Positions 1-64,000 of a stretch of DNA of 64,000 nucleotides are shown in pieces. This DNA comes from Sphingopyxis italica. Lineage in GTDB: Bacteria > Pseudomonadota > Alphaproteobacteria > Sphingomonadales > Sphingomonadaceae. A program made the position numbers and the translations under genes. The notes beneath the pieces were generated by a model. It was given only the letters and a program-made list of their open reading frames with translations. It ran no database searches and was not told the DNA's origin. The stretch's first letter is position 1, and each line of letters opens with the position of its first letter. The DNA is taken from assembly GCF_011926545.1 (NCBI RefSeq), contig NZ_JAATIT010000003.1, positions 248,001 through 312,000 on the forward strand, in the 5' to 3' direction.

Positions 1-868
1 CGTTGACGACGCCGCGATTGCGCAAAAATTCGCCGAACTTCGCATAATCGCGCGCGGTCGCGTGCATGATCGACCCACCGATCATCGTGCCCTTCGCGTC
101 GAACTCGGGGGTCAGGCTGGCCATGCCGAGCGGCTCGATCAGCCGTCCGCCGATGAAGTCGCGCACCGCATCGCGCCGCGCCTCGGGATTCGGCGACGGC
201 GTCAGCGTGTCGGCGACGATGTCCGACAGGATGACGCTGGTCGCCGAGCTATAGTTGAAGACCTCGTCCGGCTGTGCCGCCGCGGGCTTGGCCTCGGCGA
301 ATCCCGCCATGTCCCCCGCCCCGTCGCCGAACAACATCGCGACCGTATCGCCCTGCCAGATCGGATCGCCATTTTCGACATGTTCGAGCCCCGAGGACAT
401 GTGCAGCAGATTGCGCAGCGTGATCGCGCCGCGCGGATCGCCGCTGCGCTGCCACGCCGCCACGGGGGCCGGCCCGTCGAGCGACAATTGTCCGTCGGCG
501 ACGAGGAAGCCGGTGAGCACCGCGGTGATGCTTTTCGCCATAGACCAGCTGATCAGCTTGGTATCGGGGCCGAAACCCGCGCCATAGCGTTCGTAAATCA
601 GCTCGCCGTCGCGTAGCATGAGCAGCGCGCGCGTCTGCCCGACATCGTCGGCGTCGGTGAACAGCGCGTCGGCGCGCGTCCTGATCGCGGCGGGCAAGGC
701 GGGCAGCGCGCGCGGCGTCGCGGCCACCTCGACGTCGTCGAGCGACGCCCCGAACTTCGGCGCCGGCGACGCGGGCGCCATCATCCCCTGCCCCGCCGCT
801 TGAGTCAGCGTCCACGCCCCCAGCATCGCGAGGGCGGCACTTGCCAGAAGCCGTTTTTTCGTGATCAT
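1..868 (-). CDS. Serine hydrolase, beta-lactamase (class C) fold, 3' end cut by the window
   Basis: Exported serine hydrolase of the beta-lactamase/6-aminohexanoate-dimer-hydrolase superfamily. I translated the reverse strand from the ATG at 868: 289 codons run without a stop to the window edge, so the C-terminus is missing. Residues 1-25 form a signal peptide (MITKKRLLASAALAML, then small residues). The nucleophile motif SxxK is S109-M-A-K112, and a Y206-S-S motif matches the second (YxN/YxS) box. Phrases such as LLHMSSGLEH and EPLGM are typical of the family. Substrate unknown. The start codon interlocks with that of the divergent gene, so there is no separate promoter region. I see no good ribosome binding site, but the signal peptide supports this start. 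Confidence 0.85.
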   Translation of the reverse strand, partial: MITKKRLLASAALAMLGAWTLTQAAGQGMMAPASPAPKFGASLDDVEVAATPRALPALPAAIRTRADALFTDADDVGQTRALLMLRDGELIYERYGAGFGPDTKLISWSMAKSITAVLTGFLVADGQLSLDGPAPVAAWQRSGDPRGAITLRNLLHMSSGLEHVENGDPIWQGDTVAMLFGDGAGDMAGFAEAKPAAAQPDEVFNYSSATSVILSDIVADTLTPSPNPEARRDAVRDFIGGRLIEPLGMASLTPEFDAKGTMIGGSIMHATARDYAKFGEFLRNRGVVN

Positions 869-1298
869 GGACCAAGTGAATAACATCAATCCGACCGGCG
901 CTTCAACGGGCGAGACGCCGCCAGCCGTCCCCTCGTCCGCCGCGCCACCGGCGGATGCGACGCCATCGCGGAAGAAGCCGGGCCGCCGGGGCGGCTGCCT
1001 GCCGTGGGCGATCATCGCCGCAGTGCTGATCGCCATCTTCGCGATCTGGAAATTCCCGTCGTTCAAGGCACAGGCCGAACTGGGGTCCGCCTATGCCGCA
1101 CGCGTCGGCTGTTCGTGCCGCTATGTCCAGGGCCGTAGTCTCGAAAGCTGTCAGAGCGATTTCGAGCCCGGGATGGAGATGGTGTCGCTGAGCGAAGATT
1201 CGGCGATGAAGACGGTCACCGGCAGCGTCCCGCTGCTCGCGTCGCGCAGCGCGCGCTACGCCGGTGCGAGCGGTTGCCTGATGCAGCCGGATAATTAG
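867..1298 (+). CDS. Small single-pass membrane protein, unknown function
   Basis: I do not recognise a family. The 143-residue product has a Pro/Ala/Ser-rich N-terminus, a basic patch (RKKPGRRGG), one membrane helix around residues 46-62 (LPWAIIAAVLIAIFAIWKF) and an outward C-terminal domain with four cysteines (CSC, ESCQ, GCL), which would fit disulphides in the periplasm. A GTG at 861 adds two residues and a GTG at 876 would shorten it. The ATG at 867 overlaps the start of the divergent serine hydrolase. The head-to-head arrangement may mean a shared role, but that is inference. Confidence 0.7.
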   Translation: MDQVNNINPTGASTGETPPAVPSSAAPPADATPSRKKPGRRGGCLPWAIIAAVLIAIFAIWKFPSFKAQAELGSAYAARVGCSCRYVQGRSLESCQSDFEPGMEMVSLSEDSAMKTVTGSVPLLASRSARYAGASGCLMQPDN

Positions 1299-1307
1299 AG
1301 TCCCGCT

Positions 1308-2090
1308 CTACTCCTTCTCGTCCACCGGCACGATCGCCGACCAGTGTCGGCGGCGCCACTCGCCCGGCGACATGCCGATCTTGCTCCGGAAGAGCGCGCA
1401 CAGATGCGCATGGCTCGAAAATCCGGTGGCAAAGGCGATTTCGGCGATCGACAGCGGGCGGTTCATCAGGAACCAGCAGGCGCGGCGCAGCCGCTGACGC
1501 AGCACATATTGCGCGGGCGTGCGCCCGGTCGCGCGGGCGAAATGGACGATCAGGCTGTTTACCGACATGCCCGCCTCGGCCGCCATATCTTCGACGGTCA
1601 GCGGCGTTTCGAGTCGCGCCTGAATGAAGGTCATCAAGTCGTTGATTCGCCGGGTCAGGGCGAGGGATTCGGCTCGCCCGACCATATGATCGAGCGTCCT
1701 CGCGAGGATCGCGATCAGCGGATCGGCGGCCGAGGCGTCGCCCGCCGCGACCGCCCGAACGAGCGCCGCGAGCGCGAGATCGTGGTGCGCCGCAAGCGCG
1801 CGCGTGTCGAGCGCGATCGACAGCAGCGGCACCGGAATCTCGACCTCGCTATAGCGGACCGCGCCCCCCTTCGCAGCGGCGCGATAGACAAGCCCCGCGG
1901 GCACCAGCCACATCTCGCCCGGCAGCGGATCGCCGAGCGAAGTCCGCATGTCCCCCAGCCAGGTTTCGAGCCAGTGATAGCCGCCCGCCTCGTAAAGGAT
2001 CAGCGCATGGACATCGCGTTGGATCGTCCAGTTCGAAGGGCCATCGATCCGGTCAGTGATCGAGGCGACCCTGAGTCCTCCCACTTCCAT
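1308..2090 (-). CDS. AraC-family transcriptional regulator
   Basis: 260 residues. The N-terminal half looks like a cupin-type ligand domain of the AraC cupin-6 kind (WLVPAGLVYRA, SIALDTRALAAHH). The C-terminal ~100 residues carry two helix-turn-helix units, including VEDMAAEAGMSVNSLIVHF and the signature SIAEIAFATGFSSHAHLCALF followed by GMSPGEWRRR. It is expected to act as a cytoplasmic activator or repressor of a nearby or divergent gene, but no obvious target operon is divergent: the next gene upstream is on the same strand, 226 bp away. The ATG at 2090 is the only good start. Confidence 0.85.
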   Translation of the reverse strand: MEVGGLRVASITDRIDGPSNWTIQRDVHALILYEAGGYHWLETWLGDMRTSLGDPLPGEMWLVPAGLVYRAAAKGGAVRYSEVEIPVPLLSIALDTRALAAHHDLALAALVRAVAAGDASAADPLIAILARTLDHMVGRAESLALTRRINDLMTFIQARLETPLTVEDMAAEAGMSVNSLIVHFARATGRTPAQYVLRQRLRRACWFLMNRPLSIAEIAFATGFSSHAHLCALFRSKIGMSPGEWRRRHWSAIVPVDEKE

Positions 2091-2215
2091 GCCCGAAGTA
2101 TGGCAAGAATGGGAGAATGTGAAAGCCTGCTATATTCCCCAATAATATGGTTAAATCGCCCCATCCAAATTCCTCGGCCCCAATCGCAGCCGAGACAAAT
2201 ATAGTGCGGGCAAGA

Positions 2216-2293
2216 CTATAGACGCGTGCCCCAAAACACGCGGACACAGACCCCCCCGAAGGCGGACGGCGCGATCGCCGTCCGCCACTTTTT
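2216..2293 (+). ncRNA. Candidate small RNA with its own intrinsic terminator
   Basis: The 226-bp gap between two minus-strand genes holds a plus-strand transcription-unit-like layout. GAGACA (2192-2197) and CTATAG (2216-2221) lie 18 bp apart as possible -35/-10 boxes. They are followed by a CGCGTG/CACGCG hairpin (2223-2242), a run of seven C (2251-2257), and a 10-bp GC-rich stem ending in TTTTT. No open reading frame of note lies inside. The C-run in a single-stranded stretch resembles anti-Shine-Dalgarno loops of other alphaproteobacterial sRNAs. The likely transcript is about 65 nt. This is prediction only. Confidence 0.35.
2261..2293 (+). terminator. Rho-independent terminator (plus direction)
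   Basis: Perfect inverted repeat GGCGGACGGC (2261-2270) and GCCGTCCGCC (2277-2286) with a 6-nt loop, followed by ACTTTTT. The T-run lies on the plus side only, so it reads as a plus-strand terminator although both flanking protein genes are on the minus strand. The stem may also end transcripts of the alpha/beta hydrolase, whose stop is at 2317-2319. Confidence 0.6.
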
Positions 2294-2316
2294 CACGATC
2301 AATAGAAGCGGTTACC

Positions 2317-3240
2317 TCAACCTTGGACGAGGAAGGCATCCATCGCGCGATTGACCGCGTCGGGCGCATCCCAGGGTACGAAATGACCGCAATCCGGAAC
2401 CTGGACGATCGTCACATCGGGAACCAGATCCTCCATGCCGTCGAGGTTGCACGGCGGCAGCGCGACATCGTCGAGCGCCCAGATCACCAGCGTCGGGATG
2501 GCGAGTTTCGGAAAGGGAATCGCGGGCGGCTCGGTATAGGGCTCGTCCATCGCGGGCACGTCGATCGTCGAACCGCGATACCAGTTGATCATCGCGCGGC
2601 AGGCGTCGCGATCCTCCCAGTCCTTCAGCAACCGGCCGATCTCGTCGGCGGGCTGCAACCCGCCGCTCGGCACGCGCCCGGCAAAGGCGTGGGCGAGAAT
2701 GCCGGCAATGCCATGTTCCTCGATGATCGCATCGCTCGCGGGATCGCGGAAGGTGCGGATATACTGGCTTGCCGCGCGCTGATCCTCGTTGGTCGCGAGC
2801 AGCCGCTGGAAGATGCCGGGATGCGGCGCGTTGGCGATCACCGCGCGGGTGACGCGGCCGGCCCATGCGGGATGCAGCCCGCCCGGCTGGCCGCCGAGCG
2901 CGACGCCCCACGCGATCGCCCCGCCCCAGTCGTGCCCGACGATCGTGAATTCACCGGCGCCCAGCGCGTCGGCGAGCGCGAAGATGTCGGCGATCAGCTT
3001 GTCGGGGGTGTAAGACTCGACATCCTGCGGCTTCGACGACCCGCGATAGCCGCGCTGATCGGGAGCGATGCAGCGGAAGCGGTCCGCGAAATGCGGCAGT
3101 TGATGACGCCACGTGCGGTGCGATTCGGGGAAGCCGTGGAGGAAGATCAGCACGGGGGCATCTTTGGGGCCCATGTCGACGACGTCGAGTTCGACCCCGG
3201 TCGAAAGCTTGACGCGCTGCTGTTCGAAATCGCCGATCAT
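2317..3240 (-). CDS. Alpha/beta hydrolase, epoxide-hydrolase-like
   Basis: 307 residues when started at the ATG at 3240, which has a GAGGGAG ribosome binding site; an upstream in-frame extension lacks family character. The sequence shows the oxyanion motif HGFPES (35-40), the nucleophile elbow GHDWGG with Asp104 in the catalytic position, an acid near DDVALPP, and the catalytic His in PDCGHFVPWDAP. An Asp nucleophile with HGFP is the pattern of soluble epoxide hydrolases and haloacid/haloalkane dehalogenases, so hydrolysis of an epoxide or related substrate is likely. A perfect inverted repeat just upstream may be an operator. Confidence 0.85.
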   Translation of the reverse strand: MIGDFEQQRVKLSTGVELDVVDMGPKDAPVLIFLHGFPESHRTWRHQLPHFADRFRCIAPDQRGYRGSSKPQDVESYTPDKLIADIFALADALGAGEFTIVGHDWGGAIAWGVALGGQPGGLHPAWAGRVTRAVIANAPHPGIFQRLLATNEDQRAASQYIRTFRDPASDAIIEEHGIAGILAHAFAGRVPSGGLQPADEIGRLLKDWEDRDACRAMINWYRGSTIDVPAMDEPYTEPPAIPFPKLAIPTLVIWALDDVALPPCNLDGMEDLVPDVTIVQVPDCGHFVPWDAPDAVNRAMDAFLVQG

Positions 3241-3261
3241 CGAATTGCTCCCTCGGGCTTC

Positions 3262-3284
3262 ATTGGTTTCTTTTCGAAACCAAT
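3262..3284 (-). promoter_or_regulatory. Inverted repeat upstream of the alpha/beta hydrolase
   Basis: Perfect 9-bp arms ATTGGTTTC (3262-3270) and GAAACCAAT (3276-3284) with a 5-bp spacer, 22 bp upstream of the hydrolase start. The size and symmetry fit a dimeric regulator operator, or a leader hairpin. The regulator is unknown. Confidence 0.4.
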
Positions 3285-3466
3285 CTGGCGGGGATTGGCC
3301 GGGCTGGCAAGTGGACACCGCCCCGGCGCATCATAAGCGAGGTCAAGACAGAGAGAAACTTCTGCTTGGGGGTGGGGAGCGGACATAGGTCCCCTAAGGG
3401 AACTCAAATAGACCGCAACCGCTCGGGGCGACGGCCGCAACCGGTGTTTGCGGTCATCCTCATGTT

Positions 3467-3549
3467 CCGTTCGTGTCGAGCGAAGTCGAGACACCCATCG
3501 ACGTAGCGCCTTGCCCGATGGGCATCTCGACTTCGCTCGATGCGAACGG
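3467..3549. repeat. Palindromic intergenic repeat, copy 1 (83 bp)
   Basis: Long imperfect palindrome with arms TCGAGCGAAGTCGAGA and TCTCGACTTCGCTCGA. The reverse complement of 55948-56030 matches it at 81 of 83 positions. It fills the middle of the 351-bp gap 3241-3591. Besides this and the inverted repeat at 3262 I see nothing else in that gap. Confidence 0.85.
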
Positions 3550-3591
3550 ATTCAGGAACGGCTATGGCCGCTTCCGGCCCACACGCCGCCT

Positions 3592-4476
3592 TCAGGGATA
3601 GCTTACCGTCTTCGGCACTTCGGGGATCGGGATGAATTCCTCACTGTCACCGGGAACCAGCGGGAATTTGCGTTCCTTCCACTCCGCCTTCGCCTCGTTG
3701 ATGCGGTCGCGCGACGAGCTGACGAAATTCCACCACACATGGCGCGGCGTCGTGAACGCCTCGCCGCCGAGCAACATCACGCGCGCGTCGGTTTCGGCGC
3801 GCAGCGTCATCGCCTGCCCGGGCTTCAATATATAGAGGCTGTAACGATCGAGCGCCTCGCCATCGAGGCTCGCGTCGCCCAGTGCGACGAGCACCGCGCG
3901 CTCGTCGGCCTCGGCGTCGATCGGGATCGTCGCGCCGGCGTTCATCAATATATCGGCATAGATCGTCGCGGCATGCTGGGTGATCGGCGAGGTCGCGTCC
4001 CACAGGCTGCCCATGATGACGCGCGCCGACACGCCATTATCCTCGACCAGCGGCAGATCGTCCTTCGCGACATGTTCGAACGCGGCGTCGATCTCTTCCT
4101 TGCCGTCGGGCAAAGCGAGCCAGGTCTGCATTCCCGAGATGCCCGATCCGGTCGCACGCTCGGCGGCGGGGGTGCGCTCCGAATGGACGATGCCGCTGCC
4201 CGCGGTCATCAAATTGCACGCGCCGGGGCGGATCGTCGCGAAGGTGCCAAGGCTGTCGCGATGGTCGATCGCGCCCTCGAACAAATAGGTCAGGGTCGAC
4301 AGGTTTATATGCGGATGCGGGCGCACGTCCATGCCGCGGCCGATGTCGAAATGCGCGGGGCCGAACTGGTCGACGAAAATGAAGGGGCCAACCATCGTCC
4401 GCGCCTTGTTCGGCAAGGTGCGGCGCACTTCGAAGGCGCCGAGATCGTGGGTCGAGGGGGTGATGATGTCGAACAT
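3592..4476 (-). CDS. Pirin family protein
   Basis: 294-residue cupin-superfamily protein of the pirin type. The N-terminal cupin carries the typical segment PHPHINLSTLTYLFEG with metal-binding histidines and the downstream HSE (GIVHSE). The second cupin domain contains LLGGEAF. The start is the ATG at 4476, whose A is shared with the TGA stop of the upstream cupin gene; an AAAGG site precedes it. Bacterial pirins act as quercetinase-like dioxygenases or redox-sensing co-regulators. Coupled to a small cupin and bolA, so a redox or iron-linked role is possible. Confidence 0.85.
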   Translation of the reverse strand: MFDIITPSTHDLGAFEVRRTLPNKARTMVGPFIFVDQFGPAHFDIGRGMDVRPHPHINLSTLTYLFEGAIDHRDSLGTFATIRPGACNLMTAGSGIVHSERTPAAERATGSGISGMQTWLALPDGKEEIDAAFEHVAKDDLPLVEDNGVSARVIMGSLWDATSPITQHAATIYADILMNAGATIPIDAEADERAVLVALGDASLDGEALDRYSLYILKPGQAMTLRAETDARVMLLGGEAFTTPRHVWWNFVSSSRDRINEAKAEWKERKFPLVPGDSEEFIPIPEVPKTVSYP

Positions 4477-4850
4477 CAAACGAGCCTTTCCAATGTTTTC
4501 TTTGTCTTTTCGGTTTCGACATTGCCGGTGTTGCGCGTCGAATTCGGTTCGAGCAGCAGCACCTGGCATTCGCCGTCCAGCGCCTCGGGGCAATGTTCGG
4601 TGCCGCGCGGGACGATGATGAACTCGCCGGGCTCGACGATCACGTCGCGGCCCTGAAACGCCATCTTCATCCGGCCGGCGACAACGAGGAACAATTCGTC
4701 CTCGTTGACATGATGGTGCCAGTCGAACTTGCCGGCGAACTTCACCAGCTTGACCTGGAAATCGTTGATGTCGCCCGCGACGCGCGGGTTCCAGTGATCG
4801 TGGAAGGTCGCGAAGGCTTCGGCGAGGTTGACCTTGTCCGGCATCGTCAT
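4476..4850 (-). CDS. Small cupin domain protein
   Basis: 124 residues forming a single cupin barrel. Motif 1 is around WHHHVNEDELFLVVAG (two or three His and a Glu as metal ligands) and motif 2 around PGEFIIVPRGTEHCP. The ATG at 4850 overlaps the bolA stop as ATGA, which decides the start over the ATG at 4844. The stop overlaps the pirin start. Likely a metal-dependent small-molecule enzyme or binding protein; substrate unknown. Confidence 0.85.
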   Translation of the reverse strand: MTMPDKVNLAEAFATFHDHWNPRVAGDINDFQVKLVKFAGKFDWHHHVNEDELFLVVAGRMKMAFQGRDVIVEPGEFIIVPRGTEHCPEALDGECQVLLLEPNSTRNTGNVETEKTKKTLERLV

Positions 4851-5137
4851 TCGCCCGGCGCGGTCGCGCGGATCGCGAGCGCGTGGACGCGCTGGCCGGG
4901 CAGATCGCCGAGCGCCTTGTTCACTACTCGCTGGCGCGCGACGCGGTTCATTCCGGCGAAGCCTGCCCATTCTATGGCCAGGCTGAAATGCGACTCGCCG
5001 CTGCCGTCGTCGCCCATATGGCCGTGATGGCTCGCGCTGTCGTTGCTCAGGGTGAAATTCGCGTCGGGAAAGGCTGCGGCGAGCAGGCTTTCCATCTCTT
5101 GCTGCACGGGGCCTTTGTTGCTCATGGGGTTGACCAT
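4847..5137 (-). CDS. BolA family protein
   Basis: 96 residues (92 if the ATG at 5125 is used). It has the BolA/IbaG fold pattern: an N-terminal helix with LLAAAFPDANFTLSNDS, the loop SHHGHMGDDGSGESHF with conserved His, then the RVVNKALGDL helix and HALAI strand. BolA proteins pair with monothiol glutaredoxins and [2Fe-2S] clusters in iron and stress control. First gene of a three-gene coupled operon with cupin and pirin. Divergent from the J-domain gene, an order I associate with alphaproteobacterial bolA-dnaJ-cobS-cobT regions. Confidence 0.88.
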   Translation of the reverse strand: MVNPMSNKGPVQQEMESLLAAAFPDANFTLSNDSASHHGHMGDDGSGESHFSLAIEWAGFAGMNRVARQRVVNKALGDLPGQRVHALAIRATAPGE

Positions 5138-5205
5138 AAGCTCTCCATCGCCAAATTATAAGGCCCCCCAAAGATCAATCACACGCTCGATTCCGAAAGC
5201 CCGTT

Positions 5206-5799
5206 TTGCCGTCTTCCGCCCGTCCCGCCCGATTCCACGGCCGCGTCCCGCGCGAGGAACGCTGCGCCGCACCCGGCTGCCGCGAGCCCGGCGAGTTTCG
5301 CGCCCCCGTTTCCTCCCATCGCTCGCCCGACGGGCCGCCGCCTTATCGCTGGCTGTGCCTCGATCATGTGCGCGAATTCAACGCGGGCTATAATTTCTTC
5401 GAAGGGATGAGCGCCGACCAGATCATGGCGGCGCAGTCGCCCACCGGCGGCTGGGAAACCGAAAGCCGCGCCTTCCGCGCCGCGGGCAGCGCCGACCTGC
5501 CGCCGCGCTGGGCCGATTTCAAGGATCCGATCGACGCACTCGGCGCGCGCTTCCGGCAGCGGATGGACGAAGCGCGGCGCGAGGCGGCCAATCCCCGCCT
5601 GTCGCGCGAGGAACATGATGCGATGCAGTTGCTCGGCCTTTCCGCCGGCGCCGATCGCGCGGCGCTGCGCCGCCGCTACAGCGAACTGGTCCGCAAATAT
5701 CATCCCGACCGCAATGGCGGCGATCGCAGTTTCGAAACGCGGCTGGGTGCGGTAGTCGAGGCCTATCAGTTGTTGAGAAAGAGCAAGGCGTTCGCATAA
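5206..5799 (+). CDS. J-domain (DnaJ-like) protein
   Basis: 197 residues. The C-terminal ~60 residues are a J domain (AMQLLGLSAGADRAALRRR, HPD in KYHPDRNGG, then VVEAYQLL), so it should stimulate a DnaK-type chaperone. The N-terminal part has CAAPGCREPGEFRAP and WLCLDHV, with three Cys and a His that could bind zinc. The only start candidate in frame near the conserved region is TTG at 5206; I see no ATG or GTG upstream, so the start is uncertain. It lies between bolA and the NTF2-like and cobS genes. Confidence 0.85.
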   Translation: MPSSARPARFHGRVPREERCAAPGCREPGEFRAPVSSHRSPDGPPPYRWLCLDHVREFNAGYNFFEGMSADQIMAAQSPTGGWETESRAFRAAGSADLPPRWADFKDPIDALGARFRQRMDEARREAANPRLSREEHDAMQLLGLSAGADRAALRRRYSELVRKYHPDRNGGDRSFETRLGAVVEAYQLLRKSKAFA

Positions 5800-5810
5800 G
5801 GAGAGGCACG

Positions 5811-6248
5811 ATGACCGACCTGGACGAAGCACGGATCGAGGTGGTGCGCCGCCATATGGCGCTCGAGATCACGCACGATTGGGACGGCGTCCTCGCGACC
5901 TTCGACCATCCGCGTTACGAGCTGATGGGCCCCGGCACGATCTTCGACGGCGAGGCGGCGGTGCGATCCTATTTCGCTACCTCGCGCGAGCCCTTTCCCG
6001 ATCAGGCGAACGAGGTGATCGCGATCGCCGCCGACGCCGCGACGAACACGGTGCTCGTCGAATTCTGGCTGACCGGCACGCACACCGGCCCGTTGAAGCT
6101 CGGACTCCGCACGATCGAGCCGACCGGCAAGACGTTCCGCATCCGCATGGCCGCAAGCTTCGAATTCGGCCCCGGCAGCGACAAGATCGTCTGCGAGCGT
6201 CCCTATTACGACCAGTCGGCGGTGATGAAGGCGCTCGGACTCTTCTGA
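5811..6248 (+). CDS. NTF2-like / SnoaL-like domain protein
   Basis: 145 residues, preceded by AAGGAGAGGC. The sequence has the cone-shaped NTF2 fold pattern: an N-terminal helix ([20 protein letters not shown]), a G-rich turn ([16 protein letters not shown]), and a beta sheet ending with [20 protein letters not shown]. Members are small isomerases, dehydratases, or ligand-binding proteins; no specific substrate can be inferred. It lies only 11 bp after the J-domain gene and is probably co-transcribed. Confidence 0.75.
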
Positions 6249-6324
6249 AAAGGCGTTGCAAGGCGAAACGGACGGCGATACCGCGCTCGGACAGTCGGCG
6301 GGAATACGGCCGACTCCTCTTCCC

Positions 6325-6427
6325 CGTCACCCTGAACTTGTTTCAGGGTCCATGGCCCGACCTTTCCGCTGGCGCGCCGTCAAACGAGAGCCCGGGCCAT
6401 GGATGCTGAAACAAGTTCAGCATGACG
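6325..6427. repeat. REP-like palindromic repeat before cobS
   Basis: Inverted pair around CGTCACCCTGAACTTGTTTCAG and CTGAAACAAGTTCAGCATGACG, with inner GGGTCCATGG and CCATGG arms. This is a common type of sphingomonad intergenic repeat. It fills the gap 6249-6447 ahead of cobS. Confidence 0.8.
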
Positions 6428-6447
6428 AAAATGAATGGACGCCAACG

Positions 6448-7437
6448 ATGACCGATATTCCGAACAGCCTTCCCGATCACCACGGCTCGACGCTGCTTGC
6501 GGCGCCCGATGTCGAGGTCGATGCGCGCGAGCTGTTCGGGGTCGACATCGACATGAAGGTCCCGGCGTTCAGCGAGGCCGACGAGCGCGTTCCCGACCTC
6601 GATCCCGCCTATGTCTTCGACGGCGACACGACGCTCGCGATCCTCGCCGGCTTCAAATACAACCGCCGCGTGATGGTGCAGGGCTATCACGGCACCGGCA
6701 AGTCGACGCACATCGAACAGGTGGCCGCGCGGCTCAAATGGCCGTGCATCCGCGTCAACCTCGACGCGCATATCAGCCGTATCGACCTCGTCGGCCGCGA
6801 CGCGATCGTGCTGCGCGATGGCCAGCAGGTCACCGAATTTCGCGAAGGCCTGCTCCCCTGGGCGCTGCAGACGCCGACGGCATTGGTCTTCGACGAATAT
6901 GACGCGGGCCGCCCCGACGTGATGTTCGTGATCCAGCGCGTGCTCGAAACCGAGGGCAAGCTGACCCTGCTCGACCAGAACCGCGTGATCCGCCCGAACC
7001 CGCATTTCCGCCTCTTCTCGACCGCGAACACCGTCGGTCTTGGCGACACGAGCGGGCTTTATCACGGGACGCAGCAGATCAACCAGGGCCAGATGGACCG
7101 CTGGAACATCGTCGTCACGCTGAACTATCTCCCCGCCGCGACCGAGAGCGCGATCATTCTCGCCAAGGTGCCCGATACCGACGATACCACCGTCGCCAAT
7201 ATGGTGAAGGTCGCGGATTTGACGCGCCAAGGGTTCATCAATGGCGACATTTCGACCGTCATGTCGCCGCGCACGGTGATCAGCTGGGCGCAGAACACCG
7301 CGATCTTCGGGAATATCGGCTTCGCCTTCCGCCTGACCTTCCTCAACAAGTGCGACGAGGCCGAGCGGATGATCGTCGCCGAATATTATCAGCGCGTGTT
7401 CGGTGAAGACCTGCCCGAGAGCGTGATCGGCAAGTGA
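6448..7437 (+). CDS. cobS: CobS-like AAA+ ATPase, cobaltochelatase subunit
   Basis: 329 residues from the ATG at 6448; longer in-frame extensions read into the upstream repeat. It is an AAA+ ATPase with Walker [10 protein letters not shown] (79-87), Walker B LVFDEYD (146-152) and sensor-type FSTANT. CobS works with CobT and CobN to insert cobalt into hydrogenobyrinic acid diamide in aerobic cobalamin synthesis. cobT lies 2.7 kb downstream on the same strand; no cobN or other cob gene is in the window. The stop overlaps the next start as GTGA. Confidence 0.88.
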
Positions 7438-8633
7438 GGCAGCTGCGCCACCTGGCGGTGGCGTCCTGCGCCGCACTGACGCTGTCGGGGTGCAGCATCG
7501 CGGCGGTCGATTATGGCGAGATCCGCCACGCCGACTATGTCGTCGACCCGCGCTGCACCCCGCAGCCGGGCGCGGTCGTCGACGGCGAAGCGCTGCCCTT
7601 TTTCTTTGCGACGAGCCGCCTGCCCGATTGCCGGGCCCCGGAAATCGAGCTACTGCATCACCGCGGCGACCGCATCCGCTATGGCCGCTTCAACGCGCCA
7701 CGCGACGTCGAGGTCGGCAAGAAGGAGAAATTCCTCACCCCCCTCGCCTTCCAGGCGCCGGCGGACTGGTGGCGCGCGCTGCAGGCCGAGACCGACCGCC
7801 GACAAGGACGCGTGCTGCTCTACGTCCATGGCTATCGCGAGAATTTCAACACGACGTCGAAGGACGCCGCGCAGATCGCGCGCATGACCGGTTTCGACGG
7901 TCCGATCATCGAATATAGCTGGCCGTCGCAGGGCAAGATTTTGAGCTATGTCGTCGATGAAACCAACATGTATCACGACGTCCGCAATTTCCGCGATTTC
8001 CTGAAATCGCTCGCCGAACAAGACTGGGTCAAGGAGATTGTCCTCGTCTCGCACTCGCTCGGCGCGCGGTTGGTCGTTCCCGCCGTCGCTTATGTCGACC
8101 GCACGTCGACCCGCGCCGACAGCAGCAACATTTCGAACATCATCCTCGCCTCCCCCGACATCGACCGCGAGACGTTCGAGCGCGATATCGAGGAAGAAGT
8201 GTTGTCCGCGCGGCGCGTCGCCAACAATCGCCGGATCACCGCCTATGTCTCGCGCGCCGACAAGGCGCTCGCCGCGTCGCGCGCGATCCACGGCTATCCG
8301 CGGCTCGGCTCCCCCTATTGCTTCAACCCGTTCAAGGCGGCCGAGTTGAAAGCCCAGGGACTACCCGAGCGCTGTTATCCGGCATCGCGCCCGGGTCTGA
8401 CCGTGATCGACACGACCGACGTGTCGCGCGGATCGACGGGGCACAGCAATTTCCTGCGCAGCGCGGTCGCTTGCCGCGATTTTATCGACGTCGTCGCGAA
8501 CAAGCGGACGCGGCCCGAGCGCGTCGCGACCCAATGGGCGCATGTCTTCCGGCTGCTGCCCGATCCGGCATTGCCCAAGGATGGCGACGATGCGACCTGC
8601 CACCGGACGCCCGAGGTCGAAGCGCCCGAATAG
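7434..8633 (+). CDS. Alpha/beta hydrolase lipoprotein (DUF900-like)
   Basis: 399 residues, starting at the GTG at 7434 that overlaps the cobS stop. The lipobox LTLSGC near residue 20 predicts a lipoprotein. The body resembles the DUF900 alpha/beta hydrolases: FFATSR at the N-terminus, [12 protein letters not shown], the long YSWPSQGK motif, and nucleophile elbow [11 protein letters not shown] late His in [11 protein letters not shown] could complete the triad. Substrate unknown; probably an envelope esterase or lipase. It sits between cobS and cobT but has no apparent role in cobalamin synthesis. Confidence 0.82.
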
Positions 8634-8636
8634 CGA

Positions 8637-8768
8637 CTAAAAGCCGCACATGATCGCGAAGTTGGCAAGCCAGACGACCGGCCCCTCGCCGGTCCAGAGC
8701 CACAGCCCGCCGAGCGCGATCAAGACGAAAAGCGCGAGCGCGATCCAGTCCTGCCGCGCGAGCCTCAT
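8637..8768 (-). CDS. 43-residue membrane peptide coupled to the MFS gene
   Basis: A short reading frame read directly from the sequence: MRLARQDWIALALFVLIALG and on to a C-terminus ending FAIMCGF. Its ATG at 8768 overlaps the TGA of the MFS gene as ATGA, so translation is likely coupled. Residues ~8-25 form a hydrophobic helix; a second weaker hydrophobic stretch follows (VVWLANFAIM). It could be an accessory subunit of the transporter, but that is inference from the coupling. Confidence 0.55.
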   Translation of the reverse strand: MRLARQDWIALALFVLIALGGLWLWTGEGPVVWLANFAIMCGF

Positions 8769-9982
8769 GCGGGTTGCAGCCGTTTGACCGGCGCGTCGGC
8801 GATCGGCAAGTGGACGAGCCCCGCGAACAGCCCGAGCGCGATCGAGAAGCCCCAGGCGATATTATAGCTGCCCGTCGCGTCGAAGATCAGCCCCGCCATC
8901 CATGCGCCGAAAAAGCTGCCGAGCTGATGGCTCAAAAACACGATGCCATAGAGCATCGAGAGATAGCGAATGCCGAAGATGCGGCCGACGATGCCGCTGG
9001 TCAGCGGCACGGTGCCGAGCCACAGGAACCCCATCGCGCCTGCGAATACCAGCGCGCTCGCGTGGCTGAGCGGCACGAACAGGAACAGCGCGATCACCGC
9101 CGAGCGCGCGGTATAGAGCGCCGACAGCACATATTTCTGACGCAGCAGGTCGCCGGCGCGGCCAAAGACGTACGAACCGAGGATGTTGAACAGACCGACG
9201 AGCGCCAGCACCTGCGCGCCGATCTCGATCCCCAGCCCCTTGTCGTCGAGATAGGCGGGGAGATGCGTCGCGATGAAGGCGATATGGAAGCCGCAGACGA
9301 AGAAGCCCGCGTTGAGCAGCCAGTAGCCGCGATGCACCGAGGCTTCACGGAGCGCCTCGCGCGCGCTCTGCTCCTCGGCCTGCAGTGTCCCGGGCGTGTC
9401 GGTGCGCCCCGCAACACCGATCGCGAGCAGACCGCACAGCGCGACGAGCCCGGCCATTATCCAGAGCGTCTGGTGATAGCCGACGTCGCCAAGCAGCATC
9501 GACGCGAGCGGCACGACGAGGAACTGGCCGAGCGAGCCGCCCGCGGTGACGATGCCGAAAGCGCCGCTGCGTTTTTCGGCGCTGACGACGCGCCCGACCG
9601 CGCCGAGCACGACGACGAAGGTCGTCGCCGACTGCGCCATGCCGATGAAAATACCGAAGCTGATATGCAGCCCGATCGCATCGGTTGCCAAGGCGGCGCC
9701 GATCAGCCCGAGCGCATAGAGCAGCGCGCCCGCCAGCACGACGCGCCCCGCGCCATGCTTGTCGGCGATCGCGCCGACGAACGGCTGGACGAGCCCGAAG
9801 AGCAGATTCTGGAGCGCCATCGCGAGCCCGAAGTCGGAACGGCTGATCCCGATATCGACGCTCATCTGCGGAAGGAACAACCCGAACGACTGGCGCACGC
9901 CCATCGCCAGCGTGACGATGAAGGCCGCGCAGGCGATGACGATCCACGGACGTTTCATGGGGGAGAGGGCGGGGGAGCTCAT
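8765..9982 (-). CDS. MFS transporter
   Basis: 405 residues from the ATG at 9982 (alternatives: 9958 giving MKRPWIV, and a GTG at 10018). Twelve hydrophobic segments are visible, with the MFS loop GAIADKHGAGRVV after helix 2 and a related GRAGDLLRQKYV in the second half. It resembles the oxalate/formate antiporter or monocarboxylate branch (MGVRQSFGLFLPQMS). The substrate cannot be inferred. The ATGA overlap with the downstream 43-residue peptide suggests a two-gene unit. Confidence 0.85.
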   Translation of the reverse strand: MSSPALSPMKRPWIVIACAAFIVTLAMGVRQSFGLFLPQMSVDIGISRSDFGLAMALQNLLFGLVQPFVGAIADKHGAGRVVLAGALLYALGLIGAALATDAIGLHISFGIFIGMAQSATTFVVVLGAVGRVVSAEKRSGAFGIVTAGGSLGQFLVVPLASMLLGDVGYHQTLWIMAGLVALCGLLAIGVAGRTDTPGTLQAEEQSAREALREASVHRGYWLLNAGFFVCGFHIAFIATHLPAYLDDKGLGIEIGAQVLALVGLFNILGSYVFGRAGDLLRQKYVLSALYTARSAVIALFLFVPLSHASALVFAGAMGFLWLGTVPLTSGIVGRIFGIRYLSMLYGIVFLSHQLGSFFGAWMAGLIFDATGSYNIAWGFSIALGLFAGLVHLPIADAPVKRLQPA

Positions 9983-10052
9983 ACTCGTGCCGATGCGCCT
10001 CGCGCCCGTTTGCGTCAAGCGAGCTTGGCTATCGCGGCCCCTACGCCTCCTT

Positions 10053-10130
10053 CGTCATCCCGGGCTTGACCCGGGATCCGCCTGTCTTGACGCGGAAGAA
10101 GGCAGGCCCCGGATCAAGTCCGGGGTGACG
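10053..10130. repeat. REP-like palindromic repeat
   Basis: CGTCATCCCGGGCTTGACCC pairs with the GGATCAAGTCCGGGGTGACG end. This inverted repeat of the familiar CGTCATCCCGG type lies in the divergent gap between the MFS gene and cobT. Confidence 0.8.
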
Positions 10131-10179
10131 ATTGGAGTAGCCCTTTCTTCATTCCGAAAAGCTGGTTAGAGCCGACTCG

Positions 10180-12003
10180 ATGTCCGCTTCCTCTCCCCTC
10201 GACGATTTCAAGGCCGCGCTGTCGAGCGTCGCGCGCGCGGTGACGCGCGATGCCGAGGTCGAGGTCGGCTTTACCGCCGACGCGCCCGCGCAGGTCGGCA
10301 AGGCGATCAAGGTGCCGACCCCGTCGCGCACCCTGCCCGCCGACCAGGTCGCCGAAGCGCGCGGCTTTGCCGACTCCTATGCTTTGCGCATGAAGCACCA
10401 CAGTGAGAAATTGCACACCGCGGCGCGCCCTGCCGAACCGATCGCCGCCGCGGCGTTCGACGCGATGGAGCGCGCGCGGATCGAGGCATTGGGCGCGCGC
10501 CATATGGACGGGATGCGCGGCAATCTGGCGGCGAGCCTCCAGATGCGGATGCGCAGCGACCCGATCAGCCGCGCGCAAAATCGCGAGGATGTACCGATTT
10601 CGAGCGCGCTCGAGCTGATGCTGCGCGAGGCACTGACCGGCGAGCAGGCGCCGCAGGGGACCGAGACCGGCCTGTCGCTGGTGCGTGAGTGGATCACGGG
10701 CGAAGCGGGCGGAGACTTGACCGCGCTGTCGATGCTGCTCGACGATCAGGCCGCCTTCGCCGATACCGCGAAGCTCGCGCTCCGTCACCTCGACCTCATC
10801 CACAGCGACGAGCCGCTGGAAGAAGGCGCCGAAGACGGCGGCGAGCAGGACGAGACCGAGGCCGAAGAAAGCCAGGAAGAGCAGGAAAGCGAAGACGGCG
10901 GCGCCGGCGAGAGTCAGGTCGATGCGCGCGCCGAAATGGCGGGCGACCAGGCCGACGATGGCGACAGCGATCCCGACGCGCAGGAAATGGAAGCCGACGG
11001 CGAGCCCGAAATGGGCGGCGAAGGCGACGAAGGCATGCTGCCCGTGCGGCCCAACCGCCTGCCGAGCGACATTCCCGATTTCAACTATCTGCGCTTCACC
11101 GAAAAGCATGACGAGATCATCCTCGCCACCGAGCTGTGCGATGCCGACGAGCTGACGCGGCTGCGCGCCTATCTCGACCAGCAGATGGCGCATCTGCAAG
11201 GCGCGGTGACCAAGCTCGCGAACCGGCTCCAGCGCCGCCTGATGGCGCAGCAGAACCGCGCGTGGGATTTCGATCAGGAGGAAGGCCAGCTCGACGCGGC
11301 GCGGCTCGCGCGCGTCATCGTCTCGCCCGGCCAGTCGCTCTCCTACAAGATCGAGCGCGATACCGACTTTCGCGACACCGTCGTCACCTTGCTGATCGAC
11401 AATTCGGGATCGATGCGCGGGCGGCCGATCAGCATCGCCGCGATCAGCGCCGACATCCTCGCGCGCACGCTCGAACGCTGCGGTGTGAAAACCGAAATCC
11501 TCGGCTTCACGACGCGGACGTGGAAGGGCGGGCAGAGCCGCGAGGACTGGCTCGCCGCCGGCCGCCCCGCGCACCCCGGCCGCCTCAACGACCTCCGGCA
11601 CATCATCTACAAGCCCGCGGACGAACCCTATCGCCGCGCGCGCAAGTCGCTCGGCCTGATGATGCGCGAGGGGCTGCTCAAGGAAAATATCGACGGCGAG
11701 GCGCTGATGTGGGCGCATCAGCGGATCATCAGCCGCCCCGAGGAACGCCGCATCCTGATGGTGATCAGCGACGGCGCGCCGGTCGACGACAGCACGCTGT
11801 CGGTCAACCACGGCGCCTATCTCGACCAGCATCTGCGCCAGGTGATCGACTGGATCGAGAACCGCTCGCCGGTCGAGCTATGCGCGATCGGCATCGGCCA
11901 CGACGTGACGCGATACTACAGCCGCGCGGTGACGATCATGGACGCCGAGCAATTGGGCGGCACGATGGTCGAGCAGTTGGCGGGGCTGTTCGACGTGGAT
12001 TGA
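10180..12003 (+). CDS. cobT: CobT-like cobaltochelatase subunit
   Basis: 607 residues. The N-terminal region is helical; residues ~210-287 are a highly acidic low-complexity linker (Glu/Asp/Gly runs); the C-terminal third is a von Willebrand A-type domain with the MIDAS motif DNSGSMRG starting at Asp407, then [10 protein letters not shown] and IGIGHDV. This is the normal CobT layout. With CobS it forms the chaperone-like AAA+ complex that drives CobN. A REP-like repeat separates it from the divergent MFS gene, so cobT probably has its own promoter. Confidence 0.9.
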
Positions 12004-12237
12004 CGCATCTTCCCCGCGGCGGGGACGATCGAGAGCGGGATGATCTTGAATCGATCCATTCCGTCATTGGAATAGCGGCTATTGCGATAACAGGCGCAAA
12101 GAACCCCAAGTCAGCGCCGCATGAAAACCGCTTTCCTACAAAATATCGCCATGCTTTAAGCTATCGGATGACCGCCATCGCGGCCCTCACTCCCCGCGGC
12201 CGCAGGGCCATCCTCGCGGCACCGCCGTCGCTGCGAC
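12004..12237. other. Non-coding stretch after cobT
   Basis: No gene is visible. A short TCCCC/GGGGA stem at 12011-12025 just after the cobT stop may be a weak terminator without a T-run. The 11-mer TCCTACAAAAT at 12134-12144 recurs on the other strand at 62385-62395, which may mark the far end of the element shared with the argG upstream region. Confidence 0.5.
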
Positions 12238-12279
12238 GGGTATTATTATACCCGAGGGGAATGACAAGTTTGACAACTT
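12238..12279 (+). repeat. Conserved 42-bp leader element, copy A (upstream of acetolactate synthase)
   Basis: GGGTATTATTATACCC (inverted arms GGGTAT/ATACCC) followed by GAGGGGAATGACAAGTT and TGACAACTT, which are near-repeats of 9 bp; AAGTT-TGAC-AACTT is also an inverted repeat. The reverse complement of 62274-62315 matches at 40 of 42 positions. In both places the element points toward the downstream gene. Between it and the ATG at 12443 there is another hairpin (12401-12409 with 12415-12425). Confidence 0.8.
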
Positions 12280-12442
12280 GGCTCCGCGTGACAACCCCTT
12301 CCCCTCCCGTTACAAACTCTCCTCGTGCAGCAGGGACTCGCGGCCTATGACGAGCGCCGCTGCAACGGATATATGCTGAAGGGTCGCCGGCATGACGTGG
12401 AGCCGCACCGGTGTGGTGCGCGGCTGAGGGGGCGACTGTAGC

Positions 12443-14089
12443 ATGAAAAAAGCATCCGACCTGTTCATCGAATGCCTGGAGGAAGAAGGCGTCGAATATA
12501 TTTTCGGCGTTCCGGGCGAAGAAAATCTCGATTTTCTCGACAGCCTGTCGCGCTCGAAGACGATCAAGCTGATCCTGACGCGCCACGAACAGGGCGCGGG
12601 GTTCATGGCCGCCACCTATGGCCGCCACACGGGCAAGACCGGCGTCTGCCTCGCGACACTGGGGCCCGGCGCGACCAACTTCGTCACCGCCGCCGCTTAC
12701 GCCCAGCTTGGCGGGATGCCGATGATGATGATCACCGGGCAAAAGCCGATCAAGAAGTCGAAGCAGGGCCGCTTCCAGATCCTCGACGTCGTCGCGATGA
12801 TGGGGCCGATCACCAAATATACGCACCAGATGGCGTCGTCGGACAATATCCCGAGCCGCGTGCGCGAGGCGTTCCGCCTCGCCGAGGAGGAAAAGCCCGG
12901 GGCCGTCCATATCGAGCTGCCCGAGGATATCGCCGACGAGCATACCGATTCGACGCCGCTGAAGCGCAGCCATTCGCGTCGGCCGACCGCCGATGTGAAG
13001 TCGATCCGCGAGGCAGTGAAGGCGCTTGAGGAAGCGACCTCGCCCGTGCTCGTCATCGGCGCCGGCGCCAATCGCACGATGACCGGCCGCATGCTGTTGC
13101 AGTTCATCGAAAAGACCGGAATTCCGTTTCTCACGACGCAACTCGGCAAGGGCGTGATCGACGAGCGGCATCCGAAATTTTTGGGCTGCGCGGCGCTGTC
13201 ATCGGGTGATTTCGTCCATCGCGCGGTCGAGGCGTCGGACTGTATCGTCAACCTCGGCCATGACGTGATCGAGAAACCGCCCTTCTTCATGCAGCGCGGC
13301 GGGCCGACCGTGATCCATATGTCGAACAAGACCGCCGAGGTCGATCCCGTCTATTTCCCGAATATCGAGGTGATCGGCGACATCGCCAATGCCGTGTGGC
13401 AGATGAAGGAGGATATCGTTCCCAACAGCGGGTGGAAGTTCGATCACCTGCTCGCCTATCGCCAGGGCGAGGTCGCGCATACCGCGCCGCTCGCCAAGGA
13501 TGAGCGCTTCCCGATCTTCCCGCCTTATGCGGTGCAGCAAATCCGCGACGCGATGCCCGACGACGGGATCATCTGCCTCGACAATGGCGTCTACAAGATA
13601 TGGTTCGCGCGCGGCTATACCGCCTATCGCCCGAACACCGTGCTGCTCGACAATGCGCTCGCGACGATGGGCGCGGGCCTGCCGTCGGCGATGATGTCGG
13701 CGATGGTCTATCCGGGGCGCAAGGTCATGGCGATCTGCGGCGACGGCGGCTTTATGATGAACAGCCAGGAGATGGAGACCGCGGTGCGCCTCGGGCTCAA
13801 CATCACCGTGCTGATCCTCAACGACAACAGCTATGGCATGATCCGCTGGAAACAGGCGAACATGGGCTTCAAGGATTGGGGGCTGACCTATGGCAACCCC
13901 GATTTCGTCAAATATGCCGAAAGCTATGGCGCACACGGTCACCGCGTCGAGAGCGCGGCGCATTTGAAGGAACTTCTGGCGCACACGCGCGATACTCCGG
14001 GTGTGCATCTGATCGATTGCCCGGTCGACTATTCGGAAAATGACCAAATTTTGAACAACGACATCAAGAGATTGTCGAAGGAGTTGTAG
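12443..14089 (+). CDS. Acetolactate synthase large-subunit-like TPP enzyme
   Basis: 548 residues with the three domains of thiamine-diphosphate enzymes. The Pyr domain carries the catalytic Glu49 in RHEQGAGFMA; the central domain is FAD-type; the PP domain has G433DGGFMMNSQEM and then LILNDNSYGMI for Mg-TPP. No small regulatory subunit follows and the sequence resembles the catabolic AlsS type, so it probably condenses two pyruvates to acetolactate. Other TPP carboligase reactions are possible. It precedes an aldehyde dehydrogenase. SD-like GAGGGGG lies ~10 nt before the ATG. The leader carries the conserved 42-bp element also found at argG. Confidence 0.8.
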   Translation: MKKASDLFIECLEEEGVEYIFGVPGEENLDFLDSLSRSKTIKLILTRHEQGAGFMAATYGRHTGKTGVCLATLGPGATNFVTAAAYAQLGGMPMMMITGQKPIKKSKQGRFQILDVVAMMGPITKYTHQMASSDNIPSRVREAFRLAEEEKPGAVHIELPEDIADEHTDSTPLKRSHSRRPTADVKSIREAVKALEEATSPVLVIGAGANRTMTGRMLLQFIEKTGIPFLTTQLGKGVIDERHPKFLGCAALSSGDFVHRAVEASDCIVNLGHDVIEKPPFFMQRGGPTVIHMSNKTAEVDPVYFPNIEVIGDIANAVWQMKEDIVPNSGWKFDHLLAYRQGEVAHTAPLAKDERFPIFPPYAVQQIRDAMPDDGIICLDNGVYKIWFARGYTAYRPNTVLLDNALATMGAGLPSAMMSAMVYPGRKVMAICGDGGFMMNSQEMETAVRLGLNITVLILNDNSYGMIRWKQANMGFKDWGLTYGNPDFVKYAESYGAHGHRVESAAHLKELLAHTRDTPGVHLIDCPVDYSENDQILNNDIKRLSKEL

Positions 14090-14113
14090 AGATATTCCGC
14101 GACCGGTTTTTCT

Positions 14114-14181
14114 TGTCATCCCCGCGAAAGCGGGGACCAGGAGCGGAATGGACAAGGATCGCAGTTCATGCGGGGATGACA
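14114..14181. repeat. REP-like palindromic repeat
   Basis: TGTCATCCCCGCGAAAGCGG at one end and CGGGGATGACA at the other, between the acetolactate synthase and aldehyde dehydrogenase genes. The inner CCCCGC-GAAA-GCGGGG hairpin could attenuate read-through. Confidence 0.8.
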
Positions 14182-14207
14182 ATGTTTGAGAGTGTTGGAG
14201 AATAGTT

Positions 14208-15641
14208 GTGAAACTCAAAGACGTCTATCCGCTCTACCTCAACAACAAGGCGGTGCAGCCGAACACCGACCTCGATGTGATCGACAAGTTCACGGGCGAG
14301 GTCGCGTTCCGGACCGCGCTCGCGACCCCCGACGTCATCGACGAAGCGATCGCAGGCGCCGTGCGCGCCGCCGAGCCGATGGCGCGGCTGGCGAGTTTCG
14401 AGAAGCGCGATGTGCTCACCCATTGCGTGACCCGTTTCCAAGAGCGTTTCGACGAACTCGCTTATGCGCTGTGCGTCGAGGCGGGCAAACCGATCGCCGA
14501 CAGCGAGGGCGAGGTCACGCGCCTGATCGACACCTTCCGCATCGCCGCCGAGGAAGCGACGCGCAATTATGGCGAGGTCCAGCCGCTCGACATTTCGGCG
14601 CGCGCGAAAGGCTATATGGGGATGTGGAAGCGCGTGCCGATCGGGCCGTGCAGCTTCATCTCGCCGTTCAACTTCCCCCTCAACCTCGCCGCGCACAAGA
14701 TCGCGCCCGCGATCGCGATCGGCTGTCCGTTCGTGATGAAGCCCGCGTCGCTGACGCCGCTCGGCGCGATCATCATGGGCGAGGTGCTCGCCGAATGCGA
14801 CATCTTGCCCGAGGGCGCGTTCAGCATCCTGCCCGCGACCCGCGCCGGTGCCGACCTGTTCACCACCGATGAACGGCTGAAGCTGCTCAGCTTCACCGGT
14901 TCGCCTGGCGTCGGCTGGGATTTGAAGGCGAAGGCGGGCAAGAAGAAGGTCGTGCTCGAACTAGGCGGCAACGCGGCGGTGATCGTCGACAAGGACGCCG
15001 ACCTCGACCATGCGCTCGCGCGCATCATCTTCGGCGCTTTCTATCAGTCGGGCCAGTCGTGCATCGGGGTCCAGCGGATCATCATCCACGCCGATATTTA
15101 CGACAAATTCCGTGCCATGCTCGTCGAAAAAACGAAGACGCTGGTCGCGGGCGATCCCAAGGACCGCAAAACCTTCATCGGCCCGATGATCTCCGAAAAG
15201 GAGGCCGCACGGCTGGATGGGTGGATCGCGGAAGCGGTCGCGAATGGCGCGAAGCTGCTCGTCGGCGGCAAGCGCGAGGGTGCGATGCTCGAAGCGACCT
15301 TGCTCGAAGAGGTGGACCGCGGCGCCAGGGCCTATCGCGAGGAAGCGTTCGGCCCGGTCGCGATCCTCTCGAAATTCACCGACTGGGATCAAGCGCTTGC
15401 CGAGGTCAACGACAGCAAATTCGGACTGCAAGCCGGGCTCTTCACGCGCGACATCCACAAAGTGCTCGATGCTTGGGACCATCTCGACGTCGGAGGCATC
15501 GTCGTCAACGACGTCTCCTCCTACCGCGTCGACAATATGCCCTATGGCGGGGTCAAGGACAGCGGCCTCGGCCGCGAAGGCATCCGCTTTGCCATGGAAG
15601 ATATGAGCGAAATCAGGAATTTGGTGATTCGGCGAACCTGA
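14208..15641 (+). CDS. Aldehyde dehydrogenase (NAD(P)-dependent)
   Basis: 477 residues, full length for the ALDH superfamily. Active-site motifs: LELGG with Glu251 and GQSCIGVQR with Cys285; cofactor segment FTGSPGVGWDLK; SPFNFPLN near residue 150. It oxidises an aldehyde to the acid; substrate not evident, though the sequence is nearer to lactaldehyde/glyceraldehyde-3-phosphate-type ALDHs than to betaine aldehyde ones. It follows the acetolactate synthase gene by 118 bp, with a REP-like repeat between them, so co-transcription is possible but not certain. Confidence 0.85.
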   Translation: MKLKDVYPLYLNNKAVQPNTDLDVIDKFTGEVAFRTALATPDVIDEAIAGAVRAAEPMARLASFEKRDVLTHCVTRFQERFDELAYALCVEAGKPIADSEGEVTRLIDTFRIAAEEATRNYGEVQPLDISARAKGYMGMWKRVPIGPCSFISPFNFPLNLAAHKIAPAIAIGCPFVMKPASLTPLGAIIMGEVLAECDILPEGAFSILPATRAGADLFTTDERLKLLSFTGSPGVGWDLKAKAGKKKVVLELGGNAAVIVDKDADLDHALARIIFGAFYQSGQSCIGVQRIIIHADIYDKFRAMLVEKTKTLVAGDPKDRKTFIGPMISEKEAARLDGWIAEAVANGAKLLVGGKREGAMLEATLLEEVDRGARAYREEAFGPVAILSKFTDWDQALAEVNDSKFGLQAGLFTRDIHKVLDAWDHLDVGGIVVNDVSSYRVDNMPYGGVKDSGLGREGIRFAMEDMSEIRNLVIRRT

Positions 15642-15693
15642 TTGGATCATAGTTAACCGGATATGTGTCAAATAGGCAACGTCACCAAAGCGC

Positions 15694-15727
15694 CTTCAAA
15701 CTTTCTTCAAACTGTCGCGAGTTTGAA
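15694..15727 (+). promoter_or_regulatory. 11-bp direct repeats and inverted repeat upstream of the plcP-like gene
   Basis: CTTCAAACTTT (15694-15704) is followed directly by CTTCAAACTGT (15705-15715), an 11-bp direct repeat. The second unit also forms an inverted repeat TTCAAACT (15706-15713)/AGTTTGAA (15720-15727). Tandem 11-bp units are the architecture bound by PhoB/OmpR-family response regulators. The sequence is not the classical CTGTCAT pho box, so the assignment is open. Confidence 0.4.
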
Positions 15728-15791
15728 TCGCCCGTTGTAACAAAACTCCTGTCTAGGCCGTGGGCAGCCAAAGCTGTTTACGGAGCACGAC

Positions 15792-16664
15792 ATGGCCTCG
15801 ATTTCGACCCTGCCGATCCCCGCCCGGTTTCCCGATCCCTTCACCACCGACCCGCATATCCCCGAACGCGTGATCGGCGAGCGGCGCAGCTATCGCGCGG
15901 TGTGGGTCAGCGACATCCACCTTGGCACGCGCGGCTGCAACGCCGCGATGCTGATCGACTTTTTCGACCATGTCGATTGCGAGACGCTTTACCTCGTCGG
16001 CGACATCATCGACGGCTGGCGGCTCAAGAAGCGCCATTTCTGGCCGCCCGAGCATAATGACGTCGTCTGGCGCGTGCTCAAGCGCGCGAAGCGCGGCACG
16101 CGCGTCGTCTACGTCCCGGGCAACCACGACGAAATGTGCAAGCCCTTCGACGGCTTCGATTTCGGTGGCGTCGAGATTCGCCGCGAGGCGATCCACGAGA
16201 CCGCCGACGGCCGCAAATTGCTCGTCGTCCATGGCGACGAATTCGACGCGGTGATGCTCGCGCACCGCTGGCTCGCCTTCGTCGGCGACGCCGCCTACAC
16301 CGCGCTGATGAAGTGCAATGTGGTCGTGAACCGCATCCGCAGCGCGTTCGGCCTGCCCTATTGGTCGCTGTCGATGGTCGCCAAGCACAAGGTGAAGAAC
16401 GCGGTCCAGTTCATCGGGCGCTATGAAGAAGTCGTCGCCCACGCGGCGCGCTCGCGCGGGGTCGATGGCGTCGTGTGCGGGCACATCCACAGCGCCGAGA
16501 TGCGCGAGATAGAGGGCACCGAATATTATAACGACGGCGACTGGGTCGAAGGCTGCACCGCGCTCGTCGAGCATCACGACGGGACGATGGAAATCCTCCA
16601 CTGGGCCGAAGAGGTCGCGGCGCGGAGCGCCCCGACGAAGCTCGCGCTGCCGGCCGCCGCATGA
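15792..16664 (+). CDS. Metallophosphoesterase, PlcP-like / UDP-diacylglucosamine-pyrophosphatase-like
   Basis: 290 residues. Calcineurin-type metallophosphoesterase with D41-I-H43, GD71 (VGDIIDGW), GNHDE (110-114), VHGDEFD and GHIHSAE motifs. Annotations often call it UDP-2,3-diacylglucosamine diphosphatase. However, its pairing by ATGA overlap with a GT1 glycosyltransferase matches the plcP-agt operon of other alphaproteobacteria, where PlcP is a phospholipase C that releases diacylglycerol from phospholipids during phosphate starvation. I favour PlcP by context; LpxH-like activity remains possible. Cytoplasmic or peripheral; no signal peptide. Confidence 0.75.
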   Translation: MASISTLPIPARFPDPFTTDPHIPERVIGERRSYRAVWVSDIHLGTRGCNAAMLIDFFDHVDCETLYLVGDIIDGWRLKKRHFWPPEHNDVVWRVLKRAKRGTRVVYVPGNHDEMCKPFDGFDFGGVEIRREAIHETADGRKLLVVHGDEFDAVMLAHRWLAFVGDAAYTALMKCNVVVNRIRSAFGLPYWSLSMVAKHKVKNAVQFIGRYEEVVAHAARSRGVDGVVCGHIHSAEMREIEGTEYYNDGDWVEGCTALVEHHDGTMEILHWAEEVAARSAPTKLALPAAA

Positions 16665-17710
16665 GGATATTGATCGTCACCGACGCGTGGGAGCCGCAGG
16701 TCAACGGCGTCGTCCGCACGTTGCAGGCGACGATCGGCGAGTTGCGCGCCGCAGGGCATGACGTCGGCGTTATCTCGCCCGACCTCTTTCGATCGACCCC
16801 CTGCCCCTCCTATCCCGAGATTCGCCTCGCCTTCGCCGGGCGGCGCGCGGTCGGGCGCCGTATCCGCGCCTTTGCCCCGCAGGCGATCCATATTTCGACC
16901 GAAGGTCCGCTCGGGCTCGCCGCGCGGCGCTGGTGTCTTCGGAACGGCTTTCCGTTCACGACCGCCTATCACACGCGCTTCCCCGAATATGTCGCGGCGC
17001 GGCTGCCCATTTCGCCCGCGTTCGTCTGGCGCTTCATCCGCTGGTTCCACCGCCCCGCGCGGCACATCATGGTCGCGACGCGCAGCCTCGCGCGCGAACT
17101 CGCCGATCAGGGCCTCGGCCAGACGATGATGTGGGAGCGCGGCGTCGATCATGCGCTGTTCCGTCCGGACCGCGCGCCGCATCCAGCCTATGCCGGGCTG
17201 GCACGGCCGATCCAGCTTTATGTCGGCCGCGTCGCGGTCGAGAAGAATATCGGGGCCTTCCTCGACTGCGATCGGCCCGGCACCAAGGTCATTGTCGGCG
17301 ATGGTCCCGCACTCGCCCAGTTCAAGGCACGACATCCCGATGTCCTGTTCGTCGGCAAGCTCGGCGGCGAAATGCTCGCCGCGGCCTATTCGGGCGCCGA
17401 CATATTCGTCTTTCCCAGCCGCACCGACACCTTCGGATTGGTGGTGATCGAGGCGCTGAGTTGCGGGACTCCTGTCGCAGCCTATCCAGTGCCCGGCCCC
17501 GGCGACATCGTGCGCGAGGGAGCCGGCGCGCTCGACGAGGACCTCGGCCGCGCGATCGACGCCGCGCTGACGTGCGACCGGGATGACGCCGCGGCGCTCG
17601 GCGCACGCTATAGCTGGCCCAATTGCACCGCGCAGTTCGTGAAGGCGCTGACATTCCTGCCGACGGAACCCACGGTCGACGCCGCAGCCGCCGTGCCGCG
17701 GCTCGCCTAG
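16661..17710 (+). CDS. Group 1 glycosyltransferase (Agt/MgtA-like)
   Basis: 349 residues of GT-B fold, glycosyltransferase family 4 type. It has the N-terminal DAWEPQVNGVVRTLQ motif typical of GDP-mannose-dependent glycolipid transferases, and the C-terminal donor site SRTDTFGLVVIEALSCGTPV. The start overlaps the preceding stop as ATGA, so the two are translated together. If the partner is PlcP, this enzyme would glycosylate the released diacylglycerol to make phosphorus-free membrane lipids. A mannosyl transferase for another lipid is the alternative. Confidence 0.8.
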   Translation: MRILIVTDAWEPQVNGVVRTLQATIGELRAAGHDVGVISPDLFRSTPCPSYPEIRLAFAGRRAVGRRIRAFAPQAIHISTEGPLGLAARRWCLRNGFPFTTAYHTRFPEYVAARLPISPAFVWRFIRWFHRPARHIMVATRSLARELADQGLGQTMMWERGVDHALFRPDRAPHPAYAGLARPIQLYVGRVAVEKNIGAFLDCDRPGTKVIVGDGPALAQFKARHPDVLFVGKLGGEMLAAAYSGADIFVFPSRTDTFGLVVIEALSCGTPVAAYPVPGPGDIVREGAGALDEDLGRAIDAALTCDRDDAAALGARYSWPNCTAQFVKALTFLPTEPTVDAAAAVPRLA

Positions 17711-17722
17711 GTGGCGGACGGC

Positions 17723-17749
17723 AGGAAGCCGGCGGAAGCCGCCCTTCCT
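17723..17749. terminator. Hairpin between convergent glycosyltransferase and TonB receptor genes
   Basis: AGGAAG (17723-17728) pairs with CTTCCT (17744-17749), and GGCGG (17731-17735) with CCGCC (17739-17743), loop AAG. A TTCCTTTCCTC stretch follows in the plus direction. Likely bidirectional terminator. Confidence 0.5.
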
Positions 17750-17771
17750 TTCCTCGTCATCCCTCCCCGGC

Positions 17772-20297
17772 CTAAAACGCCTTGCGCCACTCCAGTTCGA
17801 CATAGCGACCGAGCGGATCGGTATAACCCGGCTGATAGTTCAGCGGCACAACCCCGCTCGCGTCGGTCACCTTGCGCTGTGCGTCGAACAGATTGTTGAC
17901 CGACAGGCGCAGGCGCGATCCTTTCAGGAAGGGCAGGTCGTCGGTCAGCTTCGGCATCTGGTTGAAATCGGCGAAGAAGCGCAGGTTGAACGTCGCGAGA
18001 TCGTGGAACTTCAGATCGCCGTTGGCACCGCCGACGATGCGGCTGCCGCTGTCATATTTGGCGCTGACCCGCGTCCCGAAGCCCTTGTAGAAAAGGCCGC
18101 CGTCGAGTTCGAGGAGGTGACGATTGGTGCCGCCGCCGCTGCCCGTCGCCGATCCGTTCAACAGGTCGAGTTCGGGAACGCCCGGGCCGATCAGTATTTT
18201 GTCGGTCAGCTTGATCGTGTGGTAGAGCGACACCTGCCAGCGCCCACCCTGCTGCTGCCGGCCGCCGAACATGCCGCCGCGCCCGCCGCCGCGGCCACGG
18301 AAGCCTCCGCCGCCACGTCCGCGGCGCTGCTCGCCTGCCTCGGCGGGTGGACGCTGTCCTTCGGCGGCGGGGGGCGGTGTGGCAGCCTCGCCGCCTTCAC
18401 GCGGCGCCGCCGCGTCCGCATCGCGCCGGGGACGGTCGCCGGCACCCGAGCGGCCGCCTTCGCCGCGCCCACGGCCGCCGCCCGAGCCCGCTTCGCTCTG
18501 GCCGAAGCTCTTGCCGAAATTGAAGCCCCAGCGAATCTGCGAATTGGTTGCGCGCTCGAAATTGACCGGACGCTGGTCGATCGCGAGCAAGGTTCCGTCG
18601 TCGTCGCGGATCACCCGGTCGGGAAAGGCCGCTTCGATCTCCGGGGTCAGCAGCGGAAAATTGTTCGCCGTGTCGTTGCTCTGGTTGCGGTTGTAATTGA
18701 TCGAGAAGCGGAGCCCCTCGACCATCGGCACCTCCCAGTTGAGCCCGACCTTGAGGTCGCGGCGCTGCTCGGCGAGCAGGAACGGATTGCCGCCGCTGAT
18801 CGTGTCGATCAGCACCGTCTGGCCGGTCCGGAAGTCGTAATAGGTGACACCCTCGGTCCGAAGCGGCGCTGCGCCGAGCTGGGTCATGCTGGGCGCCGCT
18901 TCGTCGCTGGAAAAGCTCGTGAGCAGCGACAGATTGTCGGTGACGCCCCAGTTCAACGTCGCGCCCCAGCTCGTCAGCGCCGAAAAGTCGCTCGGTCGTT
19001 CCGCCTGAGCATTCAGCGTCAATGACAGGCGGCCGATATTACCGATATCATATTCGGGATCGAGCAGCGGCACGGTGAGCGAGCCGAAGACGCTCGGCGT
19101 GTCGCGCGCCAGCTCGGTCGTGACGATGTCGAGGCCGCGCTCGGTTCGGCTGTCGAAACGCTGCCCGCTATAACCGCCGGTGATCGAGGAGCGGATCGGG
19201 CCCGCCCAACCCTCGACGACGCTGCCCGAAATATTGGCTTTGGTGCCAAAGCTCTGCTGGCTGCTGTCGAACCGGTCGCGCGTGCCGCTTTCCTGTTCGG
19301 TGAAGGTGCGCTGATCGGCGTCGGCATAATTGCCGGTCACCGACCAGCGCCAGTCGCCGAGCATGCCATTGACGCTCGCCGAGCTGGTCCAGTTCTGCGA
19401 ACGGCTGTCGCGGCGACGGGGATCGTCGGGGTTGCCGTTCCGCGGGCCGAGCAGCGACAGGCTGTCGTTCTGGTCGAAACGCAGGCTGACCGAGGCCTCG
19501 GTGACCTTGTCGATGTTGCGCACCAGCGTGCCGTCGATGACATATTGGTCGCTCGCGGGAGCCAGACTGCGCGCGGGCGCGCCGGCGGCGAGGACGGGGT
19601 CGTCGTAAACGAGGTCGCGCTCGCTTTCGAGCAGCATCGTCTGATGCTCCCAGCTGGCGTTGAGGTTGAGCCGGCCATTGTCGCCGATCGCCATGAAAGC
19701 GGGTTCGAGTTCGTTCTTGAACTGCCCCCCCTGCGTCGGAATGCCCGCCTCCGCCTCGACCGAAATCTGGCGGAAGTCGGGCTTGAGCACGAAATTGACG
19801 ACGCGCTCGGTCGCGGCATAGCCATATTCGAGCGCGACTTCCTCGGGGAAAATCTCGACCTTGGCGATCGCTTCGGGCGGGATGTTGCGCACCGCGCCGA
19901 AGCCCGAAATGCGCCGTCCGTTGACGAGGATGACCGGCCGTCCGCCGCGCCCGCGGCCCGAGCGCGTCTGCGGTTCGAGCGCGTCGAGCAACTCCTCGAT
20001 CGACGAGGCGCCATAGCTGGCGATCGCCGCCTCATCGAGTTCGGCCTCCGCCCTGATGTCGGTGGCGAGCTGGCCCGCGAGGCGCGGCGCCGTGACGATG
20101 ATCTCGTCCTCGCTATATTCGTCCTCCTCCGATTCATTGTCGGCGGATGCCGGAGGGGCCGCCTCGGCGGGCTGCTCGGCGACCGCGGAGGCCGCGGCGG
20201 GTCCGATCGGAGCCGCTGCCATCGCCGGCAGCGCCAACGAAGCCCCGGCCGCAAGGAGCGCGGCACGCGCGGAAATAGGCAGGCGGATAATATTCAT
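17772..20297 (-). CDS. TonB-dependent receptor with an RGG-rich insert
   Basis: 841 residues from the ATG at 20297, which begins a clear signal peptide (MNIIRLPISARAALLAAG, cleavage after AMAAA); an upstream in-frame ATG at 20339 is less likely. The plug domain has EIIVTAPR and VILVNGRRISGFG. The barrel ends in ELEWRKAF with a terminal Phe, as expected for outer membrane proteins. Residues ~605-689 are an insert rich in Gly, Arg, Pro and Glu (GRGRGEGG, FRGRGGGRGG), which is unusual for a barrel. Substrate unknown. Possible oar-like or carbohydrate/peptide uptake receptor. Confidence 0.85.
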   Translation of the reverse strand: MNIIRLPISARAALLAAGASLALPAMAAAPIGPAAASAVAEQPAEAAPPASADNESEEDEYSEDEIIVTAPRLAGQLATDIRAEAELDEAAIASYGASSIEELLDALEPQTRSGRGRGGRPVILVNGRRISGFGAVRNIPPEAIAKVEIFPEEVALEYGYAATERVVNFVLKPDFRQISVEAEAGIPTQGGQFKNELEPAFMAIGDNGRLNLNASWEHQTMLLESERDLVYDDPVLAAGAPARSLAPASDQYVIDGTLVRNIDKVTEASVSLRFDQNDSLSLLGPRNGNPDDPRRRDSRSQNWTSSASVNGMLGDWRWSVTGNYADADQRTFTEQESGTRDRFDSSQQSFGTKANISGSVVEGWAGPIRSSITGGYSGQRFDSRTERGLDIVTTELARDTPSVFGSLTVPLLDPEYDIGNIGRLSLTLNAQAERPSDFSALTSWGATLNWGVTDNLSLLTSFSSDEAAPSMTQLGAAPLRTEGVTYYDFRTGQTVLIDTISGGNPFLLAEQRRDLKVGLNWEVPMVEGLRFSINYNRNQSNDTANNFPLLTPEIEAAFPDRVIRDDDGTLLAIDQRPVNFERATNSQIRWGFNFGKSFGQSEAGSGGGRGRGEGGRSGAGDRPRRDADAAAPREGGEAATPPPAAEGQRPPAEAGEQRRGRGGGGFRGRGGGRGGMFGGRQQQGGRWQVSLYHTIKLTDKILIGPGVPELDLLNGSATGSGGGTNRHLLELDGGLFYKGFGTRVSAKYDSGSRIVGGANGDLKFHDLATFNLRFFADFNQMPKLTDDLPFLKGSRLRLSVNNLFDAQRKVTDASGVVPLNYQPGYTDPLGRYVELEWRKAF

Positions 20298-20490
20298 GGG
20301 GGAGAGCCTTTGTTTTTTTGTCTTGGTTTTTCTTGGCATGACGGGGCTTAACGCCTCCTGACGCCGCGCTTTGTCCGACGTTCACTTATGTCCCGCAATT
20401 GTCGCAACAATGTGTCGAGGCCATGCCCGTTCGACGGGCGACCCATATCGACCGCTGGACAGCATGGCCCCATGCCCTTATCGGCCAGCC

Positions 20491-22077
20491 ATGCCGACTC
20501 CCGACTCTTCCTTACCGCCCGAATCCATCCTGATCATCGACTTTGGGTCGCAGGTCACCCAGCTCATCGCCCGCCGCGTCCGCGAAGCCGGCGTCTATAG
20601 CGAGATCGTCCCGTTCAGCGCCGCCGAAGCCGCGCTCGAACGGATGAAGCCCAAGGGCGTGATCCTCTCGGGTTCCCCCGCATCGGTGCCCGCGACCGGC
20701 AGCCCGCGCGCGCCGCAATCGGTGTTTGACAGCGGCCTTCCCATCCTCGGCATATGCTACGGCCAGCAGGTGATGACCCAGCAGCTCGGCGGGCAGGTCG
20801 AACCCGGCGGCGCCGATGGCGAACGCGATGGCGAATTCGGCCGCGCCTTCCTGACCGTCACCGAACCCTGCGTCCTCTTCGACGGGCTGTGGGAGGTCGG
20901 CGAGCGCCATCAGGTGTGGATGAGCCACGGCGACCGCGTCACCGCCTTCGCCCCCGGTTTCCGGATCGTCGCGATCAGCGACGGTGCGCCCTTCGCGCTG
21001 ATCGCCGACGACGAGCGCCGCTATTACGGCACGCAGTTCCACCCCGAAGTCGTCCACACCCCCGACGGCGCCAAGCTGATCGCCAATTTCGTCCGCCACG
21101 TCTGCGGCTGCAGTGGCGAATGGACGATGGCCGAGTTCCGCGCCACGAAAATTGCCGAGATTCGCGCGCAGGTCGGCGACCAGCGCGTGCTCTGCGGCCT
21201 GTCGGGCGGGGTCGACAGCGCGGTCGCCGCGGTGCTGATCCACGAGGCGATCGGCGAGCAGCTCACCTGCGTCTTCGTCGACCACGGCCTTCTCCGCATG
21301 AACGAGCGCGAGCAGGTCGAGCGGCTGTTCCGCGACCATTACAACATCCCGCTCGTCGTGGTGGACGCCGAGGAACGTTTCATGGCGGGCCTCAAAGGCG
21401 TCACCGACCCCGAAAAGAAGCGCAAGTTCATCGGCGCCGAATTCATCAATGTGTTCGAGGAGGAAGCGAAGAAGATCGGCGGCGCCGATTTCCTCGCGCA
21501 GGGTACGCTCTATCCCGACGTGATCGAATCGGTTTCCTTCACCGGCGGCCCGAGCGTGACGATCAAGAGCCACCACAATGTCGGCGGCCTGCCCGAACGC
21601 ATGAACATGAAGCTCGTCGAACCCTTGCGCGAGCTGTTCAAGGACGAGGTCCGCCTGCTCGGCAAGGAACTCGGCCTTCCCGACGTCTTCGTCGGCCGCC
21701 ACCCCTTCCCCGGCCCCGGCCTCGCGATCCGCATCCCGGGCGAAGTCAGCAAGGAACGCTGCGACATATTGCGCAAGGCCGACGCGGTCTATCTCGAGGA
21801 GATCCGCAATGCAGGCCTCTACGACGCGATCTGGCAAGCGTTCGCGGTGCTGCTCCCCGTCAAGACCGTCGGCGTGATGGGCGACGGCCGCACATACGAC
21901 CATGTCTGCGCGCTCCGCGCCGTCACCTCAACCGACGGCATGACAGCCGACATCTATCCCTTCGACGCGAGCTTCCTCAGCCGCTGCGCGACGCGCATCA
22001 TCAACGAGGTGCAGGGCATCAATCGCGTGGTCTACGACTATACGTCGAAGCCCCCGGGCACGATCGAGTGGGAATGA
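20491..22077 (+). CDS. guaA: GMP synthase (glutamine-hydrolysing)
   Basis: 528 residues, the normal GuaA length, with the start at the ATG at 20491. The N-terminal class I glutamine amidotransferase has [13 protein letters not shown], nucleophile Cys89 in GICYGQQ, and the His-Glu pair in QFHPEV. The ATP pyrophosphatase domain has the PP-loop [10 protein letters not shown], and the C-terminal dimerisation domain is complete, ending in KPPGTIEWE. It converts XMP to GMP in cytoplasmic purine synthesis. I see no riboswitch or SD in front of this start. Divergent from the TonB receptor. Confidence 0.97.
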
Positions 22078-22160
22078 TCGGCGAGGCAAAAAGGGCGATC
22101 TCAGGCACGCCCAAGGACGGTCGGGTTTCGGAAAGAGGGAAAGCTGTTTGATGGGGAGTA

Positions 22161-22964
22161 ATGATACTCTATATCATTCCGATGCAGACAAGCTCCTCTA
22201 ATCGCCCGGCCGTTTCCAGTCTCTTCCGCGAAATCGAAAGGCTCCACGGCGACCTCCCCTGGGGTGTCTTCCTCGACGCGGGCACCGGCACGCATTCGAT
22301 CGGCTGGGCCGCCTCGCTCGCGACCGAGCGATGGACCGCGGTGAGCGGCGCCGAAGCCCATGCCGCGCAAGCCGCCGATGCGATCGCGGCAAAGCGCCGC
22401 GCGGCCGACCGCGTCGTCGTCGGCAATTGGGCCGATCCCGCGCTGCTGGCAGGCGAGCGATATGACACGGTGCTTGCGGACTATCTGCTTGGCGCGATCG
22501 ACGGTTTCGCGCCCTATTTCCAGCACCGGCTGTTCGCGCGGCTGCGTCCGCTCGTCGGGCGGCGGCTCTATGTCGTCGGGCTGGAGCCCTATGTGACCGG
22601 CGAGCCCGATAGCGAAGCGGGCCGCCTCGTCCGGGAAATCGGGCGCTTCCGCGACGCTTGCCTGCTTCTCGCGGGCGAACAGCCCTACCGTGAATATCCG
22701 GCGCAATGGACGGTCGATCATCTCGAAGCGTCGGGCTACCGTGTCATCGCCGCCAAGCGGTTTGCCAACCGTTACAAGGAGCGTTTCGTCGACAGTCAGA
22801 TCGATATGTGCGCGCCGCGTCTCGCGAAGATCGCGGATCACGGCCTCGCGTACGCCCTCGCCGCGCGCGGCGAGGCGCTGCGTGCCGAGGCGCTCGCGCA
22901 TGTCGCGCGCGAGGACGGACTGCGCCACGGCTTCGACTATATATTGGCGGCCGAACCCGCCTGA
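22161..22964 (+). CDS. SAM-dependent methyltransferase-like protein
   Basis: 267 residues. A nucleotide-binding glycine loop FLDAGTGTHSIGW (Asp39) and an acidic residue in VVVGNWADP fit a Rossmann-fold class I methyltransferase. The later YRVIAAKRFANRYKERFVDSQID is also seen in such proteins. Substrate unknown. The chosen ATG has GGGGAG 8 nt upstream; an ATG at 22182 is an alternative. It lies 83 bp after guaA and ends against a convergent receptor gene with a strong hairpin between. Confidence 0.7.
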   Translation: MILYIIPMQTSSSNRPAVSSLFREIERLHGDLPWGVFLDAGTGTHSIGWAASLATERWTAVSGAEAHAAQAADAIAAKRRAADRVVVGNWADPALLAGERYDTVLADYLLGAIDGFAPYFQHRLFARLRPLVGRRLYVVGLEPYVTGEPDSEAGRLVREIGRFRDACLLLAGEQPYREYPAQWTVDHLEASGYRVIAAKRFANRYKERFVDSQIDMCAPRLAKIADHGLAYALAARGEALRAEALAHVAREDGLRHGFDYILAAEPA

Positions 22965-22983
22965 CCGGCACCGAATGATCGGC

Positions 22984-23019
22984 GGAAGGAGGGGCGCGGG
23001 ACCAACTGCCCCTCCTTCC
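22984..23019. terminator. Bidirectional terminator hairpin
   Basis: GGAAGGAGGGGC (22984-22995) and GCCCCTCCTTCC (23008-23019) form a perfect 12-bp stem with a 12-nt loop. It sits in the 72-bp gap between convergent genes. Confidence 0.65.
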
Positions 23020-23036
23020 AGCCGTCCCCTTTGGTC

Positions 23037-25127
23037 CTAGAAGCTGGTGCGCAGCCCGAAAACGAAGTTCCGTCCGCGCAGCGGCGACGCGTTCTTGATG
23101 AAGGATGCGTGGTTATACGCGAGTTCGTTCGTCAGATTGGTCGCGCGCACGAACAATTCGGCATCGGCCTTCGGCCCGAGGTCGAGTTTGTAGGCGAGCG
23201 TCGCATTGAGCATGTCATAACCGGCCGTCCGCGTTTCGAACGCCGCGATCCGGTCCTGTTCGAAGACATGATAATATTCGACGTCGCCCGACAGCGGTCC
23301 CCATCGTCCGTCGGCGCGGGCGCCGAGACGACCGGCAGGAATGCGCGGTAGATTGCCGAGATCGCCCTTGAACTTGGCCCGCACATAGTCGCCGAACAGC
23401 GACACGCCGACGGTGCCGAAATCATGCCGCACCTCGCCATCGACGCCGGTGAAGGTCGCGTCGGCGGCGGTGTAGCGGATGAGCCGGAAATCCTCGAACT
23501 GGTCGAGCGTGTTCGCGAAGATATAGTCGTCGAAATCCTGATGATAGGCGCCGATCGTTAAGGTCGTCGCGCCCTTTGTCTTGCGAAAGGTCAGGTCGAT
23601 CGACTTGCCGGTTTCCTTGCCGAGCGTCGCGGTGCCGAGTTCATAGGTGTTCGTGGCGAGATGGATACCGCGCGCATAAAGCTCCTGCACATTGGGCGCG
23701 CGCTGCGACCGCGCGAGCGACAGCGCGAGCGAATAGTCACCGCCGATGTCCCAGATCGCCGCGCCCGAGACCGAGAAGGGCTTGTGGCTGATTTCGCGGT
23801 TCAGCGTCGTCTCGATCCGCTGCCATTCCTGCCGCGCCGCGAGTTCGAGGCGGACGGGGCCGGCCGCGAGCGTCTCCATCAGGAACAGTGCGGTATTGCG
23901 CGTCTCGCTTTCGGGCAGGAACGCCTCTTCGCCGACCGCGCTGAACCGGCTTTCCGAATGCTGGACCCCGAACGCGCCGCGCAAGGGACCGATCGGCTTG
24001 TGCGCCAGTTCGAAGCGAAGCTCGTGCGCCTTGTTGCTGAAGGTCGTCGCGACCTCGTCATGCTCGATCTCGTCATGCTCGTAATCGGTGAACGACAGCC
24101 GGAAACGCACCTTCTCGAACCCGGGAAGCGGATCTTCATATTCGCTGCGGATGTCGAACCGCTCGCTGCGCAGTTTGACGAACGGCACTTCCTCATGCTC
24201 GTGGTCGTGATCATGGTCGTGATCGTGATCCTCGTCGTCGTGCCCGTGCCCGCCGCAGTGCAAACTGCTGCCGTGCGGATGGCAGCCTTCATAGTCGTGG
24301 CTGTGCCCCGGCAGACCATATTCGCTGCGCTGGCGCGTGTAGGCGACGCCGAGATAGCCGCCGCTGCCGACCCAGGAACCGCCGACGGTGAAGGTCGACG
24401 TGTCGTTGTACGACCCGTCGACATGGCGTTCGCCAAAGCCCTTCGGCACGCGGTAATCGTTCGACGACCGGTGGACGCCCTCGACCCGCAACGCGAGCCC
24501 CTGCCCGCCGATCGTGATCCCGCCGACCAGCGATCGCTCGTCGTCCGCGGTGCCGAGGCGCCCCTCGACCGTGCCCGCGATACCGCCGTCGGGGATCGAG
24601 GTCGGCACCTTGTCGTCGAGAAGATTGATCGCGCCGCCGATCGCGCTGCCGCCATAGAGCAGCGCCGAAGGACCGCGCAGCACCTCGATCCCGCGCAGCA
24701 GCAGCGGCTCGGTCGTCACCGCATGGTCGGGCGAGATCGCCGACGCGTCGCGGACGCTGGCGCCATCGGAGAGCGCCTGGACGCGCGGGGCGGTTTGGCC
24801 GCGAATCACCGGCCGACTCGCGCCGCCGCCGAAATTGTCGAAGTGGATGCCGGGCTGCCCGGCGAGCGTGTCGCCGAGCGTTGCTTGCCGGCGATGGACC
24901 AGTTCCTCGCCCATCAATGTAATCACCGGCGTCGCGGTCTCGTCGACGCGGAGTCCGAGGACATTGGCCGAGACGACGATCTCGGGATCGGCGGTGCTGC
25001 CCGCCTGCATGAAGCCCGTATCGGGCATGGTTGCGGGTTTGGCGGGCGGCGTCGATTCGACCGCGAAGGCGATATGGGGAACCGCCGCCGGAATCGCGGC
25101 GGACAGGAGGAGAGCTCGAAACTTCAC
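23037..25127 (-). CDS. TonB-dependent receptor, ZnuD-like, His-rich
   Basis: 696 residues with a signal peptide (MKFRALLLSAAIPAAVPHIA), TonB box-like EIVVSAN, plug domain (VIRGQTAPRVQALSDG, RGIEVLRGPSALLYGGSAIGG) and barrel ending NFVFGLRTSF. Residues ~272-314 are a loop very rich in His and Asp, including HDHDHDHDHEHEE and two Cys (EGCHPHG, LHCGGHG). Such a loop is known from the zinc receptor ZnuD, so uptake of zinc or another divalent metal is likely. A 21-bp palindrome 33 bp upstream is a candidate metal-regulator site. Confidence 0.88.
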   Translation of the reverse strand: MKFRALLLSAAIPAAVPHIAFAVESTPPAKPATMPDTGFMQAGSTADPEIVVSANVLGLRVDETATPVITLMGEELVHRRQATLGDTLAGQPGIHFDNFGGGASRPVIRGQTAPRVQALSDGASVRDASAISPDHAVTTEPLLLRGIEVLRGPSALLYGGSAIGGAINLLDDKVPTSIPDGGIAGTVEGRLGTADDERSLVGGITIGGQGLALRVEGVHRSSNDYRVPKGFGERHVDGSYNDTSTFTVGGSWVGSGGYLGVAYTRQRSEYGLPGHSHDYEGCHPHGSSLHCGGHGHDDEDHDHDHDHDHEHEEVPFVKLRSERFDIRSEYEDPLPGFEKVRFRLSFTDYEHDEIEHDEVATTFSNKAHELRFELAHKPIGPLRGAFGVQHSESRFSAVGEEAFLPESETRNTALFLMETLAAGPVRLELAARQEWQRIETTLNREISHKPFSVSGAAIWDIGGDYSLALSLARSQRAPNVQELYARGIHLATNTYELGTATLGKETGKSIDLTFRKTKGATTLTIGAYHQDFDDYIFANTLDQFEDFRLIRYTAADATFTGVDGEVRHDFGTVGVSLFGDYVRAKFKGDLGNLPRIPAGRLGARADGRWGPLSGDVEYYHVFEQDRIAAFETRTAGYDMLNATLAYKLDLGPKADAELFVRATNLTNELAYNHASFIKNASPLRGRNFVFGLRTSF

Positions 25128-25159
25128 AAAAACCCCTTTCGTATCTGGACGCCGGCCGT

Positions 25160-25180
25160 ATATGAGACGTTATCTCATAT
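25160..25180. promoter_or_regulatory. Palindromic operator upstream of the ZnuD-like receptor (Zur candidate)
   Basis: Perfect 8-bp arms ATATGAGA (25160-25167) and TCTCATAT (25173-25180) around CGTTA. It lies 33-53 bp before the receptor start, where a promoter would be. Its position before a zinc-type receptor suggests Zur, but the sequence differs from the usual alphaproteobacterial Zur box core, so other metal regulators are possible. Confidence 0.5.
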
Positions 25181-25255
25181 CACAACCCCGCCAAGGGCTT
25201 TTCTTGCATGTGTCTTCTTCCCCGCGCGCCTTCGCGGCGCGCGGCCGCCCTCACG

Positions 25256-26443
25256 TCACTCGAAAATGTCCAGCGGGACCGCTTCGCCTATCCGCGTTTG
25301 GCCGCGCCCGTCGGGGTGAAGATTGTCCCCGCGCTGCAGCGCGGGGTCCAAACGCTTGGGATTGGAGGGGTCGGCGACGAACTTCTCCATGTCGACGACG
25401 GCGTCGAACGTCCCCGAGGTCCGGATCCAGTCGTTGACCCGCATGCGCATCGCCTCGCCCGCGTCGGTGTGATAATTGGCGCCCTCGAACGGCAATATGG
25501 TCATGCCGATCGCCTTGATGCCGCGCCGGTGCGCGCTTGCGACAAGCTTTTGATAGCCGTCGATCAGTTGCTCATAGGATATGGTCGGCGCCGTCGTCCC
25601 GTCCGGTCGGCGCCGGCCCGAACTGCCGATGTCGTTGACCCCCTCGAGGATCACGACATGGGTGACGCCCGGCAACGCCAGAACGTCGCGATCGAATCGT
25701 TCCACGGCGCTCGGCCCCGCCCCGTGCGAAACAACCCGATTGCCTGAAATCGCCTGCGTCACGACCACATGGGGCTTGCCGACCCGTGCCAACCGGCGGC
25801 CGAGGACATCGCCCCACCGGCAGATCGGCACGGCATCGATCGCGCATCCCGTATTGTCGGTGATGGAATCGCCGAACGCCACGATCACCGGTCGTGCCGC
25901 CTTGCCCAACACATCGACGCCGGCGAGCAAGGGCCGGTGGTCGGACGTGCGCACGGCGGCAAAGGGGGTCCGCGTGAAATTGCCGGGTGCCGATATCAAG
26001 GTCTTGTCGCCGGAGGCGCCATGTACCGTGTCCAGTTCCACGGAGCCTGGAAGATAGATCGAAATTTCGATCACATCGAACGCATCGACCCGCAGTTCTG
26101 CCGCATCGCTGATCAGGGTTTCTCCAGCCGGCACCCGCACCGTGGGCCGGCCGCCGAAGCGAACGGGAACGGCGTTTTCGCCCGGTCGCCCGACGCTGGC
26201 CGCTCCGATAGTAAGCGGTTTGCCGCCATATTCATGGGACAAGCGAAGCCGAATGGCGCCGCCCTCGGCGCCAACGCGAACCGCAAACCGTACCGTAGCG
26301 TTCTCGATCGCTACTTCCTGCTTCTCGTTCGCGGCTTCCCACATGCTCGCGGACCAGGCGGGCGTCCATTCCCCTTTCGCCGGGGCGGCCGCGACCAGCA
26401 GCAGGGCGCCGGCAGCGACAAAGGGTTTCCAAAGGCGACGCAT
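25256..26443 (-). CDS. Secreted SGNH/GDSL hydrolase
   Basis: 395 residues from the ATG at 26443, preceded by GGGAG; the longer frame lacks a signal peptide. The signal peptide is MRRLWKPFVAAGALLLVAAA. After an N-terminal beta-rich domain (~150 residues) comes the SGNH catalytic domain: block I AFGDSITDN, block II Gly in AISGNRVV, block III EGVNDIG and block V DNLHPDG with the Asp-His pair. It resembles secreted esterases for plant or glycan acyl groups; substrate unknown. Divergent from the GFA gene. Confidence 0.85.
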   Translation of the reverse strand: MRRLWKPFVAAGALLLVAAAPAKGEWTPAWSASMWEAANEKQEVAIENATVRFAVRVGAEGGAIRLRLSHEYGGKPLTIGAASVGRPGENAVPVRFGGRPTVRVPAGETLISDAAELRVDAFDVIEISIYLPGSVELDTVHGASGDKTLISAPGNFTRTPFAAVRTSDHRPLLAGVDVLGKAARPVIVAFGDSITDNTGCAIDAVPICRWGDVLGRRLARVGKPHVVVTQAISGNRVVSHGAGPSAVERFDRDVLALPGVTHVVILEGVNDIGSSGRRRPDGTTAPTISYEQLIDGYQKLVASAHRRGIKAIGMTILPFEGANYHTDAGEAMRMRVNDWIRTSGTFDAVVDMEKFVADPSNPKRLDPALQRGDNLHPDGRGQTRIGEAVPLDIFE

Positions 26444-26584
26444 TCTGCACTCCCATGTTCGCAGGATATTTTTCCCGATTTGGCGCCACTCGGACACGGC
26501 AGGATGCGGCGTGGGCCGATTGTCGCCTGCACCATAAACCGAGATGATATATATGATAAAATTCCGCGACAAGCCCCAAGATCA

Positions 26585-26661
26585 GTGCGCGGCGTATCGC
26601 CGCCGCGCACCGCTTCCCCGCGCGCGCATTGTGAGCGCGCCCCGCCTTGTGATAGCAAGGC
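26585..26661 (+). promoter_or_regulatory. Three consecutive hairpins in the leader of the GFA gene
   Basis: Hairpin 1: GTGCGCGGCG/CGCCGCGCAC (26585-26610). Hairpin 2: GCGCGC/GCGCGC (26622-26640). Hairpin 3: GCCTTG/CAAGGC (26644-26661), which includes the AAGG ribosome binding site of the gene starting at 26665. Such an arrangement could control translation or simply stabilise the mRNA. The rest of the 221-bp gap has an AT-rich promoter-like stretch at about 26545-26562. Confidence 0.45.
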
Positions 26662-26664
26662 GTC

Positions 26665-27147
26665 ATGGACAGGATCGAAACCCAGGCCTCGGGCGGCTGT
26701 CAGTGCGGCGCGGTGCGCTACCACGTCAGCGCGGTGCTCGACACGTCGCATATCTGCCATTGCCGCATGTGCCAGAAGGCGGCGGGTAATTTCTTCATCG
26801 CGCTGATCGGGGTGCCGCGCGATGCGATCGGCTGGACGCGCGGCACGCCGGCCTGGTTCAACAGCTCGGACAAGGCGGCGCGCGGCTTCTGCCGGGACTG
26901 CGGGACGCCGCTCGCCTATGATTATTTCGAGAGCAAACATATCAACCTGACCACCGGTTCGTTCGACGATCCGTCGCTCTTCCCGCCGCAGGTCCAGTTC
27001 GGTCTCGAAGGCCAGCTGTCGCTGTTCGAAGATTTGCCGATCAAGGGCGAGGGAACGACCGAGGAGACGATGAGCGAGCTCGTCGGCGCGATCAAGGCGA
27101 GCAACCACCAGCATCCCGATCACGACACCGAGGCATGGCCGCGCTGA
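26665..27147 (+). CDS. GFA family zinc protein
   Basis: 160 residues of the glutathione-dependent formaldehyde-activating (GFA/CENP-V) family. Zinc ligands are visible as CQCGAVRY, CHCRMCQ and CRDCG, followed by DYFESKHINLTTGSFDD. The family includes enzymes that bind S-hydroxymethylglutathione, but many members have unknown substrates; a true formaldehyde role cannot be claimed. The start codon follows a hairpin that contains the ribosome binding site. Confidence 0.85.
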   Translation: MDRIETQASGGCQCGAVRYHVSAVLDTSHICHCRMCQKAAGNFFIALIGVPRDAIGWTRGTPAWFNSSDKAARGFCRDCGTPLAYDYFESKHINLTTGSFDDPSLFPPQVQFGLEGQLSLFEDLPIKGEGTTEETMSELVGAIKASNHQHPDHDTEAWPR

Positions 27148-27162
27148 GGCGCGCGGAGCGCG

Positions 27163-28737
27163 TCAGCCGCCCGAGCGGATCAGATGGTCGAAGGCCGAAA
27201 GCGACGCCTTCGAGCCTTCGCCCATCGCGATGACGATCTGCTTGTAGGGCACCGTCGTGACGTCGCCCGCGGCAAAGATGCCCGGCTGGCTCGTCGCGCC
27301 GCGCGCATCGACCTCGATCTCGCCGCGATCGCTCAATGCCAGCACATCGCCGAGCCATTCGGTGTTCGGGATGAGGCCGATCTGGACGAAGATACCTTCG
27401 AGTTCGACGAGATGCTCGTCATCCTTGTTGCGGTCGCGATAGCGCAGGCCGACGACCTTCTCGCCATTGCCGAGCACCTCGATGGTGAGCGCCGAGGTGA
27501 TGATCGTGACGTTCGGCAGGCTGCGCAATTTCGTCTGCAGAACCGCGTCCGCGCGAAGCTGACTATCGAACTCGATCAACGTCACATGCGCGACCAGCCC
27601 CGCGAGGTCGATCGCCGCCTCGACGCCCGAATTGCCGCCGCCGATCACCGCGACGCGCTTGCCCTTGAACAGCGGGCCGTCGCAGTGCGGGCAATAGGCG
27701 ACGCCCTTGTTGCGATACTCGGCCTCGCCGGGGACGCCCATCTGACGCCAGCGCGCACCGGTCGACAGGATCACCGTCTTGCCCTTGACGCTCGCGCCGC
27801 TTTTCAGCTTCACTTCGTGCAGGCCTGTGGCGCCGCCCGGGATCAGCTCGGCGGCTTCCTGCACGTTCATCACGTCGACCTCATAATCCTTCACATGCGC
27901 CTCGAGTTGCGCCGCCAGCTTCGGGCCCTCGGTGTGCTGGATCGAGATGAAATTCTCGATCCCCAGCGTGTCGAGCACCTGCCCGCCGAAGCGTTCGGCG
28001 ACGATGCCGGTGCGGATGCCCTTGCGCGCCGCGTAAATAGCGGCCGCCGCGCCACCGGGTCCGCCGCCGACGACGAGCACGTCGAACGGCTCCTTCGCTG
28101 CGATCTTTTCGGCCGCGCGCGCGACGGCGCCGGTATCGAGCTTCGCGACGATCTGCGCGAGGTCCATGCGGCCCTGGCCGAAGGGTTCGCCGTTGAGGAA
28201 TACCGCGGGGACCGCCATCACCTGACGCCGCTCGACCTCGTCCTGGAACAGCGCGCCGTCGATCGCAGTGTGGCGGATATTGGGATTCAGCGCGGCCATG
28301 ATGTTGAGCGCCTGCACGACGTCGGGGCAATTCTGGCACGACAGCGAAAAGAAGGTTTCGAAGACGAAGTCGTCCCCATCGTCTTTGGCAAGCCCCCGCA
28401 CCGCGTCGAGCAGCTCGGCCTCTTCCTTCGGCGGATGCCCGCCGACGTGGAGCAAAGCGAGGATCAGCGAGGTGAATTCATGCCCCATCGGCAGGCCTGC
28501 GAACACGGCTTCGGCGCGGCCCTCATCGGCGCGGATCGCGAAAGAGGGCCTCCGCGCATCGTCGCCATCGAAACGCGCGGTGACGAGGTCCGACTGCGCC
28601 GCGACTTCCTCGACCAGCGCACGCATCTCGGCCGACTTGGGCGAGGCGTCGAGGCTCGCGACCAGCTCGATCGGGCGGCGGAGATTGCCCAGATAGGATT
28701 TGAGCTGGGCGGTCGTGTTGGCGTCGAGCATCGGCAT
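27163..28737 (-). CDS. ahpF: Alkyl hydroperoxide reductase subunit F
   Basis: 524 residues, as expected for AhpF. The N-terminal tandem thioredoxin-like domain carries SCQNC (about 133-136). The flavoprotein part has FAD motif [19 protein letters not shown], the active disulphide YCPHCDG (about 347-350) and NAD motif [13 protein letters not shown], ending with GIFAAGDVT. It transfers electrons from NADH to AhpC. Start at 28737 (MPML) or the ATG at 28731. AAAGGCTCTCCCC directly precedes the ATG. It follows ahpC with an intercistronic hairpin. Confidence 0.96.
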
Positions 28738-28810
28738 GGGGAGAGCCTTTCGGACAGGAGCAACGGTTCGCCGCGGGAACGGCGTCAGAATTCTTGTTTT
28801 TAGGGATGCG

Positions 28811-28841
28811 AGGACCGGGCGAGCACCGCTCGCCCGGTCCT
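28811..28841 (-). terminator. Intercistronic hairpin between ahpC and ahpF
   Basis: A perfect 14-bp stem, AGGACCGGGCGAGC (28811-28824) with GCTCGCCCGGTCCT (28828-28841), loop of 3. It lies 15 bp past the ahpC stop, without a T-run, so it is better read as a partial attenuator or 3'-end stabiliser that keeps AhpC above AhpF. Confidence 0.6.
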
Positions 28842-28855
28842 GCAAATCGGTCGGC

Positions 28856-29419
28856 TTAGATCTTGCCGACGAGTTCGATCGAGGGCGCGAGCGTTTCGGC
28901 GCCTTCTTCCCACTTCGCCGGGCAGACCTGGCCGGGGTTAGCGCGGACATAGACCGCGGCCTTGATCTTGCGGACCAGTTCCTCGGCGTTGCGGCCGACG
29001 CCTTCGCTGGTGATTTCCATCACCTGGATCACGCCGTCGGGATCGACGACGAAGGTCGCGCGGTCGGCGAGACCCGAATCTTCACGCAGCACGCCGAAGT
29101 TGTTGGCGAGGACGTGGTTCTGGTCGCCCAGCATGTGATAGTTGATCTTGCCGATCGCCGGCGAGCTGTCGTGCCATGCCTTGTGGCTGAAATGCGTGTC
29201 GGTCGACACCGAATAGACTTCGACGCCGAGGCCCTGAAGCGTCGCATACTGATCGGCGAGGTCTTCGAGCTCGGTCGGGCAGACGAAGGTGAAGTCGGCC
29301 GGATAGAAAAAGAAAACCGCCCACTTGCCCGCAACATCGGCGTCCGTGACGGGCACGAACTTGCCCTGATAATACGAGGTGGCGTTGAACGGCTTGATCG
29401 AGCTTCCGATGATACCCAT
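28856..29419 (-). CDS. ahpC: Alkyl hydroperoxide reductase subunit C, typical 2-Cys peroxiredoxin
   Basis: 187 residues from the ATG at 29419 ([19 protein letters not shown]). The peroxidatic Cys47 is in DFTFVCPTE and the resolving Cys in [14 protein letters not shown]. It reduces H2O2 and organic peroxides and is re-reduced by AhpF. The longer frame upstream lacks conservation. The upstream region has palindromes at 29447-29464 and 29525-29538 but no obvious OxyR box. Confidence 0.97.
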
Positions 29420-29442
29420 GGGAGAGTGTTTCCTTTGTTTGC

Positions 29443-29464
29443 TGCACTGCAAAATGATTTGCAG
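29443..29464. promoter_or_regulatory. Palindromic cluster in the ahpC leader
   Basis: TGCACTGCA (29443-29451), the same 9-mer that occurs in both phasin-gene operators, overlaps an inverted repeat CTGCAAA (29447-29453)/TTTGCAG (29458-29464). Located 24-45 bp before the ahpC start. It may be a hairpin in the mRNA or a regulator site. Confidence 0.35.
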
Positions 29465-29524
29465 GGGCCAGCTATGCGGACTGGCGCGCGCACTCAACCC
29501 CAATTTTTCGGGCACACTCATCGG

Positions 29525-29538
29525 TTTAATCGATTAAA
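29525..29538. promoter_or_regulatory. 14-bp perfect palindrome TTTAATCGATTAAA
   Basis: A perfect AT-rich palindrome 106 bp upstream of ahpC and just downstream of the stop of the gene starting at 29860. Possible operator for ahpC; function unknown. Confidence 0.35.
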
Positions 29539-29563
29539 AGCCGCGTTCGCGTGAAACGGCAAA

Positions 29564-29860
29564 TTATCGGCAGATATCCTTCGCCCCGGCCAGAAGATCG
29601 ATCACCTCCGTATCGAAATCGTCGGGCATACCCGGCGTGATCTTGCGGAACCGGCGAGCGCAATAGGCGGCGCGCGGACCGAGATCGGGCACATCCTTGA
29701 ACTTCAGGCCGGTGCCCGGCTGCCCTCCGGTCAGGTCGGGCATCTCCGCCAGCACCGCGCGCACCGTGAAGACGGCGCCCGGGCGAACCTCGGGCGGGTA
29801 ACGCTCGTGCCGACTGATGCACAGCGCCAGATCATCCACTCGCCAATCGTCGGTCATCAT
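29564..29860 (-). CDS. Conserved-looking hypothetical protein, 98 residues
   Basis: I do not recognise a named family. The acidic N-terminus (MMTDDWRVDDLALCI) is followed by RHERYPPEVRPGAVFTVRAV, and there is a Cys-Arg-Arg-Phe motif near ARRFRKITP. No membrane segment or signal peptide. A GGGAGG ribosome binding site precedes the start, which supports it as a real gene. It lies upstream of ahpC on the same strand with a 144-bp gap. Confidence 0.7.
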   Translation of the reverse strand: MMTDDWRVDDLALCISRHERYPPEVRPGAVFTVRAVLAEMPDLTGGQPGTGLKFKDVPDLGPRAAYCARRFRKITPGMPDDFDTEVIDLLAGAKDICR

Positions 29861-30001
29861 AGCCCTCCCGCAGCATTCACCAGGGTGGTTGAGCGGAAGC
29901 TATCACAGAATCGGGCCGCGCACGACGCCATTTGGTCGCTGGCAAAAACGCGGGTCCCACCGTAGACGCGGACCATGTTCGGACGGGCAACGGAGCGCCA
30001 C

Positions 30002-31183
30002 ATGACCCCCACCGCAAAGATCCTCCTCCTCGGCTCGGGCGAGCTTGGCCGCGAATTCGTGATTTCGGCGAAGCGTCTCGGCTGCCATGTCATCGCCTGC
30101 GACAGTTACGCCGCTGCTCCGGCGATGCAGGTCGCGGACGAATATGAGGTTTTTTCGATGCTCGACGGCGAGGCGCTGCGCGCCGCGATCGAAAAGCATC
30201 GCCCCGATCATGTCGTCCCCGAAGTCGAGGCGATCCGCACCGAAATTCTCGCTGAAGTCGAGGCCGAGGGTTTTCATGTCGTCCCTTCGGCGCGTGCGGC
30301 GCAGCTCACGATGAACCGCGACGCGATCCGCGACCTCGCCGCGAGCGAACTCGGGCTCGCCACCTCGGCCTTCGAATATGCCGAGACGCGTGAGGAATTG
30401 CGCGCCGCCACAGCGCGCATCGGCTTCCCGCTGGTCGTGAAGCCGGTGATGTCCTCGTCGGGCAAGGGCCAGAGCACGGTGAAGGACGCCGCCGGCATCG
30501 ACGCGGCGTGGGATTATGCCGCCGCCGGGATGCGCGGCGACCGGCTGCGCGTCATCGCCGAGGCGTTCGTCGACTTCGATTACGAGATCACCTTGCTCAC
30601 CGTGCGGCACAAGGACGGCGTCGCCTTCTGCCCGCCGATCGGTCACCGGCAGGAACGCGGCGACTATCGCGAAAGCTGGCAGCCTGCGGCGATGTCGGAC
30701 GCGGCACTGGCGAGTGCACAGGACATGGCGACCAAGGTCGTCGATGCGCTTGGCGGCCACGGCATCTTCGGGGTCGAATTTTTTGTAAAGGGCGACGACG
30801 TCATATTCTCCGAACTCTCGCCGCGTCCACACGATACAGGGATGGTGACGCTGGTCTCGCAATCGCTGTCCGAATTCGATCTCCACGCCCGCGCGATTCT
30901 CGGTCTGCCGATCCCCGCTATGACCGTGCCGCACGCGAGCGCCAACGCGGTACTGCTCGCCGACCGCGACGCGGCGGACTTCACCATCACCGGCCTCGCC
31001 GATGCACTGGTTCCGCCGAACGCGAACGCCCATGTCGATGTTCGCATTTTCGGCAAGCCGGTCACGCGGCCCTGGCGCCGCATGGGCATCGCGCTCGCCC
31101 GCGTCACGGAAGGCACAACCGACGAGGCGCGCGTGGTTGCGGCGGCGGCCGCGGCGAAATTGTCGATCGACTACCGGGGATAA
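30002..31183 (+). CDS. purT: Formate-dependent GAR formyltransferase (PurT)
   Basis: 393 residues of the ATP-grasp superfamily. It has [20 protein letters not shown] at the N-terminus, [10 protein letters not shown], the ATP-grasp loop [14 protein letters not shown], the acidic metal site FGVEFFV, and [12 protein letters not shown]. PurT formylates glycinamide ribonucleotide using ATP and formate, an alternative to folate-dependent PurN. The start at 30002 has GGAG upstream. Monocistronic; a palindromic repeat follows. Confidence 0.95.
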
Positions 31184-31234
31184 ACTCGCCTCACCGAGCG
31201 GCGTTTTCGGCCGAAACCAGCCCACCTTTTCCTT

Positions 31235-31313
31235 CGTCATCCCCGCGAAAGCGGGAACCCAGAGCCTGCGTAGGCTGATCCCAAACCGGGTTCCCGCTTT
31301 CGCGGGAATGACG
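31235..31313. repeat. REP-like repeat, 79 bp, copy 1
   Basis: Begins CGTCATCCCCGCGAAAGCGG and ends CCCGCTTTCGCGGGAATGACG. A near-identical copy of the same length and orientation is at 41032-41110. It lies between purT and polA. Confidence 0.85.
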
Positions 31314-31419
31314 AATGTTGGGAATGACAGCTCCCCACCCCAAAGCAGCCATCCGCAACTGCAACGTCTCGCACGGACATAGCTAGGCCGCCCGCGCCTC
31401 CGCTGCTACACCCCGCGCC

Positions 31420-34230
31420 ATGTCCGAGAAGAATCATCTCTATCTGGTCGATGGCTCCAGCTACATCTTCCGCGCCTATCACCGCCTGCCGCCGCTGACG
31501 AACCCGAACGGCGTGCCCGTCGGCGCTGTCTATGGCTATACGACGATGCTGTGGAAGCTCGCGAAGGATCTGCACGACGCCGACGGGCCGACGCACCTTG
31601 CCGTCATCCTCGACCATTCGAGCCACTCGTTCCGCAACGAGATCTACGATCAGTATAAGGCGAACCGCCCCGAGCCGCCCGAGGATCTTCGCCCGCAATT
31701 CCCGCTGATCCGCGACGCGACGCGCGCCTTCTCGCTGCCGTGCATCGAGATGGAAGGCTTCGAGGCCGACGACTTGATCGCGAGCTACGCCGAAGCCGCC
31801 GTGCGCGAAGGCTGGGACGTTACGATCGTCAGCAGCGACAAGGATCTGATGCAGCTGATCCGCGAGCCCGCCGAAGGACCGCAGGTCGACATGCTCGACA
31901 CGATGAAGAATGTCCGCCTCGGGCTCGAAGCGGTGAACGAAAAGTTCGGCGTCACCCCCGACCTCGTCGGCGACGTGCTCGCGCTGATGGGCGACAGCGT
32001 CGACAATGTCCCCGGCGTGCGCGGCGTCGGGCCCAAGACCGCGACCAAGCTGATCCAGGAATATGGCAACCTCACCGCCGCACTCGACGGCGCGGAAACG
32101 ATGAAGGTGTCGAAGCTGCGCGACAATCTGATCGAGCATCGCGCGATGGCCGAATTGTCGCGCATCCTCGTCGACCTGAAGCGCGATTGCCCGCTGCCCG
32201 ATGCGCTGGACGCGCTGAAGCTCGGCGCGATTCCGCCGCTGCCGCTCAAGAGCTTCCTCGACGAGCATGGCTTTCGTTCGCTTTCGGCGAAGCTCGACCT
32301 CGGCGGCACGCCGGGCGGTCCCCCGACCCTGCCGCGTGCGAGCACTGTCCCGGTGGCGTCCGCCACGGGGCCCTCGACCCCCACCCTGCCGCCAATGCCC
32401 GCCATCGACCGCGCGCTTTACGAGACGGTGACGACGATCGAGGCGCTCGACCGCTGGGTCGAGGAAGCGCGCGCCGCGCATGTCGTCGCGATCGATACCG
32501 AGACCGCGAGCCTCGACAGCGTCACGGGCACCCTCGTCGGCGTCAGCATGGCGACCGCGCCTGGCCGCGCCTGCTATATCCCGCTCGGGCACGGCGGAAC
32601 CGACATGTTCGCCGAAAAGCCCGAGCAGGTGCCGCTCGCCGACGCGATCGGACGCCTCCACGCGCTCTTCGCCGACGAGGCGGTGCTCAAGGTCGGCCAT
32701 AACCTCAAATATGACATCGGCGTGCTCGCGCAGCACGGCGTCACCATCGCGCCCTATGACGATACGCTGGTGATGAGCTTCGCGCTCGACGCGGGCAAGC
32801 ATCAGCACGGCCTCGACGAACTCGCGAAGCTCCACCTCGACCATGTCTGCATCTCGTTCAAGGAGGTGTGCGGCACGGGCAAGTCGCAGATCAGCTTCGC
32901 CGAAGTCCCGCTCGACCGTGCGACGCAATATGCCGCCGAAGATGCCGAGGTCGCGTGGCGGCTGTGGAAGCTGCTCAAGCTGCGGCTGCCGATCGAGGGC
33001 GGGACGCGCGTCTATGAAATGGTCGATCGCCCGCTTGCATCGATCGTCGAGGCGATGGAGCGCGCCGGCATCATGGTCAACCGCGACTATCTGGCGCGGC
33101 TGTCGGGCGAATTCGCAAACGAGATGCTGCGCATCGAAGGCGAAATCCACGGCCTCGCGGGTCAGCCCTTCGCGATCGGCAGTCCCAAGCAGCTCGGCGA
33201 AATATTGTTTGACAGGCTCGGCCTCAAGGGCGGGCGCAAGGGCAAGTCGGGTGACTGGTCGACCGACCAGAACGAGCTCGAACGCCTCGAACGCGACGGG
33301 GTGCCGATCGCGCGCAAAATCCTCGAATGGCGCCAGCTTGCCAAACTGAAGTCGACCTATACCGACGCGCTGCAACAACAGATCAACGCGACCACCGGGC
33401 GCGTCCACACGAGCTACAGCCTCGTCGGCGCGCAGACCGGCCGGCTGTCGTCGACCGACCCCAACCTCCAAAATATCCCGATCCGCACCGAGACCGGCCG
33501 CCAGATCCGCGACGCCTTTATCGCGGCGCCCGGCCATGTTCTCGTCGCCGCCGACTATAGCCAGATCGAACTGCGGCTCGCGGCGCATATGGCCGACGTA
33601 CCGGAACTCAAGGAAGCCTTCGCGCAGGGTCAGGATATCCACGCGGCGACCGCGATCGAGCTGTTCGGCGAGGTCAACCGCGACACGCGCGGCAAGGCGA
33701 AAACGGTCAATTTCTCGATCCTCTACGGCATTTCGCGCTGGGGCCTCGCCGGCCGGCTCGAAGTGACGCCCGACGAGGCGCAGGCGCTGATCGCGCGCTA
33801 TTTCGAACGCTTCCCCGGCATTTCGGACTATATCGCCGACACGCTCGAGAATGTGCGCGCTAAGGGCTATACCGAAACGCTGTTCGGCCGAAAAACCTGG
33901 TTCCCGCGCATCAAGGCGGCGAACCAGAACGAGCGCGCGGGCAGCGAGCGCGCCGCGATCAACGCCCCGATCCAGGGCACCAGCGCCGACCTGATCAAGC
34001 GCGCGATGGCGCGGATGCCGAAGGCATTGGCGGATGCCGGGCTTTCCGACGTCCGGATGCTGCTGCAGGTTCACGACGAACTGGTGTTCGAGGCGCCCGA
34101 GGACAAGGCCGCGGCCGCTGGCGAGGTCATCCGGTCGGTGATGGCAGGCGCAGCCGAGCCGGCGCTCAAGCTGTCGGTCCCGCTGGAGGTCGAGGTCGGT
34201 ACGGGCAAGAGCTGGGGCGAAGCGCATTGA
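31420..34230 (+). CDS. polA: DNA polymerase I
   Basis: 936 residues, with all three domains. The 5'-nuclease starts at the N-terminus (LYLVDGSSYIFRAYH), the 3'-5' exonuclease has DTETASLDS intact so proofreading is expected, and the polymerase has motif A DYSQIELR, motif B RGKAKTVNFSILYG and motif C VHDELVFEA. A Pro/Thr-rich linker (about residues 300-327) separates the first two domains. Used in Okazaki-fragment processing and repair. The next gene starts in its stop region (TTGA). Confidence 0.97.
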   Translation: MSEKNHLYLVDGSSYIFRAYHRLPPLTNPNGVPVGAVYGYTTMLWKLAKDLHDADGPTHLAVILDHSSHSFRNEIYDQYKANRPEPPEDLRPQFPLIRDATRAFSLPCIEMEGFEADDLIASYAEAAVREGWDVTIVSSDKDLMQLIREPAEGPQVDMLDTMKNVRLGLEAVNEKFGVTPDLVGDVLALMGDSVDNVPGVRGVGPKTATKLIQEYGNLTAALDGAETMKVSKLRDNLIEHRAMAELSRILVDLKRDCPLPDALDALKLGAIPPLPLKSFLDEHGFRSLSAKLDLGGTPGGPPTLPRASTVPVASATGPSTPTLPPMPAIDRALYETVTTIEALDRWVEEARAAHVVAIDTETASLDSVTGTLVGVSMATAPGRACYIPLGHGGTDMFAEKPEQVPLADAIGRLHALFADEAVLKVGHNLKYDIGVLAQHGVTIAPYDDTLVMSFALDAGKHQHGLDELAKLHLDHVCISFKEVCGTGKSQISFAEVPLDRATQYAAEDAEVAWRLWKLLKLRLPIEGGTRVYEMVDRPLASIVEAMERAGIMVNRDYLARLSGEFANEMLRIEGEIHGLAGQPFAIGSPKQLGEILFDRLGLKGGRKGKSGDWSTDQNELERLERDGVPIARKILEWRQLAKLKSTYTDALQQQINATTGRVHTSYSLVGAQTGRLSSTDPNLQNIPIRTETGRQIRDAFIAAPGHVLVAADYSQIELRLAAHMADVPELKEAFAQGQDIHAATAIELFGEVNRDTRGKAKTVNFSILYGISRWGLAGRLEVTPDEAQALIARYFERFPGISDYIADTLENVRAKGYTETLFGRKTWFPRIKAANQNERAGSERAAINAPIQGTSADLIKRAMARMPKALADAGLSDVRMLLQVHDELVFEAPEDKAAAAGEVIRSVMAGAAEPALKLSVPLEVEVGTGKSWGEAH

Positions 34231-34727
34231 TCGCCGCGCTGTTGTTCGTCGCGGCGCTCGCCGCCGAACCCGCCGCCGTGCCCCCGGAGACCGCCGTCTC
34301 CACGCCAGCAAGCCCGTCGCCGATCGCCGACACCGACCTGCGCGAATTTATCGCGATCGCGGGACGCAAGGTCGCGGGGCGGCCGGTCGAGGGGCATTAT
34401 GCGACCGCCGACAAGGTGTTGCTGATCCGCCGCGACGACAAGGGCTATCCGGTCATAGCGGCGAGCATGGGCTTCCCCTCGCGCCAGTCGCTTCCCGCGC
34501 CGCCCACCGGCACGCTCGTCGTCGTCCGCTTCCACCAGCGTTCCGAAACCGTCGTTCCCGGCCCGACCGCCGACGATCTGGCCTTCGTGAAGGCGAACCG
34601 GCTGCCGCTGTTCGTAGTCGGCGAATGGGCCCGCCCCGCGCCGATGTGGGAGGTGGCGTGGGTCGATGGCGCGGTGCGTTTCCGCACGATCGGCGAGGTC
34701 GGAGAAATCGGGCCCTGGCGCGATTGA
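34227..34727 (+). CDS. Hypothetical secreted protein, 166 residues
   Basis: I do not recognise it. The start is TTG at 34227, overlapping the polA TGA (TTGA), which suggests coupling. Residues 1-13 look like a short signal peptide (MIAALLFVAALAA). A Pro/Ala/Ser linker is followed by a compact domain with repeated strands (HYATADKVLLIRRDDKGYPV, GTLVVVRFHQRSE). No cysteine and no known catalytic motif is visible. Confidence 0.65.
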   Translation: MIAALLFVAALAAEPAAVPPETAVSTPASPSPIADTDLREFIAIAGRKVAGRPVEGHYATADKVLLIRRDDKGYPVIAASMGFPSRQSLPAPPTGTLVVVRFHQRSETVVPGPTADDLAFVKANRLPLFVVGEWARPAPMWEVAWVDGAVRFRTIGEVGEIGPWRD

Positions 34728-34846
34728 CCGGCGCGAAGGCACGCCGCACCGACAGTGCCACCCTTTCGCCCGCACGACTTTGCCTCTATGACGGCCCGAT
34801 GACATGCGGCCGGCACCTTTGTGACAGCCGGCAGTAAAGGGTCCAC

Positions 34847-35521
34847 ATGAGCAAGTTCGAACCCGTCGCCAAGGCGCCGGTCCGCATCCAGCAGAATATC
34901 CTCGCGCGCAGCGAGCGCCGCCTACTCAACTGGCTCTGCGCGCGCCTTCCCGCGTGGGTCACGCCCGACCAGCTCACCACGTTGGGGTTCGCCGGCGCGG
35001 TGCTCGTCGCGGCGGGCTATCTGCTCAGCTGGTTCGACAGCGAATGGCTCGGTCTGTCGCTCGTCGGCTATATCGTCAACTGGTTCGGCGATTCGCTCGA
35101 CGGCAGCCTTGCGCGCTGGCGCGGTATCGAACGCCCGAATTACGGCTATTTCGTCGACCATAGCGTCGATGCGATCGCAACGCTGCTGATGATCAGCGCG
35201 ATCGGCATGAGCCCCTATATGCGGCTCGACGTCGCGCTGATGGGGGTGATCGGCTATTTCCTGCTGTCGATCCACACCTTCATTTCGGCGAAGATCCTCG
35301 GCGAATTCCGCCTGTCCTATATGGCGGGCGGGCCGACCGAGCTGCGGCTGATGCTGATGGCGATGACCGTCGCGATGCCGATCGTCGGCGGCGCCGACAT
35401 AAAAGGTACCAATTTCTCGCCCTTCGACCTGTTCGCGCTCGTCGTTTCGAGCATCCTCGTGACGCTCTTCATCGTCCAGACGTCGGCGACCGCACGGATG
35501 CTCCGCCGCCGCGGGGGGTAG
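34847..35521 (+). CDS. CDP-alcohol phosphatidyltransferase family membrane protein
   Basis: 224 residues. The catalytic motif D-G-x2-A-R-x8-G-x3-D-x3-D is complete in DGSLARWRGIERPNYGYF followed by VDHSVD. About six membrane helices. It transfers a CDP-activated lipid to an alcohol in the inner membrane; the acceptor cannot be assigned, although phosphatidylserine, glycerol or inositol-type enzymes share this motif. The AAAGGG site lies 6 nt before the ATG. Divergent neighbour: none; pheA is convergent. Confidence 0.85.
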   Translation: MSKFEPVAKAPVRIQQNILARSERRLLNWLCARLPAWVTPDQLTTLGFAGAVLVAAGYLLSWFDSEWLGLSLVGYIVNWFGDSLDGSLARWRGIERPNYGYFVDHSVDAIATLLMISAIGMSPYMRLDVALMGVIGYFLLSIHTFISAKILGEFRLSYMAGGPTELRLMLMAMTVAMPIVGGADIKGTNFSPFDLFALVVSSILVTLFIVQTSATARMLRRRGG

Positions 35522-35529
35522 CGGCGCGG

Positions 35530-36423
35530 TCAGGGACGCACGCGCGCCTGCGCGTAGGTGCCAAGCAAGCGCAGCGATTTGGTCTGGAAATCGAGTTCGT
35601 CGAGCGCGCGGTCGATCCGTTCGTCGCCGGGCGCCCCGACAATGTCGGCATAAAATTTGGTCGCCGCGAAGCTGTCGCCGGTCTGATAGCTTTCGAGCTT
35701 GGTCATGTTGACGCCGTTGGTCGCGAAGCCGCCGAGCGCCTTGTAGAGCGCGGCGGGAATATTCTTCACCTCGAACATGAAGGTCGTCATCAGCGGCCCC
35801 GGGATCGCCGCCACATCGGCAAGCGGCTCGCGCGCCAGCACCACGAAACGCGTCATATTATGGTCGGCGTCCTCCATCCCGGTGCCGTGCAGCGTCAGGC
35901 CATAAAGCTCGGCCGCGTGCGGCGGGGCGAGCGCGGCGAGCCCGACCTCGTCGCTGTCGGCGACCCACGCCGCCGCGCCGGCGGTATCGCTATGTGCGAC
36001 CGGCGCGATATTATTGGCGCGCAGCCAGTGGCGGCATTGCCCCAGCGCCTGCTCGTGGCTCATCGCGCGCGTCACCGGTCCAAGATCGCGGCTCATCAGG
36101 CCGTAGCGGATCGGCAGGAAATGCTCGCCGACGATCGACAGGCCCGATTCGGGGAGCAGGAAGTGGATGTCGGCGACGCGGCCGTGCAGGCTGTTCTCGA
36201 TCGGGATGATCGCGCGGTCGACGCGGCCTTCGCGCACGGCGTCGATCGCATCCTCGAACGCATAGCAGGGCATCGGCAGCGAGTTCGGGTCATATTCGCG
36301 CGCGGCGAGGTCGCTGTTCGCGCCCGGCGCGCCCTGAAACGCCAGTCCGCGCGCCGGCTCGGCGAGCGCCACCGCCCGCATTTCGTCGACCAGATGCTGC
36401 GCCGAAGCCGAATAGCTGCCCAT
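35530..36423 (-). CDS. pheA: Prephenate dehydratase
   Basis: 297 residues from the ATG at 36423 (MGSYSASAQ), with GGGAAGG upstream. The catalytic domain has GAPGANSDLAA, the N-terminal phosphate-binding pattern and TRF (MTRFVVLAR). The C-terminal ACT domain (FMFEVKNIPAALYKALGG, LESY) binds phenylalanine for feedback control. It makes phenylpyruvate from prephenate; no chorismate mutase domain is fused. Confidence 0.95.
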   Translation of the reverse strand: MGSYSASAQHLVDEMRAVALAEPARGLAFQGAPGANSDLAAREYDPNSLPMPCYAFEDAIDAVREGRVDRAIIPIENSLHGRVADIHFLLPESGLSIVGEHFLPIRYGLMSRDLGPVTRAMSHEQALGQCRHWLRANNIAPVAHSDTAGAAAWVADSDEVGLAALAPPHAAELYGLTLHGTGMEDADHNMTRFVVLAREPLADVAAIPGPLMTTFMFEVKNIPAALYKALGGFATNGVNMTKLESYQTGDSFAATKFYADIVGAPGDERIDRALDELDFQTKSLRLLGTYAQARVRP

Positions 36424-36609
36424 CGATTGCCTTCCCAGGGTGGAGCCGCGGCGCATAGCCGTCTCGCCTGCCGCGCGCAACCGGGCCTTCCGCCTTTGGC
36501 TCTGCGGGCGATTTCATCCCCTTGCGCCGCCGTCGCCGCACCTTTAAGGGAGCCTCCAAATCAAAGATGCGCCCGGCAAGCGGGCGCCAGCTAACGGGGC
36601 TGCTAGAGC

Positions 36610-37266
36610 ATGGACGATCGCAACAATACTATTGCTGGCTGGGTGCTGTTCGCCGGCATTTGCGCACTGGGCCTGACGATCGGGTCGCAGATGTTGTTCG
36701 CCAGCCACGCCCCCGAAAAGCCCGGTTATCCGATCGAAGACGCCGAAGCCGGCGCCGGTGGCGGCGAATCGGCCGTACCGCTTCCCAACCTGCTCGCCGC
36801 TGCCGATCCGGCGAAGGGCGAGGCGGTGTTCGCGAAATGCGCCGCGTGCCACACGATCAACCAGGGCGGCGCCAACGGCATCGGCCCGAATCTGTGGGGC
36901 GCGCTCGGCAAGCCGCACGGCCATGTTCCCGGCTTCGCCTATTCGGCGGCGCTGAAGGGCGTTGCGGGCAATTGGGACTTCGCCGGCATGGACGAATGGG
37001 TGAAGAGCCCGCGCAAATATGCTCCGGGCACCAAAATGTCGTTCGCGGGCCTCGGCAGCCCCGAGGACCGCGCGAACCTGATCGTCTATCTGAACAGCCA
37101 GGGTTCGAACCTGCCGCTGCCCGCCGCCGAAGTCCTACCTGCGGCGGAGGACGCCGCCGCCGCTCCGGCGGAAGGCGACGCAGCCGCTGCCGCCCCGGCG
37201 GCCGAGGGCGAAGCCGCTCCGGCTGCCGACGCCGCCGCGCCCGTCCCGGCCGAAGCCAAGAAATAA
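36610..37266 (+). CDS. Membrane-anchored cytochrome c
   Basis: 218 residues. An N-terminal signal anchor (NNTIAGWVLFAGICALGLTI), a single class I haem c domain with CAACH and the axial Met in KMSFAG, then a C-terminal ~50-residue tail of Ala, Pro and Glu (EGDAAAAAPAAEGEAAP). The layout resembles the cytochrome c552/CycM type that links bc1 to oxidases. A GCGCCCG/CGGGCGC hairpin (36569-36587) lies in the leader. The stop shares two bases with the next start (TAATG). Confidence 0.88.
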   Translation: MDDRNNTIAGWVLFAGICALGLTIGSQMLFASHAPEKPGYPIEDAEAGAGGGESAVPLPNLLAAADPAKGEAVFAKCAACHTINQGGANGIGPNLWGALGKPHGHVPGFAYSAALKGVAGNWDFAGMDEWVKSPRKYAPGTKMSFAGLGSPEDRANLIVYLNSQGSNLPLPAAEVLPAAEDAAAAPAEGDAAAAAPAAEGEAAPAADAAAPVPAEAKK

Positions 37267-37697
37267 TGCGGCTCGCGCCCGTGCTGCTGGCGGGCGCACT
37301 GGCGCTCGCCGGCTGCGGCAAGAGCGAAGCCCCCGCCGACGACGCGGCCGCGAGCGGCGAAGCGGCGGTCGAAACCCCGGCTATCGCACCGACCGCGGCG
37401 ATGGGCGAACAGGTCTTCCGGCGCTGCGTCGCGTGCCACACCGTCGAAAAAGGCGGATCCAACGGCATCGGCCCCAATCTGCACGGCGTTGTCAGCGCCC
37501 CCGTCGCGTCAAAGCCGGACTTTTCCTATTCGGGCGCGATGAAGGCGAAGGGCGGCGTCTGGGACGAAGCCGCGCTCGACGCCTATCTCAAGGCGCCGAT
37601 GAAGGATGTCCCCGGAACGCGCATGGCATTTGCCGGGGTGATCGACGCCACCGATCGCAAGGCGCTGATCCTCTATCTGGAAGCGCAGTCCAAGTAA
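37266..37697 (+). CDS. Lipoprotein cytochrome c
   Basis: 143 residues. Lipobox LALAGC at residues 12-17, so probably membrane-tethered through lipid. A class I haem domain has CVACH and Met in RMAFAG. It starts at the ATG at 37266 that overlaps the stop of the preceding cytochrome gene; the pair are likely co-translated and probably partner in the same respiratory branch. Confidence 0.9.
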   Translation: MRLAPVLLAGALALAGCGKSEAPADDAAASGEAAVETPAIAPTAAMGEQVFRRCVACHTVEKGGSNGIGPNLHGVVSAPVASKPDFSYSGAMKAKGGVWDEAALDAYLKAPMKDVPGTRMAFAGVIDATDRKALILYLEAQSK

Positions 37698-37699
37698 CC

Positions 37700-37829
37700 G
37701 TCGCCCCCGCGAAGGCGGGGCCGCCGGATCAGAGGCTCCAGCGGCCAGTTAAGGGTTGGGCATGCCCCCGGCATGCCCAAGGATTGTCCGGGGGACAATC
37801 CGACCCTTCACTCCTTCGCGGGGGCGACG
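37700..37829. repeat. Nested palindromic repeat between cytochrome c and the LOG gene
   Basis: Perfect 17-bp outer arms CGTCGCCCCCGCGAAGG (37700-37716) and CCTTCGCGGGGGCGACG (37813-37829). Inside are two adjacent hairpins: TTGGGCATGCC/GGCATGCCCAA (37756-37780) and GGATTGTCC/GGACAATCC (37781-37801). The whole could fold as a cloverleaf and end both convergent transcripts. Confidence 0.85.
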
Positions 37830-37834
37830 TAAAA

Positions 37835-38707
37835 TCAATGCTCCTCGATGTTCGCGTAGAAATCCGTGACGATCTTCCACGCCTCATCAGCGGTCTCGAC
37901 GAACCGGAAGAGATCAAGGTCGCGCGCGCTGACCACGCCCTCTTCGACCAGCGCCTCGAAATTGACCACGCGCTGCCAGAACTCCTTGCCGAACAGCACG
38001 ATCGGGATCGGCTTGATCTTGCCCGTCTGGATCAGCGTCAACAGCTCGAACATCTCGTCGAACGTTCCGAAACCGCCCGGAAAGACGCACACCGCGCGCG
38101 CACGAAGCAGGAAGTGCATCTTGCGCAGCGCGAAATAGTGGAACTGGAAGCTCAGCGACGGGGTGACGAAACGGTTCGGCGCCTGTTCGTGCGGCAACAC
38201 GATGTTGAGCCCGATCGATTCGCGGCCCTCGTCGTCGGCGCCGCGGTTCGCCGCCTCCATGATCGATGGCCCGCCGCCCGAGCAGACGACGAAATGGCGG
38301 CAGCCCTTGTCGTCGCAGGGATATTGGCTCGCCAGCCGCGCCAGCGCGCGCGCCTCGTCATAATATTTCGCCTTCGCCTTCAGCCGACGGGCGATGTTGC
38401 GCTGCGCGTCGTCGGTCGCCGCCGTCTCGAGCATATCGGCCTGTGACGGTTCGGGAATGCGCGCCGAACCGTAAATGACCAGCGTCGATTCGATCCCGGC
38501 TTCGTCGAGCAGCAATTCGGGCTTGAGCAGTTCGAGCTGGAACCGGACGGGGCGCAGATCCTCGCGCAGCAGGAAGTCCTTGTCCTGAAACGCAAGCTTG
38601 TAAGCGGGGTGCGCCGTCTGCGGGGTGGTGGTCGCCTGCTTGGCGAACTGCGCGTCATCCTTGGCCTTGTGGAAACGCGAACGATGGGGTTGTTTATCTT
38701 CTGCCAT
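37835..38707 (-). CDS. LOG family protein
   Basis: 290 residues from the ATG at 38707 (MAEDKQPH); an upstream in-frame start at 38803 would lie within the adjacent structured element. It has the LOG/TIGR00730-type motifs: VIYGSARIPEP, VCSGGGPSIMEAANRGA and the PGGFGTFDEMFE box that holds the catalytic Arg/Glu region. LOG enzymes are phosphoribohydrolases that release free cytokinin bases from nucleotides; many bacterial members have unknown targets. The N-terminal ~90 residues extend beyond the minimal domain. Its whole 5' region is a MITE-like element. Confidence 0.82.
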   Translation of the reverse strand: MAEDKQPHRSRFHKAKDDAQFAKQATTTPQTAHPAYKLAFQDKDFLLREDLRPVRFQLELLKPELLLDEAGIESTLVIYGSARIPEPSQADMLETAATDDAQRNIARRLKAKAKYYDEARALARLASQYPCDDKGCRHFVVCSGGGPSIMEAANRGADDEGRESIGLNIVLPHEQAPNRFVTPSLSFQFHYFALRKMHFLLRARAVCVFPGGFGTFDEMFELLTLIQTGKIKPIPIVLFGKEFWQRVVNFEALVEEGVVSARDLDLFRFVETADEAWKIVTDFYANIEEH

Positions 38708-38710
38708 GTG

Positions 38711-38976
38711 GGGGTCAGGACCTGTACTTTGCACGGTTGAGGCATCAAAATGGCGAAGATAACGGGCCAAAATTCCGGCCGGGCATAGTGGTTCTATGTC
38801 CAAGGGAATTTTGGCCCGTTATCGAAGCCATTTTGATGTCCCTGCGGGATTTGGCCGATTTTGTCCATTGCCGCGTCGGCGAGCCTTGGAATATCGACAT
38901 ATGTCATCGGCCCGCCTCCCTGCACTGAACAAAATCGGCTCAAACCTCAGCCGTGCAAAGTACAGGTCCTGACCCC
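38711..38976. mobile_element. MITE-like element, 266 bp, nested inverted repeats
   Basis: Terminal inverted repeats of 32 bp, one mismatch: GGGGTCAGGACCTGTACTTT at 38711 (arm to 38742) and the matching end CCTGACCCC (38945-38976). Internal hairpin 1 pairs 38743-38754 with 38827-38838 and 38759-38776 with 38805-38822. Hairpin 2 pairs GCCGATTTTGT (38854-38864) with ACAAAATCGGC (38929-38939). No reading frame inside. The GGGGTCAGG ends resemble those I associate with REP-associated (IS200-like) transposase elements; no target-site duplication is evident. It fills most of the 314-bp gap 38708-39021. Confidence 0.7.
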
Positions 38977-39021
38977 TTGACGGCTAGCCGGTCCGCATGA
39001 CTTTGCCAAGACGGACGGGCT

Positions 39022-39732
39022 TCAACGGCAGTAGCCGTTGCCGCTCATGTCGAAGTGGAAATGATTATAGTGGGCCGCGTTGTAATCGGGACCGAGCACG
39101 GTGCCGAAACGGCGGCAGCCCGATTTGTGCAGCGCGCGCAGAAAATCCTGCGAAGGCTTGTCGCCATCCCATCCACCATCGAGCATGATGCGGCGTCCGT
39201 CGGCGAGCACGAAGCCCGAAACGTCGATCGCGTTCGAATAGGCGTGCTGCGACAGCCGGCCCGAGCGGCCGCCATAGATGTTGCGACAGCTGTAGGTGCC
39301 GTAGGTTTCGATTTTCACGACCTCGGTCCCGAAATATTTCCGCGCCGCGGGCTTCACCGCATATTGCGCCCAAGCCGCGAAATTTTTCGCGAGCGGGCAA
39401 GTCATCGCGCCGATCCCCGACACCGGCACACCGACGTCGAGCAGCTTCACCGAATCGATCGAGGTGCAGCCGCCGCCATGATCCTGGTTGGAAAGCGGCG
39501 TGAAGCGAACCCCGGCCTGCTTGAGGTCGAAGGCGCATTGCTGCGCTTCGGCGCTGGTGAAGGACGGGGTGCCGACCGCTTGCGGGCGGCTCGGCTTGCT
39601 CGCCGACGTCCGTTTCCCGCCACCGTTCTTCATCGCCTCGGGCGCTCCGAAACAGGCGGAAAGCGCGAACGCCGCGCTGGCGGCGATCAGGATCCGGGGC
39701 TTCAAGAAGGTCGGGATCGGCATGGCCGTCAA
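39022..39732 (-). CDS. Extensin-like family lipoprotein
   Basis: 236 residues. A signal peptide with lipobox ALSAC (near residue 26) makes it a lipoprotein; start at 39732 or the ATG at 39723. The domain is the extensin-like C-terminal (PF06904 type): CAFDLKQAGVRF, TCPLAKNFAAW, SRNIYG-like, LSQHAYSNAIDVSGF, GWDGDKPSQDFLR, YNHFHFD. The His/Asp arrangement recalls D-Ala-D-Ala peptidase-like zinc sites, so a cell-wall hydrolase role is possible. Confidence 0.85.
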   Translation of the reverse strand: MTAMPIPTFLKPRILIAASAAFALSACFGAPEAMKNGGGKRTSASKPSRPQAVGTPSFTSAEAQQCAFDLKQAGVRFTPLSNQDHGGGCTSIDSVKLLDVGVPVSGIGAMTCPLAKNFAAWAQYAVKPAARKYFGTEVVKIETYGTYSCRNIYGGRSGRLSQHAYSNAIDVSGFVLADGRRIMLDGGWDGDKPSQDFLRALHKSGCRRFGTVLGPDYNAAHYNHFHFDMSGNGYCR

Positions 39733-39810
39733 ATTACCGACGAAATGGTTAACAAGCTGTATACCATTTTCTCCACTCGTCGAAAATTTCGCGCGGCCCG
39801 TGCAATTTAT

Positions 39811-39892
39811 TTGACAGCCCGCGCCGCATCCCTAAACGCGGCGCCGGGCCACGCGGTCCCAACGCCGCGCGAGCTCTCTGCAAGGAGAGACT
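39811..39892 (+). promoter_or_regulatory. serC promoter and structured leader (serC-motif candidate)
   Basis: TTGACA (39811-39816) and TAAACG (39833-39838) give a plausible promoter. A leader hairpin CGCGGCG (39837-39843)/CGCCGCG (39863-39869) is followed by CTCTC (39874-39878)/GAGAG (39885-39889), the second arm of which is the serC ribosome binding site AGGAGAG. A conserved RNA (the serC motif) is known ahead of serC in alphaproteobacteria; whether this matches the family needs a covariance search. Confidence 0.45.
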
Positions 39893-41023
39893 ATGATGAG
39901 TGAAGTGCTTACGCCACAGTTGCGCCCCGCGCGCCCGTTTTTCTCTTCCGGACCTTGCGCGAAGCCGCCGGTCTGGTTCCCCGAAAAGCTCCAAACCGAA
40001 TCGCTCGGCCGGTCGCACCGCGCCAAGATCGGCAAGACGCGCCTGCAGCTCTGCATCGACCTGATGCGCGAGATGCTGCAGCTGCCCGATACGCACCGCA
40101 TCGGCATCGTTCCGGGCTCGGACACCGGCGCCTTCGAGATGGCGATGTGGACCATGCTCGGCGCGCGCCCCGTGACGACGCTCGCCTGGGAGAGCTTCGG
40201 CGAGGGCTGGGTCACCGATGCCGCGAAGCAGCTCAAGCTCGACCCCACCGTCATCCGCGCCGATTACGGCCAGCTTCCCGACCTCGGCCAGGTCGACTGG
40301 TCGAACGACGTGCTCTTCACCTGGAACGGCACCACCAGCGGCGTCCGCGTCCCGAACGGCGACTGGATCGCCGCCGACCGCGAGGGCCTGAGCTTCGCCG
40401 ACGCGACCAGCGCGGTGTTCGCCTACGACCTGCCGTGGGACAAGATCGACGTCGCGACTTTCAGCTGGCAGAAAGTGCTCGGCGGCGAAGGCGGCCATGG
40501 CGTGCTGATCCTCGGCCCGCGCGCGGTCGAACGGCTCGAAACCTACACCCCCGCCTGGCCGCTGCCGAAGGTGTTCCGCCTCGTCAGCAAGGGCGCGCTT
40601 TCTGAAGGCGTGTTCAAGGGCGAGACGATCAACACCCCGTCGATGCTCGCGGTCGAGGATGCGATCTTCGCGCTCGAATGGGCGAAATCCCTGGGCGGCC
40701 TCGACGGCCTGAAGGCGCGCAGCGACGCCAATGCGGCGGCGCTCGACAAGATCGTCGAAGACCGCGCGTGGCTGAGCCATCTCGCCGCCGATCCGGCGAG
40801 CCGCTCGAAGACCTCGGTCTGCCTGTCGGTCGCGGGCGCCGATGCGGATTTCATCAAGAAGTTCGCCGGGCTGCTCGAAAAGGAAGGCGCGGCTTACGAC
40901 ATCGCGGGCTATCGCGACGCGCCTCCGGGCCTGCGCATCTGGTGCGGCGCGACCGTCGACACCGCCGACATCGAAGCGCTCGGCCCGTGGCTCGACTGGG
41001 CCTACGCAAGCCTCTCCGCGTAA
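39893..41023 (+). CDS. serC: Phosphoserine aminotransferase
   Basis: 376 residues, the longer class V aminotransferase type typical of alphaproteobacteria (Methanosarcina-like subclass). Features include RPARPFFSSGPCAKPP, TGAFEMAMW, the PLP lysine in TFSWQKVLGGEGGHG, and NTPSMLAVEDA. It makes phosphoserine from 3-phosphohydroxypyruvate and glutamate. The start is ATG at 39893 (MMSEVL) after AGGAGAG. First gene of a serC-serA pair. Confidence 0.95.
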   Translation: MMSEVLTPQLRPARPFFSSGPCAKPPVWFPEKLQTESLGRSHRAKIGKTRLQLCIDLMREMLQLPDTHRIGIVPGSDTGAFEMAMWTMLGARPVTTLAWESFGEGWVTDAAKQLKLDPTVIRADYGQLPDLGQVDWSNDVLFTWNGTTSGVRVPNGDWIAADREGLSFADATSAVFAYDLPWDKIDVATFSWQKVLGGEGGHGVLILGPRAVERLETYTPAWPLPKVFRLVSKGALSEGVFKGETINTPSMLAVEDAIFALEWAKSLGGLDGLKARSDANAAALDKIVEDRAWLSHLAADPASRSKTSVCLSVAGADADFIKKFAGLLEKEGAAYDIAGYRDAPPGLRIWCGATVDTADIEALGPWLDWAYASLSA

Positions 41024-41031
41024 CATTTTTT

Positions 41032-41110
41032 CGTCATCCCCGCGAAAGCGGGGACCCAGAGCGTGCTTGGGCTGACCCCACACTGGGTTCCCGCTTTCGC
41101 GGGAATGACG
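41032..41110. repeat. REP-like repeat, 79 bp, copy 2
   Basis: Same length and orientation as the copy at 31235-31313; begins CGTCATCCCCGCGAAAGCGG and ends CCCGCTTTCGCGGGAATGACG. It lies between serC and serA and may act as a processing or stability element of the serCA transcript. Confidence 0.85.
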
Positions 41111-41129
41111 AGGTTAAAGGAATATCGAA

Positions 41130-42716
41130 ATGACCCAACCCAAAGTCCTCATCAGCGACAAGATGGACCCCAAAGCCGAAGCGATCTTCAAGGAACGCGG
41201 CATCGACGTCGATGTCATCACCGGCAAGACCAAGGACGAGCTGATCGCGATGATCGGCGACTATGACGGCCTCGCGATCCGCTCGGCCACCAAGGTCACC
41301 GCCGACGTGCTCGCCGCCGCGACGAACCTGAAAGTCGTCGGCCGCGCCGGGATCGGCGTCGACAATGTCGACATTCCCGAAGCGTCGAAGAAGGGTGTCA
41401 TCGTGATGAATACGCCCTTCGGCAACAGCATCACCACCGCCGAACATGCCATCGCGATGATGTTCGCCCTCGCGCGCCAGATTCCTGAAGCCAACACGGG
41501 AACCCAGGCGGGCAAATGGCCGAAGAATGATTTCATGGGCGTCGAGCTGACCTCGAAGACGCTCGGCCTGATCGGCTGCGGCAATATTGGCAGCATCGTC
41601 GCCGAGCGCGCGCTGGGCCTGCGCATGAAGGTCGTCGCCTTCGATCCCTTCCTGACCCCCGAGCGCGCGATCGAACTCGGCGTCGAAAAGGCCGATCTCG
41701 ATACCTTGCTCGCCAAGGCCGATTTCATCACGCTGCATACGCCGCTGACCGACCAGACGCGCAACATCCTGTCGAAGGAAAATCTGGCGAAGGCCAAGAA
41801 GGGCGTGCGCATCATCAACTGCGCGCGCGGCGGGCTGATCGACGAAGCGGCGCTCGAAGCCGCGCTGAAATCGGGCCATGTCGCGGGCGCGGCGCTCGAT
41901 GTTTTCGCGCAGGAACCGCCGGCGGCTGATCACCCGCTGTTCGGCGCCCCTAACTTCATCTGCACGCCGCACCTCGGCGCGTCGACCGACGAAGCGCAGG
42001 TCAATGTCGCGATCCAGGTGGCCGAACAGCTGTCGGATTACCTGCTCACCGGCGGCATCACCAACGCGCTCAACGTCCCGAGCCTGTCGGCTGAGGAGGC
42101 GCCGAAGCTGCGCCCCTATATGAGCCTCGCCGAAAAGCTCGGCAGCCTCGTCGGCCAGCTCGCGCACGACAATCTCACGACGATCTCGGTCGAGGTCGAG
42201 GGCGCCGCCGCCGAACTCAACCTCAAGCCGATCACCGCCGCGGTGCTGACCGGCCTGATGCGCCGCTATTCGGACAGCGTGAACATGGTCAACGCGCCGC
42301 ATCTCGCGCGCGAACGCGGGCTCGACGTGCGCGAAGTGCGCCACGACCGCGACGGCGATTACCACACGCTCGTCCGCGTCACCGTCGCCACCGAACAGGG
42401 TGATCGCTCGGTCGCGGGCACGCTGTTCAGCAACGGCGACCCGCGCCTGGTCGAAATGTTCGGGATCAAGGTCGAGGCCGACCTCGACGGTCATATGCTC
42501 TACATCGTCAACGAGGACGCGCCGGGCTTCATCGGCCGCATCGGCACCGCGCTCGGCGAAGCGGGGCTCAACATCGGCACCTTCCACCTCGGCCGCCGCG
42601 ATGCCGGCGGCGAAGCGGTGCTGCTGTTGTCGCTCGATTCGCCGATGCCCGAACCGCTTCTGTGGCAGCTTTGCCAGCTTCCCGGCGTGAAGACGGTGAA
42701 GGGTTTGAAGTTCTGA
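41130..42716 (+). CDS. serA: D-3-phosphoglycerate dehydrogenase
   Basis: 528 residues, the long SerA form. NAD-binding motif LGLIGCGNIGSIVAERA, catalytic Arg (CARGGLIDEAAL), Glu and His (CTPHLGAST), then the allosteric-substrate-binding domain and a C-terminal ACT domain (HMLYIVNEDAPGFIGRIG). It catalyses the first step of serine synthesis and probably responds to serine. Follows serC by 106 bp with a 79-bp repeat between. Confidence 0.96.
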   Translation: MTQPKVLISDKMDPKAEAIFKERGIDVDVITGKTKDELIAMIGDYDGLAIRSATKVTADVLAAATNLKVVGRAGIGVDNVDIPEASKKGVIVMNTPFGNSITTAEHAIAMMFALARQIPEANTGTQAGKWPKNDFMGVELTSKTLGLIGCGNIGSIVAERALGLRMKVVAFDPFLTPERAIELGVEKADLDTLLAKADFITLHTPLTDQTRNILSKENLAKAKKGVRIINCARGGLIDEAALEAALKSGHVAGAALDVFAQEPPAADHPLFGAPNFICTPHLGASTDEAQVNVAIQVAEQLSDYLLTGGITNALNVPSLSAEEAPKLRPYMSLAEKLGSLVGQLAHDNLTTISVEVEGAAAELNLKPITAAVLTGLMRRYSDSVNMVNAPHLARERGLDVREVRHDRDGDYHTLVRVTVATEQGDRSVAGTLFSNGDPRLVEMFGIKVEADLDGHMLYIVNEDAPGFIGRIGTALGEAGLNIGTFHLGRRDAGGEAVLLLSLDSPMPEPLLWQLCQLPGVKTVKGLKF

Positions 42717-42725
42717 CCTTAAGTC

Positions 42726-42821
42726 CCCCTCCCGCTTGCGGGAGGGGTTAGGGGAGGGCATGTCGAGGGCGGGCTTGAATTAACAGGCCCTCCCCCCGAC
42801 CCCTCCCACAAGTGGGAGGGG
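42726..42821. repeat. Three-hairpin repeat between serA and hisZ
   Basis: Stem 1 CCCCTCCCGC/GCGGGAGGGG (42726-42747). Stem 2 CCCCTCCCAC/GTGGGAGGGG (42800-42821). An inner pair GGGGAGGGC (42751-42759)/GCCCTCCCC (42787-42795) links them. Common style of sphingomonad repeat; may terminate serA transcription. Confidence 0.8.
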
Positions 42822-42861
42822 AGTTATTGACTCCGCCCTCCGCCGTTCTAAGGCCGCACCC

Positions 42862-43974
42862 ATGACCAAGGCCCCTGCCCTGCTGCCCGAAGGCCTCCGC
42901 GACCGCCTCCCCCGCCAGGCGGAGGCCGCGTCGCGCGTTACGCGCGCGCTGGTCGATGCGATGCGTGCGCATGGCTATGGCCGCGTCTCGCCGCCGCTCG
43001 CGGAGTTTCGCGAGACGCTCGGCGGCGATGACGACCGCTCGACCCGCGACCTGCTCCGATTCACCGACCCGGTGTCGCAGCGCACCCTCGCGCTGCGCCC
43101 CGACATCACGCGGCAGGTCGGCCGCATCGCCACGTCGCTGCTCGCGAAAGCGCCCCGCCCGCTCCGCCTCTGCTATGCCGGTCAGGTCGTCAAACTGCGC
43201 GCGAGCCAGCTTCGCCCCGCGCGCGAGATGCTGCAGGTCGGTGCCGAGCTGATCGGTAGCGACAGCGTCGCCGCGGCGCGCGAGATCGTCACCGTCGCGA
43301 TTGACGCGCTGGAAGCGGCAGGGATCGGCCCGGTGACCATCGACTTCACCCTGCCCGACGTCGTCGACCTCCTCGCGAACGGCCCGCTTCCGGTCGATGC
43401 CGATATCCAGCAATTGCGCGACGAACTCGACGCCAAGGATGCGGGCGCGCTCACGCGGCTCGGCGCCGAGGCCTATCTGCCGCTGCTCCGCGCCACGGGG
43501 CCGTTCGATCAAGCGATTGCGGATCTGCGTGCGTTCGACACCAGCGGCGTCCTCACCGCGCGCATCGACGCACTCGAAGCGATCGCCGCGCCGGTTCGCG
43601 AGCGCGTGACGCTGACGCTCGATCCGACCGAGCGTCACGGTTTCGCCTATCAAAGCTGGTTCGGTTTTCAGATCTTCGTGCCCGGACAAGGCGACGCGGT
43701 CGGCCGCGGCGGCGGCTACTCGATTCCCGTCGGCGAACAGGAAGAATCGGCCGTCGGCTTCTCGCTCTATCCCGATCCGCTGATCGACGCCGGACTTGGC
43801 GCAGAAAATGACGCCGACCGCCGCATCTTCCTGCCGCTCGGCCACGACCCGGCGCTCGCGGCGAGCCTGCGTGCCGACGATTGGCAGACGGTCACGGCGC
43901 TGTCCGAAAGCGACGATGCGCGGGCGCTCGGTTGCGGGTTCATTCTCGGTCCTGACGGACCGGTCGAAGCTTAA
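42862..43974 (+). CDS. hisZ: ATP phosphoribosyltransferase regulatory subunit
   Basis: 370 residues resembling a class II histidyl-tRNA synthetase core. It has motif-2-like TDPVSQRTLALRPDITRQVGRIA, LRLCYAGQVVK and QVGAELIGS, and lacks an anticodon-binding domain. HisZ binds short-form HisG for the first step of histidine synthesis; hisG is not in the window. The stop overlaps that of the convergent dioxygenase gene by four bases (TTAA). Confidence 0.9.
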   Translation: MTKAPALLPEGLRDRLPRQAEAASRVTRALVDAMRAHGYGRVSPPLAEFRETLGGDDDRSTRDLLRFTDPVSQRTLALRPDITRQVGRIATSLLAKAPRPLRLCYAGQVVKLRASQLRPAREMLQVGAELIGSDSVAAAREIVTVAIDALEAAGIGPVTIDFTLPDVVDLLANGPLPVDADIQQLRDELDAKDAGALTRLGAEAYLPLLRATGPFDQAIADLRAFDTSGVLTARIDALEAIAAPVRERVTLTLDPTERHGFAYQSWFGFQIFVPGQGDAVGRGGGYSIPVGEQEESAVGFSLYPDPLIDAGLGAENDADRRIFLPLGHDPALAASLRADDWQTVTALSESDDARALGCGFILGPDGPVEA

Positions 43975-44348
43975 TAGTCCGATACCCCAAAGCGCGGAAT
44001 GCCCTGATTGACGCCGGGCGGATCGAGCACGGTCACATCGAGTTCGACCGGCTCACCGATCCAGTGTGCCCGCGTCGTATGATCGGCGAGATCGTTGTCG
44101 GTCAGCGGATGGACCAGCGCGCGAAGTCCCGTCGCCTCGATCATCGCAACGATCGCGGGAACCGCAGCACCGAGGAAATGCACCTCGTATTGCGCGATAG
44201 GGTGTGGCCCCGCGGCGCCGTCGGTCATATCACCAACGAACAGGATCTCCGCGTCGCGCCCGAACCCTTCGCGCAATTCGGTAGCGGCGGCGCGCTCGGC
44301 ATCGTCGAAATAGATATGGGCATGATAGGGGGCATTGGGTTCGATCAT
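43971..44348 (-). CDS. DOPA 4,5-dioxygenase family protein
   Basis: 125 residues. HAHIYFDD near the N-terminus and [20 protein letters not shown] later are the family signature (PF08883 type), giving His ligands for Fe(II). Bacterial homologues have no proven substrate. Start at the ATG at 44348, with GGAAGG at a good distance; the ATG at 44357 is too close to that site. Convergent with hisZ and divergent from purA. Confidence 0.85.
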
Positions 44349-44481
44349 CGCGGACATCCTTCCGTCCGCCTCGCTACTCCGCCAAAAAGAGCGGCGCAAC
44401 CATGCCACTGCCCTTGCCTCTACGGCCAAATCCGCTAAGGCCGCGCCGGGTCAGGATGACCCCGCACAGCAGGACAGCATC

Positions 44482-45771
<1,290 letters not shown>

Positions 45772-45781
45772 GCCCAAAGCG

Positions 45782-45809
45782 CCGGTCGTCGCATGGAGGC
45801 GGCGACCGG
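45782..45809. terminator. GC-rich hairpin after purA
   Basis: CCGGTCGTCGC (45782-45792) pairs with GCGGCGACCGG (45799-45809) with one mismatch. No T-run, so it is a weak terminator candidate. The rest of the 187-bp gap to 45958 shows nothing further that I can name. Confidence 0.45.
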
Positions 45810-45958
45810 ACGCAAGCCGACGGCTCGTCGCTGAACTGCCATTCGCCGCGGAGTTGACTGTGGACGAGGCGACGCATCGGCCGCGTGCCGGGCGGCTGAC
45901 ATCGGGCAACCTAAGGCGTAAGGTGCTCGCGACCCCCAATCCATTCCAAGGTGAGCCC

Positions 45959-46549
45959 ATGCCGCGCCATATCCTCGTCTTCTACGGCAGCTATCGCCGC
46001 GACCGGCAGGGCATCAAGCTCGCGCGCTGGCTCGTCGACGCCATCGATGCGCGCGGCGACCGCGCCGAACTCATCGACGCGAAGGCTGTCGACCTGCCGA
46101 TGCTCGACCGCATGTACAAAGAGTATCCAAAGGGCGAAGCGCCCGCGGCGATGGAGGAGCTTGCAGGCAAGCTCCGCGCGGCCGACGGCTTTCTGTTCGT
46201 GACCGGCGAATATAATTGGGGGCCGCAGCCGGGGCTCAAGAACCTCACCGACCATTTCCTCGAGGAATGGTTCTGGCGCCCCGCCGCGATCGCCTGTTAC
46301 TCGGCGGGGTCCTTCGCCGGGGTGCGCGCGATGATGGGATGGCGCGACATTTTGGGCGAAATGGGCATGGCGGTGATCTCGTCGATCCTGCCGGTCGCGC
46401 GCATCGGCAAAACCTTCGATGCCGAAGGCCGGCCAGCGGGTGACGAGGGCAAGCAGCTCGAACGGCTGTTTCCGCGCTTCGCCGAGGATCTCAATTGGTG
46501 GATCGACGCCGCAAAGGCGCAGCGCGCCAAGGTCGATCCGCCCTATTAA
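45959..46549 (+). CDS. NADPH-dependent FMN reductase family protein
   Basis: 196 residues of flavodoxin-like fold. ILVFYGSYRRDRQGIKLA binds the FMN phosphate, and FVTGEYNWGPQPGLKNLTDH matches the family's GEYN motif near the isoalloxazine. It probably reduces quinones, azo compounds or FMN with NADPH. AAGGTGAG precedes the ATG at 45959. The stop overlaps that of the convergent MFS gene (TTAA). Confidence 0.85.
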   Translation: MPRHILVFYGSYRRDRQGIKLARWLVDAIDARGDRAELIDAKAVDLPMLDRMYKEYPKGEAPAAMEELAGKLRAADGFLFVTGEYNWGPQPGLKNLTDHFLEEWFWRPAAIACYSAGSFAGVRAMMGWRDILGEMGMAVISSILPVARIGKTFDAEGRPAGDEGKQLERLFPRFAEDLNWWIDAAKAQRAKVDPPY

Positions 46550-47862
46550 CCCGATTTCAGCTCGCGGCCGAGCCGCAGGCTGGCGCGCCAGAAGAAGAAG
46601 GCGGGGATGAGGCCGAGCCACGCCGCGCCATAGAGGACGTAACGCACGCTTTCCTGCCCATAGGTAGGCGCCAGCGCGTCCGACAGGACGCCGAACAGGA
46701 ACGGCCCGAAACCGAGGCCGATCAGATTCTGTCCGAACAGCATGATCGAGGCCGCGACCGCGCGCGCTTGCGGCCGCACCAGTCCCTGCACACAGCCATA
46801 GGCCGGTCCGTAATAGGCCGAGTTGAGGATGGTCGGCACGATCAGCAGCGCTACGGCGACCACCCAATTATCCATATGATAGCCGAGGAACAGCACCGGT
46901 GCCGCGAGCGCCATGCCATAGGCGGGCAAGGTCAATATGTGCTTCTTGTCGCGCGGCCCGAACTTGTCGGCGACCTTGCCGCCGAGCCAGGTGCCGAACA
47001 CCCCCGCCAGCCCCAGCACGACCGCCATCGACAGCCCCGCTTCGGTGGTCGACAGCCCGTGGCTGCGGATGAAGAAGCTGATCGTCCACAGCGCCTTGCC
47101 GTAACCGAGGAAAGCGACCACCGACGACGCGATCAATATATAGACGAACGCGCGCGAGGCGAAGATTTCGCGCATCGCTTCGCCCGTTGAGAGCGGGGTC
47201 ACCGCCGCGGCGGTCGCCGCGGCTTCGACCGTGCGGCTATGCCGCGGTTCGCGCATCACGAACAGCACCACGAGCGCCAGCAGCAATCCGGGGGCCCCGA
47301 CGAGCATCAGCGCGATACGCCAGCCATAAAGATCGTTGACGATCCCGCCGATGATCAACCCGAGCAGCGAGCCGATCGGCACGCCGAGCCCGTAGAAGGC
47401 GATCGCCGACGAGCGTTTTTCGGGCGTCACGCTGTCGGCGATCAGCGAGTGCGCCGCAGGCGTACACCCCGCCTCGCCCACCCCGACGCCGATGCGCGCA
47501 AAGAGCAATTGCACGAAATTCTGCGCCAGCCCGCACACCGCGGTCATCGCCGACCATATTGTGAGTGCTAGCGCGATCAGCCGGACGCGGTTCGTCCCGT
47601 CCTTGTCGGCGTAACGCGCGATCGGGATACCGAGCAGCGCATAGAAGACCGCGAAGGCCGGGCCGGCGAGCAGTCCGAGCTGGGTATCCGAAAGTCCGAG
47701 ATCGGCCTTGATCGGTTCGGCGAGGATATTGACGATCTGCCGGTCGAGGAAATTGAAGATATAGACGATCAGCAGGATCCACAGCATCGTCCGCGTCTGT
47801 GCGGAAACGCCATCGGCTGACGGCGAAGCGATACCCGGGGTCGGAGCGGCCTTATCAGTCAT
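46546..47862 (-). CDS. MFS transporter, spinster-like
   Basis: 438 residues with twelve predicted helices. The motif NFLDRQIVNILAEPIKADLG near the N-terminus is typical of the spinster-like MFS branch common in sphingomonads, as are GIPIARYADKDGTNRV and GVGEAGCTPAAHSLIAD. Substrate not known; lipids, sugars or aromatic compounds are carried by relatives. Confidence 0.87.
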   Translation of the reverse strand: MTDKAAPTPGIASPSADGVSAQTRTMLWILLIVYIFNFLDRQIVNILAEPIKADLGLSDTQLGLLAGPAFAVFYALLGIPIARYADKDGTNRVRLIALALTIWSAMTAVCGLAQNFVQLLFARIGVGVGEAGCTPAAHSLIADSVTPEKRSSAIAFYGLGVPIGSLLGLIIGGIVNDLYGWRIALMLVGAPGLLLALVVLFVMREPRHSRTVEAAATAAAVTPLSTGEAMREIFASRAFVYILIASSVVAFLGYGKALWTISFFIRSHGLSTTEAGLSMAVVLGLAGVFGTWLGGKVADKFGPRDKKHILTLPAYGMALAAPVLFLGYHMDNWVVAVALLIVPTILNSAYYGPAYGCVQGLVRPQARAVAASIMLFGQNLIGLGFGPFLFGVLSDALAPTYGQESVRYVLYGAAWLGLIPAFFFWRASLRLGRELKSG

Positions 47863-47994
47863 TTATCTCTCCCGCCGCCATCGGAGCAGACCGGAGGGAC
47901 CGGTGTCAACGTCCTTGCGGCGCGCCGGAAATACCCGCTCGCAATTGCCGTTACGGCGACCGCCGCACAGCGCGCGGAAAAAATTTTTGGCCGG

Positions 47995-48480
47995 TCAGCG
48001 CCGGTCGCGACGCCGCTTCCAGTCCTTGTCCTCCAGTTCGAGCAATTCCATCGGGACGTGGATCGCGCGCACCGCGAGGCGGACCTCGACGAGAAAGAGG
48101 ATCAGCGAGACGAGCAGCAACAGCATCGCCGCCGCAAAGGCCCACGACGCCGCGACGCCCAGATTGATGCCGGTAAAGGCCTGGGTGAACAGCAACGCGA
48201 CGAGCAGGCAGACGACGATGCCACACGCCACGGCCGAGAGGATCGAATTGTTGATGATCCTCATCCGCCGGTCGGCGATGCGCAGTTCGGCGACGATGCG
48301 CTCATGCTCGACGCCTTCGGTGTCGGCCCAGCGTTCCATCAGGTTGCGCGACCGGTCGACGACGCGCGCGAGGCGCCCCGCAATGACGTTGAGCAAGCTG
48401 CCGGTCGCGACCAGCAGGAATACTGGCGTGACCGACAGCTGGATCGTCTGCGCAATCGCGCCGGCGTCGAGGCCCATCAT
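47995..48480 (-). CDS. DUF2721 membrane protein
   Basis: 161 residues with three membrane segments (near residues 18-34, 78-98, 110-132). The stretch ARVVDRSRNLMERWAD and the conserved ELRIADRRMRIINNSI loop fit DUF2721. Function unknown. Its ATG at 48480 overlaps the aminotransferase stop as ATGA, so they are coupled. No catalytic motif. Confidence 0.8.
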   Translation of the reverse strand: MMGLDAGAIAQTIQLSVTPVFLLVATGSLLNVIAGRLARVVDRSRNLMERWADTEGVEHERIVAELRIADRRMRIINNSILSAVACGIVVCLLVALLFTQAFTGINLGVAASWAFAAAMLLLLVSLILFLVEVRLAVRAIHVPMELLELEDKDWKRRRDRR

Positions 48481-49691
48481 CCCCCGGCTGCGACCGACGG
48501 CGTATTGACGCCGTGCATCGCAAGGAATTTGCGGACGTTGCGCGCCGCCTGCCGGATGCGCTGCTCATTCTCGACCATTGCGATGCGGACATAGCCTTCG
48601 CCGTCCTCGCCATAGCCGACGCCCGGCGCGACCGCGACCTTGGCGTGGGTCAAAAGCTGCTTGGAAAATTCGAGGCTGCCCATCTCCCTGAGCGCGGGGG
48701 GCAGCGGCGCCCAGGCGAACATCGACGCCGGCGGGCTCGGAATATCCCATCCGGCGCGGCCGAAGCTTTCGACCATCACGTCGCGGCGCTTCTGATACAG
48801 CTCGCGGTTCTTCGCGACGATGTCCTGCGGGCCGTTGAGCGCCGCGCAGGCCGCGGCCTGGATCGGGGTGAAGGCGCCATAATCGAGATAGGACTTCACC
48901 CGCGTCATCGCCGCGATCAGCCTTGTGTTGCCGACCGCGAAGCCCATACGCCAGCCCGCCATCGAATAGGTTTTCGACATCGAGGTGAATTCAACCGCGA
49001 CATCCTTCGCACCCGGCACCTGCAGGATCGAGGGCGTCGGGTTGCCGTCGTAATAAAGCTCCGAGTAAGCGAGGTCCGAGAGCACCCAGACCTTATTCTC
49101 CTTCGCCCAGGCCACGAGCCGTTCGTAGAAGGCGAGATCAACGGCTTCGGCGGTCGGGTTCGACGGATAATTGACCACCAGGATCGACGGGCGCGGGACG
49201 GTGAAGGCCATGGCGCGGTCGAGCGCGCGCCAGTAATTCTCGTCGGGCGTCGTCGGCACGCTGCGGATGGTCGCCCCGGCGATGATGAAGCCGAAGGTAT
49301 GGATCGGATAGCTCGGGTTCGGCGCGAGCACGACGTCGCCGGGGCCGGTGATCGCGGTCGCGAGGCTCGCAAGCCCCTCCTTCGACCCCATCGTCACGAC
49401 AACCTCGGTTTCGGGGTCGAGCTCGACGTTGAAGCGGCGCCCGTAATAATTGGCCTGCGCGCGGCGAAGCCCCGGAATGCCCTTCGACTGCGAATAACCG
49501 TGCGCGTCGGGCTTCATCGCGACTTCGCAGAGCTTTTCGATCACATGCGCGGGCGGCGGCAGGTCGGGGTTGCCCATCCCCAGGTCGATGATGTCCTCTC
49601 CCGCGGCGCGGGCGGCCGCACGCATCGCATTCACTTCAGCGATGACGTAGGGCGGCAGGCGCTTGATGCGATAGAATTCATCTTCGGACAT
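48477..49691 (-). CDS. Class I/II aminotransferase (AlaC / LL-diaminopimelate type)
   Basis: 404 residues, fold-type I PLP enzyme. IDLGMGNPDLPPPAHVIEKL, NPSYPIHTFG, NYPSNPTAE and the PLP lysine in SMSKTYSMAGWRMG are all visible. The sequence resembles glutamate-pyruvate aminotransferase AlaC and LL-diaminopimelate aminotransferase; the former is more likely. Divergent from phaC over 116 bp. Confidence 0.88.
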   Translation of the reverse strand: MSEDEFYRIKRLPPYVIAEVNAMRAAARAAGEDIIDLGMGNPDLPPPAHVIEKLCEVAMKPDAHGYSQSKGIPGLRRAQANYYGRRFNVELDPETEVVVTMGSKEGLASLATAITGPGDVVLAPNPSYPIHTFGFIIAGATIRSVPTTPDENYWRALDRAMAFTVPRPSILVVNYPSNPTAEAVDLAFYERLVAWAKENKVWVLSDLAYSELYYDGNPTPSILQVPGAKDVAVEFTSMSKTYSMAGWRMGFAVGNTRLIAAMTRVKSYLDYGAFTPIQAAACAALNGPQDIVAKNRELYQKRRDVMVESFGRAGWDIPSPPASMFAWAPLPPALREMGSLEFSKQLLTHAKVAVAPGVGYGEDGEGYVRIAMVENEQRIRQAARNVRKFLAMHGVNTPSVAAGG

Positions 49692-49807
49692 GGGAAACTA
49701 GAACAACTCCTTTGCGTTAACTGTTGAATTGACGCGCGCGGCGGTCTCGCCAGCCGCATCGCGGCTTGTTATAGGCATTATATCCGCACTGACCAGCAGG
49801 AACGAGC

Positions 49808-51580
49808 ATGAGCGATACGGGTAAGGACGACACGACCGAAACGCCGAATCCCTTCATGCCGTCGCCCGATGATCTGCAGCATTGGGCCAGCGTCATGGGC
49901 CGCGCGCAGCAGATGATGTTCGAATATGCGCTGGGTCAGGCGAACGAGGGCAACAGCGCCGCCGCGAGCCTGTTCGACCCTGCAAGCTGGCTGCAGAATC
50001 CGACGACCCAGCTCTGGGCTGAACAATCGTCGAAGATGTGGGAACAGGGTGTGGCCTTCTGGACCTCGCTCGCGACGGTCCAGCCCTCCTTCACGCCGGA
50101 CGCCGATGCGCCGAAGGACAAGCGGTTCGCCGATCCCGACTGGACTACAAACCCCGCCTTCGCACTGATCCGCCAGACCTATGGCCTGCTCGCCGAGCAA
50201 TTGCTCACAACGACCCGCACGATGCAGGGGCTCGACGAACATGCACGCGCGAAGATGGAGTTCGCCGCGAAGAACATGACCGACGCGCTCTCGCCTTCGA
50301 ACCTCGCGCTCACCAATCCCGAAGTAATCAAGCGCGCGGTCGAAACGCGCGGCGAAAGCCTGCTCAAGGGTTTGAAGCATATGCTGAGCGACCTGTCGCG
50401 CGGGCAGCTCTCGCACGTCGATCCCGACGCGTTCGAGGTCGGCGTGAATATCGCGATGACGCCAGGCAAGGTGATCCACGAGACCGATCTTTATCAGCTG
50501 ATCCATTATGCGCCGACGACGAAGCAGGTTTTCACGGTCCCGCTCGTCATCTTCCCGCCGTAGATCAATCGCTTCTACATCCTCGATTTGAACCCCGCGA
50601 AAAGCTTCGTGGCCTGGGCGGTCGAACAGGGGCTCAGCGTCTTCATGGTGTCGTGGAAGTCGGCCGACGCGTCGATGAGCGAGGTCGTGTGGGACGATTA
50701 TATCGCGGCGCAGGTCGATGCGATCGACACGGTGCGCGAGCTTCTTGACGTGCCGCACGTCCACACGATCGGCTATTGCGTCGCGGGCACCACGCTTGCC
50801 GCGACGCTGGCGATGCTCGCTGCGCGCGGCGAGGCCGACAAGGTCCGGTCGGTGACCTTCTTTACCGCGCAGGTCGATTTCGAACTGGCGGGCGACCTCA
50901 AGATGTTCGTCGACGAAAGCTATCTGACCTTGCTCCAGCAGCTGTCGGCGGGCGGCTTCCTCGATGGGCGCTATATGGCCGCGACCTTCAACAGCTTGCG
51001 CGGACGCGACCTTATCTGGAATTATGTCGTCAGCAATTATCTGCTTGGCAACGACTATCCGCCCTTCGACCTCCTTTATTGGAACGGCGATACGACGAAC
51101 CTGCCCGCGAAGTGGCACCGGCAATATCTGGTCGACCTCTATCGCGACAATCGCATGGTGATCCCGAACAGCCTGACGGTGATGGGGACGCCGATCGACC
51201 TCAAGAAGATCGAGACCCCCGCCTATATCCAGGCGGGCCGCGAGGATCATATCGCGCCGCTCGCCAGCGTCTGGCGGCTAATGGATCATCTGTCGGGGCC
51301 CAAGACCTTCGTCCTCGCGGGTTCGGGGCACATCGCCGGCGTGGTCAACCCGCCCGCGGCGGGCAAATATCAATATTGGACCGGCGACAATCAGGCCGCG
51401 ACGCTCGATGAGTTTGTTGCGGGCGCGGGCGAAACCAAGGGCAGCTGGTGGCCGCACTGGATTGGCTGGATTTCGCAGCAGGATGACGCAAAAACCGCAG
51501 CCAAAGGCGCGCGCATACCCGGAGAAGGTGCCAAAAAGGCCATCGAAGACGCCCCAGGCCGTTATGTCAAACAGCGGTAA
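49808..51580 (+). pseudogene. phaC: Class I polyhydroxyalkanoate synthase interrupted by one in-frame stop
   Basis: The reading frame is continuous over 590 codons except for a TAG at 50561-50563. The stop replaces the Trp of the highly conserved PPWINRFYILDL motif (TGG to TAG is one base). The N-terminal ~251 residues and the catalytic half both look intact: lipase-like box GYCVAGTT with the catalytic Cys, and GSGHIAGVVNPP with the His. PhaC polymerises 3-hydroxyacyl-CoA into storage granules. The AGGAA site before the ATG is fine. The second half has only a TTG at 50588 and no SD. Options: recent null mutation, sequencing error, or suppression. Confidence 0.85.
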
Positions 51581-51621
51581 TATCTAGCGAATATTCTGCT
51601 TTCGGGGCGTAGCGACAAGAA

Positions 51622-51686
51622 TTTTGTGCACTGCACAAAAATATCCTTGAAATCGCCGCGCCGCTCCTATATTGTGCACTGCAACA
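51622..51686 (+). promoter_or_regulatory. Twin palindromic operators and promoter upstream of the phasin gene
   Basis: Site 1 (51622-51640): TTTTGTGCA-C-TGCACAAAA, perfect 9-bp arms. Site 2 (51672-51686): TTGTGCACTGCAACA, the same TGCACTGCA core, 48 bp downstream. A possible promoter lies between them: TTGAAA (51647-51652) and TATATT (51668-51673, overlapping site 2). Site spacing and position fit repression by a granule regulator such as PhaR; the repressor gene is not in the window. Confidence 0.6.
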
Positions 51687-51702
51687 TAGAGGAGTACCAC
51701 CG

Positions 51703-52455
51703 ATGGCTACCAAGATGGATAGTGCCGAAAAGGCTTTTGAAGCCGCGACGCTGGAAACCCCGGCCAAGCCGGTGGCGACTCCCGCCGCGCCTGTTCAAGC
51801 TGCTGCTCCGGCCGTAGCGAAGGCCGAACCGGCCCCTGCAAAGATCAAGACGGTGAAGGCAAAAGCCAAGCCGGCCGCGAAGAAGGCTGCTGCTCCCAAG
51901 GCGGTTGCCAAGAAGGTCGCTCCCAAGAAGGCGACTGTGAAAATTGCATCAAAGCCCCTTAAGGCCGCGCCGAAGCCGGTCGCTGCCGCCACCAAAGGAT
52001 TCAAGACCATGAACGACACCGTCAAGAAGTTCGCCGACGAAGCGAAGACCCGCACCGAAGCCCTGACCGCCGATTTCAACGCGAAGGCGAAGGAGGCGAT
52101 GAGCAAGACCAGCAAGTTCGCTGAGGAAGCCGTCGAATTCAACAAGGCGAACGTCGAAGCCCTCGTCGAATCGGGCAAGATCGCTGCCAAGGGCATCGAA
52201 ACGCTTGGCCAGGAAGGCGTGACCTATGCTCGCAAGAGCTTCGAAGACACGACCGCCGCGCTGAAGGGCTATACCGCCGTCAAGACCCCGGCCGACTTCT
52301 TCAAACTCTATGCCGAAAACAGCAAGAAGGCGTTCGACGCCGCCGTTGCGCAGACCTCGAAGACCAGCGAACTCGTCGTCAAGCTGACGAACGACAGCTT
52401 CGCGCCGATCTCGAACCGCGTTTCGGTCATCACCTCGAAGATGAAGGCCGCCTAA
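51703..52455 (+). CDS. Phasin family protein with Lys/Ala-rich N-terminus
   Basis: 250 residues. The first ~100 are Ala/Pro/Lys-rich and resemble a histone H1 tail ([17 protein letters not shown]), which could bind DNA or granules. The C-terminal part is a phasin domain ([55 protein letters not shown]), helical and without signal. It coats polyhydroxyalkanoate granules. GAGGAG lies before the ATG. It lies 122 bp after phaC with its own regulated promoter, and a strong terminator follows. Confidence 0.87.
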
Positions 52456-52524
52456 GCGACTTCACTTCCCTCGTTGGCGCGGGCACCCTCCCCCTCCCTC
52501 CCCGCCTGCGCCGACACCCCAAGG

Positions 52525-52564
52525 CCGCTCGCTTCTTTTCAGAAGCGGGCGGTTCTTGTTTTTT
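52525..52564 (+). terminator. Rho-independent terminator after the phasin gene
   Basis: CCGCTCGCTTCT (52525-52536) pairs with AGAAGCGGGCGG (52541-52552) with one mismatch, loop TTTC, followed by TTCTTGTTTTTT. The clearest intrinsic terminator in the window. Confidence 0.85.
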
Positions 52565-52648
52565 GGCGCCGGCCAGCTGGCGAACAAGAGGTTAAAATCA
52601 GCGCGCGCGCCCCTTGCGCTTCGGCCGCGGCTTGCGATATTCCTGCCC

Positions 52649-53014
52649 ATGATGTTTCCAGTTTCGACCATCCAGCCGGTCCGCGCCATGGCGGACAAGG
52701 ACGAAGGCACACCCGGCACGCCCGGCGTCGGCATCGCGACGCGTACCCGCGCGAAGGCCAAAAAGCCCTCGATGTACAAGGTGCTGCTGCTCAACGACGA
52801 TTATACGCCGATGGAATTCGTCGTGATGGTGCTCCAGCGTTTCTTCAACATGGACATCGAACAGGCGACGCAGGTGATGCTGCACGTTCACCAGCAGGGC
52901 GTCGGCGTGTGCGGCGTGTTCAGTTACGAGGTCGCCGAGACCAAGGTGAATCAGGTGATGGACGCCGCGCGGCAGAACCAGCATCCGCTGCAATGCACGC
53001 TGGAAAAAGCCTGA
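52649..53014 (+). CDS. clpS: ATP-dependent Clp protease adaptor ClpS
   Basis: 121 residues from the ATG at 52649; the ATG at 52688 (MADKDEG) would give 108. The ClpS core is complete: [19 protein letters not shown], the N-degron pocket residues in NDDYT and the H in [11 protein letters not shown], and [15 protein letters not shown]. It hands N-end-rule substrates to ClpAP. No clpA is adjacent. The SD is weak, so the start is uncertain. Confidence 0.93.
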
Positions 53015-53512
53015 TCAGCCAGCCTTTGCCGCCTGCTCGGCTTTGAGCGCCGCCGAGGGCTCCCCTCTCAGGTCGCCATAGCGCAGCGGCTCGCCGCAGC
53101 CGGGGCAGACGGTCGACGTGCCGACATCGGCGCCGCAAGCGCGATGAGTATAGCGCATGGCCGGCCCGGACCCCGTCTCGCCCTCTTCATAGGCCCAGCG
53201 TTCGGCCCAGTTGCGCATCGCATAGAGGACGTCGAACAGATCCTTGCCCTTTGCGGTCAGGCGATATTCGTAGCGCGGCGGGCGCTCCCGATAGGCGTGG
53301 CGTTCGATCACGCCTTGCTCGACCAGCAGCTTTAGCCGCGCAGACACGATCTGCGGACCGAGCCCAGTGTTCGCCGCGATCTCCTCGAACCGTCGCCGCC
53401 CGAAAAACAGGTCGCGCAGGATCAGAAGTACCGCACGGTCGCCGAGCAGTTCGGCCGAGCGGCCGACGGGGCAGAATGTGTCCGATAGATCCGCGCGTTT
53501 GGGCAAATTCAA
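53015..53512 (-). CDS. HxlR-family regulator with C-terminal zinc-ribbon-like tail
   Basis: 165 residues. The winged helix of the HxlR type is clear: CPVGRSAELLGDRAVLLILRD (Cys14 is the usual redox-sensing position), IAANTGLGPQIVSARLKLL and YRLTAKGKDLF. The C-terminal ~35 residues have HRACGADV and VCPGCGEPL, a possible zinc ribbon. Divergent from the SDR gene with palindromic half-sites between, so it likely controls itself and the SDR-isomerase pair, perhaps in response to reactive or electrophilic compounds. Confidence 0.88.
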   Translation of the reverse strand: MNLPKRADLSDTFCPVGRSAELLGDRAVLLILRDLFFGRRRFEEIAANTGLGPQIVSARLKLLVEQGVIERHAYRERPPRYEYRLTAKGKDLFDVLYAMRNWAERWAYEEGETGSGPAMRYTHRACGADVGTSTVCPGCGEPLRYGDLRGEPSAALKAEQAAKAG

Positions 53513-53538
53513 ACCTTCCTGTCGTCTTTTCTCTTGTC

Positions 53539-53564
53539 ACTATGATTATCATAGTTACTATGAT
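53539..53564. promoter_or_regulatory. Palindromic operator between hxlR-type and SDR genes
   Basis: ACTATGAT-T-ATCATAGT (53539-53555), perfect 8-bp arms, followed by a third half-site ACTATGAT (53557-53564). It lies in the 72-bp divergent region and would overlap promoters in both directions. Candidate HxlR-type binding site. Confidence 0.6.
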
Positions 53565-53584
53565 GCGCAAGAGGAGAGTCGCTC

Positions 53585-54316
53585 ATGCCCAATCCCGCAG
53601 CCGTCATCATCGGAGCCGGCGACGCCACCGGCGGCGCCATCGCGCGCGTCTTTGCCGCGGAAGGCCTCACGGCCTGCGTCAACCGCCGGACACGAAACGC
53701 CGAGCAACTCGAAGCGCTCGCGCAGTCGATCCGCGACGAGGGGCACAAGGCGCGCGCCTTCCCCGCCGACGCCCGCGACGAAGAGGCGATGATCGCACTG
53801 TTCGACCAGATCGAGGCCGAGGTCGGCGCGGTCGAGGTCGCGGTGTTCAATATCGGCGCCAATGTGAACTTCCCGATCGCCGAGACGACGGTGCGCGTTT
53901 ACACAAAGGTTTGGGAAATGGCCTGCCTCGGCGGTTTCCTGATGGGCCGCGAGGCGGCGAAGCGCATGAGCCCACGCGGCCGCGGCACGATCATCTTCAC
54001 CGGCGCCACGGCGTCCTTGCGCGGTGGATCGGGCTTTGCGGCTTTCGCGGGCGCGAAGGGCGCGCTCCGCATGCTCGCCCAGTCGATGGCGCGCGAACTC
54101 GGACCGCAGGGCATTCACGTCGCGCACACGGTGATCGACGGCGCGATCGACACCGAATTCATCAAGGGCCGCCATCCCGATTTCGATAACGCCAAGGCGC
54201 AGGACCTGATCCTGAACCCCGGGGCCATTGCCGCCAATTATGTGATGCTCCACAATCAGCCCAAAAGCGCGTGGACGCACGAACTCGACCTTCGCCCGTG
54301 GGGAGAAAAATGGTGA
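53585..54316 (+). CDS. SDR family protein with a Phe in place of the catalytic Tyr
   Basis: 243 residues. The NAD(P)-binding glycine motif is GAGDATGGAIARVF, and VFNIGANVNF corresponds to the NNAG region. In the catalytic region, FAAFAGAKGALRM has Phe where SDRs have Tyr (YxxxK), though the Lys is kept; no Ser sits ~13 residues before it (GATASLRGGSG). It may use another mechanism or be non-catalytic. GAGGAGAG precedes the ATG. It overlaps the next gene by 7 bp. Confidence 0.85.
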   Translation: MPNPAAVIIGAGDATGGAIARVFAAEGLTACVNRRTRNAEQLEALAQSIRDEGHKARAFPADARDEEAMIALFDQIEAEVGAVEVAVFNIGANVNFPIAETTVRVYTKVWEMACLGGFLMGREAAKRMSPRGRGTIIFTGATASLRGGSGFAAFAGAKGALRMLAQSMARELGPQGIHVAHTVIDGAIDTEFIKGRHPDFDNAKAQDLILNPGAIAANYVMLHNQPKSAWTHELDLRPWGEKW

Positions 54317-54912
54317 CCAAAACGCTCGAACTCATTTTCGATTTCGGCAGCCCCAACGCCTATCTTTGCATGAAGGCGCTCCCCGAACTCCTCGATCGAA
54401 CCGGCGCCGATCTGGTCATCACCCCGTGCCTGCTCGGCGGCATCTTCAAGGCGACAGGCAACAAGGCGCCGATGGTCCAATATGCCGATGCGCCCGCGAA
54501 GCTCGCGTATGAGAATCTTGAAATGCGCCGCTTCATCGCGAAGCATGAGCTCGTCAAATTCCGCATTAATCCACATTTCCCCGTCAACACGCTGACGATC
54601 ATGCGCGGCGCGATCGTCGCCGAGGACGAAGGCAATCTCGACGATTATGTCGACGTGGTGAACCGCGCGATGTGGGAGGAAGGCCTGAAGATGGACGATC
54701 CGGAGGTGATCGCGACTTTCCTGTCGGCGAACGGCTTCGACGGTCCGGCGTTGCTCGCGCGCACGCAGGAGCCCGCGATCAAGGCGAAGCTGGCCCAAAA
54801 CACCGAAGCGGCGGTCGCGCGCAGGGTGTTCGGCATCCCGACCTTCTTCGTCGGCGGTGAGATGTTCTTTGGCAAGGACCGTCTCGCGCAGGTCGAGGAA
54901 GCGCTCGCCTAA
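54310..54912 (+). CDS. 2-hydroxychromene-2-carboxylate isomerase family (DsbA-like) protein
   Basis: 200 residues from the ATG at 54310, which overlaps the SDR stop. Thioredoxin-like kappa-GST fold: FDFGSPNAYLCMKALP at the N-terminus with a Ser in the GSH-activating position, then GGIFKATGN, MRRFI, FPVNTLTIMRGAI and GIPTFFVGGEMFFGKDRL. Family members use glutathione to isomerise 2-hydroxychromene-2-carboxylate in aromatic degradation; here it may serve another GSH-linked isomerisation alongside the SDR protein. Confidence 0.85.
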   Translation: MVTKTLELIFDFGSPNAYLCMKALPELLDRTGADLVITPCLLGGIFKATGNKAPMVQYADAPAKLAYENLEMRRFIAKHELVKFRINPHFPVNTLTIMRGAIVAEDEGNLDDYVDVVNRAMWEEGLKMDDPEVIATFLSANGFDGPALLARTQEPAIKAKLAQNTEAAVARRVFGIPTFFVGGEMFFGKDRLAQVEEALA

Positions 54913-55829
54913 GCTTGCGCCGCGGGCGGCGCACGTCCCGCAACGAGAATTCCGGCGACGATCAGCGCCAGCCCGGCAACATGAAACATGTGCAGCGCCT
55001 CGCCGAGGAACAGCATCGCCAGCCCTGCGCCCATCAGCGGCATCACATTCATATATTGCCCGGTCGCCGCCGACCCGATCAGTTCGACCCCGCGATTGAA
55101 GAAGAGATAGGCGAGGAAGGACGGGAAGATCGAGACATAGGCGATCGCGAGCGCGCTGCCCGCCACCGGAACGATCAGCCGTCCCGACCAGAGCTCATGC
55201 GCATAGACGGGCGCGATCACCGCTATCCCCACCACCATCGACGCCGCGAGAAAGCTTAGCGGATGCACCACCGGCCGCCGTCGCAGCAGCACCGAATAAA
55301 GCGCCCACAGCAATACCGCGCCGCCGATGATCGCATCGCCGATATTGAGCCGGAGTCCCCATAGCATCGCGGGATCGCCGCGCGCGATGATCGCCAGCAC
55401 CCCGGCGAGCGAGATGAGCACGCCCGCGATCTGCCGTGCGCTCGTCCTGTCGCCCATCACCAATGCGCCGACGACGAGCACGAGCGCCGGCAGCGCCGAC
55501 TGGATCAGCATCGAGTTGAGCGCGGTCGTGCTCTGCAGGCCGGTGTAAAGGAGGATATTGAACGATCCGATTGCCAGCGCACCGAGCAGCGCGACGATCG
55601 GCCAGTTCGCGCGCAGGACGGGCCAGTCGCGTTTCAGATGCGGCCAGGCGAGCGGGAGCAGCAGCAAAAGCGCAAACGTCCAACGCCAGAAGGACAGAGC
55701 CGCGGGCGGCACCAGATCGCGTGCCGCCCGCCCGACGATCGAATTGCCCGCCCAGAACAGCGCCGTCACCGTCAGCAGCGGATAGGCCCGCGACCAGATC
55801 GCCGCGAGCGGGCCCTCATTTCTCGTCAT
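54909..55829 (-). CDS. EamA/DMT family transporter
   Basis: 306 residues with ten membrane helices in two EamA repeats (PAALSFWRWTFALLLLLPLA in the first, AIAYVSIFPSFLAYLFFNRG in the second). Start at the ATG at 55829 (MTRNEGPLAAI); the longer frame reads into the upstream palindromic repeat. Likely an exporter of metabolites or amino acids; substrate unknown. Convergent with the isomerase gene. Confidence 0.85.
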   Translation of the reverse strand: MTRNEGPLAAIWSRAYPLLTVTALFWAGNSIVGRAARDLVPPAALSFWRWTFALLLLLPLAWPHLKRDWPVLRANWPIVALLGALAIGSFNILLYTGLQSTTALNSMLIQSALPALVLVVGALVMGDRTSARQIAGVLISLAGVLAIIARGDPAMLWGLRLNIGDAIIGGAVLLWALYSVLLRRRPVVHPLSFLAASMVVGIAVIAPVYAHELWSGRLIVPVAGSALAIAYVSIFPSFLAYLFFNRGVELIGSAATGQYMNVMPLMGAGLAMLFLGEALHMFHVAGLALIVAGILVAGRAPPAAQA

Positions 55830-55947
55830 TCCGTGCCGAATCCCGTTCACGTCGCCAGATGCTCTTCCCTTCCACGGCTTGACCGAAAGATGCAATCGGG
55901 ATGGAGCGACGGGTTTCGGCCGGTTGCTGCCGTTGCGCCTTAAATAT

Positions 55948-56030
55948 CCGTTCGCATCGAGCGAAGTCGAGATGCCCATCGAGCTAGGCGCTACGTCGAT
56001 GGGTGTCTCGACTTCGCTCGACACGAACGG
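55948..56030. repeat. Palindromic intergenic repeat, copy 2 (83 bp)
   Basis: Inverted copy of 3467-3549 (81 of 83 positions after reverse complement). The two copies are 52 kb apart. It is one of two repeats in the 486-bp gap 55830-56315. Confidence 0.85.
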
Positions 56031-56058
56031 AACGTGGAAATGTCCGCTACCGGCCTTG

Positions 56059-56234
56059 ATCCTCCCTGTGGCGAAGCCATGAGGAGGTGGCAGCGCGGAG
56101 CGCTGACGGAGGGGCTATGACGCGACGTCGCTGCCCCTCCACCATCGCCTACGGCGCCTCGCGGGAAGCAACGCGCCCCGCGCGTTCCTTTTCCCGCTCG
56201 CTCCCCCTCCCCACGGCTTCGCCGCAGGGAGGAT
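56059..56234. repeat. Second structured repeat, about 176 bp, with imperfect terminal inverted repeats
   Basis: The left end (about 56059-56090, ATCCTCCCTGTGGCGAAGCC) and right end (about 56203-56234, GGCTTCGCCGCAGGGAGGAT) are inverted copies with several mismatches; inside are GCGCGGAGCGC-type stems. No reading frame. Nothing else is visible in the gap up to 56315. Confidence 0.65.
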
Positions 56235-56315
56235 TTTAACGACAACTCTCCACCCCGGAACCGCCATCGTGCAACAGATACGCCACCGGCTCCCGACGAA
56301 AAGGCCGACCAAACC

Positions 56316-57332
56316 CTAACTGAAGTCGAGCTGGATGATCTGCGTCGGCGTCGCGCGGCAGTACATCTCCATCGCACGCGCACCGTCGGGATAGGTCGCG
56401 GTCATCGCCGCGCGGATGCGCCAGCCGCCATTGCCCTGCTCGAGGTGGACCAGCCGGTCGTATGACAGCCGTGTGCCGCCGGTCACCCCGATCTGGCGCG
56501 CCGCATCGTTCATGCAATTCTGCACCGATGGCCGCGCCGCGCTCGGCAAGGCCGAAAGATTGGCGCTCAGCGTCGCCGGGGGGCCCGCAGGATAGGTCGG
56601 CGTTGCCGTGCCGTCCTGAACCGGCTCCCCCGCTTCGGCCTTCTTCTTCTTGCTCTGGCTCGCGAGCAGCGCGAGCAGCCCGCCCGCGACGACGATACCG
56701 CCGATGATCAGGCCGGTGCTCGGCCCCTTGTCCTTGTCCTTTTCGGGCGGCCGGACGTTGCGATAGCCATAGCCGAAGTCGGCACGGCACCCGTTGTTCA
56801 CCCAGACATAGTTCGCGGTATAGCCCCATTGCCGCCCCGCGTTGCAGCGCCCGCCGAGCCGGCGCACCAGCTCGACGCGGTCTTTCGTGGCGACATTGCA
56901 TTGCTGATAGCGGTTGCTGCGCGACTCGCAGCGGATCGTTCCCGCATAATCGTCGACCGGCTGCGGCAGCGGCACCGGATAGCCGCCATTATTGGCATAG
57001 CCATAGCGGAATTCGGCGCGGCAGCCGCCCGACACCCATATCTGCGTCGCGGTGAAGCCCCAGTCGCGCCCTTTCGAACAGCGCCCGCCGATGACGCGCG
57101 CCAATTCGACGCGATTGTCCGTGCGGACGTTGCAGCGCTTGAGCTTGTTGTTTCGCGATTCGCAGCGGATCGTTCCGGCAAAGCCGTCGCCATAACCAGG
57201 GCGCGGCGGCTGAATCTGTGGACCGCCCGGCGGCGGATAGGGTAATGTCGTGGCCTGCGGCATCGCGGGCACGGCAAGTTGGCTGGCAATCAAAGTGGCC
57301 GTAGTCACGACCGTGACGACATTATTCCGCAT
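56316..57332 (-). CDS. DUF3011-containing secreted or membrane protein
   Basis: 338 residues from the ATG at 57332, with GGGGAGAAGG upstream. After a signal peptide (MRNNVVTVVTTATLIASQLA) come two similar ~65-residue units, each beginning GTIRCES and containing C-N-V..R, GGRC and W(V)..GCRA, i.e. paired DUF3011-type repeats with four Cys each. Then a transmembrane stretch (GLIIGGIVVAGGLLALLAS), a KKKK patch and a C-terminal domain. Function unknown; the family is often near cell-surface genes. Confidence 0.82.
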   Translation of the reverse strand: MRNNVVTVVTTATLIASQLAVPAMPQATTLPYPPPGGPQIQPPRPGYGDGFAGTIRCESRNNKLKRCNVRTDNRVELARVIGGRCSKGRDWGFTATQIWVSGGCRAEFRYGYANNGGYPVPLPQPVDDYAGTIRCESRSNRYQQCNVATKDRVELVRRLGGRCNAGRQWGYTANYVWVNNGCRADFGYGYRNVRPPEKDKDKGPSTGLIIGGIVVAGGLLALLASQSKKKKAEAGEPVQDGTATPTYPAGPPATLSANLSALPSAARPSVQNCMNDAARQIGVTGGTRLSYDRLVHLEQGNGGWRIRAAMTATYPDGARAMEMYCRATPTQIIQLDFS

Positions 57333-57548
57333 GACCTTCTCCCCTGTGAAAAGTCGTTTTACGTAAACGCTGCGATTGTCGAGGCCCAATATGGGCACGA
57401 ATAGTTTCACATTTTCGATGGGAAAGCCATGAGGAAAGCCGTTCGCTCATACGGCAACTTAACCATCCTCGCGGCGCCCTCCGGCGGCGGCGATCGCCGA
57501 CATGGCCAGTCCGCTTGCGCGGCCCCGCGCATGCGCTAAAGACAGCCG

Positions 57549-58835
57549 ATGGATCAGATCGTCATTCGCGGCGGCCAGCGACTAAAGGGCCGGATTCCCA
57601 TCAGCGGTGCCAAGAATGCGGCGCTCACCCTGCTGCCTTGCGCGCTGCTCACCGATGAGCCGCTGACGCTCCGCAACCTGCCGCGCCTCGCCGACGTCGA
57701 CGGTTTCGGCCATCTGCTCAACCAGCTCGGCTGCTCGACGACGATCGAGGGTTCGCGGCCCGAGGATTTCGGCCGCGTGATGACCGCGCGGACGACGACG
57801 CTGACCTCGACCGTCGCTCCCTATGACATCGTGCGCAAGATGCGCGCGTCGATCCTCGTGCTCGGCCCGCTGCTCGCGCGCGCGGGCGAGGCGACGGTGT
57901 CGCTGCCCGGCGGCTGCGCGATCGGCAACCGCCCGATCGACCTTCACCTCAAAGCGCTCGAGGCGTTCGGCGCCGAGATCGAGCTCGCCTCGGGCTATGT
58001 GAAGGCGAGCGCGCCCGGCGGCGGACGCCTCCCTGGCGGCAAGTTCACCTTTCCGGTGGTGTCGGTCGGCGCGACCGAAAATGCTCTGATGGCGGCCGTG
58101 CTCGCCAAAGGCACCTGCGTGCTCGAAAACGCCGCGCGCGAGCCCGAGATCGTCGATCTGTGCAACTGCCTCGTCGCGATGGGCGCGCATATCGACGGCA
58201 TCGGCACCGAAACGCTTACGATCGAGGGTGTCGACCGGCTGCACGGCGCAACCTACCGCGTCATGGCCGACCGTATCGAGGCGGGCAGCTATGCCTGCGC
58301 CGCGGTGATCACACAAGGCGACGTCGAGCTGGTTGGCGCCAAGGCGGACGAGATGGACGCGACGCTCGCCGCGCTCCGCGAAGCGGGCGCGACGGTCGAG
58401 GAAACCAAGGCCGGCATCCGCGTCGCCATGTCGGGCCGCGCCGAACCCGTCACCCTGTCGACCGCACCCTATCCGGGCTTCGCGACCGACATGCAGGCGC
58501 AGTTCATGGCGATGGCGACGCTCGGCAAGGGCGCATCGCTGTTCACCGAGACGATCTTCGAGAACCGCTACATGCACGTTCCTGAGTTGGCGCGCATGGG
58601 GTGCGACATCGACGTGCGCGGCCGCAGCGCGGTCGTGCGCGGGGTCGACAAGCTGATCGGCGCGCCGGTCATGGCGACCGACCTGCGCGCCTCGATGAGC
58701 CTGATCATCGCCGGTCTCGCCGCCGAGGGGACGACCGAGGTCAACCGCGTCTATCACCTCGACCGCGGTTACGAGCGGCTCGAGGAGAAGCTCCAGGCCG
58801 TCGGCGCCGACATCGAGCGGATCAGCGCGGGGTAA
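57549..58835 (+). CDS. murA: UDP-N-acetylglucosamine 1-carboxyvinyltransferase
   Basis: 428 residues. The N-terminus has the MurA pattern [17 protein letters not shown]; the catalytic Cys123 is in [13 protein letters not shown], so the protein should be fosfomycin-sensitive in principle. Late motifs [19 protein letters not shown] and [17 protein letters not shown] confirm the EPSP-synthase-like fold. It starts peptidoglycan precursor synthesis. No good SD. Confidence 0.97.
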
Positions 58836-58929
58836 GCCGCTCCGCGCGGCCATATGTGTCGCTTGCGCTGCCCTTGATCCAGTCGCCCAGCAGCTTCAGA
58901 TAGCCGTCGGTATAGGACACAGGCGGCAA
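58822..58929 (-). CDS. Candidate 35-residue peptide at the murA 3' end
   Basis: Short frame with a TTG start at 58929, preceded by AGGAG at ideal spacing just past the EamA stop. The product is [20 protein letters not shown] then [15 protein letters not shown] (35 residues). It is amphipathic, without a membrane helix. It overlaps the last 14 bp of murA on the other strand. No homologue recognised; the SD is the only strong support. Confidence 0.35.
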
Positions 58930-58931
58930 TG

Positions 58932-59891
58932 CTACTCCTGCGCGTCGACCGGCACCGACACCATATTGCCGCTCACCGAGGGCCGCTCGGGCCGCTTGGC
59001 GACCGCGATCACCAGTCCGATCAGCGTAACTACGCCGCCAGCGATCGACAGCGTCGCCCAGCGATAGCCCTCGAACGCGGTCGAAAAGCCCATCGCGATG
59101 ATCGGGATCAGCACGCTCGACCAGGCCGCCTGTCCCGGCCCGACCGCGCGGATGACGTTGAAATAGAGCGGAAAGGTCACCGCACTCGCGATGATGCCGA
59201 GGTAGAGCACGCCGCCCAGATAGACCGCGGTCGGCTCGATCACCGGCGGACCGGTAGTGATCCACGCATAGCTGCCGTCGGCGAGCGCGCCGAAGGCCAT
59301 CGCCCAGGCGATCATCACCACCATCGACTGCGCGCGCGCGATGCCCGTTCCCTGCATGACATTGGCGGTCGATGCGCTGATCACCCCGGCGAGCGTGAGC
59401 GCGGTACCGAGCAGCACTTCATCCGCGCCGAGCGCCGCGGCGCGATATTCGTGCAGGATCATCAGCCCGACGCCGACGATCGCGATGCCCGCCCCGGCGA
59501 GGAAGCGCCGCTCGAGCGGCGTCTTGAGGAAGGCACGCCCGAGCAGCGTATTGGGCACGATCAGCAACGCGAACAGCACGGCGACGAGGCCCGAGGTGAT
59601 GTGCTGCTCGGCGCGGTAGACAAAGTTGAAGTTGAGCGCGAACTGGGCAATCCCAAGCACCGCCGCGAACGCCATCGCGCGTGGCTCGATTCCCATCCGC
59701 TCGCGCCGCATCGCGGCAAACAGGAACATCGCGATCGCCGCGACCGCGAAGCGATAGGTCACCGACCAGCTCGGCGGAACGACGCCGAGCTGCCCCTTGA
59801 TGACGATCCAGGTCGACCCCCAGATCAGCGTCACCAGCGCGAAGGGAAGCAGGACGCGCGGGCTGAGCAGCGTCGGCTGCTCGCCGTTCAT
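58932..59891 (-). CDS. EamA/DMT family transporter
   Basis: 319 residues from the ATG at 59891 (MNGEQPTLLS), which overlaps the aldolase stop as ATGA. Ten helices, with the typical LIWGSTWIVIKGQLG near the N-terminus and a second EamA unit (YLGGVLYLGIIASAVTFPLYF). Coupling with threonine aldolase suggests export of an amino acid or related metabolite, but this is inference. Confidence 0.85.
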   Translation of the reverse strand: MNGEQPTLLSPRVLLPFALVTLIWGSTWIVIKGQLGVVPPSWSVTYRFAVAAIAMFLFAAMRRERMGIEPRAMAFAAVLGIAQFALNFNFVYRAEQHITSGLVAVLFALLIVPNTLLGRAFLKTPLERRFLAGAGIAIVGVGLMILHEYRAAALGADEVLLGTALTLAGVISASTANVMQGTGIARAQSMVVMIAWAMAFGALADGSYAWITTGPPVIEPTAVYLGGVLYLGIIASAVTFPLYFNVIRAVGPGQAAWSSVLIPIIAMGFSTAFEGYRWATLSIAGGVVTLIGLVIAVAKRPERPSVSGNMVSVPVDAQE

Positions 59892-60898
59892 AGCGAGCCG
59901 ATCGCGGCGGCCAGCGGCGCGACCGCGTCCGCGTCCTGATCCCAACTGACGACGAGGCGCGCGGCGCCCTCGCCCCAGTCGTAGAAGTCGAACCCGGCGC
60001 TACGCAGCTTCGCCGCCTCTTCCGCGGTCAGTCGCACGAACAGTTCGTTCGCCTCGACCGGATACATCAGCCGGCCGCCGCACGCCGCCGCCAGCTTTGC
60101 CGCACCGGCATTGGCGGCGCGCGCGTTGGCGAGCCACAGATCGTCGTTCAGCATCGCGCGGATTTGCGCCGCGACAAAGCGCCCCTTGCTCAGCAAATGG
60201 CCGCCGCGCTTTTTGAGTTCGCGCACCCCGGCGCCGCCGCTGCCACCGAAAAAGACGATCGCCTCGGCCATCATCGCGCCGTTCTTGGTGAAACCGAACG
60301 ACAGCGCATCGACCCCGACGCGCCATGTGACGTCAGCCGGGGTGCAGCCGAGAAAGGCGACGGCATTGGCGAAGCGCGCGCCATCCATGTGGAGCTTCAG
60401 CCCCTTGCCCTTCGCGATCTCGCCGATCTCGCCGATCTCGTCCGCGCGCCATGCGAGGCCATATTCGGTCGCGTTGGTGATGCTGACCGCCGCCGGCTGC
60501 ACCTGATGCACGTCCTGCCGGATTCCCGCGATCCGCGCCTTCAGCGCGGCGGCGTCGATCTTGGCGCCGCGCCCCGGCAGCGGCATCAGCTTCGCGCCGC
60601 CCGAATAGAAGGTCGGCGCGCCGCATTCGTCGACCTCGATATGCGCCTCCTCATAACAAAGGATTCCCTGCCAAGGCCGAACGAAATGCGCGAGGATAAT
60701 ACTGTTCGCGGCGGTGCCGGTGGGGATCCAGACGACCTCGCACTCGGTTTCGAACAGTTCGGAAAAAGCCGCGTCGAGCGACTGGCTGAGCGCGTCGCCG
60801 TCATAGGCCGTATCGACCCGGTTGGCGGCGGCCAACGCCTCCATCACCGCCGGATGGACGGTCGCGGCATTGTCGGAAAAAAATCGGGTCGCGGTCAT
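59888..60898 (-). CDS. Low-specificity L-threonine aldolase
   Basis: 336 residues from the ATG at 60898; a TTG at 60901 is one codon earlier. PLP fold-type I: FFSDNAATVHPAVMEAL, AYDGDALSQSL, GTAANSIIL, LKLHMDGARFANA and PLP Lys in FGFTKNGAMMAEA. It cleaves threonine to glycine and acetaldehyde, or related beta-hydroxy amino acids. Paired with the EamA transporter. Confidence 0.9.
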   Translation of the reverse strand: MTATRFFSDNAATVHPAVMEALAAANRVDTAYDGDALSQSLDAAFSELFETECEVVWIPTGTAANSIILAHFVRPWQGILCYEEAHIEVDECGAPTFYSGGAKLMPLPGRGAKIDAAALKARIAGIRQDVHQVQPAAVSITNATEYGLAWRADEIGEIGEIAKGKGLKLHMDGARFANAVAFLGCTPADVTWRVGVDALSFGFTKNGAMMAEAIVFFGGSGGAGVRELKKRGGHLLSKGRFVAAQIRAMLNDDLWLANARAANAGAAKLAAACGGRLMYPVEANELFVRLTAEEAAKLRSAGFDFYDWGEGAARLVVSWDQDADAVAPLAAAIGSL

Positions 60899-60972
60899 CA
60901 ATCGCGCTTAGCGCAGGTCGCCATCGCTTGCTAACCCTTCCTTTTCGCCGCGCTCCACCGGCGCGATCCGGC

Positions 60973-62190
<1,218 letters not shown>

Positions 62191-62273
62191 GGCTGCACCT
62201 TCTGGCGGGAAACGACGCGGGGGCGCCTATCAGGCTCGCCCGCGCGGTGCAACGGCTGGCGTCGAACCGGCGG

Positions 62274-62315
62274 AAGTTGTCAAACTTGTCATTCCCCTTC
62301 GGTATAATAATACCC
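62274..62315 (-). repeat. Conserved 42-bp leader element, copy B (upstream of argG)
   Basis: On the minus strand it reads GGGTATTATTATACCGAAGG and on to TGACAAGTTTGACAACTT; 40 of 42 positions match copy A at 12238-12279. The element points toward argG, whose ATG is 83 bp further on. A CCGTGG/CCACGG hairpin (near 62370) and a shared 11-mer TCCTACAAAAT at 62385-62395 lie on the far side. Confidence 0.8.
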
Positions 62316-62429
62316 GCCGCCTTGCGGAGCGGGTGCGGGAGGACGCGGCGGCGCATTCGATTCTGCCGTGGTAACCCACGGTGATTTTGTAGGACAGAGG
62401 GAATCGCCACGGGACCGGAACCGCGACGG

Positions 62430-63671
62430 TCACCGCGCCGCATAGTCCCCCTCGGCTTCAACCATATAGCCGCGCGTCAGCGGCAGCGCGTGGCGGCTGC
62501 GCGCGAACTGGATCTGGTAATTGCCCATCCCGCCGCTTTCAAAAGCCGACGTCGCGCCGGCGAGGTAGAAGCACCACATGCGAAAGAAGCGATCGCCCAT
62601 CATCGCCGCAATCTCCGCCTCGTGCGCGAGCGTGCGCGCATACCATTGGCGCAGCGTCAGCGCATAATGCAGCCGCAGCGTTTCCACGTCCGTCACAATC
62701 AGCCGGCTCTTCTCGCTCGCGGCCAGCGTCTCGCTCAATGCCGGGATATAGCCGCCGGGAAAGATATATTTGCGCGTGAAGGCGTCGGTCGATCCCGGCC
62801 CCCCGAAGCGGCCGATCGTGTGGAGCAGCAACACGCCGTCGGCGGTCATCAGGTTCGCGACGGCGCGAAAGAAGGTCTCGAAATTGGGCGCGCCGACATG
62901 CTCGAACATGCCGACCGACACGATGCGGTCGAACCGCCCCGCCTCGCGCGCGGCAAGGTCGCGATAGTCGATCAGCTCGAATGTCACCCGGTCGGCGACC
63001 CCCGCCGCCTCGGCGCGCTGGCGCGCGAGCGCGAGTTGCTCATCGGACAAGGTGATACCCAGCACTTCGACCTTCTCAAGCTTGGCGAGCGTGATCGCCA
63101 TCCCGCCCCAGCCGCAGCCGATGTCGAGCACCCGCTGCCCCGAGGCGAGCGCGAGCTTCGCCGCGATATGCGCCTTTTTTGCGGCCTGCGCTTCCTCGAG
63201 CGTCATGTCCGGGCGCGGCCACCAGGCACAGCTATATTGCATGTCGTCGTCGAGGAAGAGGCGGTAGAGGGTGTTGCCGATGTCGTAATGATGCTTGACG
63301 TTGGCGCGCGCCCGGCGCTGGCGGTTGATCGAGCCGATCCGCGTCTTCACCCATTCGGCGCGCCGCGCCAGCCACGTCTTGTCGAGCAGCTTCGCGCCGC
63401 GATCCCATGGCGCGTTCATGCGGATGAGGCCGACAAGCTCCATGATGTCGCCTTCGACCAACTCCATCTCGCCATCCATGAACGTCTCGGCGGCGCCGAG
63501 GCGCGGGTCGAGGAGGATGCGGCGCATCCCCCTGCGGCTGGTAAAGCGGATGGTGACTTCGGGGAAACCCGGCGCCGGCCGCCCAAACTCCTCGCGCGCA
63601 CCATCGGGTGCGACGACGGTGAGCCGCCCCTGACGAATGATCCGGGAGAGAAACGGACGCAAGATCGACAT
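62430..63671 (-). CDS. Cyclopropane-fatty-acyl-phospholipid synthase family methyltransferase
   Basis: 413 residues from the ATG at 63671 (MSILRPF). The SAM site is VLDIGCGWGGMAITLAKL; HHYDIGNTLYRLFLD, MQYSCAWW, GVTDRVTFEL-like and EHVGAPNFETFF are CFA-synthase signatures, as is WYARTLAHEAEI near the end. It adds a methylene or methyl group to unsaturated acyl chains of membrane phospholipids. It follows a molybdopterin oxidoreductase gene in the same direction, 38 bp apart. Confidence 0.88.
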   Translation of the reverse strand: MSILRPFLSRIIRQGRLTVVAPDGAREEFGRPAPGFPEVTIRFTSRRGMRRILLDPRLGAAETFMDGEMELVEGDIMELVGLIRMNAPWDRGAKLLDKTWLARRAEWVKTRIGSINRQRRARANVKHHYDIGNTLYRLFLDDDMQYSCAWWPRPDMTLEEAQAAKKAHIAAKLALASGQRVLDIGCGWGGMAITLAKLEKVEVLGITLSDEQLALARQRAEAAGVADRVTFELIDYRDLAAREAGRFDRIVSVGMFEHVGAPNFETFFRAVANLMTADGVLLLHTIGRFGGPGSTDAFTRKYIFPGGYIPALSETLAASEKSRLIVTDVETLRLHYALTLRQWYARTLAHEAEIAAMMGDRFFRMWCFYLAGATSAFESGGMGNYQIQFARSRHALPLTRGYMVEAEGDYAAR

Positions 63672-63709
63672 TTTACGGACGGAACAATCAGCGCGCGAAA
63701 AGGTTGCGA

Positions 63710-64000
63710 TCAGATGCCCGCATACCATTCATAATCGACGCGATCCTCCCAATAGCCGCCCTTGCCCGCGCCGATTCCGTCGAGGCTGGCGACCGCCTCG
63801 ATCGCGTTCACATATTTGGCGTGCTTGTAGCCCAGCTGCCGCTCGATGCGCAGGCGCAGCGGCGCGCCATTGGCGATCGGCAGCACCGCGCCGTTCAGTG
63901 CCCAGGCGAGGATCGTCTGAGGATGGCGCGCGTCGATCATGTCGCAGCTTTCATAATAAAGCGCGTCGCCGATCCGGTCGGCGCACCGGAAGACGATATA
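63710..64000 (-). CDS. Molybdopterin-dependent oxidoreductase, 5' end beyond the window
   Basis: The frame is open to the window edge (97 codons), so only the C-terminal ~96 residues are visible. YYESCDMIDARHPQTILAW, NGAPLRLRIERQLGYKHAKY and the terminal GYWEDRVDYEWYAGI are typical of the sulfite-oxidase/YedY (MsrP) fold. The catalytic molybdenum-ligand Cys is outside the window. The exact substrate cannot be decided. Confidence 0.85.
   Translation of the reverse strand, partial: YIVFRCADRIGDALYYESCDMIDARHPQTILAWALNGAVLPIANGAPLRLRIERQLGYKHAKYVNAIEAVASLDGIGAGKGGYWEDRVDYEWYAGI

Follow-up and report, generated by a model that had tools for sequence, protein, structure and literature searches.

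We describe here a class I PHA synthase gene, phaC, that is interrupted by one in-frame amber stop and lies within a 64-kb window, by which we mean the whole stretch of DNA that was analysed. The reading that we favour, with a probability of about three in four, is a recent single-base nonsense change in the only phaC found, in a strain that is predicted to be PHB-negative. Through one recent base change, a Trp codon in the sole class I PHA synthase gene found would have become a stop; translation would end after 251 residues, ahead of the catalytic Cys, Asp and His, no active synthase would be made, and the strain would be unable to store PHB, with the genes for the regulator, depolymerase, reductase and phasin persisting. 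We infer that the base is real, that synthase activity is gone, and that the change is recent in the strain, whether it dates from the natural habitat, an enrichment or culture. The sequence-only reading of this DNA had left very recent loss, assembly error and amber suppression side by side as options. Very recent loss fits best, because there is a single lesion, purifying selection is still visible downstream of it and other PHA genes (phaZ, phaR, a phaB-type reductase and phasin) are intact; assembly error stays as the main rival, and amber suppression finds no support. Should the TAG prove genuine, the strain would be a PHB-negative mutant that arose naturally or in culture, and it would caution against predicting polyester storage solely because the genes are there. 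For the genetic code, the TAG in phaC offers nothing new.

The phaC frame and codon 252

The phaC frame (49808-51580, plus strand) runs through 251 residues, a TAG at 50561-50563 (codon 252), a further 338 residues and a closing TAA, and the TAG is the single lesion within its 590 codons. When read through the TAG, the frame scores 628.8 bits against TIGR01838, above the curated cut-off of 622.65, and is classed as a class I PHA synthase, although it is not the uninterrupted full-length frame expected of that class, owing to the TAG at codon 252. Pfam places PhaC_N and an alpha/beta hydrolase domain on it, and relatives with a solved structure were found. Both the reading of the frame and the TIGR01838 score confirm what had been claimed from the letters, an in-frame amber stop in an otherwise intact phaC. 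Its parts are as follows.

49808 to 50563, plus strand: 5' part of phaC, with the N-terminal region and the start of the catalytic domain, encoding a truncated product of 251 amino acids (scored on its own, 174.8 bits against TIGR01838)
50561 to 50563, plus strand: in-frame TAG at codon 252; every one of the 109 related loci, with duplicates counted, has a Trp codon at this position
50564 to 51580, plus strand: 3' part of phaC, an open frame with the Cys, Asp and His codons, translation of which is not expected (TIGR01838, 430.2 bits alone)
50777 to 50779, plus strand: codon of the putative nucleophile Cys324, in the motif GYCVAG, by analogy with C. necator Cys319 (excerpt of PMC4008487)
51245 to 51247, plus strand: codon of Asp480, putative triad residue, by motif and analogy with C. 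necator (same excerpt of PMC4008487)
51329 to 51331, plus strand: codon of His508, putative triad residue, by motif and analogy with C. necator (same excerpt of PMC4008487)

The triad residues are assigned by motif, and the C. necator triad named in the excerpted text of PMC4008487 is the basis of the analogy. Since Cys324, Asp480 and His508 all follow the TAG, the 251-residue product of the standard code is not expected to be active as a synthase; the catalytic Cys and His that had been placed downstream of the stop are indeed there, together with the Asp.

The set of related loci in which codon 252 is always Trp comprises 80 loci whose records are titled Sphingopyxis or other Sphingomonadales, with a few labelled no more closely than Proteobacteria or Pseudomonadota, and 29 unnamed loci; some of the 109 share a genome, and 19 of the 74 loci in one set are exact duplicates. 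Among the 80, those closest to the phaC of the window come mostly from Sphingopyxis records, for which reason the genome can be called Sphingopyxis-like. The residue at the stop had been described as a conserved Trp, which holds without exception among these loci but not in the wider family, where the position is Cys in 5hz2, 5t6o and 5xav and Phe in 9knj. We take these four to be C. necator, Chromobacterium and Aeromonas enzymes. In a search of 80 genomes of the genus, the strain's own included, a phaC match is present in all 79 others and is free of internal stops in every one; 78 of them cover codon 252 (the fragment in G083 falls short of it), and TAG is shared by none of the 78. A search of the strain's own genome returned one phaC match, the gene itself (G000:C3:297808-299580, 100% identity), and no second PHA synthase was found at an E value of 0.001. 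The gene therefore has a disabling lesion in its sole copy with its relatives intact, as in a unitary pseudogene.

Selection on phaC and the state of the other PHA genes

The age of the stop can be bounded from an analysis of selection on 56 distinct phaC sequences, that of the window included. The nearest of these to the window at synonymous sites is L197 (dS 0.346), and the tree clusters the window sequence with L197 and L084 with a support of 0.787. A phaC fragment in G084 (residues 250-590, 95% protein identity), which has the Trp codon at 252, was considered as a nearer relative than L197 and rejected, 118 of its 1023 bases being different. Between the window and L197, dN/dS is 0.104 overall, 0.101 before the TAG and 0.105 after it, and the value is unremarkable because the lowest 60 of 268 other pairs of comparable dS span 0.049 to 0.112. 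The relaxed selection after the lesion that marks a unitary pseudogene is thus not seen, which is compatible with a very recent lesion.

Codon changes after the stop point the same way. When L199 serves as outgroup, the window alone has 27 synonymous and 3 nonsynonymous changed codons, and L197 alone has 29 and 3 (counts from triplets of sequences); with L204, L089, L083 or L198 as outgroup, the window-unique changes are 20-28 synonymous and 2-3 nonsynonymous. Neutral drift along the whole branch would be expected to give roughly 64-82 nonsynonymous changes after the TAG, by a simple estimate with a ts/tv of 2 and repeated hits uncorrected, and the one-sided 95% upper bound of the 3 observed is 7.75. 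If the part after the stop drifts freely, the stop would therefore have arisen within the last 10-12% or so of the branch. We note that a gene still being translated would give the same pattern, so that the comparison bounds the age of the loss and does not prove the loss itself.

The phasin gene follows phaC directly, and three features are recognisable there.

51622 to 51640, plus strand: operator-like palindrome TTTTGTGCACTGCACAAAA upstream of phasin, from the sequence and a comparison in 8 relatives; presumably a PhaR-type site
51647 to 51687, plus strand: promoter-like TTGAAA...TATATT overlapping the second TTGTGCACTGCA element, kept in 8 relatives, with the promoter role assigned by eye
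51703 to 52455, plus strand: intact phasin gene (TIGR01841, 45.0 bits; PF09361, 85.3 bits)

The region upstream of phasin was compared in 8 of 15 relatives, the 7 with an opposite-strand match being left out. Each of the two operator-like elements (TTGTGCA..TGCA) is at most one base away from that of the window in the 8 relatives, the exact 11-mer TGTGCACTGCA occurring at both places in two of them, at one place in two and at none in four; all 8 also share the promoter-like TTGAAATC and TATATTGTGCA. The claim that the neighbouring phasin gene retains its operators and promoter is refined by these comparisons, and a candidate terminator can be made out by eye. Elsewhere in the genome, phaZ and phaR are without stops, as is one reductase that exceeds the phaB-type cut-off. 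With phasin, phaZ, phaR and the reductase intact, the step lost would be that of the polymerase.

Sequencing error, reading of TAG and restart after the stop

The main rival to a very recent loss is an error of sequencing or assembly, in which the consensus base is wrong and the real phaC is intact; we regard it as unlikely, yet as carrying appreciable weight. It would account for a lesion of a single base, for the absence of decay downstream and for a TAG that occurs in no relative, and the genome is a draft of 12 contigs in which two expected tRNA genes are missing. On the other hand, poor sequence is not seen nearby, and a census of other internal stops, in line with the check for in-frame TAGs in conserved genes that the sequence-only reading had proposed, left one other, weak candidate common to two lists in the 217 of 400 kb that was covered by the comparison with G016. 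Errors in the consensus base are rare in deeply covered bacterial drafts.

The census compared a 400-kb piece of G000:C3 with one of equal length from G016. A greedy best-hit list at an identity of at least 60%, with 216 kept stretches covering the 217 kb, holds 36 internal stops, phaC included, many of them close to the 5' end of their stop-to-stop stretch or where third-position bias is low; a two-sided filter at an identity of at least 75%, with no choice of best hit, passes 61, again including phaC, and many of these we take to be antisense shadow frames. Common to both lists, by an intersection made by eye, are phaC and G000:C3:136424 only, and the reverse comparison gives one place in both lists, G016:C1:2651601. 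The candidate at G000:C3:136424 (L219, outside the window) has TAG where G016 has Tyr, in an open stretch of 99 residues that may be no gene. Where the window has counterparts near phaC in G016 and G024, we judge by eye that the TAG of phaC is the one real internal stop; the remaining stops listed for that part against these two genomes lie in low-scoring frames or ahead of likely starts.

Amber suppression or readthrough, which would supply a conditional low level of full-length PhaC, is far less probable than an error. The frame downstream of the TAG is still constrained, and the family position holds Trp, Cys or Phe, so that some inserted residues might work. However, no CTA anticodon occurs among the 43 tRNA genes found with RF00005 and ARAGORN, or at two weaker places; release factor 1 (prfA) is intact, at 499.5 bits against a cut-off of 423.25 and without an internal stop; and, of the gene ends scored in the 400 kb that surround phaC, TAG closes 39 of 190, as it does 44 of 199 in G016, gene ends here being the ends of aligned stretches, some perhaps in wrong frames. 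What would mark an amber-recoded or suppressed gene, namely a CUA tRNA among the 43 genes found, a TAG conserved in relatives, and either TAG as a non-terminator or the loss of RF1, is in each respect absent. Slimmer still are the chances of the fuller version, in which a genuine TAG is decoded by an undetected suppressor tRNA or passed by leaky readthrough, yielding a little full-length PhaC, with storage switched by the reading of the stop codon.

The tRNA genes were sought with RF00005 over the genome, all 89 first-look candidates being scored, with 43 over the cut-off and 2 below it, and ARAGORN typed the tRNAs at the RF00005 places rather than genome-wide; the 64-kb window itself has no tRNA gene. 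A loose pattern of a CTA anticodon with a T arm gave 35 matches as against 165 in the reversed control, and at 19 of the 30 pattern loci (the other 11 overlap these) ARAGORN returned Gln, Glu and Val tRNAs only, none with CTA; five matches at three places with no locus fell outside that scan. The genome was thus checked for a suppressor tRNA, as had been suggested, with none in a set of 43 that is nearly complete. Missing from the list are tRNA-Ile(GAT) and tRNA-Ala(TGC), despite an assembly completeness given as 100. These two commonly sit in the rRNA operon, and 16S rRNA gave no match in a search in which 26 of 83 candidates were scored and which missed 5 of 14 control genomes. The absence of the two tRNAs together with that of a 16S rRNA match suggests that part of the genome may be unassembled, with a few tRNAs unseen; the rRNA operon of G000 may be among the unassembled parts.

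We give as little credence to a restart after the stop, at TTG 50588 or ATG 50645 for instance, with the two pieces acting as a split synthase. These in-frame starts lie 9 and 28 codons past the stop, and AGGGG stands about 12 bases upstream of the ATG. Against this, a well-placed Shine-Dalgarno sequence is absent by eye before either start, the C-terminal piece would be without about 260-280 residues, and N-terminal truncations of another PhaC, as given in an excerpt of PMC10867992, cut its mRNA and produced more granule-less cells. In that enzyme, by the same excerpt, mRNA fell by more than 80% when between 7 and 103 residues were deleted from the N-terminus, and granule-less cells increased from the full length to the 73-residue truncation, the deletion of 7 residues leaving the amount of PHA unchanged (PMC10867992). 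We find no positive support for either the suppression or the split-enzyme reading, and the stop has the look of a commonplace loss through one very recent base change, a sequencing error being the other possibility, with no special reading of the code.

Known phaC losses and the surroundings of the gene

The closest parallel is C. necator (Ralstonia eutropha) PHB-4, whose inability to make PHB the excerpt of PMC4008487 traces to a Trp codon turned into a stop in phaC. Both synthase genes carry a stop where one changed base has replaced a Trp codon, and the truncated product is without the triad. PHB-4 arose by chemical mutagenesis and has a TGA after 106 residues, whereas phaC of the window has a TAG after 251, and PHB-4 is PHB-negative, whereas the window strain is so by prediction from its sequence. 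Transposon mutants of phaC in Sphingopyxis granuli TFA grow and are devoid of PHB granules, and carbon catabolite repression is partly lifted in them, as stated in an excerpt of PMC6563040. They too have lost phaC, probably in the same genus, although by laboratory insertions that partly release catabolite repression of the tetralin genes rather than by a single-base stop. The viability of these mutants shows that loss of phaC can be tolerated, and we speculate that it might even be favoured in some cultures. Among open-licence papers on phaC nonsense mutations or pseudogenes, or on PHB in Sphingopyxis, titles and the beginnings of abstracts contain no recognisable report of this allele, and excerpts of PMC12636752 and PMC9728866 have no bearing on it.

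Elsewhere in the window, the segment 3340-25258 has no counterpart in the 71 kb of G016 around phaC, whereas the flanking genes on both sides do, and in the 71 kb of G024 around phaC matches to the window start only near 26656. An open frame of 855 residues at 17775-20339 (minus strand) has no Pfam match at 1e-5. Nine of 10 proteins of the segment that were scanned match Pfam, mostly as ordinary genes, including CobS- and CobT-like proteins, a TPP enzyme, an aldehyde dehydrogenase, a GMP synthase and a TonB receptor, and because of this gene content a rearrangement seems likelier than an island.
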